Part shown: piece after piece, positions 1 to 34,383 of the stretch | Numbering within the stretch: the stretch's first letter is position 1 | Layout: every line of letters starts with the position of its first letter | Assembly (NCBI GenBank): GCA_947624985.1 | Contig: CANQMO010000024.1 | Coordinates: forward strand, 1-34,383 | Length of the DNA stretch: 34,383 nt | DNA from: an uncultured Oscillospiraceae bacterium | GTDB taxonomy: Bacteria > Bacillota > Clostridia > Oscillospirales > Oscillospiraceae | Direction of reading: 5' to 3' | Position numbers and translations under genes: made by a program | The notes under the pieces: model-generated | Database searches by the model: none | The model's input: only the letters and a program-made list of their open reading frames with translations | Told to the model about the DNA's origin: nothing

Positions 1-227
1 AGTACCCCCTGGCCGAAGCCGCTCCAATAGGAGGCGGTGTCCCGTACCACCAAGCCGGTGACGCACACGGCGGAGGTCGCTGTGAACAGTGCGTCGGCAA
101 AGTTTGCGCCTCGCCCATCCAGAGTGGAAATGGGGAGCATGAGCAGAAAAGCGCCCAGAAGGATCAGGGCCCCGAAGCCCACGATGATGATCTGCGATGT
201 GGACAGGTTTCTCTCCATCCGGCGCAC
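1..227 (-). CDS. TrkH/KtrB family potassium uptake protein, N-terminal part
   Basis: This is the first ~75 residues of a K+-transporting membrane subunit; the rest lies beyond the left edge. The reverse-strand translation gives a short basic start (VRRMERNLS), one hydrophobic helix (about residues 13-32) and then the hallmark stretch [17 protein letters not shown]. That stretch is the first pore loop and selectivity-filter region (S-A-V-C-V-T-G) of TrkH/KtrB/HKT proteins. I chose the GTG start at 227 because GGAGG lies 8 bases before it; the in-frame ATG at 218 would be 17 bases from that site. Such proteins work with a cytosolic RCK partner (TrkA/KtrA), which is not in view. TrkH and KtrB cannot be told apart from this fragment. 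Confidence 0.85.
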
Positions 228-543
228 GGCCCTCACCTCCCTGGCGGCATAACAGACGCTCCGCGCTGTTATACCAAAAAGATATTAGTCGTGCTCCCAG
301 CTGACGCCGGAACCGCTTGACATGGTATAATTGTGCCACAAGTCTTGTGAAATGTGCGTTAGCATTTGCCCGGCCGGCATAAAGACTGCATTAAAATGCG
401 GCAAGATAAAACGAGAGCGCAGCAACCAATTGCTACGATTTTGTTATAGTCTTAACGTGAAAAGAGGTCATCCATAAAATTTATGGATGACCTCTTTTTG
501 TGTTGTTTGAAGGCGGCGCTTTGATCCTGTCGCCTGGTGTGCG
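228..543. other. Intergenic region between trkH-like gene and XRE gene
   Basis: No gene is visible in this 316-bp stretch. It holds a long palindromic terminator (460-498), a possible extended -10 (TGGTATAAT at 323-331, plus strand) and, near 270-275, the probable promoter region of the leftward potassium transporter gene (reverse-strand TGGTATAAC). It is more AT-rich than the flanking core genes. Confidence 0.6.
460..498. terminator. Perfect 19-bp inverted repeat, probable terminator for the XRE gene
   Basis: AAAAGAGGTCATCCATAAA (460-478) is repeated exactly in inverted form at 480-498 with one base between. Each strand ends the stem in a run of T, so it can terminate in both directions. 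It lies 45 bp past the stop codon of the leftward XRE gene. Confidence 0.75.
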
Positions 544-876
544 CTATTTTGTGCCTGTCCGAGTATTCTTTGCCCGGCGGCTCCTCTTCCAGATAAGGTA
601 CTCCGCATAATCGCGGATGTCGGCCTGTTCGTCGGAGGTCAGGGATTCCTGTCGCTTTTGGCGGTCAAAGTCAGGATCAGTGTCGGAAAGGCCTAGAAGG
701 AAATCGGCCGAGACACCATATAACCGGCAGATCTCTACGAGCGTTTCCTCCCGCGGTGTACTCTTTCCCTGCTCCCAACTCGACACGGTGTAATGGGTGA
801 CATGTAGCTTTTCTGCAAGTGTTGCCTGTGTGTCTCCCCGAAAATATCTGATCTCTGCCAGCCGATCGCCTTTCAT
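544..876 (-). CDS. XRE-family helix-turn-helix regulator next to methyltransferase/nuclease pair
   Basis: This is a 110-aa cytoplasmic DNA-binding protein. Residues 1-65 form a Cro/C1-type HTH domain: MKGDRLAEIR at the start, the turn region TQATLAEKLHVTHYTVSSWE, and the family signature LVEICRLYGVSADFLLGLSD. The C-terminal 45 residues are charged and probably helical (TSDEQADIRDYAEYLI), as in many clostridial phage-type repressors. The start has a good ribosome site (GGGGTGAGG, 4 bases before ATG). It is divergent from the methyltransferase gene, and the 151-bp gap holds the promoters of both and an inverted repeat at 898-915. By position it could play the part of a controller (C) protein of a restriction-modification system; that role is inferred. 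Confidence 0.9.
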   Translation of the reverse strand: MKGDRLAEIRYFRGDTQATLAEKLHVTHYTVSSWEQGKSTPREETLVEICRLYGVSADFLLGLSDTDPDFDRQKRQESLTSDEQADIRDYAEYLIWKRSRRAKNTRTGTK

Positions 877-897
877 CTTGCCTCACCCCATACAAGG

Positions 898-915
898 CAA
901 GTATAGATTAACTTG
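898..915. promoter_or_regulatory. Possible XRE operator (CAAGT-N8-ACTTG)
   Basis: A 5-bp inverted repeat, CAAGT (898-902) and ACTTG (911-915), surrounds a TATAC-like -10 for the leftward XRE gene. Its place between the XRE start and the methyltransferase promoter suits autoregulation by the XRE protein. The arms are short, so chance is possible. Confidence 0.4.
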
Positions 916-943
916 TGACTTATCAAACAAAATTGAAATTTTC

Positions 944-972
944 TTGCTAGTCATGCGTAAAAGTAGTAATAT
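944..972 (+). promoter_or_regulatory. Probable sigma-A promoter of the methyltransferase operon
   Basis: TTGCTA (944-949) and TAATAT (967-972) are separated by 17 bp, about 56 bp before the methyltransferase ATG. It lies 29 bp from the inverted repeat at 898-915, so the XRE protein could affect it. Confidence 0.5.
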
Positions 973-1027
973 AAATACTGCTTTCGGCAAAAAGTCGGAT
1001 GCTTCTTATCAGTCAGGGGGCATAGTT

Positions 1028-2158
1028 ATGGCAGGGAATTCAAACCTCAACGCAGCGGCCAAGGCCCGAAAGGACGAGTTTTACACTCAGCTCACGGATA
1101 TCGAGAAGGAACTGCGCCATTACAAGAAGCATTTTCAAGGCAAGACCGTCCTGTGCAACTGCGATGACCCCTTCGAGAGCAACTTCTTTAAATACTTCGT
1201 GCTGAACTTCAACCGGCTGGGCCTGAAAAAACTGATCGCTACCTGCTATGCCGGGTCCCCCATCGCCAACCGGCAGCTTTCCCTGCTCGACGTGACCGGC
1301 GTGGAGGAAAACAAAAACCGCCCCTATAAGGCGGTGGTGACCCAGGTCTACGACACCACCGGCGACGGCGGCGTGGACATGCTGGATGTGGCGGAACTGT
1401 TCAGATCCGGGGAGAACCAGCTGACCGAGCTGGATGGCGACGGCGATTTCCGCTCCCCGGAGTGTCTGGCCATGCTGGACGGGGCGGACATCGTGGTCAC
1501 CAATCCGCCGTTCTCCCTGTTCCGGGAGTATGTGGCAACTCTGATGGAGCATGGGAAAAGATTTATTATCATTGGAAATATCAACGTAGTTACTTACAAA
1601 GAATTCTTCCCTCTTTTGATGAACAACAAGGTATGGATCGGCCCAAGTATACACTCCGGAGACCGGGCGTTCTATGTCCCGGACGATTATCCGCTGGACG
1701 CGGCGGGCTGCGGCATTGACGAGACCGGGCGGAAGTTTATCCGCGTCAAAGGAATCCGCTGGTTCACAAATCTGGATTTTACACAACGTCACGAGGAAAT
1801 GATCCTTGTCAAACGCTATAGCCCGGAGCTATATCCAAAGTACGATAATTACGACGCTATCGAAGTGAGCATAACAGTAGATATTCCATGTGATTATCCC
1901 GGTATGATGGGTGTGCCGATTACATTTTTGGATAAATATAGTCCCGAGCAATTTGAAATAATTGGTATGGCAAAAAGAGGCGCAGGAGACCCCGCTTTGC
2001 GGTCGCATGTCTATACAAAGGACGAATATCCCAATTACAGCGACCTGAACGCAACGCCAACGATATGGATAAACGAGAAATTAAAGAATACCTATCCAAG
2101 AATCCTTATCCGCAACAAACATCCGGAGCCGCCAAAGGAGGATAATAAATGCAGATAG
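1028..2158 (+). CDS. EcoRI-family adenine-specific DNA methyltransferase
   Basis: This 376-aa protein would transfer a methyl group from SAM to adenine N6 in a specific DNA sequence. It belongs to the EcoRI methylase family (Pfam Adenine_MT EcoRI type): an early CNCDDPFESNFFKYF segment (residues 43-57) and the catalytic motif NPPF (159-162), preceded by DGADIVVT, are plain. I chose the ATG at 1028 because AGGGGG lies just before it. The frame stays open upstream to 797, but that part overlaps the divergent XRE gene and looks non-coding. The next gene starts inside the last codons (10-base overlap, AAAGGAGG at about 2135), so the two are translationally coupled. By eye, the second half (from about 1560) is clearly more AT-rich than the first, which suggests a mosaic origin. 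Sequence specificity cannot be read from the protein; several GAATTC sites exist in the window. Confidence 0.9.
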   Translation: MAGNSNLNAAAKARKDEFYTQLTDIEKELRHYKKHFQGKTVLCNCDDPFESNFFKYFVLNFNRLGLKKLIATCYAGSPIANRQLSLLDVTGVEENKNRPYKAVVTQVYDTTGDGGVDMLDVAELFRSGENQLTELDGDGDFRSPECLAMLDGADIVVTNPPFSLFREYVATLMEHGKRFIIIGNINVVTYKEFFPLLMNNKVWIGPSIHSGDRAFYVPDDYPLDAAGCGIDETGRKFIRVKGIRWFTNLDFTQRHEEMILVKRYSPELYPKYDNYDAIEVSITVDIPCDYPGMMGVPITFLDKYSPEQFEIIGMAKRGAGDPALRSHVYTKDEYPNYSDLNATPTIWINEKLKNTYPRILIRNKHPEPPKEDNKCR

Positions 2159-3258
2159 ACGAATTGAAGGTCACCGTGGGCCAAGTGTGCGAGGGCTACT
2201 TCAACGACGCGGAGGAGGGCGTGGTCGGCTATGACGGCCGGCTGGACATCCGCCCCCGGTATCAGCGGGAGTTCGTCTATAAGGACGCCCAGCGGGACGA
2301 GGTCATCCGCACGGTGATGAAGGGCCTGCCCCTGAATGTCATCTACTGGTGCAAGGTGAAAAAGGAGGACGGCGCCGAGGGCTTCGAGGTCCTGGACGGC
2401 CAGCAGCGCACCATCTCCCTGTGCGAGTATGTGGACGGCTCCTTCTCCGTGGACGACAAATACTTCTACAACCTGCCCTCTGACAAAAAGCGGCAGATAT
2501 TGGACTACCCCCTGTTCGTGTACGTCTGTGACGGCACGGACAGCGAGAAGCTGGACTGGTTCCGGATCATCAACATCGCCGGGGAGCAGCTCACCGACCA
2601 GGAGCTGCGAAACGCCGTCTATGCCGGCAGCTGGACCAGCGACGCCAAGCGGTATTTCTCCAAGACCGGCTGCGCCGCCGGCACCCTGGCTGGGGACTAC
2701 CTGAAGGGCTCGTCCATCCGGCAGGAATACTTGGAGACGGCCATCCTCTGGGCGGCCAGCGCCGAGGGGGAGACCATCGAGCAGTACATGGCCAAGCATC
2801 AGGACGACCCCAGCGCCGTGCAGCTTTGGAATTACTTCCGTTCCGTTATCGACTGGGTGCAGGCCATCTTCCCCAAGACCCGCCGGGAGATGAAGGGCCT
2901 GCCTTGGGGACTTCTGTTCAACCAGCACGGCAAGCGGACGGATCTGGACCCCCAGAAGCTGGAGGCTGAAATCCAGCGGCTGATGGGGGACGAGGACGTG
3001 ACCCGCAAATCCGGCATCTATGAGTACCTGCTGACCGGGGATATGCGGAAGCTGTCCATCCGTGCCTTCGACCGCCGAGATGTTCTGGCGGCCTATGAGC
3101 GGCAGGAGCACAAATGCGCCATCTGCGGCCAGACCTTCGAGTTTGACCAGATGCACGCCGACCACATCACCCCCTGGGTCCGGGGTGGCAAGACCGTGCC
3201 GGAGAACTGCCAGATGCTCTGCCGGGACTGCAACCTGAAAAAAGGTGCGCAGGAATAA
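2149..3258 (+). CDS. DUF262 (DGQQR) plus HNH nuclease
   Basis: This 369-aa protein has an N-terminal DUF262/GmrS-like domain carrying the signature DGQQR (residues 83-87), followed by T-I-S-L. In GmrSD, SspE and BrxU this motif belongs to a ParB-like nucleotide-binding domain that drives nuclease action. The C-terminus is a zinc-type HNH domain: C323/C326, H336-A-D-H339, N353, and C358/C361 (CAICG ... HADHITPW ... LCRDCN). All expected HNH residues are present, so an active DNase is likely. It overlaps the methyltransferase by 10 bases and so is made together with it. The pair fits a restriction-modification or related anti-phage unit in which the methyltransferase protects self DNA. Most characterised DUF262 nucleases attack modified DNA instead, so the logic is open. 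Confidence 0.9.
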   Translation: MQIDELKVTVGQVCEGYFNDAEEGVVGYDGRLDIRPRYQREFVYKDAQRDEVIRTVMKGLPLNVIYWCKVKKEDGAEGFEVLDGQQRTISLCEYVDGSFSVDDKYFYNLPSDKKRQILDYPLFVYVCDGTDSEKLDWFRIINIAGEQLTDQELRNAVYAGSWTSDAKRYFSKTGCAAGTLAGDYLKGSSIRQEYLETAILWAASAEGETIEQYMAKHQDDPSAVQLWNYFRSVIDWVQAIFPKTRREMKGLPWGLLFNQHGKRTDLDPQKLEAEIQRLMGDEDVTRKSGIYEYLLTGDMRKLSIRAFDRRDVLAAYERQEHKCAICGQTFEFDQMHADHITPWVRGGKTVPENCQMLCRDCNLKKGAQE

Positions 3259-3265
3259 TCGGTCG

Positions 3266-3330
3266 TTTAACGATACCCTGGCTGTTTAACGATACCCCGG
3301 TTATTTAACGAATCGCGGTAATTTAACGGT
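3266..3330. repeat. Four tandem ~19-bp repeats with core TTTAACG
   Basis: TTTAACG starts at 3266, 3285, 3304 and 3322 (steps of 19, 19 and 18 bp). The first two copies share GTTTAACGATACCC; the last two are more diverged. The block begins 7 bp past the nuclease stop codon. Such short arrays occur as protein-binding sites at transposon ends (for example IS21-like), in iterons and as operators. No transposase is nearby, so this may be a remnant end. Confidence 0.75.
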
Positions 3331-3415
3331 AGCCTCCGCTCAGAGCCTGCACTTTCACCCCGAAAGGCCCTCTCAAAACCGCGTCATACAGGTACCACAA
3401 CCCATAAAATGCAAC

Positions 3416-3439
3416 GCGCCAGGGCAGAAAGCCTTGGCG
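3416..3439 (-). terminator. Weak hairpin, possible terminator after tRNA-Leu
   Basis: On the minus strand CGCCAAGG pairs with CCCTGGCG (one mismatch) and is followed by TTGCATTTTAT. It lies about 60 bp beyond the 3' end of tRNA-Leu and could end that transcript. Confidence 0.4.
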
Positions 3440-3456
3440 TGTCGGCACAATATAAC

Positions 3457-3495
3457 GATAACGCAGTCGATACCCTTGTATCAAACTGCGTTATC
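3457..3495. repeat. Inverted repeat just past tRNA-Leu 3' end
   Basis: GATAACGCAGT (start 3457) pairs with ACTGCGTTATC (end 3495), with an inner GATAC/GTATC stem. It begins 5 bases beyond the tRNA CCA end on the minus strand. There is no T run, so it may be a processing or att-like structure and not a terminator. Confidence 0.6.
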
Positions 3496-3500
3496 AGTTA

Positions 3501-3587
3501 TGGTGCCGGTGGCGGGGGTCGAACCCGCACGGTGTCGCCACCGCCGGATTTTGAGTCCGGTACGTCTGCCAATTCCATCACACCGGC
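3501..3587 (-). tRNA. tRNA-Leu (anticodon CAA)
   Basis: The minus strand folds as an 87-nt class II tRNA with CCA encoded. The acceptor stem is GCCGGTG/CACCGGC, the D-arm is GATGGAATTGGCAGAC, and the anticodon loop CTCAAAA gives CAA (reads UUG). It has a long variable arm (GGTGGCGACACC) and a T-arm with GGTTCGACCC. The accessory cassette at 544-3330 lies past its 3' end, a common integration position. Confidence 0.97.
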
Positions 3588-3634
3588 ACGGCGTCCCCAT
3601 TATACAGGGGGACGCAGAAGAAATCAAGTTCTTT

Positions 3635-4744
3635 TCAGCCCGCCTTCATGGCCAGGAACGCGTTGATGAATCCGTCGATGTCCCCGTCCATCACCGCTTG
3701 GATGTTGCTGTTTTCATAGCCGGTCCGGGTGTCCTTCGCCAGTGTATAGGGCATGAACACATATGACCGTATCTGGCTGCCCCATTCGATCTTCATCTGC
3801 ACGCCCTTGATGTCCTCGATCTTCTCCAGGTGCTCCCGCTCCTTGATCTCCGCCAGCTTGGCCCGCAGCATCTCCTTACAGTTTTCCAGGTTCTGGAAGT
3901 GGCTGCGCTCCACCTGGCTGGACACCACGATACCCGTGGGCAGGTGGGTGAGCCGGACAGCGGAGCTGGTCTTGTTGACCTTCTGACCGCCCGCGCCGGA
4001 GGACCGGTACACGTCCATCTTGATGTCCTCGTCCCGAAGCTCGATCTCGCCCGCGTCGCCGATCTCCGGCATGACCTCCACGGCGGCGAAGCTGGTCTGG
4101 CGCCGCCCGGAGGCGTCGAAGGGACTGATACGCACCAGCCGGTGCACCCCGTGCTCGCTCTTCAAAAAGCCATAGGCGTTGTCGCCCTCGATCTTGATGG
4201 TGGCGGACTTGATACCCGCCTGGTCTCCGTCCTGCCAGTCCATAAGGGTGTATTTGAAGCCGTGACGGTCCGTCCACATGGTGTACATGCGGTAGAGCAT
4301 TTGGGCCCAGTCCTGGGCCTCGGTGCCGCCGGCCCCCGCGTGGAAGGTGACGATGGCGTTATTGGCGTCGTACTCCCCGGTCAGCAGGGTGGAGAGCCGG
4401 GTCTGCTCCAGCTCCGCGGCGAATTTCTCATAGCTGTCCGCCAATTCCGGCAGGAGGCTGTCGTCGTTTTCCTCCAGCGCCATCTCGCACATGGCGAACA
4501 TATCGTCCCACCCGGCAGACAGGCGCTGATAGGCGTCGCACTTATGTTGCAGGGCCTTCAGCCGCTGCTGCCCTTTCTGGCTGCGCTCCAAGTCGGACCA
4601 GTAGTCCGGCTCCTCCGCCTCCGCGTGGAGCTTCTCGATCTCCAGCTGGGCGTCCTCCAGGCGCATGGCCTCGGCCAGATGGTCCAGCTCCGGCTTGCAG
4701 GCGTTCAGTTTTGATTTGTACTCTTCAAAGTCCAGCATTGCCAT
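3635..4744 (-). CDS. prfB: Peptide chain release factor 2 (no programmed frameshift)
   Basis: RF2 ends translation at UGA and UAA by hydrolysing peptidyl-tRNA in the ribosome. The protein is 369 aa (the family is near 365). It has the SPF stop-codon-reading tripeptide (VRISPFDASG) and the catalytic GGQ loop (SSGAGGQKVNKTSSAVRLTHLPTG), and the N-terminal helical domain starts MLDFEEYKSKLN. The whole gene is in one frame: there is no in-frame UGA or frameshift site near codons 20-30, unlike E. coli and B. subtilis. Starts at 4744 (MAMLDF) and 4738 (MLDF) are both possible; GGAGAGGA lies upstream at a rather long distance. A leader hairpin (4765-4792) sits next to that site. It has its own promoter (4810-4838) and is not beside secA. 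Confidence 0.97.
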   Translation of the reverse strand: MAMLDFEEYKSKLNACKPELDHLAEAMRLEDAQLEIEKLHAEAEEPDYWSDLERSQKGQQRLKALQHKCDAYQRLSAGWDDMFAMCEMALEENDDSLLPELADSYEKFAAELEQTRLSTLLTGEYDANNAIVTFHAGAGGTEAQDWAQMLYRMYTMWTDRHGFKYTLMDWQDGDQAGIKSATIKIEGDNAYGFLKSEHGVHRLVRISPFDASGRRQTSFAAVEVMPEIGDAGEIELRDEDIKMDVYRSSGAGGQKVNKTSSAVRLTHLPTGIVVSSQVERSHFQNLENCKEMLRAKLAEIKEREHLEKIEDIKGVQMKIEWGSQIRSYVFMPYTLAKDTRTGYENSNIQAVMDGDIDGFINAFLAMKAG

Positions 4745-4764
4745 TCGGTAAGTCCATTCCTCTC

Positions 4765-4792
4765 CCGCGCCATAATCATCGCCGGGGCGCGG
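4765..4792 (-). promoter_or_regulatory. Hairpin in prfB leader next to ribosome site
   Basis: CCGCGCC (4765-4771) and GGCGCGG (4786-4792) form a 7-bp GC stem in the prfB 5' leader. On the mRNA the stem ends directly before GAGAGG, so it could limit ribosome access. A control role is inferred. Confidence 0.4.
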
Positions 4793-4809
4793 CACATATC
4801 TTTATATGA

Positions 4810-4838
4810 ATCATACCTTGAACCGGCTGGAAAATCAA
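4810..4838 (-). promoter_or_regulatory. Probable prfB promoter
   Basis: On the minus strand TTGATT (4838-4833) and TATGAT (4815-4810) are separated by 17 bp, a good sigma-A match about 66 bp before the prfB start. Confidence 0.65.
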
Positions 4839-4891
4839 GGCTTTTCCGGAGATTTGCAAATACGGCGCGTTTGTGGTATGGTAAGGGTACT

Positions 4892-5788
4892 ATGAAAAAA
4901 CATTTTTCCGCACTTTTCGCGCTGGCGCTGGCCGTGGCGGTGGTGCTGTCCGGCTGCTCCAGAGAGACGCCGGAGGTGAGCCCCACGTCCGTTCCCACGC
5001 CCACGCCGGACCCCCACGAGGGGGAGATACAGGTGCCCAACGGTCTGGGTGATATGTGGTGGGTGCCGGAGGCGCCGGATCTGGCTCCCTTTGGCTATGA
5101 TCCCGCCGGCTTCAACGTGGTGGATCAGACGCCCTCCTATGGGGGCGAGGGGTTGACCCTGCGCCGGGGCATAGACGTGTCCGATCATCAGGGGGAGATC
5201 GACTGGCAGGCGGTGGCGGACTACGGCGTGGACTTCGCCATCATCCGCTGCGGCTGGCGGTCCTATTCCATTGACGGCAGCGGCGTCAACGAGGACTCCC
5301 GTTTCCAGGCTAACATCGAAGGGGCCCTGGCGGCGGGACTGGATGTGGGCGTGTACTTTTTCTCTCAGGCCCTGAACATCGTGGAGGCCGCGGAGGAGGC
5401 GGTATTCACCCTGCATCTTATCGAGGGCTATAACGTGACGCTGCCGGTGTTTTTCGACTGGGAGCCCATGCCCTATGAGGACTCCCGCACCGCGGACGTG
5501 GACGGGCAGACAGTCACCGCGTGCTGCCTGGAATTCTGCAACCTGGTGCGGGCCGTGGGCTACCAGCCGGGCATGTACTCTTACCTGAAGCTGGCCTACT
5601 ATACATATCAGCTCAACGAGCTGAAGGGCATTACCCTGTGGATGGGCGATCCGGGCACGAAGCCCATCTTCTACTTCGACCACGACTTCTGGCAGTACTC
5701 CTATACCGCCACCGTGCCCGGTATCAAGGTGGAGGTGGACATGGACGCCATGTATGTGCGCCAGCAGGCGCAGGAAGCGGCGGGCTGA
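4892..5788 (+). CDS. GH25-family lysozyme-like lipoprotein
   Basis: This 298-aa protein probably cleaves peptidoglycan between MurNAc and GlcNAc outside the cell. It has a lipoprotein signal peptide (MKKHF, then a hydrophobic core) with lipobox L-S-G-C22, followed by a Thr/Pro-rich linker (SPTSVPTPTPDP). The GH25 domain runs from about residue 90 to the end. It shows GIDVSDHQG (D95), the FAIIRCGWRS strand, VFFDWEP with the expected catalytic D189 and E191, and the closing DFWQYSYTATVPGIKVEVDMDAMY. The start at 4892 follows AAGGG by 4 bases; a longer in-frame start at 4871 would not give a clean signal peptide. It is a single gene closed by a strong terminator (5819-5852). Confidence 0.92.
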   Translation: MKKHFSALFALALAVAVVLSGCSRETPEVSPTSVPTPTPDPHEGEIQVPNGLGDMWWVPEAPDLAPFGYDPAGFNVVDQTPSYGGEGLTLRRGIDVSDHQGEIDWQAVADYGVDFAIIRCGWRSYSIDGSGVNEDSRFQANIEGALAAGLDVGVYFFSQALNIVEAAEEAVFTLHLIEGYNVTLPVFFDWEPMPYEDSRTADVDGQTVTACCLEFCNLVRAVGYQPGMYSYLKLAYYTYQLNELKGITLWMGDPGTKPIFYFDHDFWQYSYTATVPGIKVEVDMDAMYVRQQAQEAAG

Positions 5789-5818
5789 CGGTCCCGGCCG
5801 CGGACATATCCGTCACGC

Positions 5819-5852
5819 AAGGCCGCGCGGGATAAGCCTGCGCGGCCTTTTT
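5819..5852 (+). terminator. Strong intrinsic terminator after GH25 gene
   Basis: AAGGCCGCGC pairs with GCGCGGCCTT around a 10-base loop and is followed by TTT. It lies about 30 bp after the GH25 stop codon. Confidence 0.85.
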
Positions 5853-5906
5853 GCGGTCCTTTTTGGCGGTATTTTTGCTTTTCCCGTTTCTTTTTTTCCG
5901 AAAACA

Positions 5907-5915
5907 TGGTATCAT
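5907..5915 (+). promoter_or_regulatory. Possible extended -10 promoter of polA
   Basis: TGGTATCAT is an extended -10 element 36 bp before the polA ATG. The -35 region (TTTCTT) is poor, so the call is tentative. Confidence 0.4.
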
Positions 5916-5950
5916 TTTAAAAATACACTGCGCGGGAAAGGTCTGACGGC

Positions 5951-8512
5951 ATGGGCGAAGCGGCGAAAAAGATCATGATACTGGACGGCAATTCCATCGT
6001 CAACCGGGCGTTTTTCGGCATCCGCATGCTCAACGCCCCGGACGGGACGCCCACCAACGGGATCTATGGCTTTATCGCCATTTTGCAGCGGCTGCTGGAT
6101 CTGGACGCGCCGGACGCGGTGTGCGTCACTTTCGACGTGCACGCGCCCACCTTCCGCCACGAGATGAGCGCCGCCTACAAGGCCACCCGCAGACCCATGC
6201 CAGAGGAGCTTCAGACCCAGATACCTCTTTTGAAGGAGCTTCTGGACGCCATGGGCATCCGCCGGTACGAGCTGGCGGGCTGGGAGGCGGACGACCTTCT
6301 GGGCACCATGGCCGCCGCCTGCGAGCGGGCCGGCTGGGACTGCCGGCTGGTCACCGGCGACAAGGACTCCTTTCAACTCATCACCGACGCCACCCATGTC
6401 ATCCACATCAAGACCCGCATGGGCCAGACGGAGACCGTGGAGTACGACCCGGCCCGGTTCCGGGACGAGTACGGTCTGGAGCCGGCGGGCATGGTGGACC
6501 TGAAGGCCCTGATGGGGGACAGCTCCGACAACATCCCCGGCGTGCCCGGTATCGGCGAGAAGTCCGCTCTGGAGCTGCTGCACCGGTTCGGCTCGCTGGA
6601 CGGGGTGTATGAGAATATAGACGACCCCGCCGTGAAGGCGGGCCAGAGGAAAAAGCTGGCCGAGGGCCATGACAGCGCAAGGCTTTCTTATACGCTGGCC
6701 ACCATCCGCCGGGACGCGCCGGTCGATTTTTCGCCGGAGGAGAACGTCTGGTCTCTCCGCCCCACCGGGGCTCTGTACGATATCTGCCGCCGGCTGGGCT
6801 TCGGCCGGTTCATCGAAAAATGGGGCCTGGCCCCGGACGAAAATGCCGCGGGGGACAAGACGGTCCCCGCTCTGCCCCATGTGTCCGGAGACGTCGGCGC
6901 CGCACTGGCGGCGGTGGGGGAAGCGGAAATGGTGGCCGTGCTGGGCGCGGACGGGCTGGACGGACTGAGCCTGTGTGACGGCAAGACCGTCTACGACGTG
7001 ACCTGGGCCGACGGGGGCGAGGACTACACCGCCCTTTTGCGGGCGGTATTCTCCCCGGACAAGGCCAAGCTCAGCCACAACGTGAAGGATCTCATGAGCC
7101 AGCTGCTGGCGGAGGGGCTCGATACCGGCGGGTTTGTCTTTGACACGGCGCTGGCCGGGTATCTGCTGGACGCCATCGCCTCCGACTACAGCCTGAAGCG
7201 GCTCAGCGCCCGGTATCTGGACCGGGATCTGGACGGAGCGGAGGCGGTCTGGGCGCTGTACGGCGTGCTGCCGGAGAAGCTGGACGCGCTGGGCATGCGC
7301 GGGCTGTACTACGATATCGAGCTTCCCCTGTGCCCCGTGCTGGCGGAGATGGAGCGGTCCGGCTTCCTGGTGGACCGAAAGGCCCTTTACGACTTCGGAC
7401 AGGAGCTTTCCGAGGGGATCGCGGCGTTGCAGGAGGAGATATGGGCCCAGGCGGGCGGCCAGTTCAACATCAACTCCCCCAAGCAATTGGGCGAGGTGCT
7501 TTTCGAGCGGCTGCACCTTCCCGTGGGCAGGAAAAACCACCGGGGCTGGAGCACCAATGCCGACACGCTGGAGCGGCTGCGGGACAAACACCCCATCGTG
7601 GGCCAGGTGCTGGAGTACCGGGAGCTGACCAAGCTCAAAAGCACCTATACCGACGGCCTGCAAAAGGCCATCGGCCCCGACGGGCGTATCCACACCACGT
7701 TCCAGATGACGGTCACCGACACGGGGCGGCTTTCCTCCCGGGACCCGAACCTGCAAAACATCCCCGTCCGGCGCAAGCTGGGGGCGGGTATCCGGCGCAT
7801 GTTCGTGGCCGGGCCCGGCAACGTACTGGTGGACGCGGACTACAGCCAGATCGAGCTGCGGCTCCTGGCCCATATTTCCGGCGATCCGGCCATGCGGGAG
7901 GCGTTTTTGTCCGGGGAGGACTTCCACACCGTCACCGCCAGCCAGGTGTTCGGCCTGCCCCTGAGCCAGGTCACCCATGCGCTTCGCAGCCGGGCCAAGG
8001 CGGTGAACTTCGGTATCGTCTACGGTATCTCCCCCTTCTCCCTCAGCCAGGACATCGGCGTGAGCCAGGCGGAGGCAAAGCAGTACATCGACGCCTATCT
8101 GGCCAAATACAGCGGCGTGCAAAGGTACATGGACGATACCATCGCCCAGGCGAGGGAGCGGGGCTATGTGTCCACCCTGTTCGGCCGGCGGCGGGCCCTG
8201 CCGGAGCTGCGCGCTTCCAACTACAACCTGCGCTCGTTCGGGGAGCGGGTGGCCCGGAACATGCCCATCCAGGGCACCGCGGCGGACGTGATCAAGCTGG
8301 CCATGATCCGGGTCCACGACAGGCTGGCCCGGGAACTGCCGGAGGCGAAGCTCCTGTTGCAGGTCCACGACGAACTGATCGTGGAGTGCCCGGCCGCCCT
8401 GGGCGATAAGGCCGCGGCCATTTTGAAAGAGGAAATGGAAAACACTGTCCACTATCCGGTGCCCCTGATCGCGGACGCGGGCGTCGGCGTAAGCTGGGCG
8501 GACGCGCATTAG
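5951..8512 (+). CDS. polA: DNA polymerase I, proofreading domain degenerate
   Basis: Pol I fills gaps, removes RNA primers and serves excision repair. The protein is 853 aa. Residues 8-255 are the 5'-3' exonuclease (ILDGNSIVNRAFFGI, WEADDLLG, VTGDKDSFQL, LMGDSSDNIPGVPGIG). Residues 305-455 are the 3'-5' exonuclease fold, but the D-x-E of Exo I is absent (MVAVLGADG) and Exo II reads HNVKD, so proofreading is probably lost, as in Bacillus and Thermus enzymes. Polymerase motifs are intact: A (VDADYSQIELR, D630), B (R679, K683, F687, Y691) and C (VHDE, 805-808). Phe687 matches E. coli F762, which goes with discrimination against dideoxynucleotides. GGGAAAGG lies 9 bases before the ATG. The usual partner mutM/coaE is not next to it; a hairpin array follows. 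Confidence 0.98.
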   Translation: MGEAAKKIMILDGNSIVNRAFFGIRMLNAPDGTPTNGIYGFIAILQRLLDLDAPDAVCVTFDVHAPTFRHEMSAAYKATRRPMPEELQTQIPLLKELLDAMGIRRYELAGWEADDLLGTMAAACERAGWDCRLVTGDKDSFQLITDATHVIHIKTRMGQTETVEYDPARFRDEYGLEPAGMVDLKALMGDSSDNIPGVPGIGEKSALELLHRFGSLDGVYENIDDPAVKAGQRKKLAEGHDSARLSYTLATIRRDAPVDFSPEENVWSLRPTGALYDICRRLGFGRFIEKWGLAPDENAAGDKTVPALPHVSGDVGAALAAVGEAEMVAVLGADGLDGLSLCDGKTVYDVTWADGGEDYTALLRAVFSPDKAKLSHNVKDLMSQLLAEGLDTGGFVFDTALAGYLLDAIASDYSLKRLSARYLDRDLDGAEAVWALYGVLPEKLDALGMRGLYYDIELPLCPVLAEMERSGFLVDRKALYDFGQELSEGIAALQEEIWAQAGGQFNINSPKQLGEVLFERLHLPVGRKNHRGWSTNADTLERLRDKHPIVGQVLEYRELTKLKSTYTDGLQKAIGPDGRIHTTFQMTVTDTGRLSSRDPNLQNIPVRRKLGAGIRRMFVAGPGNVLVDADYSQIELRLLAHISGDPAMREAFLSGEDFHTVTASQVFGLPLSQVTHALRSRAKAVNFGIVYGISPFSLSQDIGVSQAEAKQYIDAYLAKYSGVQRYMDDTIAQARERGYVSTLFGRRRALPELRASNYNLRSFGERVARNMPIQGTAADVIKLAMIRVHDRLARELPEAKLLLQVHDELIVECPAALGDKAAAILKEEMENTVHYPVPLIADAGVGVSWADAH

Positions 8513-8763
8513 TCGTTTGAATGCAGCGCATTCAAACGAGAAGGCTTCGGCTCACATACGCGCACTGGCTGCGCTCGCACACTGCGTGAGCCGATAAGAA
8601 TGATTTCCCCAAGGGCCCCCACGAAGCCTGCTTCGTGGGGAGAGGAGGAATTGCGTTGTATTTGAGCCCTGCCGCTTGCGGTAGGGTGAGACCTACAACG
8701 CATATGACGACGACATGTCCCCGGAAAAAACGATCCCAATTTATTCGGCTCTGCGGAGCCGAA
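8513..8763. repeat. Array of five hairpins between polA and rimI
   Basis: Five inverted repeats lie in 251 bp. H1 is TCGTTTGAATGC with its exact complement (8513-8539, 12 bp, 3-base loop), directly after the polA stop. H2 is CGGCTCAC/GTGAGCCG (8548-8593). H3 is CCCCACGAAG/CTTCGTGGGG (8617-8640). H4 is TGCGTTGTA/TACAACGCA (8652-8702) with an inner 9-bp stem (8667-8686). H5 is TTCGGCTC/GAGCCGAA (8744-8763). No gene is seen. None has a T tract, so these look more like REP/MITE-type units or a structured leader of the rimI operon than terminators. Confidence 0.8.
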
Positions 8764-8784
8764 CTCTGCGAGGCAACGAAGGCT

Positions 8785-9207
8785 ATGAAGATCCGCAGCG
8801 CGGAACAAAAGGATATCCCCGTCATCGGGGCGCTGGAACGGGCCTGCTTTTCCGACCCCTGGCCGGAGAGCTTCATCCAGCGGCGGCTGGAAAAGCTGCT
8901 GGTGGCGGAGGAGGACGGCGTTTTTCTGGGATACGCCGCTCTGGACAGTGTGCTGGACCAGGGGAGCCTGGACAGTATCGCCGTGGTACCGGCCCATCGC
9001 CGGAAGGGCACGGCGGACGCGCTCATGGGCGAAATGCTCCGCCGGGGCAGGGAAAAGGCGCTGGCCTTCATCACGCTGGAGGTGCGCGCGTCCAACGCCG
9101 CCGCCATCGCCCTGTATGAAAAGCACGGCTTTATCGCCATGGGCCGCCGGACCAATTACTACGAAAGACCGAGAGAGGACGCCATTATCATGACGCTGGT
9201 GCTGTAA
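8785..9207 (+). CDS. rimI: Ribosomal protein S18 alanine N-acetyltransferase-like GNAT protein
   Basis: This 140-aa GNAT enzyme transfers acetyl from acetyl-CoA to a protein N-terminus (S18 in E. coli). It begins MKIRSAEQKDIPVIGALE and has the RimI mark CFSDPWPESFI. The acetyl-CoA loop is RRKGTAD after the strand LDSIAVVPAH, and it ends with ASNAAAIALYEKHGFIAMGRRTNYYERPREDAIIM, typical of RimI. The start at 8785 is the first ATG before the conserved N-terminus and has GAAGG close by; upstream sequence in the same frame runs through the hairpin array and is not coding. It lies 2 bases before tsaD. RimI often clusters with tsaB/tsaD/tsaE. Confidence 0.93.
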   Translation: MKIRSAEQKDIPVIGALERACFSDPWPESFIQRRLEKLLVAEEDGVFLGYAALDSVLDQGSLDSIAVVPAHRRKGTADALMGEMLRRGREKALAFITLEVRASNAAAIALYEKHGFIAMGRRTNYYERPREDAIIMTLVL

Positions 9208-9209
9208 AT

Positions 9210-10214
9210 ATGTTGATCTTGTCTGTTGAATCCTCCTGCGACGAGACCGCCGTGGCGCTGGTGGAGGACGGCCGGAAGGTGCTGGCCGACGAGATATTTT
9301 CTCAGGTGGCCCTGCACAGCCTATACGGGGGCGTGGTGCCGGAGATCGCCGCGAGGAGCCACCTGGAAGTGGTGACGCTTCTGGCGGACCGGGCGCTGGA
9401 GACGGCGGGCAGGACCCGCGCCGATATCGACGCCGTGGCCTGCACCTACGCGCCGGGGCTCATCGGCGCGGTGCTGGTAGGGGTGAACTTCGCCAAGAGC
9501 GCCGCCCTGGCCCTGGGCGTGCCCCTGATCCCGGTCCACCACATCCGGGGCCACATCGCCGCCAATTATCTGGCATACCCCGCGCTGGAGCCGCCCTTCC
9601 TGTGCCTGGCCATCTCCGGGGGCAACACCATGCTGGTGGACGTGCGGGGGTATACGGACATGTCCGTTCTGGGCCGGACCCGGGACGACGCGGCGGGGGA
9701 GTGCTTTGACAAGTCCGCCCGGATCATGGGCCTGGGCTACCCCGGCGGCAAGCCTCTCGACGACCTCTCCCGGCAGGGGGACGACCGGACCTATGACCTG
9801 CCCCGGCCCGCGGTCCACGGGGATAATCCCTATGACATGAGCTTTTCCGGCCTCAAGACGGCTGTGGTGAACATCGTCCACCACGCGGAGCAGACCGGCC
9901 AGGCCCCGGACAGGCCGGGATTGGCCGCCAGCCTGTGCCGGGCCGTCAGCGAGACGCTGGTGGGCCGGACCATGGACGCGGCGGCGGCTCTGGGCTATGA
10001 GAACATCGCCGTGGCCGGGGGCGTGGCCGCCAACTCCCGTATCCGGGCCGATTTTGAGGCGGCCTGCCGGCGGGAAGGCAGGACCCTTTTCGTGCCGCCG
10101 CTTCGCCTGTGCGGGGACAACGCCGCCATGATCGGCGCCCAGGGATACTATGAGTATCTGGCGGGCCATACCGCCGGGTCCGACCTGAACGCTTACGCCA
10201 CTATGGCGCTTTGA
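9210..10214 (+). CDS. tsaD: tRNA t6A37 threonylcarbamoyltransferase, catalytic subunit
   Basis: TsaD transfers threonylcarbamoyl from TC-AMP to A37 of tRNAs that read ANN codons. The protein is 334 aa. It opens with MLILSVESSCDETAVAL, has the metal-binding H111-x3-H115 (HHIRGHIAANY), FLCLAISGGNTMLV, and ECFDKSARIMGLGYPGG, and ends with VAGGVAANSRIR and PPLRLCGDNAAMIG, all conserved in Kae1/TsaD proteins. It follows rimI by 2 bases with no clear ribosome site, so it is likely translated by coupling. tsaE and tsaB follow, so the complex is encoded together apart from the TsaC/Sua5 TC-AMP synthase, which is not in the window. Confidence 0.97.
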   Translation: MLILSVESSCDETAVALVEDGRKVLADEIFSQVALHSLYGGVVPEIAARSHLEVVTLLADRALETAGRTRADIDAVACTYAPGLIGAVLVGVNFAKSAALALGVPLIPVHHIRGHIAANYLAYPALEPPFLCLAISGGNTMLVDVRGYTDMSVLGRTRDDAAGECFDKSARIMGLGYPGGKPLDDLSRQGDDRTYDLPRPAVHGDNPYDMSFSGLKTAVVNIVHHAEQTGQAPDRPGLAASLCRAVSETLVGRTMDAAAALGYENIAVAGGVAANSRIRADFEAACRREGRTLFVPPLRLCGDNAAMIGAQGYYEYLAGHTAGSDLNAYATMAL

Positions 10215-10224
10215 GGGATATTCT

Positions 10225-10650
10225 ATGATCTACACCACCCATTCCGAATCCGAGACGGAGGCCCTGGGAGCCAGATTCGCGGCGAAGCTGGCACCGGGGA
10301 CCGTGGCGGCCCTGTACGGAGACCTGGGCTGCGGCAAGACGGCTTTTGTCCGGGGCATGGCCCGGGGCATGGGTATCGCCGGGCCCGTCACCAGCCCCAC
10401 CTTCACCATCGTCAACGAGTACGACGGCCCCCGGCCCCTGTTCCACTTCGATATGTACCGGCTGGGCGGCGCGGACGAGCTTTTTGACATCGGCTGGGAG
10501 GATTACCTGGCCCGGGGCGGCGTGTGCGCGGTGGAGTGGAGCGAGAACGTGCCCGGGGCCTTCACGGGGGACGAGGTGACCGTCCGCTTTGCAAAGACCG
10601 GGGACAACGACAGAGAGATAACCATCGAAGGAGGGCCCGGCCTATGCTGA
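10225..10650 (+). CDS. tsaE: tRNA t6A modification ATPase subunit
   Basis: TsaE is the P-loop ATPase that resets the TsaD-TsaB complex during t6A synthesis. The protein is 141 aa. The Walker A motif is GDLGCGKTAF (about residues 32-41), followed by the family blocks GPVTSPTFTIVNEY, LFHFDMYRL and CAVEWSEN. GAGGG lies 7 bases before the ATG. It starts 10 bases after tsaD ends and overlaps tsaB by 7 bases (ATGCTGA). Confidence 0.96.
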   Translation: MIYTTHSESETEALGARFAAKLAPGTVAALYGDLGCGKTAFVRGMARGMGIAGPVTSPTFTIVNEYDGPRPLFHFDMYRLGGADELFDIGWEDYLARGGVCAVEWSENVPGAFTGDEVTVRFAKTGDNDREITIEGGPGLC

Positions 10651-11339
10651 CACTGGCGCTGGAGAGCTCCGCCAAAGCCGCCTCCGTGGCGGTATTCGAG
10701 GACGAGAGGATGCTGGCGTTCTCCATTCAGAACGCCGGCCTGACCCACAGCCGCACCCTGCTGCCCATGGCGGAGGACATGCTGAAAGATCTGGGGAAAA
10801 CCACCGGGGACCTGGACCGGGTGGCGGTGAGCCGGGGGCCGGGGTCCTTCACGGGGCTGCGCATCGGTCTGGCAGAGGCGAAGGGCCTTTGCTGGGCCCT
10901 ACAGATCCCCGCCGTGGGGGTGTCCACCCTGGAGGCCATGGCCTATGGGGGGCCGGTGCTAGACGGGCAAATGCTCTGCTGCTGCATGGACGCCCGGCGG
11001 GGGCAGGTGTATAACGCCCTGTTCACCGTGGAGGGCGGCAAGCCCGTGCGCCTGACCGAGGACCGGGCCATCTCCATCCGGGAACTGGAGAGCGAGCTGG
11101 TGGCCCGGCAGGAGCCCTGGATACTGCTTGGCGACGGGGCGGAGCTGTGCTATAATGAACTGGATCGGGAGCAGGTGACCGTGTTCATAGCGCCGGAGCC
11201 CCTGCGGCTGCAAAACGCCCGGGGCGTGGCCCTGGCGGCCATGGACAAAGCGCCCGTCAGCGCGGACGAGCTCCTGCCCGTCTATCTGCGGCTCAGCCAG
11301 GCCGAAAGAGAGCGCCTTGCCCGGATGGAAAAGCAATAA
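10644..11339 (+). CDS. tsaB: tRNA t6A modification scaffold subunit
   Basis: TsaB is a catalytically inactive TsaD paralogue that forms the platform of the t6A complex. The protein is 231 aa. It starts MLTLALESSAKAASVAVF and carries the signature VAVSRGPGSFTGLRIGLAEAKGL. The second half (from about residue 105) is variable, as usual. I chose the start at 10644 by homology and by the GAAGGAGGG site 8 bases upstream. The start codon overlaps the tsaE stop. The gene order here is rimI-tsaD-tsaE-tsaB, whereas tsaE-tsaB-rimI-tsaD is common in Firmicutes. Confidence 0.96.
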   Translation: MLTLALESSAKAASVAVFEDERMLAFSIQNAGLTHSRTLLPMAEDMLKDLGKTTGDLDRVAVSRGPGSFTGLRIGLAEAKGLCWALQIPAVGVSTLEAMAYGGPVLDGQMLCCCMDARRGQVYNALFTVEGGKPVRLTEDRAISIRELESELVARQEPWILLGDGAELCYNELDREQVTVFIAPEPLRLQNARGVALAAMDKAPVSADELLPVYLRLSQAERERLARMEKQ

Positions 11340-11366
11340 AACTCACATTACAAAGGAGTATCTGAT

Positions 11367-11996
11367 ATGAGCAACGTCATGATTTTCGACCACCCCCTCA
11401 TCCAGCACAAGCTGTCCATCCTCCGGGATAAAAACACCGGCTCCATGCAGTTTCGGGAACTGGTCAGCGAGATAGCCAAGCTCATGTGCTTCGAGGCCAC
11501 CCGCGACCTGCCTCTGGAGTCTGTGACGGTCATGACTCCCGTGGGCGAGGCACACTGCAAGCGCATTGCCGGCAAGAAGCTGGCGGTGGTCCCCATCCTC
11601 CGGGCCGGGCTGGGCATGGTGGACGGCATGGTGGACATGATGCCCAATGTGAAGGTGGGCCACATCGGTCTGTTCCGGGACCCGGAGACGCTGGAGCCGG
11701 TGAAGTACTACTTCAAAATGCCCCCCGACATCGCCGAGCGTGACGTGATCGTGGTGGACCCCATGCTGGCCACCGGCGGCAGCGCCGTGGCGGCCATCGG
11801 CTTCCTGAAGGAAGTGGGCGTGACCCACATCAAGCTCATGGACATCATCGCCGCGCCCGAGGGCGTGAAGGCCGTGCAGGACGTCCACCCGGACGTGGAC
11901 ATCTATGTGGCGGCGCTGGACGACCATCTGAACGAGCATGGCTACATCGTCCCCGGTCTGGGAGACGCGGGAGACCGGATCTTCGGCACGAAATGA
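11367..11996 (+). CDS. upp: Uracil phosphoribosyltransferase
   Basis: Upp makes UMP from uracil and PRPP in pyrimidine salvage. The protein is 209 aa, the exact usual length. The PRPP loop is [12 protein letters not shown] (D131), and [13 protein letters not shown] and the uracil-binding end [17 protein letters not shown] are conserved. AAAGGAG lies 8 bases before the ATG. It follows tsaB by 27 bases and probably shares its transcript; the operon closes with the hairpin at 12018-12053. Confidence 0.98.
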
Positions 11997-12017
11997 TTTA
12001 GTATAAAATAACACCGC

Positions 12018-12053
12018 GGCCCGGGGCCCCGTCCTGCGACGGGGCCCCGGGCC
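12018..12053. terminator. Shared terminator between upp and uvrB
   Basis: A 16-bp perfect stem, GGCCCGGGGCCCCGTC with its complement around CTGC, lies between the convergent upp and uvrB genes. The minus-strand side is followed by GTGTTATTTTAT. It probably serves both genes. Confidence 0.85.
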
Positions 12054-12063
12054 TTGCTGTCCG

Positions 12064-14040
<1,977 letters not shown>

Positions 14041-14070
14041 GGGCGGCCTCCTTGTACTTGCTAAAGGAAT

Positions 14071-14098
14071 ATTATATCATACTTTTGTGAAAGTACAA
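14071..14098 (-). promoter_or_regulatory. uvrB promoter framed by a 9-bp inverted repeat
   Basis: On the minus strand TTGTAC (14098-14093) and TATAAT (14076-14071) are 16 bp apart. CTTGTACTT (14051-14059) and AAGTACAAG (14091-14099) form an inverted repeat around the -10, with one arm over the -35 and the other just before the ribosome site. Confidence 0.65.
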
Positions 14099-14163
14099 GC
14101 AATCCGGGGCGCTGCCGGCTCCGGCCTACCAGAACTTTCAGAGCGGCGCACTGACGGCCCGAA

Positions 14164-14246
14164 GACCAGGACCGGAAGCGTTTCCGCCCCGCGATTTCGG
14201 ACGCGTCAGCGGAACGCGAGCGGGCGGAAATGCTTTCGGACTGGTC
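14164..14246. repeat. Long imperfect hairpin upstream of the sigma gene
   Basis: GACCAGGACCGGAAGCG... (from 14164) pairs over about 25 bp with a segment ending ...CGGACTGGTC (14246). There are two G-U pairs and one small bulge, and a GC-rich loop of about 32 bases. It lies in the 289-bp gap between uvrB and the sigma gene. It has no T run; it may be a MITE-like unit or structured RNA. Confidence 0.7.
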
Positions 14247-14276
14247 CCGATACCAAAATAGAGCGGCCACGGCCCA

Positions 14277-14285
14277 TGTTATACT
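14277..14285 (+). promoter_or_regulatory. Extended -10 element before the ECF sigma gene
   Basis: TGTTATACT is a strong extended -10 about 70 bp before the sigma gene ATG. No good -35 is visible at 17 bp. Confidence 0.45.
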
Positions 14286-14353
14286 AGCGCGCTGTCACGT
14301 TTTGGGCGCGACGGCTGTCTATCAAGGCGAGAGCGCTCGAAAAGGAGGCAGAC

Positions 14354-14917
14354 ATGACCGAGATAACGACAGAAAAAGCCGCCCTGGACCGAATGCGGCA
14401 GAGGGACGAGGCGGGGCTCGAATGGTTCATCCGGCGATACACGGCCTATGTGTCGGCCATCGTGTGGAATCTGGGAGGCCACGCTATGACGGCCCAGGAC
14501 GCGGAGGAGATCACGGCGGATGTGTTTCTGACCCTCTGGCAGTACTGCGAAAACCCCACGGCGGAGAAGGCGAAGGGATATTTGGGCGCCATCGCCCGGA
14601 CCAGGACGCTGAACCGGCTGAAGCGGGCAGGGCTCTCCCAATCCCTGGAATACGACGAACTGACCCTGACGGCGGCGGAGAACCCGGAGCGGGCGGTGCT
14701 GGAACGGGAGGCCAGGCAGGCCGTCCGTGAGGCCGTGGAGGCCATGGGCCCGCCGGACCGGGAGATATTCATCCGCCACTACTATTACGGCGAGACCAGC
14801 GCCGCCATCGGCGACGCGCTGGGCCTGACTGCCGCCAATGTGCGCAAGCGGCTGGAGCGGGGCCGGGAGGCTCTCCGGCAGCGGCTTGAGAAAGGAGCGA
14901 TCGACAATGACTTTTAA
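14354..14917 (+). CDS. ECF-type RNA polymerase sigma factor
   Basis: This 187-aa protein would direct RNA polymerase to a small regulon. Sigma region 2 covers about residues 24-95: FIRRYTAYVSAIVWNLGG, the -10 contact helix region DAEEITADVFLTLWQY and GYLGAIARTRTLNRLKR. Region 4 covers about 128-182 (AMGPPDREIFIRHYYYGETSAAIGDALGLTAANVRKRLERGREALRQRL). AAAGGAGG lies 7 bases before the ATG. Its end overlaps the next gene by 11 bases. That gene encodes a membrane protein, the usual setting for an ECF sigma with its anti-sigma factor. The signal it responds to is unknown. Confidence 0.93.
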   Translation: MTEITTEKAALDRMRQRDEAGLEWFIRRYTAYVSAIVWNLGGHAMTAQDAEEITADVFLTLWQYCENPTAEKAKGYLGAIARTRTLNRLKRAGLSQSLEYDELTLTAAENPERAVLEREARQAVREAVEAMGPPDREIFIRHYYYGETSAAIGDALGLTAANVRKRLERGREALRQRLEKGAIDNDF

Positions 14918-16730
14918 TATTTCCGACCTGATGGACGGCCTGGGCGACGAGACCCTGACCCTGACGGACCCGGGCGTCACCACCCCCGAGCGGGTGCTGG
15001 CCCTGGCCCGGGAGCGGCGCGGCGCGGCGTCCGCCGCCCCGGTCCGGCACACAAAGACGAAGCGGCCCCGCAGGCTGGGCCGTATCCTGCTCATCGCGGC
15101 GGCGCTGACCGCGCTGCTGAGCGTGACGGCCTACGCGGTATACGAGCTGGTCATTGACCGGTACGTCATCGAACAATCGGCCCCCTACGAGGTCATTCAG
15201 CAAGACCCGGCCTCAGCGGAGGACCCGGCGGAGCCGGTCTCCCCCCGCAGCCGTATCTCTCTGGTGGGCTATCAGGGCACGCCGGAGTATCTGGCCTTCA
15301 CCGAGTGGGAGGGCTTGCAGGAAAAATGGTGGGCGGAAAACGAGGCGCTCTGGCAGGAGCGGGGCGTGGACGATTCCTACCATGAGACGCCGGACAACTA
15401 TTGGGCCTTTTACGGCGCCGTCACCCAGGACCAGGCGGAGGCCCTGGACGCCATCATGGCCAAGTACGGCCTGACCCCACACACCACCATGGCGACCTTT
15501 AACAAGACGGAGACGCTGTATGACGCGCTGGGCACGGAACCTTTCTACACCGACGCGGTGGCGGGCGCTTCCAATGGCTATATCTATGACGACGGCACCT
15601 TCAAGGACGAGGGGCGGCGGGTGGTCCTGTCCGACGGCCGGGCGGTGGATATGACGGTGTTCGTCAGCGCCAAGGGCTCCTTCTCCAACATCTCCGGGAC
15701 CATCGACCTGAGCCAGGGGTATGACGAGTGGAGCTATACCACCGCCAGCGGCGTGACCGTGGACCTGATCCTGACGGCCAACGAGGCGGGGATACTGGCC
15801 GAGACCGACGGGGCCTACATCGACGTGTCCCTGGCCGCGGGCAGCGCCCCCAGCTACGACCCGGCCACGGACCCGCAGTTGAGCGAAGAGCAGCGGTCTT
15901 TCTATCTGGAGGGCATTTCCCAGACGCGCCCTGACATGACGGAGGCGGAGATGGACGCCGAGTGGGAGAGTTACAGGGAATCGTACACAAAGCGGCAGCA
16001 GGCGTTCCTGCCCCCCGCCGTCACAGAGGCGGAGGTGGAGTCCATCGCGGACTGTATCGGCTTTGACGTGCTGGCGGAGCGGTTCGACGGCACGGCCCAC
16101 CCGGAGACCGGGGAAAAGGTGACGGCTCTGCGCCAGCAGATGTTTGCCGAGACCGAGACCGCCCGGGTGGAGGCGGAACAGGCCGAGGCCGACATACAGG
16201 AAACCACCCGGACCGTGCTGGACGAACTTGGCTCCTACACCGCCGATATGCCGGAGGGCTATGCCAACGTGTTCACCGTGGGCCACCGGCAGCAGGACCA
16301 CGGCATGGTCTGGACAGCGCTTGACGTCTATGACCAGATGAGCCTTGGCTGGTTCAGCCAGAGCGCCATGGCCAGCATAAACCTGGACTACTACCGGTTC
16401 TACACGGACGAGGACCGGACCGGGTCCGCCACGGAGGATGCCTTCCATGACGCGGTCGCGTACTTCGTGGGCAAGGACTACCCCCTGACGGAGATCAACG
16501 GCTGCCAGGGCTTTGTTCTGGCGGAAAACGGCATGACCGCCCAGGCGGTGTGGTATGACGAGGCCCGTGACCTGCTGTTCTGGCTGGAGGGCTATGACGC
16601 CGGACTGGACACGGAGCAGACGCTGGCTCTGGCGGAGAGCGTGGTCGAAGGGACCCCGTCCGAAGCCACGCAGGCGGAAACGGCTGCCCTGGCCGAAAAC
16701 GTGCCGCCCACCCCGATACCGGCGGATTAA
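14907..16730 (+). CDS. Single-pass membrane protein, probable anti-sigma factor with large ectodomain
   Basis: This 607-aa protein starts inside the end of the sigma gene. Residues 1-56 are cytoplasmic (ISDLMDGLGDETLTLTDPG, then a basic KTKRPRRLGR stretch). One membrane helix follows (about 57-77, ILLIAAALTALLSVTAYAVY), then an outside part of about 530 residues. That part is very acidic and rich in Asp, Glu and Thr, with a helical stretch near residues 340-440 (MTEAEMDAEWESYRE, TETARVEAEQAEADIQE). A C-terminal block resembles the DUF4367 fold (FVLAENGMTAQAVWYDEARD, LFWLEGYDAG). No catalytic motif is seen. A short inside part joined by one helix to an extracellular sensor suits an anti-sigma factor; there is no ZAS zinc motif (HxxxCxxC), so this rests on context. 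Confidence 0.75.
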   Translation: MTFNISDLMDGLGDETLTLTDPGVTTPERVLALARERRGAASAAPVRHTKTKRPRRLGRILLIAAALTALLSVTAYAVYELVIDRYVIEQSAPYEVIQQDPASAEDPAEPVSPRSRISLVGYQGTPEYLAFTEWEGLQEKWWAENEALWQERGVDDSYHETPDNYWAFYGAVTQDQAEALDAIMAKYGLTPHTTMATFNKTETLYDALGTEPFYTDAVAGASNGYIYDDGTFKDEGRRVVLSDGRAVDMTVFVSAKGSFSNISGTIDLSQGYDEWSYTTASGVTVDLILTANEAGILAETDGAYIDVSLAAGSAPSYDPATDPQLSEEQRSFYLEGISQTRPDMTEAEMDAEWESYRESYTKRQQAFLPPAVTEAEVESIADCIGFDVLAERFDGTAHPETGEKVTALRQQMFAETETARVEAEQAEADIQETTRTVLDELGSYTADMPEGYANVFTVGHRQQDHGMVWTALDVYDQMSLGWFSQSAMASINLDYYRFYTDEDRTGSATEDAFHDAVAYFVGKDYPLTEINGCQGFVLAENGMTAQAVWYDEARDLLFWLEGYDAGLDTEQTLALAESVVEGTPSEATQAETAALAENVPPTPIPAD

Positions 16731-16749
16731 AGCGGCAATACACAGACAA

Positions 16750-16779
16750 GGGGACAGGCCATCGTTATGGCCTGTCCCC
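16750..16779. terminator. Terminator between the anti-sigma gene and the 53-aa gene
   Basis: GGGGACAGGCCAT (16750-16762) pairs perfectly with ATGGCCTGTCCCC (16767-16779) around CGTT, followed by GTTTGTC. It lies between convergent genes and probably works both ways. Confidence 0.8.
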
Positions 16780-16784
16780 GTTTG

Positions 16785-16946
16785 TCAGAGGTCATTGCCC
16801 GCCGTTATGTACATTTCCTCCGCCGCATACAGCGCCTGCTGCAAGAGCGCCCGGGCCGGCTCGTTCTCTGGCGTCTCCGGCAGCTTGTCCAGCGCGTCGG
16901 AGGCAGCGGCAACCACGATCGCATACATTTTCGGATAGTCCGGCAT
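16785..16946 (-). CDS. 53-aa small protein of unknown function
   Basis: This short frame on the minus strand encodes 53 residues: MPDYPKMYAIVVAAASDA, then LDKLPETPENEPARALLQ, then QALYAAEEMYITAGNDL. It reads as two amphipathic helices joined by a Pro-rich turn. Small clostridial proteins with this layout (a Tyr/Pro-rich start, AASDA, and AEE-Y-I near the end) are common as I recall, but no function is known to me. GAGG lies 3 bases before the ATG, a tight spacing. It is divergent from the XRE gene at 17053, and an operator-like palindrome (16969-16980) sits 23 bp before its start, so it is probably under control of that regulator. Confidence 0.7.
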   Translation of the reverse strand: MPDYPKMYAIVVAAASDALDKLPETPENEPARALLQQALYAAEEMYITAGNDL

Positions 16947-16968
16947 GAGCCTCAGATATAGATTGTAA

Positions 16969-17040
16969 CATTATATAATGTAAAAGTCTATGGCCTGCGG
17001 GCATATACCGTCTATTATCTTACTATCACATTAGATAATG
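16969..17040. promoter_or_regulatory. Two operator-like palindromes 60 bp apart
   Basis: CATTATATAATG (16969-16980, perfect palindrome) and CATTAGATAATG (17029-17040, one change) are each followed by a similar tail (AAAAGTCTA and GAAGGGTCTA). They lie in the divergent gap between the 53-aa gene and the small XRE gene. Both contain -10-like TATAAT or GATAAT, so a bound repressor would block transcription on either side. Confidence 0.65.
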
Positions 17041-17052
17041 GAAGGGTCTACG

Positions 17053-17259
17053 ATGGTCAGGTTGAACGTGCTGCCGCTGCTGGAAAAGAAGGGAAAGACG
17101 AAGTACTGGCTTTATAAGCAGCTGGGCATGAGCTATCAGAACTTCAGCCGGATGGTCAACAACCAGACGAGCTCCATCAAGCTGGAGCGTATCGAGACGC
17201 TATGCCAGCTTTTGGACTGTACGCCCAATGAGCTGTTTGCCATTGACTGGGAAAAATAA
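17053..17259 (+). CDS. Small XRE/Cro-type transcriptional regulator (68 aa)
   Basis: This protein is little more than one HTH domain: MVRLNVLPLLEKKGKTKYWL, then YKQLGMSYQNFSRMVNNQTSSIKLERIETLCQLLDCTPNELFAI, which is the YozG/Cro class with the C-terminal C-T-P-N-E-L-F signature. I chose ATG 17053 because GAAGGG lies 7 bases upstream; an earlier ATG at 17038 falls inside the palindrome at 17029-17040. It probably binds the two palindromes in its own upstream region and controls itself and the divergent 53-aa gene. A terminator (17267-17286) follows. Confidence 0.9.
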   Translation: MVRLNVLPLLEKKGKTKYWLYKQLGMSYQNFSRMVNNQTSSIKLERIETLCQLLDCTPNELFAIDWEK

Positions 17260-17266
17260 AGGCAAA

Positions 17267-17291
17267 GGCGCGGTCTACACCGCGCCGTTTT
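17267..17291 (+). terminator. Terminator after the small XRE gene
   Basis: GGCGCGGT (17267-17274) pairs with ACCGCGCC (17279-17286) around CTAC, followed by GTTTT. It overlaps the last codons of the convergent DUF523 gene. Confidence 0.85.
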
Positions 17292-17709
17292 CGATATCCT
17301 CTTCGTCGAGAAGCTCTATGCCGTTTTCTTTCAGCAACCGGGCGGTCACGCCCATGCCGGGGATCACGGCGCCGGTGAACGTGCCGTCATAGACCGCGTG
17401 GGGCCCGCAGGAAGGGCTCCGGGCTTTCAATATGGCGCATGTCACGCCATGGCTCCGGCAGAAGGCCAAGGCCTTTTCCGCCCCGGCGCGAAATTCCGCC
17501 GTCACATCCTCCCCCGCCTTACTGTACACCCGGTCTCCCCGTATCTCGCTGGGCAGCCGGGGGGCCGGCAGGCCGGAGGCCCGCTCCGGGCAAAAGACCA
17601 CATAGTCCTTGTCCGCGAGAAAGGCCCGGACGGCGGCGTTGTCGTTGTTGCCGCCGTTATATTTGCAGTTGTGGCCCAAAAGACACCCGCTGACCAGGTA
17701 CTTACTCAT
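17275..17709 (-). CDS. DUF523 family protein
   Basis: This 144-aa soluble protein belongs to DUF523 (YbbK-like). The conserved marks are present: SGCLLGHNCKYNGGNN near the start (C9, C15), FCPERASGLPAPRLP (C40), and the ILKARSPSCGP motif (C101). The conserved cysteines suggest binding of a metal or cluster, or a thiol function; the true role of the family is not known to me. It overlaps the upstream membrane protein gene by 8 bases and so belongs to the cstA transcript. Its stop codon lies in the loop of the terminator of the facing gene. Confidence 0.9.
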   Translation of the reverse strand: MSKYLVSGCLLGHNCKYNGGNNDNAAVRAFLADKDYVVFCPERASGLPAPRLPSEIRGDRVYSKAGEDVTAEFRAGAEKALAFCRSHGVTCAILKARSPSCGPHAVYDGTFTGAVIPGMGVTARLLKENGIELLDEEDIENGAV

Positions 17710-18706
17710 AGTTGCACAGAAGGAACATGGGCTTGACCAGGACCACCTCGTCGTACTCCTCCTGCTCCACCTGGACGGAAGAATTGAGGGCTTTCAAGTC
17801 CTTTTTCATGACCTCGAAGGACTCGGGCACGCTCTGGGCCCGGCCCTCCCGGATCACCCGGATCATCCGGTCCAGCACCACCGGGTGGGCGTACTGGGGC
17901 GGCACGGGAAAGTCCGGGCCGATGACATCTGCCATGGCCGCCCTGGCGGCCTCCCACTCCCCGTCGATGGCCTTGCGGTTGTTGCGAGCGGTGGGCAGCA
18001 CATGGGCGCCGGCGAAGAAGAACACGGCGGCCAGACCCAGCAGCGTCCAGTAAATGCCGGTCCGGTCGTGGGTCACCAGCGTGTACACGCCGTAGGCCGC
18101 GGCCAGGACGCCGGCGATGACGATGGCCAGAGCCACCCACTTGTAGGCGGGATTGGACTGGTCGTTGCGGCGCTTGTTCCTGGCGGCCCGGGCCAGGCGG
18201 TTGGACCGGGCGGGGTCGTCGGTGAGGCGGGTCTTGGCCCGCTCCAGCTCGTCCCAGGCGGCCTGGGCCTCGGGGGTAAGCTCCTTCAAATACCGGGCGG
18301 CCTCCCGCTCGGCCTTGGCCTTCAGCTTCCGCTCCGCCTCCACGCTGTGCAGGGGCACGTCCGGCCGGATACGGGAAAAGCGCTCCAGGAACATGTCCAC
18401 GTCGTCCTCCCTCTTGAAGTTGCACTGCTTCACCTGGCCGTTGTCGTACTCCACCACCAGATAGGGGATGGAGGCGAACATGCCCCGGCCGGTGAAGCCG
18501 CCCTTGCTCATGGCCACCCGCTTGAAGATCCGTTTGACCGACTTGATGGGCAGGTAGTACCGGCGCTCGATGTAGAAGCTGTTCAGGTAGATGGCCTCCT
18601 TGCCAATGCCGCAGGGACCGAACCGCTGGCAGGTCTTTTTTTCTTCATTGGCGACCTGCTGGGGGATGGAGACCTTACCCAGCTGTTTGGGCTTGATGAT
18701 TACCAT
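17702..18706 (-). CDS. Unknown two-helix membrane protein downstream of cstA
   Basis: This 334-aa protein is not recognised by name. Residues 1-110 look like a PH-like beta domain (AIYLNSFYIERRYYLPIKSV, IPYLVVEYDNG). Residues 120-185 are a charged helical, perhaps coiled-coil, stretch (AERKLKAKAEREAARYL). Two membrane helices follow at about 188-213 and 217-237, with a cytoplasmic tail to the end. The start at 18706 follows GGGAGGT by 6 bases; the ATG at 18721 lies in that ribosome site and is not used. It sits 66 bp after cstA behind a hairpin (18730-18754) and overlaps the DUF523 gene. A link with CstA (peptide or pyruvate uptake) is only suggested by position. Confidence 0.75.
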   Translation of the reverse strand: MVIIKPKQLGKVSIPQQVANEEKKTCQRFGPCGIGKEAIYLNSFYIERRYYLPIKSVKRIFKRVAMSKGGFTGRGMFASIPYLVVEYDNGQVKQCNFKREDDVDMFLERFSRIRPDVPLHSVEAERKLKAKAEREAARYLKELTPEAQAAWDELERAKTRLTDDPARSNRLARAARNKRRNDQSNPAYKWVALAIVIAGVLAAAYGVYTLVTHDRTGIYWTLLGLAAVFFFAGAHVLPTARNNRKAIDGEWEAARAAMADVIGPDFPVPPQYAHPVVLDRMIRVIREGRAQSVPESFEVMKKDLKALNSSVQVEQEEYDEVVLVKPMFLLCNYE

Positions 18707-18729
18707 GCAATGACCTCCCATATTGAAAC

Positions 18730-18754
18730 GGCGGAGGAGCGACGCCCCTCCGCC
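18730..18754 (-). terminator. Hairpin between cstA and the downstream membrane gene
   Basis: GGCGGAGG (18730-18737) pairs with CCTCCGCC (18747-18754); on the minus strand it is followed by GTTTCAAT. The weak T tract suggests partial termination or mRNA protection inside the operon. Confidence 0.5.
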
Positions 18755-18772
18755 ATCCAGTATGTTGGTAGA

Positions 18773-20239
18773 TTACTTCGCCACAGCGGCCTTCTTGGCC
18801 TTGCTGGCGGCATACATGAAGATACCGAAGAACACGACAGCGGCCACGATGCCCACGGGATAGGCGATCTTGGTGCTCAGGCCCAGGCACTCGGGGCCGG
18901 CGCAGAAGTAGGTGATGGAGACCGCGCTCATGAAGGTAGCGGGGACAGCGGTGATCCAGTAGTTCTTCTTTTCCTTGACCAGGAACATGGACGCGGTCCA
19001 CAGAACGATCATGGCCAGGGTCTGGTTGGTCCAGGAGAAGTAACGCCAGATGACCTGATAGCTGAACCAGCCGAGGCTGTTGCCGATGCCCAGGATGGCG
19101 CCGACGCCCAGCACGGGAACGCACAGGTACAGACGGTTGAGCATCTTGCTCTGGTCGATGTGGAACCAGTCGGCGATCACCAGACGGGCGGAACGGAAGG
19201 CCGTATCGCCGGAGGTGATGGGGCAGGCCACGACGCCCAGCATGGCCAGCGCGATGCCGATGCCGCCCATGGTCTTGGAGCAGACGTCGTACACAGCGGC
19301 GGGCTGGCCCTGAGAGATGATGTCGTTCAGAGCGGTGGAGACACCGTCGGTCAGCTCATACAGGGAGCAGCCGGCAGCGGCCCAGACCAGAGCGATGACG
19401 CCCTCGGCGACCATCGCGCCGTAGAACACGAAGTGGCCCTGGTGCTCGTTCTTCATGCAGCGGGCCATCAGCGGGCTCTGAGTGGCATGGAAGCCGGAAA
19501 TGGCGCCGCAGGCCACGGTGATGAACATGAACGACCACACGGGGGTGCCGGCGGGGTGCCGGTTGGTGAAGTTGGCCCAGATCTCGGGGATCTGATAACC
19601 GTGAGCGAAAATGCCCACAGCCACGCCCACGGCCATGATGATCAGGCAGATACCGAACACGGGGTAGATCTTGCCGATGATCTTGTCGATGGACAGGAAG
19701 GTGGCGATGAAGTAGTAGACCAGGATCAGGATCAGCCAGAACATGGTGTTGGCCACCAGACCGCTGCCGCCGTTCTCGGTGATCAGCTTCACCAGGATGC
19801 CGGCGGGGCCCACGGCGAACACGGTACCGACCATGATCAGCAGCACCACGTTGAACACGCGCATGACGTTCTTCATGACGCTGCCCAGGTAAATGCCGGT
19901 GACCTCGGAGATGGAAGCGCCCTCGTTGCGCTCGCTCATCATGCCGGAGAAGTAGTCATGCACAGCACCGGCGAAGATGGTACCGAAGGTGATCCACAGG
20001 AACACGATGGGTCCCCACAGAGCGCCCTGCAGGGCACCGAAGATGGGGCCCAGGCCCGCGATGTTCAGCAGCTGGATCATAAACAGCCGCCACTGGGGCA
20101 GAACCACATAGTCCACGCCGTCGTTGATCTTCACGGCCGGAGTCTCCCGGTCGTCGGGGGCAAAGGTGTTCTCAACGACTTTGCCGTAGACAAAGTAGCC
20201 GCCGACCAGAATCACGAGACAGAGAAAAAAGCTAATCAT
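18773..20239 (-). CDS. cstA: CstA-family peptide/pyruvate transporter
   Basis: This 488-aa protein has at least 12 predicted membrane helices. It has the CstA start (MISFFLCLVILVGGYFVYGKVVE), the soluble segment ETPAVKINDGVDYVVLP, and the core signature FMIQLLNIAGLGPIFGALQGALWGP followed by HDYFSGMMSERNEG. The short clostridial form lacks the extended C-terminal domain of E. coli CstA (701 aa). The family imports peptides or pyruvate, and in other bacteria expression rises on carbon starvation. GAGGAGG lies 9 bases before the ATG. The gene has a clear promoter (20306-20334) and probably co-transcribes the two genes that follow. Confidence 0.95.
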   Translation of the reverse strand: MISFFLCLVILVGGYFVYGKVVENTFAPDDRETPAVKINDGVDYVVLPQWRLFMIQLLNIAGLGPIFGALQGALWGPIVFLWITFGTIFAGAVHDYFSGMMSERNEGASISEVTGIYLGSVMKNVMRVFNVVLLIMVGTVFAVGPAGILVKLITENGGSGLVANTMFWLILILVYYFIATFLSIDKIIGKIYPVFGICLIIMAVGVAVGIFAHGYQIPEIWANFTNRHPAGTPVWSFMFITVACGAISGFHATQSPLMARCMKNEHQGHFVFYGAMVAEGVIALVWAAAGCSLYELTDGVSTALNDIISQGQPAAVYDVCSKTMGGIGIALAMLGVVACPITSGDTAFRSARLVIADWFHIDQSKMLNRLYLCVPVLGVGAILGIGNSLGWFSYQVIWRYFSWTNQTLAMIVLWTASMFLVKEKKNYWITAVPATFMSAVSITYFCAGPECLGLSTKIAYPVGIVAAVVFFGIFMYAASKAKKAAVAK

Positions 20240-20305
20240 TTCCGTAATTCCTCCTCATAATATTGGTCGAAGTTTTTTAGCCGCTTTCGCGGCCATTCTG
20301 CCGTT

Positions 20306-20334
20306 ATTATAGCGCGGTCAAAATCCAATGTCCA
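20306..20334 (-). promoter_or_regulatory. Probable cstA promoter
   Basis: On the minus strand TGGACA (20334-20329) and TATAAT (20311-20306) are 17 bp apart, 67 bp before the cstA ATG. A GCCGC/GCGGC hairpin lies in the leader near 20280-20292. Upstream, TTACA-N7-TGTAA near 20340-20357 may be an operator, but it fits no known site well. Confidence 0.65.
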
Positions 20335-20432
20335 GCGGTTTTACAACACTTATGTAACAAAAATTTAATATTTATTTTGTTGAAAGTGACCATAAAATAA
20401 GAAGAATATTGGCACCTTCCCACAAAGGATAC

Positions 20433-20458
20433 AAAAAACCTCCCTTTTGAAAGGGAGG
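20433..20458 (-). terminator. Strong intrinsic terminator after the MATE gene
   Basis: On the minus strand CCTCCCTTT (20458-20450) pairs with AAAGGGAGG (20447-20439) and is followed by TTTTTT (20438-20433). It lies 7 bp past the MATE stop codon. Confidence 0.92.
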
Positions 20459-20464
20459 CGTAGT

Positions 20465-21832
20465 CTATCCCGCGGCGGCGGGGGGCGCGTGGTCCTTCCA
20501 CCGGCCGGACAGATAGTAAGGGAACATGACCAGGAAAAAGGCGTAGCCGGCCAGGGCGCCGCCCAGCCAGTAGCCCATGACGCCCATATGGAACGTCTCG
20601 GCCAGCAGCACGCACAGGCCGATCCGCATGACCACCCCGTCCAGGATACCCAGGATGAAGTTCATCACGGGGAAGCCCATGCCGTTGCACAGGGCCGTAC
20701 TGGGGCCCCGGAGAGCGTAGCCGAAGAAGTTCAGCACCGCGATGAGCACATAGCCCCGGCTCATGGCCAGCACGGCGGGGTCGTCGTCGAACAGGGCGAA
20801 CACCCGCTCCGGCCACAGGACCATCACGGCGGAAAGGACGGACGCGAAGGCCGCGCCCACGGCGACGGCGGTGATCAGGGCCTTGCTCACCCGGTCGAAT
20901 TTCCGGGCGGCGAAGTTCTGGCCCACCATGGTGGCCCCGGACTGGCTCAGGGCCAGGCAGATGATACTGGCCACGGTGGACAGCTTGGCGCCCACGCTGT
21001 TGACCGCGGAGACGGTGACGCCGAAGGCGTTGATACGGCTGGACACGAAAAGCTGGGACACGCTGATGGCGCAGCTTTGGATGCACATGGGGATACCCAG
21101 CTTCAGCAGCTTCATCAGATTGTTCCGGTCGGGCCGGAGGTACCTGGTGTGGAACTCGAACCCCAGCCGGTCCCGCCGCCGCCAGAGATAGCCCACGCAC
21201 ATAACGAAGCTGACGCCCTGGGCGATGACCGTGGCCAGCGCCGCCCCGAACGGGCCCATCCCCGCCGACACGAAAAGCAGGTCCAGTCCCACGTTCAGCA
21301 CCGACGCGACGGCGATGAACACCATGGGCCGCTTCGACTCCCCCATGCCCCGGAGGATGGCCGCCACCATCACATAGCCCACCAGGAAGAACAGCCCCGC
21401 CGTGCAGCAGACCGTGTACTGCCTGCAGTAGGCCAGCGCCTCCGCCGGCACGTTCAGCCACCTCATGGCCAGGTCCGCGCAGGCCAGCCCCGCCGCCGTG
21501 ATGGCCAGGCTGAGGCCCAGGATAAACGTGAACATCACGCCCACGATCCGGGAGACATTCTCCCGGTCCTTCAGCCCCACATACTGGCTGATGAGCACCT
21601 GCCCCGCGTTGCAGAAGCCCATGCACACGAAGGTGTACAGGTGGATGAGGTCCGCGCCCACGCCCACGGCGGACAGGCCCGCCGGGCCCACGAACTGCCC
21701 CACCACCACCATGTCCGCCAGGTTATAGGCGGTCTGCAACAGGTTGGACAGCATAAATGGCCAGGCGAAGGACAGAAGCTGACGCGCCACCGGGCCGGAG
21801 GTATAGTCTTTTATAAGGCTGTCGTCTGCCAT
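20465..21832 (-). CDS. MATE family efflux transporter
   Basis: This 455-aa inner-membrane protein would export drugs or metabolites in exchange for Na+ or H+. It has the MATE double repeat of 6+6 helices: the first half begins GPVARQLLSFAWPFMLSNLLQTAYNLADMVVVGQFVG, and the second half repeats it at about residue 240 (LLKLGIPMCIQSCAISVSQLFVSSRINAFG). It resembles the NorM/DinF-like clostridial group. The start at 21832 has only a purine-rich AAAGAGAGAG upstream. It is a single gene with its own terminator. The substrate cannot be read from the sequence. Confidence 0.95.
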   Translation of the reverse strand: MADDSLIKDYTSGPVARQLLSFAWPFMLSNLLQTAYNLADMVVVGQFVGPAGLSAVGVGADLIHLYTFVCMGFCNAGQVLISQYVGLKDRENVSRIVGVMFTFILGLSLAITAAGLACADLAMRWLNVPAEALAYCRQYTVCCTAGLFFLVGYVMVAAILRGMGESKRPMVFIAVASVLNVGLDLLFVSAGMGPFGAALATVIAQGVSFVMCVGYLWRRRDRLGFEFHTRYLRPDRNNLMKLLKLGIPMCIQSCAISVSQLFVSSRINAFGVTVSAVNSVGAKLSTVASIICLALSQSGATMVGQNFAARKFDRVSKALITAVAVGAAFASVLSAVMVLWPERVFALFDDDPAVLAMSRGYVLIAVLNFFGYALRGPSTALCNGMGFPVMNFILGILDGVVMRIGLCVLLAETFHMGVMGYWLGGALAGYAFFLVMFPYYLSGRWKDHAPPAAAG

Positions 21833-21924
21833 ACGTTCTCTCTCTTTATCCCAATTTTATATATTGTATCCCTCGCGGGGCATTTTTACCGCGAAGCCCG
21901 GTCAGGGCGAGCCGCGCGGCGGCC

Positions 21925-22725
21925 CTACCGTCTGATCCGGATGGTGACCACCATCTCCCGGTCCGTCTGCTCCCGCTCCAGTCCCACGTCCACGCCGCCC
22001 CGGCGCATTACGTCCACGCTGCGCTGGAGGGTGTTGAGGAACACACGCACATCCTTGAGCACCAGCCGGGACCGGCCCGGGGCCGCGTGGGCGTCCGCCC
22101 GGGCCAGAAGGCTGTCTATGTAATCGTCTGTGGCGGCCACGGAGAGCTGCCTGTCGACGATCTGGTCCAGCGCCCGGCGGCGGACGTCGTCGTCCGGCAG
22201 GCGCAGCAGGGCCCGGCCGTGCCGCTCGGTCAGTTCCGCGGCCCGGAGCTTGTCCAGCACGTCGCCGGGCAGCTTCAAAAGCCGCAGCTTGTTGGCGATG
22301 GCGGACTGGCTCTTGCCCAGCCGCCGGGCGCACTCCTCCTGGCTGAAGCCGAAAAGGTCGATGAGCCGGGCGATCCCCCGGGCCTGCTCGATGAAGTCCA
22401 GGTCCTCCCGCTGGAGGTTCTCCACCAGAGCGATGGCGCCGGACTCCGGCCCGTCCACATCCATCACCAGACAGGGCACCCGCTCCAGTCCCGCCAGCCG
22501 CGCCGCCCGGAGCCGCCGCTCCCCCGCCACCAGCTGGTACCGCCCGTCCCGGGGCCGCACCGACAGGGGACTGAGCACCCCGTACTGCCGGATGCTCTCC
22601 GCCAGCGCCTGTAGGGCCCCGGCGTCAAATACCTGCCGGGGCTGGAAGGGATTCGGCACGATGTCCCCCACCGGGATCATCACCACGCTCTCCTCCGTCC
22701 GCCGGCGCGTTTTCAGTATCGGCAT
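21925..22725 (-). CDS. noc: ParB/Noc family DNA-binding protein
   Basis: This is a 266-aa CTP-switch DNA clamp. Box I is PNPFQPR (residues 24-30), box II is GERRLRA (68-74), and ENLQREDLDFIEQARG marks the linker. The HTH is FSQEECARRLGKSQSAIANKLRLLKLP (127-153). The ANKLRLLKLP end is the Noc form, while Spo0J proteins usually read ANHLRLL. There is no parA next to it. Noc binds its own sites, spreads on DNA and blocks division over the nucleoid. I took the ATG at 22725 as start (AAGGAGG 12 bases upstream); the frame is open further, but that part is basic and unlike the family. A 42-bp palindrome lies upstream. Noc against ParB is not certain. Confidence 0.85.
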   Translation of the reverse strand: MPILKTRRRTEESVVMIPVGDIVPNPFQPRQVFDAGALQALAESIRQYGVLSPLSVRPRDGRYQLVAGERRLRAARLAGLERVPCLVMDVDGPESGAIALVENLQREDLDFIEQARGIARLIDLFGFSQEECARRLGKSQSAIANKLRLLKLPGDVLDKLRAAELTERHGRALLRLPDDDVRRRALDQIVDRQLSVAATDDYIDSLLARADAHAAPGRSRLVLKDVRVFLNTLQRSVDVMRRGGVDVGLEREQTDREMVVTIRIRR

Positions 22726-22742
22726 GGAATACGCCCGCCTCC

Positions 22743-22784
22743 TTGCGCGTAGGATGGGTACATTGTACCGCTGTCCTTGCGCAA
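22743..22784. promoter_or_regulatory. 42-bp hyphenated palindrome upstream of noc
   Basis: TTGCGC (22743-22748) and GCGCAA (22779-22784) enclose AGGA/TCCT and a central GGTACA-T-TGTACC (22757-22769). It lies 18-59 bp before the noc ATG and over its ribosome and promoter area. It matches neither parS nor the B. subtilis Noc site, so it may be an operator of another type. Confidence 0.55.
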
Positions 22785-22864
22785 AAAGGCGGGAAAACGG
22801 GCGCGCGCCTATACGCCTGTGCCGGTAGGATTGAAACTGCTCGGCGGAAGTGAATCGCCGGCAG

Positions 22865-22901
22865 GAAGTCAAAAGCCTGTCGCACAGCGGCTTTTGACTT
22901 C
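22865..22901. repeat. 13-bp perfect hairpin between noc and radical SAM genes
   Basis: GAAGTCAAAAGCC (22865-22877) is matched by GGCTTTTGACTTC (22889-22901), with an inner CTGT/ACAG. CGCGC inverted repeats follow at about 22902-22920. No T tract is present on either side. It looks like a REP-type unit, similar in style to the array after polA. Confidence 0.75.
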
Positions 22902-22955
22902 ACGCGCGGGAATGTCGCGCGGCTTGGCCTGACCGGCCTGCGCAAGACGTTGCTT

Positions 22956-23819
22956 TTACACCCCAGTACCATCAAAGGGCGGGATATATTCGCTCGCGGC
23001 GCTGGAAAGCTCCTGGGTGTAGCCCTCCAGCAGGCCCAGCGCCGCCATGTAATCGCAGGCGCGCCGGTATTCCTCCTCCGTCAGCCGCCGGTCCGGGCCG
23101 CCCGCCCCGTTGGGGGTGTACTGGCCCATGAGGGAGACCAGCACGTCCCCCGGCCGGAACGTGTCCGCGATCCAGTCCAGCACGGAGAAGGTGTTGTCCA
23201 GCTCCCCCGGCAGCACCAGATGACGGATCATCACGCCCGAGACCAGCATGCCGTCCCCGTCCAGCCGGTAGGGTCCGGTCTGGCGGAACATCTCCGTAAC
23301 GGAGGCCTTCGCCACCTCCGGGTAATCCCCCGCTCCGGACAGCCGCTCCGCCAGGACCCCGTCCATGTACTTCATGTCCGGCAGATACACCTGCGCCTTC
23401 CCCTCCAGGGCCCGGAGGGCCGGAACGGACTCATACCCCCCGGTGTTCCACACCACGGGGACGCGGGGCCGCGGCTCCAGCGCCTGTGCTATGGCGGGCA
23501 GGAAGTGGCTGCCGGTCACAAGATTTATATTGTGCACGCCCTGGGCCTCCAGCTCCCGGAATATCTCCCGGAGCCGGTCCACGGTGACGGCTTTGCCCCG
23601 GGCGCCGGCGCTGATGGCGCGGTTCTGGCAGAACACGCACCGGAGATTACACCCGGCGAAGAACACGGCACCGCTGCCCCGGGTCCCGCTGACGCAGGGC
23701 TCCTCCCAGAAATGGGGCGCGGCACGGGCTACCACCGGGTCCCAGCCCACGCCGCAATAGCCGCTGTGAGCGGCGTCCCGCGGGACGCCGCATTTTCTCG
23801 GGCAGATGGAACAGAGCAT
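22956..23819 (-). CDS. Radical SAM protein, PflX-like
   Basis: This 287-aa protein belongs to the radical SAM enzymes annotated as PflX, putative pyruvate formate-lyase activating enzymes. The SAM [4Fe-4S] motif is CNLRCVFCQN (C-x3-C-x2-C, about residues 58-65). A second cysteine group lies at the N-terminus (MLCSICPRKCGVPR, then GYCG), which may bind another cluster. FSVLDWIADTF and VLVSLMGQYTPNG are also typical of the family. AGAGGTG lies 7 bases before the ATG. No glycyl radical enzyme is nearby, so its partner and reaction are unknown. Confidence 0.9.
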   Translation of the reverse strand: MLCSICPRKCGVPRDAAHSGYCGVGWDPVVARAAPHFWEEPCVSGTRGSGAVFFAGCNLRCVFCQNRAISAGARGKAVTVDRLREIFRELEAQGVHNINLVTGSHFLPAIAQALEPRPRVPVVWNTGGYESVPALRALEGKAQVYLPDMKYMDGVLAERLSGAGDYPEVAKASVTEMFRQTGPYRLDGDGMLVSGVMIRHLVLPGELDNTFSVLDWIADTFRPGDVLVSLMGQYTPNGAGGPDRRLTEEEYRRACDYMAALGLLEGYTQELSSAASEYIPPFDGTGV

Positions 23820-23877
23820 GGGCGAACACCTCTAAACAGGACCCGCGCTGGCAGCGGAAAGAAAAATGCGAAAAAAC

Positions 23878-23906
23878 TTGCCGGAGGGGGACAGGTATGC
23901 TATAGT
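23878..23906 (+). promoter_or_regulatory. Promoter of the UbiA/glycosyltransferase cassette
   Basis: TTGCCG (23878-23883) and TATAGT (23901-23906) are 17 bp apart, and the -10 is extended (TGC before it). It lies about 57 bp before the UbiA start and probably drives the four genes to 28223. Confidence 0.65.
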
Positions 23907-23962
23907 TAGTTATATCGCAAATTTGATAAAAAAGCAAAACTTATTGTTCAAAGGAAAGATAA

Positions 23963-24799
23963 ATGGACTATTTGCGGTTGATGCGCGTAAAGCACTATGT
24001 AAAGAACCTGCTGGTGTTCGTGCCGCTGTTTTTCGGCAGAGGCATCTTCAGCGGACCGCTGCTGTTCACCGCGGCGCAGGGCTTTGTGTGCTTCTGCCTG
24101 GCCTCCTCGGCGGTATATATCTTTAATGATATAAAAGACGTGGAGAAGGACAAAAACCATCCGAAGAAAAAGAACAGGCCCATCGCCAGCGGCCGGGTGA
24201 GCAAAACGAACGCCCTGATATTGCTGGCGGTCTGCGTTCTGGGCGCGGCGGGGCTGACCGCTTTCAGCGGCAATTGGCTCGCGGCCGGGTTCCTGGGCGC
24301 GTACCTGCTTTTGAATGTGGGATACAGCGCGGGGCTGAAAGATATCCCCATCGTGGACGTGGTGATCCTGGCGTCCGGTTTCGTGCTGCGGGTGCTGTAC
24401 GGGGGGGCGCTGACAGGTATCGAGATATCCAACTGGCTTTATCTGGTGATCGTGTCCGGCTCGCTGTACATGGGGCTCGGCAAGCGGCGCAACGAGCTGC
24501 GCCGGCAGACGGATACCAGGACGGTGCTCAAGTTTTACAACGAGGCGTTTCTGGACAAGAACATGTATGTGGCCGTGTCGCTGGTGATCGTGTTTTACGC
24601 CCTGTGGGCCATGGAGAGCACGTCGCCCGCCATGATCTGGACGGTGCCGGCGGTCATGATCATTCTCATGCGATACAGCTTTGACGTGGAGGGAAACTCG
24701 GACGGCGACCCGGTGGAAGTGATACTGCATGACAAGGCCCTTATTGCCCTGGCGGGAATATATGCGCTGGCAGTATTTGTGCTGTACTATCTGCTCTAG
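23963..24799 (+). CDS. UbiA family decaprenyl-phosphate phosphoribosyltransferase-like enzyme
   Basis: This 278-aa membrane enzyme has about 8-9 helices. The first aspartate motif is NDIKDVEKD (residues 55-63), followed by HPKKKNRPIASG. That arrangement is the mark of DPPR synthases such as Mycobacterium Rv3806c, which join PRPP ribose-5-phosphate to polyprenyl phosphate. The second aspartate region is YSAGLKDIPIVDVVILASGFVLR. The product would be a polyprenyl-phospho-ribose-5-phosphate, a donor for pentose units in surface glycans. AAAGGAAAG lies 4 bases before the ATG. It leads a cassette with a GT-C-like protein, a GT4 and GtrA. The epimerase genes dprE1/dprE2, needed to make an arabinose form, are not in the window. 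Confidence 0.85.
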   Translation: MDYLRLMRVKHYVKNLLVFVPLFFGRGIFSGPLLFTAAQGFVCFCLASSAVYIFNDIKDVEKDKNHPKKKNRPIASGRVSKTNALILLAVCVLGAAGLTAFSGNWLAAGFLGAYLLLNVGYSAGLKDIPIVDVVILASGFVLRVLYGGALTGIEISNWLYLVIVSGSLYMGLGKRRNELRRQTDTRTVLKFYNEAFLDKNMYVAVSLVIVFYALWAMESTSPAMIWTVPAVMIILMRYSFDVEGNSDGDPVEVILHDKALIALAGIYALAVFVLYYLL

Positions 24800-24884
24800 T
24801 GCGCGGCCGGACCGACGCGCGCACATTTAATAGCCGGCTCCGATCGGACCGCCGGGTACATACGATGGAGAGGTAAAACGAAAC

Positions 24885-26687
24885 ATGATAGTTTTATATG
24901 GGGCATGCACACTGATAGGGCTGTGGGTCCTTGGCTTTGCCGTCGTACAGCTGTTCCACTGCCAGGAGAGCGTGCTGGTCAAAAAAAGCGTACTGATCTA
25001 TATCCTTTTCGGCTTTATCGGTTCGGTATCTCTGATCATGATACTGGGCCTGTTTTTGCCTTTAGACCGGGTGGCGGTCCTGATGGCGGCGCTTGTTGTT
25101 TTCCTGTTCGCGGTGAATTTCAAGAAAATAAGGCTGTTGTTCAAGCAGAGCACCCGTTCCGATAAGGCGGTGTTTCTTTTTCTTTTTATCCCGCTGGTGG
25201 TTATCGGACTGCCTCAGCTCTTGAGGCATGAATTATATACCAGTGTCGTTTATAATAACGATTTTGCCCTTTATATGGCATCCTTCGACTGGCTGAAGAC
25301 CCATTCGATCCTTGCCCCCGTGGAATATTCCCTGGCGTATCCGTTTTATTCCATGGCAAGATATATGATAGATAATACCCGGATCGGAACGGATGTTTTC
25401 GGCGCGGTCCTGTGCGATCTATTCAAATTGGAAGCCTATGAGGTATTTCCCGTACTTATCGTTCTGTCCGCTGATCTTGTGATGATCTCCGTATATGAGT
25501 TCATACGGCATTTTACCGGGAATAAAACGGTCGCTCTGTCGTTCGGGCTGTTTGCCGCGGTCAATGGGAACCTGCTGACCATACTGCTCAAACAATATGT
25601 TCCCCAGGTGTTGGGCGCCTCCCTGTTGATCCTCGCGTTTTACAGCATTCATGAATTTTTCCAAAGTCAGGCCAGAGAGGATATGATCGTTTGCGCCCTT
25701 TCGCTGAGCGGCGTGATGGCGGTATATTGTGAATTCGCGGTATATATCGTCCTGTTTATTTTGATGTATCTGATCTTGTACGCGGCCGGCAGGAAGAACG
25801 ATCTCAAAAGCACAGGCGCCGTCATAGGAAAGCTGTTTTGCATATGCTGGCTGATGATCATGTTCAATATCTTCGGCGCATATAAAGCCGTAAAATTCAA
25901 TCTGGATATATTTACGCGCGTCCACGACAGGGGCGCGGCGGATATCGACCCTTACAGAGGCAATATGCTTGGGCTCGGGAAGATCGTCGGCTGCCTGCTG
26001 GGCATTTCGGATTACCTCTCGGAGATGGATATCTTCTACCAGATCGCTTTAGCAGCCGGATGTATCGTCGCGTGCGCTTTGATGATCGGCTGTATCGTCA
26101 AAGATAAAGGAGCGGGGAGAAAATTCACTGTCGTTTCTATTCTGGTATTTTTGGGGCTGGAATGCTATTTCCGCCTTTCCAAAGGCGCCTATCAGGAATA
26201 TAAGGGCATCACATCCGGTTCCATGCTCATGATAGCCCTGTTGGGATATATGACCGCGGTGATGGTCTCTCAGTGCAAGAGCAAAAAATTCCTACAATAT
26301 GGGGTCATCACCGTATTCGCGTGTGTGATCCTGTATAGTATGATCGGCCCGATGGACACATATTTTTCAAACCAGATCACCTGCGATTCCAATTCAATGA
26401 AGTTAAAAGACGCCGTCGCTCAGTGGGTCCCGGAAGAGGAAATGGTCGAGCTCGACAGCTCTATCAATATAGCAGATTATATATCGGCCTCCTATGCCCT
26501 GAAGGACCGCGCGGTCAACTGTAATACGAATCTGTCGAACTTATCGTATTTCCAGCAATTTGAAGACGATGATCCGTCGAAATACATCATATATCCCAGC
26601 GGATATGATTACTCGGCCAATGACTCCGGGGAGCTGTTGTGGCAGAACAACAAATATGCGCTTGTGGAAAGAGACTATATGCCGTAA
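24885..26687 (+). CDS. Polytopic membrane protein, probable GT-C glycosyltransferase
   Basis: This 600-aa protein has roughly 11-13 hydrophobic helices spread over residues 1-490 and a soluble C-terminal part of about 110 residues outside the membrane (SNSMKLKDAVAQWVPEEEMVELDSS onward, rich in Asp/Asn/Tyr). After the third or fourth helix, the loop YNNDFALYMASFDWLKTHS carries acidic residues where GT-C enzymes keep their catalytic Asp. I do not recognise a named family. GGAGAGG lies about 11 bases before the ATG. Codon use is more AT-rich than in the core genes. By context it would use a lipid-linked sugar, perhaps the pentose donor made by the UbiA enzyme, to decorate a surface polymer. Confidence 0.75.
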   Translation: MIVLYGACTLIGLWVLGFAVVQLFHCQESVLVKKSVLIYILFGFIGSVSLIMILGLFLPLDRVAVLMAALVVFLFAVNFKKIRLLFKQSTRSDKAVFLFLFIPLVVIGLPQLLRHELYTSVVYNNDFALYMASFDWLKTHSILAPVEYSLAYPFYSMARYMIDNTRIGTDVFGAVLCDLFKLEAYEVFPVLIVLSADLVMISVYEFIRHFTGNKTVALSFGLFAAVNGNLLTILLKQYVPQVLGASLLILAFYSIHEFFQSQAREDMIVCALSLSGVMAVYCEFAVYIVLFILMYLILYAAGRKNDLKSTGAVIGKLFCICWLMIMFNIFGAYKAVKFNLDIFTRVHDRGAADIDPYRGNMLGLGKIVGCLLGISDYLSEMDIFYQIALAAGCIVACALMIGCIVKDKGAGRKFTVVSILVFLGLECYFRLSKGAYQEYKGITSGSMLMIALLGYMTAVMVSQCKSKKFLQYGVITVFACVILYSMIGPMDTYFSNQITCDSNSMKLKDAVAQWVPEEEMVELDSSINIADYISASYALKDRAVNCNTNLSNLSYFQQFEDDDPSKYIIYPSGYDYSANDSGELLWQNNKYALVERDYMP

Positions 26688-26717
26688 CGCCCGGCCGGAC
26701 ATGTGGGAGAGGCCATC

Positions 26718-27827
26718 ATGGAAAAAAAGAAGATCCTGATCATTCTGAATTATTACGCGCCCTATATCAGCGGCGTGACGGAATATGCCCGATTGGCGGC
26801 GGAAATGCTGGCGAGAGACGGGCATGACGTGACGGTGCTCGCCTCCAATCACGCGGGCCTCGCGGAGCGCGAAGAGATAAACGGCGTGCATGTACATCGG
26901 GCAAAGGTTCTGATGAAGATCAGCAAGGGGACGATCAGCCCGGCGTTCATCGTCTTGGCCAGGAAGCTGTCGAAGCAGGCCGATGTGGTCAATCTCCATT
27001 GCCCCATGCTGGAGTCCGGGCTGATCTCTCTACTGATACCCAGGGCCAAGATCGTTACGATGTATCATTGCGACGTCAATCTGCCCGCCTCGTTCATAAA
27101 CAAACTCATCGTCCGTATCATGGACCTGTCCCACCGTATCTGCCTCGGCAGGTCGAGGGCCATAACGGTCACGAGCGTCGATTACGCCGCCCATTCGCGG
27201 GTCGCGGGAAAATACCTTGATAAAACGATGGAGATCGCCGCGCCGATCAAAGAATACTTCCCGCAGAAGATCGAAAAGGGAGATAAGAAGGTCATCGGCT
27301 TTTGCGGGCGGATCGTGGAAGAAAAGGGACTGGACGTTCTGCTGAAAGCCTTTGAATCGATCCGCGGGCAAAGGGATGACGTCGAATTGCGGATCGCCGG
27401 GGATTACCGCTCCGTCGCGGGGGGCAGCATATATCCGCGGCTGAAAGCCTATGTGGATGAGAACGGTATAAAAGACGTCTATTTTCTGGGGAAGCTGCCC
27501 GAGGATGAGATGCCCCGGTTCTTTTCCGCGCTGGACGTGTTCGTCCTCCCCAGCGTCAACTCGCTGGAAGCCTTTGGGATGGTCCAGATCGAGGCCATGC
27601 GCTGCGGCGCGCCGGTCGTTTCTTCTGACCTGTACGGCGTCCGGTCCATCGTGCGGCGCACAGGCGCCGGCGTCGTATCCAAAACGGGCGATCACAGAGA
27701 CCTGGCGGCGTGTATTTTAAGAGTTTTGGAGAACAGAGAAAAGTACTCCCGATCCGTTGAGGAAATAGAACAGGTGTACAGCAACAAAATATGGGGAGAT
27801 AGCTACAAAAAGGCGCTTTTTGGTTGA
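26718..27827 (+). CDS. Glycosyltransferase family 4 protein
   Basis: This 369-aa GT-B enzyme has an N-terminal Rossmann half with KKKILIILNYYAPYISGVTEYARLAAEMLARDGHDVTVL. The C-terminal half has GFCGRIVEEKGLDVLLKAF for nucleotide-sugar binding and the retaining EX7E motif (E284-AFGMVQI-E292) followed by AMRCGAPVVSSD. It lacks a membrane helix and probably acts at the inner face of the membrane. I took the ATG at 26718 because GGGAGAGG lies 5 bases upstream; an in-frame GTG at 26703 overlaps that site. It follows the GT-C gene by 30 bases and stands 3 bases before GtrA. Confidence 0.93.
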   Translation: MEKKKILIILNYYAPYISGVTEYARLAAEMLARDGHDVTVLASNHAGLAEREEINGVHVHRAKVLMKISKGTISPAFIVLARKLSKQADVVNLHCPMLESGLISLLIPRAKIVTMYHCDVNLPASFINKLIVRIMDLSHRICLGRSRAITVTSVDYAAHSRVAGKYLDKTMEIAAPIKEYFPQKIEKGDKKVIGFCGRIVEEKGLDVLLKAFESIRGQRDDVELRIAGDYRSVAGGSIYPRLKAYVDENGIKDVYFLGKLPEDEMPRFFSALDVFVLPSVNSLEAFGMVQIEAMRCGAPVVSSDLYGVRSIVRRTGAGVVSKTGDHRDLAACILRVLENREKYSRSVEEIEQVYSNKIWGDSYKKALFG

Positions 27828-27830
27828 GAC

Positions 27831-28223
27831 ATGAAACGAAATTTGATCGAATTGATTAAATATGGTTTTTGGGGGTGCGTTTCCACAGGGATAAACCTCC
27901 TGCTGTTTTATCTGTTCATCTATCTCCATATGCAGTATATCGGCGCCAATGTGCTCTCTTATGTTATCGCCGTCGTGTTTTCCTATGTGTTCAATAATCT
28001 GTTCGTGTTCAGGGAAAACAATGCCGGCCGCCTGGAAAAGGGGATCAAGTATTTTGCAATGCGCGGGGTCTCCATTCTCGTTGACAGCGCGCTGCTTGCC
28101 TTCCTGTACGAGATCTGCGGCATCGATATCGTGGTGAGCAAGATCATCGACAGCCTTATCATCATCATAAGCACCTTCATCATCAGCAAGCTGTTTATTT
28201 TTAAGAACAACAGCGCCGGCTGA
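27831..28223 (+). CDS. GtrA-like flippase family protein
   Basis: This 130-aa protein has four membrane helices. It starts KRNLIELIKYGFWGCVSTGINLLLFYLF and has SYVIAVVFSYVFNNLFVFRE, typical of GtrA/DPMS2-like proteins. These help move or use polyprenyl-phosphate-linked sugars, or anchor a synthase. It lies 3 bases after the GT4 gene and ends the cassette, with a terminator at 28259-28302. Its presence supports a lipid-carrier-based glycosylation route. Confidence 0.92.
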   Translation: MKRNLIELIKYGFWGCVSTGINLLLFYLFIYLHMQYIGANVLSYVIAVVFSYVFNNLFVFRENNAGRLEKGIKYFAMRGVSILVDSALLAFLYEICGIDIVVSKIIDSLIIIISTFIISKLFIFKNNSAG

Positions 28224-28258
28224 CAGGCCCCGGCGGCCGCGCGCCGGCAGTAAGTGTG

Positions 28259-28302
28259 AAAAGCGCTTCCCCCCGCCATGCATGGCAGGGGGAAGCACTT
28301 TT
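28259..28302. terminator. Bidirectional terminator after gtrA
   Basis: AAAAGCGCTTCCCCC and GGGGGAAGCACTTTT pair (one mismatch), with an inner GCCATG/CATGGC. TTTT closes the plus strand and the mirrored AAAA gives TTTT on the minus strand. It lies between convergent gtrA and the XRE gene. Confidence 0.88.
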
Positions 28303-28315
28303 GCCGCCCGGGGCG

Positions 28316-28906
28316 TTATTTTCCCGCCGTGAACCGCCAGAGCCAAAACATGATAAGCGACACGACCACGCCCAGTAGCCCGGACCCGGCGGCCAGCAGG
28401 GCCTTCTGGTAGGGGCGCTTGCCCTCCTCCCGGGCCTTTTCGATCTCGGTGAGGGTCTTGCCCTCGGTGAAGGCTACGATCTCCTTGTAGGTCTGGATGT
28501 CGAACTTCTTTTTCCACTTCTCCACCCGGAAGGACCAGGCGAGGGCCACGACGGCCAGGACCGACCAGGCCGCCAGACCCCACCACCGCCACAGCAGCGC
28601 CAGCGGTACGCATGTCACGATCATGGCAATGAACAGCGCCGTGAAGATATTACTGTCCCGCCGGAAAGCCGCGCGCTCCTGCTCGTCGATGTGTCGTTTC
28701 ATTTCCGCGATATCTCCTTTGACAAGATCGTCAAGGGACACGGAAAAGACCTCTGCCAGCAGGAGCAGGCTCTTGATGTCGGGGCAGGTCCGGCCGTTTT
28801 CCCAGTTGGAGACGGACTGGCGGGTGGCGTACACCCGCTCCGCTAGCTCGTCCTGAGAAAGGCCCAGGGCCTGCCGTCTTTTTCGTATCTGGCCGCCAAG
28901 TTCCAT
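28316..28906 (-). CDS. XRE-family regulator with three membrane helices
   Basis: This 196-aa protein joins an N-terminal HTH domain (1-66: GGQIRKRRQALGLSQDELAE, VYATRQSVSNWENGRTCPDIKSLLLLAEVFSVSLDDLVKGD) to a membrane part. The helices fall at about residues 86-104, 108-126 and 168-191, with a charged loop between (FRVEKWKKKFDIQTYKEI). Membrane-bound XRE proteins are common in gut clostridia; they may sense envelope state while bound to DNA. AAGGAGG lies 9 bases before the ATG. It sits between the glycan cassette and the aag operon, 75 bp after aag on the same strand. Its targets are unknown. Confidence 0.9.
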   Translation of the reverse strand: MELGGQIRKRRQALGLSQDELAERVYATRQSVSNWENGRTCPDIKSLLLLAEVFSVSLDDLVKGDIAEMKRHIDEQERAAFRRDSNIFTALFIAMIVTCVPLALLWRWWGLAAWSVLAVVALAWSFRVEKWKKKFDIQTYKEIVAFTEGKTLTEIEKAREEGKRPYQKALLAAGSGLLGVVVSLIMFWLWRFTAGK

Positions 28907-28980
28907 GTTCCGCGCCTCCTTGCCCTGCCAGCATACGGGAAAAGCGGCGGAACGTCTATCAAAGGTCTTTTACATAGGCG

Positions 28981-29487
28981 TTACTCCGCAGCCGTGAACC
29001 GCCAGAGACGAGCCTGATCCGACCGGGCGGCGTAGCCGATGCCCACCCGGGGAGACGCCTCCACGCGCTCCGGCACGAAACCGTCGTCGGCCAGCGCCAG
29101 GGCCCCGCCCAGGGGCGTGTCGTTCAGGGACTTGTCGATCTGCAGCAGTTTTGTCACCCGGCCCGGGCCGCTGGCTCCCTCCACGCCCCGGATCAGCACG
29201 GCCTGGGGGTCCTCCGCCGGGCCGGTGACCAGATTCAGCATCCAGTGGATGCCATAGCACAGATACACATAGATGGTCCCAGCGGGATGGTACAGCGTCT
29301 CCGTGCGCTTGGTCCGGCCGTGACAGGCGTGGCAGGCGGTGTCGGCCTCGCCGAAGTACGCCTCCGTCTCCGTGATCCGTGCCCGGAGCACGGTCCCGTC
29401 CGGCAGACGGCGGACCAATATCTTCCCTATCAGGACCCGGGCCGCCTCCGGCGCGGGCAGGTCAAGGATATTCATAGGTGTATCCAT
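28981..29487 (-). CDS. aag: 3-methyladenine DNA glycosylase (AAG/MPG family)
   Basis: This 168-aa enzyme removes alkylated purines such as 3-methyladenine in base-excision repair. It has the AAG marks LIGKILVRRL, ARITETEAYFGEADTACHA (catalytic Glu and the substrate pocket), GRTKRTETLYHPAGTIYVYLCYGIHWMLN and LIRGVEG. It is slightly shorter than most members (about 190-200). I took ATG 29487 because GAGGAG lies 7 bases upstream. It overlaps apbE by 26 bases. It shares an operon with apbE and the AKR/ferredoxin gene, an odd functional mix. Confidence 0.93.
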   Translation of the reverse strand: MDTPMNILDLPAPEAARVLIGKILVRRLPDGTVLRARITETEAYFGEADTACHACHGRTKRTETLYHPAGTIYVYLCYGIHWMLNLVTGPAEDPQAVLIRGVEGASGPGRVTKLLQIDKSLNDTPLGGALALADDGFVPERVEASPRVGIGYAARSDQARLWRFTAAE

Positions 29488-30502
29488 CGCTGTTCTCCTC
29501 AAAGCCGCCGGCCAGCCCCGCCGTCACGATCACGCGGCGGTCCTTGGTGATGAGGACCAGGTCCACGTCGTCGTGGGCGGCGGCATAGTCCAGGGCCCTG
29601 TCCGCGCCAAGGACGAACAGCGCCGTGGAGAGCGCGTCGGCCCGGGCCCCGTCCGCCGTCACCACCGTGACGGAGGCAAGGTCGTTGTCCACAGGCCGGC
29701 CCGTAGACGGGTCCAGAATGTGGATATAGGTATGGCCGTCCTGTTCAAAATACCGCTGGTAGCCCCCGGAGGTGACCACCGCCGTCTGGCCCACGCTGAC
29801 CGTGCCCACATAGGCGCCGGTATCGGCAGGGTCCGTCACGGCCACCTGCCACGGCTTGCCGTCCGGCCGGGCGTCGCCCAGAGTCTGCACGTTGCCGCCC
29901 AGCGAGAAAATGGCCCTTTTGGCCCCGGCGGCCTTGGCCGCATCCGCGGCCTTCTGGGCCGCGTAGCCCTTGGCCACCGCGCCCAGAGACACGGCCATGC
30001 CCGCCGGCAACGCCACGGTCCCGGCGGCCTCGTCGATGGCGATGGCGTCCGTGTCCTTGGCCGCCAGCAGACGGTCCAGTTCGCTCTGGTCCGGCACCCG
30101 GTAGTCCCCGGTGGTGAAGCCCCATGCCCGGATGACGGGGTAGAGGGCCGGGTCCAGAGCGCCGTCCGTCTCCCGCCCCACGTCCAGAGCCGTTTCCAGC
30201 ACGGCCCGGCAATGGTCGGATACGGTCACGGCCCCGCCTGCCCCGGCGTTCAGGGCGTGGACGGAGCTTTCCGGCTCCTCCGGGTCCAGGTCCGCCGCCA
30301 GCGCGTTGATGACGTCCGTCGCGGCGGTCAGCGCCGCCTCGCCGGCGTCCCCGTAAGCGGTCAGAAACATCACCGTGTCCATGGCGAAAAGCTGCTTTTC
30401 GTGCTTTTCGGCCCCGGTCCCGCCGCAGCCGGTCAGGGCCAGGGCCAGGGCCAGGGCGGCAGCGGCGGCGACGGCTTTAAAGCTCGTCCTTGTGGGCTTC
30501 AT
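29462..30502 (-). CDS. apbE: FAD:protein FMN transferase, lipoprotein
   Basis: ApbE attaches FMN covalently to Thr in target proteins (for example Rnf/Nqr subunits) outside the membrane. The protein is 346 aa. It has a lipoprotein signal with lipobox L-T-G-C26. The body shows FAMDTVMFLTAYG, SLGAVAKGYAAQKAAD, FSLGGNVQTLG, GGYQRYFEQDGHTYIHILDPSTGRP and the metal-binding ARADALSTALFVLG. GGGAG lies 4 bases before the ATG, which overlaps the end of the AKR gene by 26 bases. No flavin target with a clear flavinylation site is in the window. Confidence 0.95.
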   Translation of the reverse strand: MKPTRTSFKAVAAAAALALALALTGCGGTGAEKHEKQLFAMDTVMFLTAYGDAGEAALTAATDVINALAADLDPEEPESSVHALNAGAGGAVTVSDHCRAVLETALDVGRETDGALDPALYPVIRAWGFTTGDYRVPDQSELDRLLAAKDTDAIAIDEAAGTVALPAGMAVSLGAVAKGYAAQKAADAAKAAGAKRAIFSLGGNVQTLGDARPDGKPWQVAVTDPADTGAYVGTVSVGQTAVVTSGGYQRYFEQDGHTYIHILDPSTGRPVDNDLASVTVVTADGARADALSTALFVLGADRALDYAAAHDDVDLVLITKDRRVIVTAGLAGGFEENSDGYTYEYP

Positions 30503-31499
30503 AGAACTCCCGGTAGTCCTTCAGCATGTACCGGAGCACCTTGGGGGTATCCAGATGGTAGGGACACCTGGACTTGCACTTGCCGCAGTTGAGGCAGGTC
30601 TCGATCTTATTCATCTTCTCCTGCCAGGCGGGGGTGAAGTAGGGCCGCCAGGGGCTGCGGCGGATGAGCATATCCATCCGGGCGCAGTTGCGTATCTCGA
30701 TACCCTGGGGGCAGGGCATGCAGTAGCCGCAGCTGCGGCAGAACTGGCCGCCCAGCTGGGCCCGGTCCGCGTCGATGATCGCCTGTAGCGCATCGTCCAG
30801 AGCGGGGTCCTCCTCCGCCAGGGAGAGCCACTGCTCCAGCTCTTCCATGGTCTGCACGCCGTAAATGGGCACCACGCCGGTCTGCTCCCTCATGAACGCG
30901 TGGACCACCCGGGCGTTGGACAGCAGCCCGCCCGCCAGCGCCTTCATGGCGATGAAGCCCATGTCCGCCGCCAGACAGGACCTGACCAGGTCCGCTTCCT
31001 CGGGACTGGACAGGTAGCTGAAGGGGAATTGAAGGGTCTCGAACCGGCCGGAGGCCACCGCCTCCTGGGCGAAGCGGATGGAGTGGCTGGTGACGCCGAT
31101 GTGCCGGACCCAGCCCCTGGCTTTGGCCTCCTCCGCCGCCTGGAAGGCGCCGTTGTCCACCTCGTCCCATTGGGAGACCATGTGGAACTGGAAAAGGTCT
31201 ATGTAGTCCGTTTTCAGCCGCTCCAGAGAGGACTGGATATGGGCGGAGACGGTGTCGTAGTCCCGGCCCATGCTCTTGGTGGAGATGACGATATCCCCCC
31301 GCACGTCGGCCAGCGCCAGGCCGAGCTTCTCCTCGGAGTCGGTGTAGGAGTTAGCGGTGTCGAAGTAGCGGATGCCGCCCTCATAAGCCCGGCGGAGAAT
31401 ACGCACCGCCTCGTCCTTGTCCCGCCGCTGGATGGGCAGAGCGCCGAAGGCGGGCTTTGTCACGGTAAGGCCCGTTTTGCCAAGTACGATAGTCTGCAT
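30477..31499 (-). CDS. Aldo/keto reductase with C-terminal 2x[4Fe-4S] ferredoxin domain
   Basis: The 340-aa protein has a TIM-barrel AKR part (residues 1-250) with the catalytic tetrad D47, Y52, K75 and H106 (RYFDTANSYTDSE, ISTKSMG, DLFQFHM). The C-terminal part holds cysteine groups CRSCGYCMPCPQGI (about 255) and CLNCGKCKSRCPYH (about 305), expected to bind two [4Fe-4S] clusters. Such fusions are common in anaerobes; the true substrate is unknown, and electrons may pass between the clusters and a nicotinamide or flavin. GAGGTG lies 7 bases before the ATG. It heads an operon with apbE and aag. An inverted repeat at 31515-31539 lies over its promoter. Confidence 0.93.
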   Translation of the reverse strand: MQTIVLGKTGLTVTKPAFGALPIQRRDKDEAVRILRRAYEGGIRYFDTANSYTDSEEKLGLALADVRGDIVISTKSMGRDYDTVSAHIQSSLERLKTDYIDLFQFHMVSQWDEVDNGAFQAAEEAKARGWVRHIGVTSHSIRFAQEAVASGRFETLQFPFSYLSSPEEADLVRSCLAADMGFIAMKALAGGLLSNARVVHAFMREQTGVVPIYGVQTMEELEQWLSLAEEDPALDDALQAIIDADRAQLGGQFCRSCGYCMPCPQGIEIRNCARMDMLIRRSPWRPYFTPAWQEKMNKIETCLNCGKCKSRCPYHLDTPKVLRYMLKDYREFYEAHKDEL

Positions 31500-31514
31500 G
31501 ATCGGTCACCTCGA

Positions 31515-31539
31515 ACAATAACAATATTATCATTATTGT
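31515..31539. promoter_or_regulatory. AT-rich inverted repeat before the AKR operon, possible Fur/PerR-type site
   Basis: ACAATAA (31515-31521) and TTATTGT (31533-31539) flank CAATATTATCA. Read on the minus strand, ATAATGATAATATTGTTAT shares much of the Fur-box pattern GATAATGATAATCATTATC. It lies 16-40 bp before the AKR start. An iron or redox regulator would suit an Fe-S protein, but this is a pattern match by eye. Confidence 0.4.
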
Positions 31540-31551
31540 ATCACATTCCCC

Positions 31552-31580
31552 TTGATATTCCAAGACTGATGCGTTATAAT
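31552..31580 (+). promoter_or_regulatory. Promoter of tRNA-Arg
   Basis: TTGATA (31552-31557) and TATAAT (31575-31580) are exactly 17 bp apart, 16 bp before the mature tRNA 5' end. Confidence 0.8.
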
Positions 31581-31596
31581 AGGCAAGCTGAAACGT

Positions 31597-31673
31597 GCGG
31601 CTGTAGCTCAGCTGGATAGAGTGTTGGCCTCCGGAGCCAAAGGTCGTGGGTTCGAATCCCGTCAGCCGTACCA
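31597..31673 (+). tRNA. tRNA-Arg (anticodon CCG)
   Basis: This is a 77-nt tRNA with CCA encoded. The acceptor stem GCGGCTG/CAGCCGT has a G-U first pair. The D-arm is GCTCAGCTGGATAGAGT, the anticodon stem-loop is TTGGC-CTCCGGA-GCCAA (CCG, reads CGG), and the T-arm contains GGTTCGAATCCC. A long terminator hairpin follows. The foreign-looking ATPase and integrative-element genes lie past its 3' end. Confidence 0.97.
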
Positions 31674-31750
31674 AACCAACATAATCCGAACCCAAGACCT
31701 GTGGGACCGTATCCCGTAGGCGATGGGTTCGGATTTGTGTTTTGGTTTGA
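31664..31750 (+). terminator. Large hairpin terminator after tRNA-Arg
   Basis: AATCCGAACCC (31683-31693) pairs with GGGTTCGGATT (31725-31735), extended by CAAACCAA/TTGGTTTG outside and a small GGGA/TCCC inside. TGTGTTTTGGTTT follows. It is the likely end of the tRNA transcript. Confidence 0.7.
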
Positions 31751-31969
31751 ACCGTATGAGGCGACGCACTTCAGAAATGGGGTCATTAGGCGACCGACAT
31801 CGAAGCCAAGAGGACCGAAGAAGAAAAAGGTAGGGCATAAGAGCATAACGGAGAAGATAGCGTCTGACTGGACTTGATGAAGTAGTATGAGTGTACAATT
31901 ATCGCCCGAGGGCACATTGTTATTGCCGTGATTCATTAAAATTGCTTATTGTGCACGCTAAACAGGGTC

Positions 31970-31998
31970 TTGTCGAACGATGGAAAATATGATAGAAT
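31970..31998 (+). promoter_or_regulatory. Upstream promoter of the ATPase gene
   Basis: TTGTCG (31970-31975) and TAGAAT (31993-31998) are 17 bp apart, with TGA just before the -10 (extended type). Confidence 0.5.
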
Positions 31999-32019
31999 TA
32001 GTAAGCAAATAATATTCAG

Positions 32020-32047
32020 TTGTCAGCAACACTTTAGATGATATAAT
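32020..32047 (+). promoter_or_regulatory. Proximal promoter of the ATPase gene
   Basis: TTGTCA (32020-32025) and TATAAT (32042-32047) are 16 bp apart with an extended TGA. It lies 22 bp before the GTG start, so the leader is very short. Confidence 0.65.
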
Positions 32048-32069
32048 GTATCCACAAAGGAGATAACAG

Positions 32070-33560
32070 GTGACTTTTTCTGAGTTCTATAATAAGTTCG
32101 GTCTAGAGGATTACCCGTTTAACACTTTCACGACAGAAGATGAAATAAATAAAACTGACCTTTTCGTTGAGCCGGTTGATTATTCTCTGATAAAAGACGC
32201 GTTTAAAAATTCTCGCACAATTATAATGTCCGGAAACCGAGGAACCGGAAAAACTGCAATCGTTTACGATTTGATGAGAAACGCTCCTGACAACTCATTT
32301 GTTCTTTATATGGATGACTTTAGTTCTTTATCCGAACATCCAAACATCAATGATTTTTACAAAGCCATCAGTATATGCTTGGTTAATAGGCTCATGTCGT
32401 GTGCTGTTGACAGCAGAAAGGGAATATCTAAGCTTTCAAAAGATGACAAATTATTCCTGTCTCAGCTCGTTGTTAATTTCATGGATACAGCGACATATGA
32501 GAGCCTGACTACAAAAGTAGATCAAATCCAATTGTCGTTCTTTTCCAGATTCATAAACAAAATATCAAAATTTATTCAGTTTACTGTCAACTATGGGATT
32601 ACAGCAGGTGTAAAGCTATTTAATAGTTTTTTTGCGAACCAGTTTTCTCTTCCAATCATTGATGCAGACTCTGTTATGAGCATTATTCCAGAAATTAAGT
32701 TGAATGCAGATGTATCTTTTAAGGATGTCGATGCCAACTTTTCTGTTTTGACAAAAATTTGTAGGCTTATCAAACGAGTGGGCTTCTCTGGCGTAGTAAT
32801 ATTGATTGATAAAATTGATGAAGATAGCCGCTTTACAAATGACGGGGAACAGATAGCTACTTTCATCAAGCCGCTGTTGACAGACAACAAGCTATTACTT
32901 AGTCCTGATTTACAAATGGCGATCTCCTTGTGGTCTATTCCATTTGATAATTTAAAAAGCAGTATCCGTACGCAGAAATTTTATTGCCCGACCCTTCAGT
33001 GGCATGGAGAAGATTTGATTCGTGCTTTTGACCGACGCGTGAAGGTATATTCGTATGCGGGTAGTAGTAAGCAGTTTCGAAGCTTTTTTGCTGAGGATGT
33101 TACAGATAAGGATATAGAACAGATTCTAATCCTAGCAAATCAGAACCCGAGAGACTTGTGGCATATTTTTAACGAGTTGTTTCACAAACAATATGCTCTT
33201 GACTCTACTTCTTCTGCTTTTTCCCAAAAAGCTCTTCTTGACGCCTTGGCTGATTTTGTAATCAACTTTAATTATTATGAATATTATCCAAGAAAGAAGA
33301 ATTCTAGGCGCGATTCAATGGACGTCTATCGTTATATTACTCATCTACTTAAGTTGCCAGAGCCTGAGTTTACGGCAAACCAGTTTAACTCGCTTGCAGG
33401 AACTGGCAGCTCAACAAACAATTATATCGGTGCAATGCAAGCAATGGGATTAATTGTCCGTACCGATGTGAAGATTGGTGCAGGTGTTGTCTATCGTATT
33501 AACGACCCCAAAATAATATATGCAATTCGCAATGGACTAATTATTTCTAGAAATTTATAA
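32070..33560 (+). CDS. P-loop ATPase, Sll1717-like, probable cargo/defence gene
   Basis: This 496-aa protein starts with GTG; AAAGGAG lies 7 bases before it. It opens EFYNKFGLEDYPFNTFTTEDE. Walker A is GNRGTGKTA (residues 55-63) and Walker B is VVILIDKIDED (242-252). The C-terminal 70 residues look like a winged helix (FTANQFNSLAGTGSSTNNYIGAMQAMGLIV). The layout fits the P-loop ATPase family named after Sll1717, related to KAP/STAND-type NTPases often found in accessory and defence regions. The gene is strikingly AT-rich against its surroundings and stands alone with its own promoters and terminator. There is no obvious nuclease or other effector domain; the middle (about 155-190) contains a hydrophobic stretch (FTVNYGITAGVKLFNSFFA) that might touch the membrane. 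Confidence 0.8.
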   Translation: MTFSEFYNKFGLEDYPFNTFTTEDEINKTDLFVEPVDYSLIKDAFKNSRTIIMSGNRGTGKTAIVYDLMRNAPDNSFVLYMDDFSSLSEHPNINDFYKAISICLVNRLMSCAVDSRKGISKLSKDDKLFLSQLVVNFMDTATYESLTTKVDQIQLSFFSRFINKISKFIQFTVNYGITAGVKLFNSFFANQFSLPIIDADSVMSIIPEIKLNADVSFKDVDANFSVLTKICRLIKRVGFSGVVILIDKIDEDSRFTNDGEQIATFIKPLLTDNKLLLSPDLQMAISLWSIPFDNLKSSIRTQKFYCPTLQWHGEDLIRAFDRRVKVYSYAGSSKQFRSFFAEDVTDKDIEQILILANQNPRDLWHIFNELFHKQYALDSTSSAFSQKALLDALADFVINFNYYEYYPRKKNSRRDSMDVYRYITHLLKLPEPEFTANQFNSLAGTGSSTNNYIGAMQAMGLIVRTDVKIGAGVVYRINDPKIIYAIRNGLIISRNL

Positions 33561-33572
33561 TACGGTTTTTGC

Positions 33573-33600
33573 GCGGCGGCAGTCACTTGACTGCCGCCGC
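33573..33600. terminator. 13-bp hairpin between ATPase and 60-aa gene
   Basis: GCGGCGGCAGTCA (33573-33585) pairs perfectly with TGACTGCCGCCGC (33588-33600). A smaller GGCGT/ACGCC hairpin (33602-33615) follows, over the stop codon of the facing gene. There is no long T tract, but the position between convergent genes suits termination. Confidence 0.75.
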
Positions 33601-33608
33601 TGGCGTTA

Positions 33609-33791
33609 TTACGCCTTGGTGTCTTGGAGGTGTCTTTCTGCCTCCCGCTGGGCTTTCCACGCTGCGAACTCCCGCTGGCCCTCCTCGCTCTCGTAAAACG
33701 CGAGGATGTCCGGCAGGAAGCACCGGGCGAGCTTCTCGATTTCATGCTGCGGGATGTTGGTGTCGTTTATGAGCTTTTTCCTACGACCCAA
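33609..33791 (-). CDS. 60-aa conserved small protein of integrative elements (TTG start)
   Basis: This 60-aa protein begins MGRRKKLINDTNIPQHEIEK and ends in a charged helix (ESEEGQREFAAWKAQREAER). It starts with TTG: AGGAGGT lies 5 bases upstream and there is no better start. Proteins of this type occur in conjugative and mobilisable elements of Firmicutes as I recall; their function is unknown. It lies downstream of the cysteine-rich VLP gene on the same strand, after a very short frame (33816-33842) that may be coupled to it. Codon use is GC-rich, unlike the ATPase gene that faces it. Confidence 0.75.
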   Translation of the reverse strand: MGRRKKLINDTNIPQHEIEKLARCFLPDILAFYESEEGQREFAAWKAQREAERHLQDTKA

Positions 33792-33815
33792 TTCTTACCT
33801 CCTATGTGGCGCTAG

Positions 33816-33842
33816 CTAGTAGTGATGGATGAACGGTGTCAT
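33816..33842 (-). CDS. Possible 8-codon leader peptide (MTPFIHHY)
   Basis: A minimal frame, ATG to TAG, has a strong AAAGGAG 10 bases before it and stops 24 bases before the TTG start of the 60-aa gene. An in-frame ATG at 33866 would make 16 residues but contains the ribosome site. It could regulate the next gene by translation coupling or ribosome stalling. It could also be chance. Confidence 0.35.
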   Translation of the reverse strand: MTPFIHHY

Positions 33843-33943
33843 GGTCTGCTCACTCCTTTCTGTCATGGTATAAAGCCTGGATCTGCGGGCAGGGTGTAAG
33901 GATACCATCCCATCGGGTTTTGCGCCCGGAAAGCCTTGCAGAT

Positions 33944-34381
33944 TCAGGGGCTTTTCTGCTCTATCGTTCTACTATTCGCCCTGCGTCGTTTGGCGTACTC
34001 CGCCTTTTGCCGCCGCTGGGCTATGATCTTGCAGTCGTCGCAGTACTTCGCCCGATTGGAGCCAGGGAGGAACGCCCTGCCGCAGAGGGCGCACCGCTTC
34101 ATAGCGTCCTTGCCGAACAGTTCCGTTTCTAATTCCTGTCCGGCCTTGTCCCTCAACAGCACCCAGCGGAAGACCTTGCAGCAGACGGAATAAGAGAGTG
34201 TCTGCGGGCACGGGACTTCCTCGCCATCATCCAAGTAGAGGCAGTTGCCATTATCACAGGCACTGCACAGCTTGCGGATGAGCGAGACGGCCCGCTGCCG
34301 CTGCCCGCCGTTCATGCGTGGGGGAGAGCCGTTCGGCTTCCGCTCCACGGGCGGGAGCAGTTCAAGATGGAATAAGCTCAT
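33944..34381 (-). CDS. Cysteine-rich VLP domain protein
   Basis: This protein of at least 145 aa matches the Cys_rich_VLP type found in Firmicutes integrative and conjugative elements. It has RQRAVSLIRKLCSACDNGNCLYLDDGEEVPCPQTLSYSVCCKVFRW, then a zinc-ribbon-like KRCALCGRAFLPGSNRAKYCDDCK and a basic tail (RRQKAEYAKRRRANSR). The cysteine pairs suggest two zinc sites and nucleic-acid binding. Its true role in the element is not known to me. An ATG lies at 34381, 2 bases from the window edge, so the start cannot be confirmed and more sequence may precede it. It marks the right end of the window as part of a mobile element. Confidence 0.85.
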   Translation of the reverse strand: MSLFHLELLPPVERKPNGSPPRMNGGQRQRAVSLIRKLCSACDNGNCLYLDDGEEVPCPQTLSYSVCCKVFRWVLLRDKAGQELETELFGKDAMKRCALCGRAFLPGSNRAKYCDDCKIIAQRRQKAEYAKRRRANSRTIEQKSP

Positions 34382-34383
34382 GG

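Follow-up and report, generated by a model that had tools for sequence, protein, structure and literature searches.

The window, that is, the whole stretch of 34,383 nucleotides from an uncultured Oscillospiraceae bacterium that we analysed, contains two genes on the forward strand, which we call M and R. M (1028..2158, 376 aa, from the ATG at 1028 to the TAG at 2158) is an EcoRI-type adenine methyltransferase of the family PF13651, with the motif NPPF at aa 159 (nt 1502-1513). In a Pfam scan it matches EcoRI_methylase with 493 bits over profile positions 1-345 of 345, and it is 46% identical to M.EcoRI of the E. coli plasmid NZ_OW967970.1 over 319 aligned positions. Given its family, M is expected to methylate an adenine. 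No credible solved structural relative of M was found in our search.

R (2149..3258, 369 aa, from the ATG at 2149 to the TAA at 3258) is a DUF262 (GmrSD_N)-HNH nuclease. The DUF262 domain scores 66.8 bits and contains DGQQR at aa 83-87 (nt 2395-2409), and the HNH domain PF01844 55.7 bits at aa 323-367 (nt 3115-3249); HNH_5 is also reported, and these three matches are all that Pfam lists, which include no helicase domain and, at E values up to 0.001, no DUF1524 (PF07510). A structure comparison agrees with a DUF262 plus HNH fold, with the spacing of active-site and zinc residues as in 4h9d, and barely covers residues ~147-304. In two genomes, G206 and G253, further HNH-bearing fragments that resemble the end of R lie elsewhere in the genome.

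The open frames of M and R share 10 bases (2149-2158). The initial annotation had described this overlap between an intact NPPF methyltransferase and a protein with DGQQR and a complete HNH domain, and both genes are indeed as it had read them. It had also placed the end of the unit at 3330, with its start at 544; the gene content of this span stands, while its end lies past R and inside a dispersed genomic repeat (3256-3509) that is outside the M-R pair.

Divergent from M lies a gene for an XRE-family regulator (544..876, reverse strand, 110 aa, HTH_3 match), and between the two there is the inverted repeat CAAGT-N8-ACTTG (898..915), possibly an XRE operator. Both had been noted before. No other such pair occurs in the window at a spacer of 4-12 bases, where we estimate that about 0.3 per window would be expected by chance. 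The suggestion that the XRE protein times expression as C proteins do finds little support, since phmmer with the window's XRE protein as query places a homologue close to M at just 5 of 133 loci (four times divergently), and we rejected the gene as a conserved controller on this basis. One of the five is L079, where R is 86% identical; a further six close relatives, of which one is truncated by its contig end, show none.

Pairing of M and R

We then asked how often M and R occur together. M is found near R in 156 of the 160 R loci, and the remaining four begin at a contig end; 147 times M is directly upstream, five times downstream and four times upstream at 0.6-1.6 kb. In genome G014, R is present with no M within the 189 bases to the contig end. 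M, on the other hand, is without R in 21 of the 77 informative M loci, and therefore the dependence is one-way. Among 118 distinct M-R pairs, 63 overlap and 36 more are spaced by 0-20 nt. The pairing is thus near-obligate and usually tightly packed, and the adjacency is conserved far beyond this one strain. Tight coupling is not universal, because a Fic-like gene separates M from R at two loci (L109 and L112).

In a sample of 300 genomes of the family, PF13651 lies beside the DUF262-HNH nuclease, and not beside EcoRI, in 18 of the 20 genomes that carry it. The same partner is seen at 56 of 77 informative viral loci, a figure that is biased because the query alignment was built from DUF262-partnered M proteins. 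Although the EcoRI methyltransferase belongs to the textbook examples, its relatives here mostly pair with a different nuclease. An M-R fusion was considered as proof of contact and dismissed: the sole fused frame (L020/L064) has neither the C-terminal end of M nor the HNH domain of R and is thus taken for a decayed remnant, and there is no genuine fusion among the loci examined.

These numbers support the earlier view of a restriction-modification-like unit, made of a PF13651 methyltransferase and a conserved DUF262-HNH partner. The nuclease is also, as had been proposed, of a type other than the PD-(D/E)XK family of EcoRI, both by its Pfam domains and by PADLOC, which assigns R to PDLC03418 and EcoRI itself to PDLC03551. 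PADLOC covers R with a full-length REase_II model and classes M as MTase_II, so the pairing is not new as an annotation. Potentially, R could be a Type IV-like enzyme that cuts modified phage DNA in the manner of GmrSD and BrxU, M being a neighbour unrelated to it or a decoy on the side of the phage. The DUF262 kinship of R would fit such a role, but the near-obligate pairing with a methyltransferase and the absence of DUF1524 from the Pfam scan make it very improbable.

Variation of V1 and V2 beside R

M carries two hypervariable modules. The first, V1 (1628..1756, forward strand, ~aa 201-243), is a putative target-recognition segment by its low identity and by the V1 classes it falls into; where R is 80% identical or more, the M proteins compared have a V1 identity of 0.39-0.46 per 15 residues. 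The second, V2 (1910..2113, forward strand), is C-terminal and consists of a scaffold GVPITFLDKYxPxQFEI, a hypervariable insert (~1964-2092) and an end motif YxRILIR, and is likewise a putative target-recognition segment. From their variability we expect V1 and V2 to read DNA. M also has a third stretch of low identity (~aa 79-93, 0.42), and its N-terminus is variable.

To compare these modules with R we kept loci where M and R each form a single, nearly complete ORF, and merged duplicates, which reduced 160 rows to 129; 20 loci were lost because their V2 scaffold fell outside the search pattern. Four repeat-bearing loci were set aside, and the 125 others give 7750 pairs. We find that the Spearman correlation is 0.01 between R and V2, 0.10 between R and V1 and 0.02 between V1 and V2, as compared to 0.56 between R and the whole M core. 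For example, R of L108 and L109 is 98% identical (DNA 95.6%), with 22% identity in V1 and 17% in V2. Pairs of the DUF262 type with R at 0.55-0.70 (n = 5910) have a median V1 identity of 0.31 and V2 identity of 0.18. In contrast, in 15 comparisons of six genuine EcoRI-M pairs R ranges over 0.61-0.92, V1 over 0.60-0.93 and V2 over 0.72-1.00; that is, genuine EcoRI systems keep V1 and V2 fixed although EcoRI itself falls to 61%. V1 keeps a closer tie to R than V2 does: once R reaches an identity of 0.85 or more (49 pairs), V1 is still fairly alike, with a median of 0.73, and 25 of the 49 share a V1 class (the cut-offs for the same class, 0.45 and 0.6, are our own choice).

We also looked within R for a segment that follows the modules. 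Using 97 of 97 V2 pairs and 150 of 459 V1 pairs that share a class, we were not able to find a specificity segment in R: the excess identity of same-class over matched pairs is at most 0.052 per 15-residue window. A weak excess in same-class pairs near residues 11 and 266 (z of 5.7 and 4.3 for pairs that are not independent) faintly hints at some contribution of R. On the whole, the evidence from these alignments weighs towards an R without a Type II-like specificity of its own and towards V1 and V2 that are largely uncoupled from it.

In a few relatives V2 contains simple-sequence repeats (7 of 173 M segments), whereas the window's M has a single V2 and no such repeat in the gene. Cultured strains with such tracts include Fibrobacter intestinalis ATCC 43854 and Riemerella columbina DSM 16469. 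One open R lies beside each repeat-bearing M, at the six loci with R on the same stretch. In the six readable relatives all three frames past the tract reach a plausible C-terminus, so that the tract could switch M between three predicted versions. A pattern scan for length polymorphism at the poly-G site of L213 matched only that same contig, and a shared left flank of the (AG) cassette turned up in 2 of 400 family genomes, which were both known before.

Broken genes were found in both directions, an open R beside a broken M at seven or eight loci and the reverse at three; some of these frameshifts may be errors, since most loci are metagenome assemblies. Such loci bear on a conventional Type II system, in which R would have a fixed specificity equal to that of M, and V1 and V2 would vary for another reason, e.g. 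escape from phage inhibitors. The PADLOC classes of both proteins and the common family of M and M.EcoRI speak for it. However, an open R beside a broken M would then be expected to be lethal, and V1 and V2, fixed in real EcoRI systems, are here largely uncoupled from R. We consider this reading quite unlikely.

A proposed mechanism and known systems

The initial annotation had offered two options, a Type II-like system and a nuclease that recognises the methylation. The former is disfavoured in so far as it gives R its own specificity, and the latter is kept as the main rival; the sequence comparisons add a third, that M itself may direct R. The best explanation, which we think is probably correct, is a two-subunit restriction-modification system in which M would serve as methyltransferase and specificity subunit and R as an HNH nuclease gated by NTP and active only by way of M. 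It draws on the intact domains of both proteins, their near-obligate pairing, an R that is conserved whatever V1 and V2 it sits beside, the open R genes next to a broken M and the repeat tracts of a few relatives. M would recognise its site via the two exchangeable modules, probably one each for the two parts of a bipartite site. R, without sequence specificity, would be brought to unmethylated sites, or switched on there, by M, presumably through physical contact. The DUF262 domain would bind and hydrolyse NTP as a gate and the C-terminal HNH domain would cut the DNA, while host sites methylated by M would escape, which would suit a role in defence.

In the main rival, which resembles SspE, R would not contact M; its DUF262 domain would sense the 6mA made by M on host DNA, and this would license NTP hydrolysis and the attack on unmarked DNA. 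This would require R to detect 6mA in whatever context it occurs, yet many bacteria carry other 6mA. Moreover, the nuclease domain is a canonical HNH (PF01844) and not a DUF1524 as far as Pfam reports. We regard mark-sensing as rather unlikely.

If the nuclease simply follows M, the exchange of a single short module could create a new specificity, and the modules might be read as half-sites, with M.EcoRI, whose site is GAATTC, as a key. DUF262 proteins, so far mostly associated with Type IV and Ssp systems, would take part in ordinary self/non-self discrimination, and a three-way slippage switch could possibly stand beside the known on/off and two-way ones. More tentatively still, the pair may form a separate restriction-modification class across bacteria and archaea, where M, through two half-site readers that are exchanged independently, guides an HNH nuclease gated by DUF262. 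In some lineages slippage tracts would switch the second reader among three C-termini, in all three frames, so that one nuclease follows three specificities. EcoRI would then be a special case, one palindromic V1 and V2 combination tied to an independent nuclease.

A literature search, mostly at the level of titles and the beginnings of abstracts, gave no paper that we recognised as treating the M-R pair or a three-frame switch. In the parts available, the HNH endonuclease of PMC11473606 (an enzyme of 16.2 kDa) and PMC12409345 were judged unrelated to R.

The EcoRI system has the family PF13651 in common with the pair. M.EcoRI has a recognisable V1, which shares 0.63-0.67 identity with V1 class 4 members, and a recognisable V2, whose insert FRKGxDxKDL..PYFRI resembles by eye those of the repeat-bearing loci L009, L104, L136 and L012; by identity its V2 reaches at most 0.43 (L136, tied with L161), in a comparison that did not include L009 and L012. 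It differs in that the nuclease here is DUF262-HNH and that V1 and V2 are free beside a constant R. GmrSD and BrxU share the DUF262 domain with DGQQR, but have DUF1524 where R has HNH PF01844 and a near-obligate methyltransferase partner. SspE has a phosphorothioate partner, whereas the partner here makes 6mA, by its family, and the nuclease domain is another one. With Type III Mod/Res the pair would share only the logic of a nuclease subunit and a methyltransferase with exchangeable recognition segments, M being PF13651 and R without a Pfam helicase domain; in ModS, according to the available text of PMC8125046, some recognition segments are under phase variation. In the Type I system NgoAV, slippage of a poly-G tract in hsdS1 changes the specificity and the loss of one G fuses two hsdS genes, as the accessible part of PMC9577141 describes; in contrast to these two fused hsdS genes, the V2 tracts would offer three predicted continuations within a methyltransferase.

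The gene pair and its surroundings

The window carries an intact EcoRI-type (PF13651) methyltransferase gene, here called M, at 1028-2158 on the forward strand, and an intact gene for a DUF262-HNH protein, R, at 2149-3258 on the same strand, so that the two reading frames share 10 bases. M matches the PADLOC model PDLC03297 (417 bits) and residues 1-366 of R match PDLC03418 (509 bits), both filed as Type II components. Since models exist for both proteins, the pair is already known as annotation; we found no description of its mode of action in the literature searched.

Among 300 genomes of the family, the window's own included, PF13651 was found in 20 and R homologues, long or cut by a contig end, in 19. 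Both were present in 18 genomes and adjacent in 18/18 (once across a contig break), as read by hand from tables and counting incomplete copies in G103, where just R residues 1-46 precede the contig end, and G284, where both genes are truncated. M alone was found in G041 and G190 (the contig of the latter ends 104 bases past M), and R alone in G014, with no M within the 189 bases left before the contig end.

A search with an alignment of R gave 160 loci, namely the best 80 of at least 397 from genomes and the best 80 of 180 from viral contigs, a set biased to close relatives and with some near-duplicate viral rows. In this best-match set M lies directly upstream of R in 147 loci, 0.6-1.6 kb upstream in 4 and downstream in 5; it is absent in 4, each of which begins at a contig end. 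According to record titles, the R-bearing genome loci among the matches listed belong to Bacillota, Bacteroidota, Campylobacterota, Patescibacteria, Actinomycetota, archaea and others. As annotation, the gene pair is ordinary and widespread. In two Paludibacteraceae MAG loci (L109 and L112), M and R are separated at about 2994-3947 by a gene that carries the motif HPFxDGNGR, which we take to be of Fic type.

In the reverse search, with an alignment of DUF262-partnered M as query, 3 of 80 viral loci are cut by a contig end; R was present in 56 and absent in 21, that is, missing beside 21/77 informative viral-contig PF13651 genes (L270-L348). One neighbour gene was scanned against Pfam in each of ten of these 21, giving two D12 methylases, a DNA ligase, a terminase, a portal protein, a poly(A)-polymerase-like and a helicase-like protein; three had no Pfam match. 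R seems to require M, and M can do without R.

The initial annotation suggested that expression would be timed by the divergent XRE gene (544-876, reverse strand), which starts 151 bases upstream of M. The XRE protein may regulate the window's copy, but it is no regular part of the system: of 133 loci with enough upstream sequence, 5 have a homologue no more than 1.5 kb upstream of M, and in four of them it is divergent (L079, L126, L137 and L142). The R of L079 shares 86% identity with that of the window. No homologue turned up in six further close relatives (L002, L003, L004, L005, L016 and L021), in one of which, L016, the sequence is cut off a short way upstream of M. The XRE gene is followed on its downstream side by a terminator-like, perfect inverted repeat of 19 bases around a 1-base loop (460-498). 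At the other end of the cassette, a dispersed genomic element (3256-3509) consists of four TTTAACG repeats 18-19 bases apart and, after them, a stretch of ~165 bases; the same genome has more copies of both parts, 88-93% identical, on its contigs C1 and C7, and the second part also recurs in several genomes of the genus. Close downstream, a tRNA-Leu(CAA) gene (3501-3587) is a possible integration landmark.

Variable modules of the methyltransferase

M looks like a two-module reader, which was not expected. In 92 pairs of loci with R at least 80% identical and V2 different, the identity of M falls to 0.39-0.46 per 15 residues in a first hypervariable module, V1 (window aa about 201-243, past the NPPF region); R has no comparable low stretch in these pairs (0.69-0.96). 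The identity of M also dips at about aa 79-93 (0.42), and its N-terminus is variable. In the second module, V2, a constant scaffold (GVPITFLDKYxPxQFEI) is followed by a variable insert and then by a constant end (YxRILIR). Single linkage, with cut-offs of our choice, gave 26 V1 classes (the largest with 32, 26 and 20 members) and 54 V2 classes. One V2 class can accompany different V1 classes and appear in different phyla, and there is no correlation between V1 identity and V2 identity (Spearman 0.016). If each of the two modules reads one part of the site, we would predict that their free combination leads to mostly non-palindromic sites, methylated on one strand. In Type III and similar systems, one-strand methylation is associated with NTP use and two-site rules.

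R takes little notice of the two modules. In 7750 pairs drawn from 125 loci, its identity predicts that of the whole M core (Spearman coefficient 0.56), hardly that of V1 (0.10) and not that of V2 (0.01). In the 49 pairs whose R identity is 0.85 or more, the V2 class is common to 6, the V1 class to 25 and both to 5; the median identity is 0.73 for V1 versus 0.18 for V2, thus V1 is slower to change. For example, two Bacteroidales MAGs (L108 and L109) have an R that is 98.1% identical as protein and 95.6% as DNA, with 22% identity in V1 and 17% in V2.

Repeat tracts and broken genes

Simple-sequence repeats occur in 7/173 distinct M segments, 7/7 within V2: an (AG)n tract in L006, L009, L010 and L104, GACA repeats in L012, a G10 tract in L136 (Fibrobacter intestinalis) and a (GAGAA)12 tract in L138 (Riemerella columbina). 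In the six readable tract loci, each of the three frames after the tract reaches a V2-like end motif or another complete V2. The automatic count found the end motif in 11/12 alternative frames, the twelfth (L010) being past its 520-base limit, where we read the motif by eye; in tract-less loci it was found in 1/282 (141 loci, the one being L086). L012 ends inside its tract at a contig end (end motif in 0/2 alternative frames), and L026, the R-bearing contig of the same genome, starts with the same repeat and has more V2 copies in other frames, and we infer that the two contigs join. R is open in a single frame in the six readable loci and in L026. Over 170 loci (L012 and L138 left out, a poly-G in the broken M of L213 scored as elsewhere), the 42 kb from V2 to R hold 5 tracts and the 137 kb of M core none, against 1 in the 184 kb of R and 17 in the 867 kb elsewhere. 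No tract was found in M among the 80 M-derived viral loci or in the window's copy, and no two lengths of any one tract were seen among the tract loci. It looks as if some lineages carry a three-way slippage tract in the methyltransferase, which would switch the end of V2.

Both genes are represented, at least in part, in 176 distinct loci. Of these, 144 were flagged as intact, 13 as M broken and R open, 3 as M open and R broken, 2 as both broken and 14 more as broken at a contig end. Inspection confirmed interior stops or frameshifts in M in 8 of the 13, with R open (L018, L083, L115, L135, L150, L155, L206 and L213). The break in L150 is a TGA, where recoding is possible, and L135 is recorded as Rothia sp. 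P100, not listed as a MAG. There is also an in-frame TGA in the M of L089, a record of Candidatus Gracilibacteria, a TGA-recoding group; in L016, L017 and L098 the broken M sits at a contig end, and the M of L139 is without its first 64 profile positions. L083 has two tandem M genes with one stop in each ahead of a single open R (1664-3998). In L213, a viral contig, a G11 tract in the M core (about 3149) coincides with the frameshift and is a possible on/off tract. If R were a Type II nuclease that had its own specificity, it should be lethal to cells with a broken M, unless another methyltransferase protects them.

Mechanism and comparison with EcoRI systems

We propose that R may be a nuclease aimed by M, since it is almost never found without M, changes little while V1 and V2 vary, stays open after the loss of M and occurs at loci with three possible V2 ends. 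That R is licensed by the mark of M, as SspE (the nuclease of the Ssp system) is by phosphorothioate, fits almost as well; however, generic 6mA is common in bacteria, and for this reason we prefer a nuclease aimed by M.

As a control we used EcoRI systems, in which M.EcoRI matches the same PADLOC model as the window's M, whereas the EcoRI nuclease matches a model other than that of R. An EcoRI-like nuclease was found in 19 plasmid records, of which we fetched 8 (the rest being mostly further entries for the same species), and one genome locus was added; the E. coli plasmid NZ_OW967970.1, for example, has EcoRI and its methyltransferase. A PF13651 methyltransferase is present in six of the nine loci, which entered the comparison; it was not found in the stretches examined of L248 and L253, and L254 was left out. 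In 15/15 comparisons, across Escherichia, Klebsiella, Leuconostoc, Staphylococcus and Rhodococcus, the identities are 0.61-0.92 for the nuclease, 0.60-0.93 for V1 and 0.72-1.00 for V2. In the 5910 DUF262-type pairs with R at 0.55-0.70, the median identity is 0.31 for V1 and 0.18 for V2. Note that the control is a small set of non-independent pairs and an indirect test; its outcome would be expected if V1 and V2 set the specificity, and if EcoRI reads the site and the DUF262-HNH nuclease does not. Judging from these sequence comparisons, R appears, unexpectedly, to be without specificity of its own: EcoRI systems keep V1 and V2 alike as the nuclease diverges, whereas the DUF262-type pairs do not.
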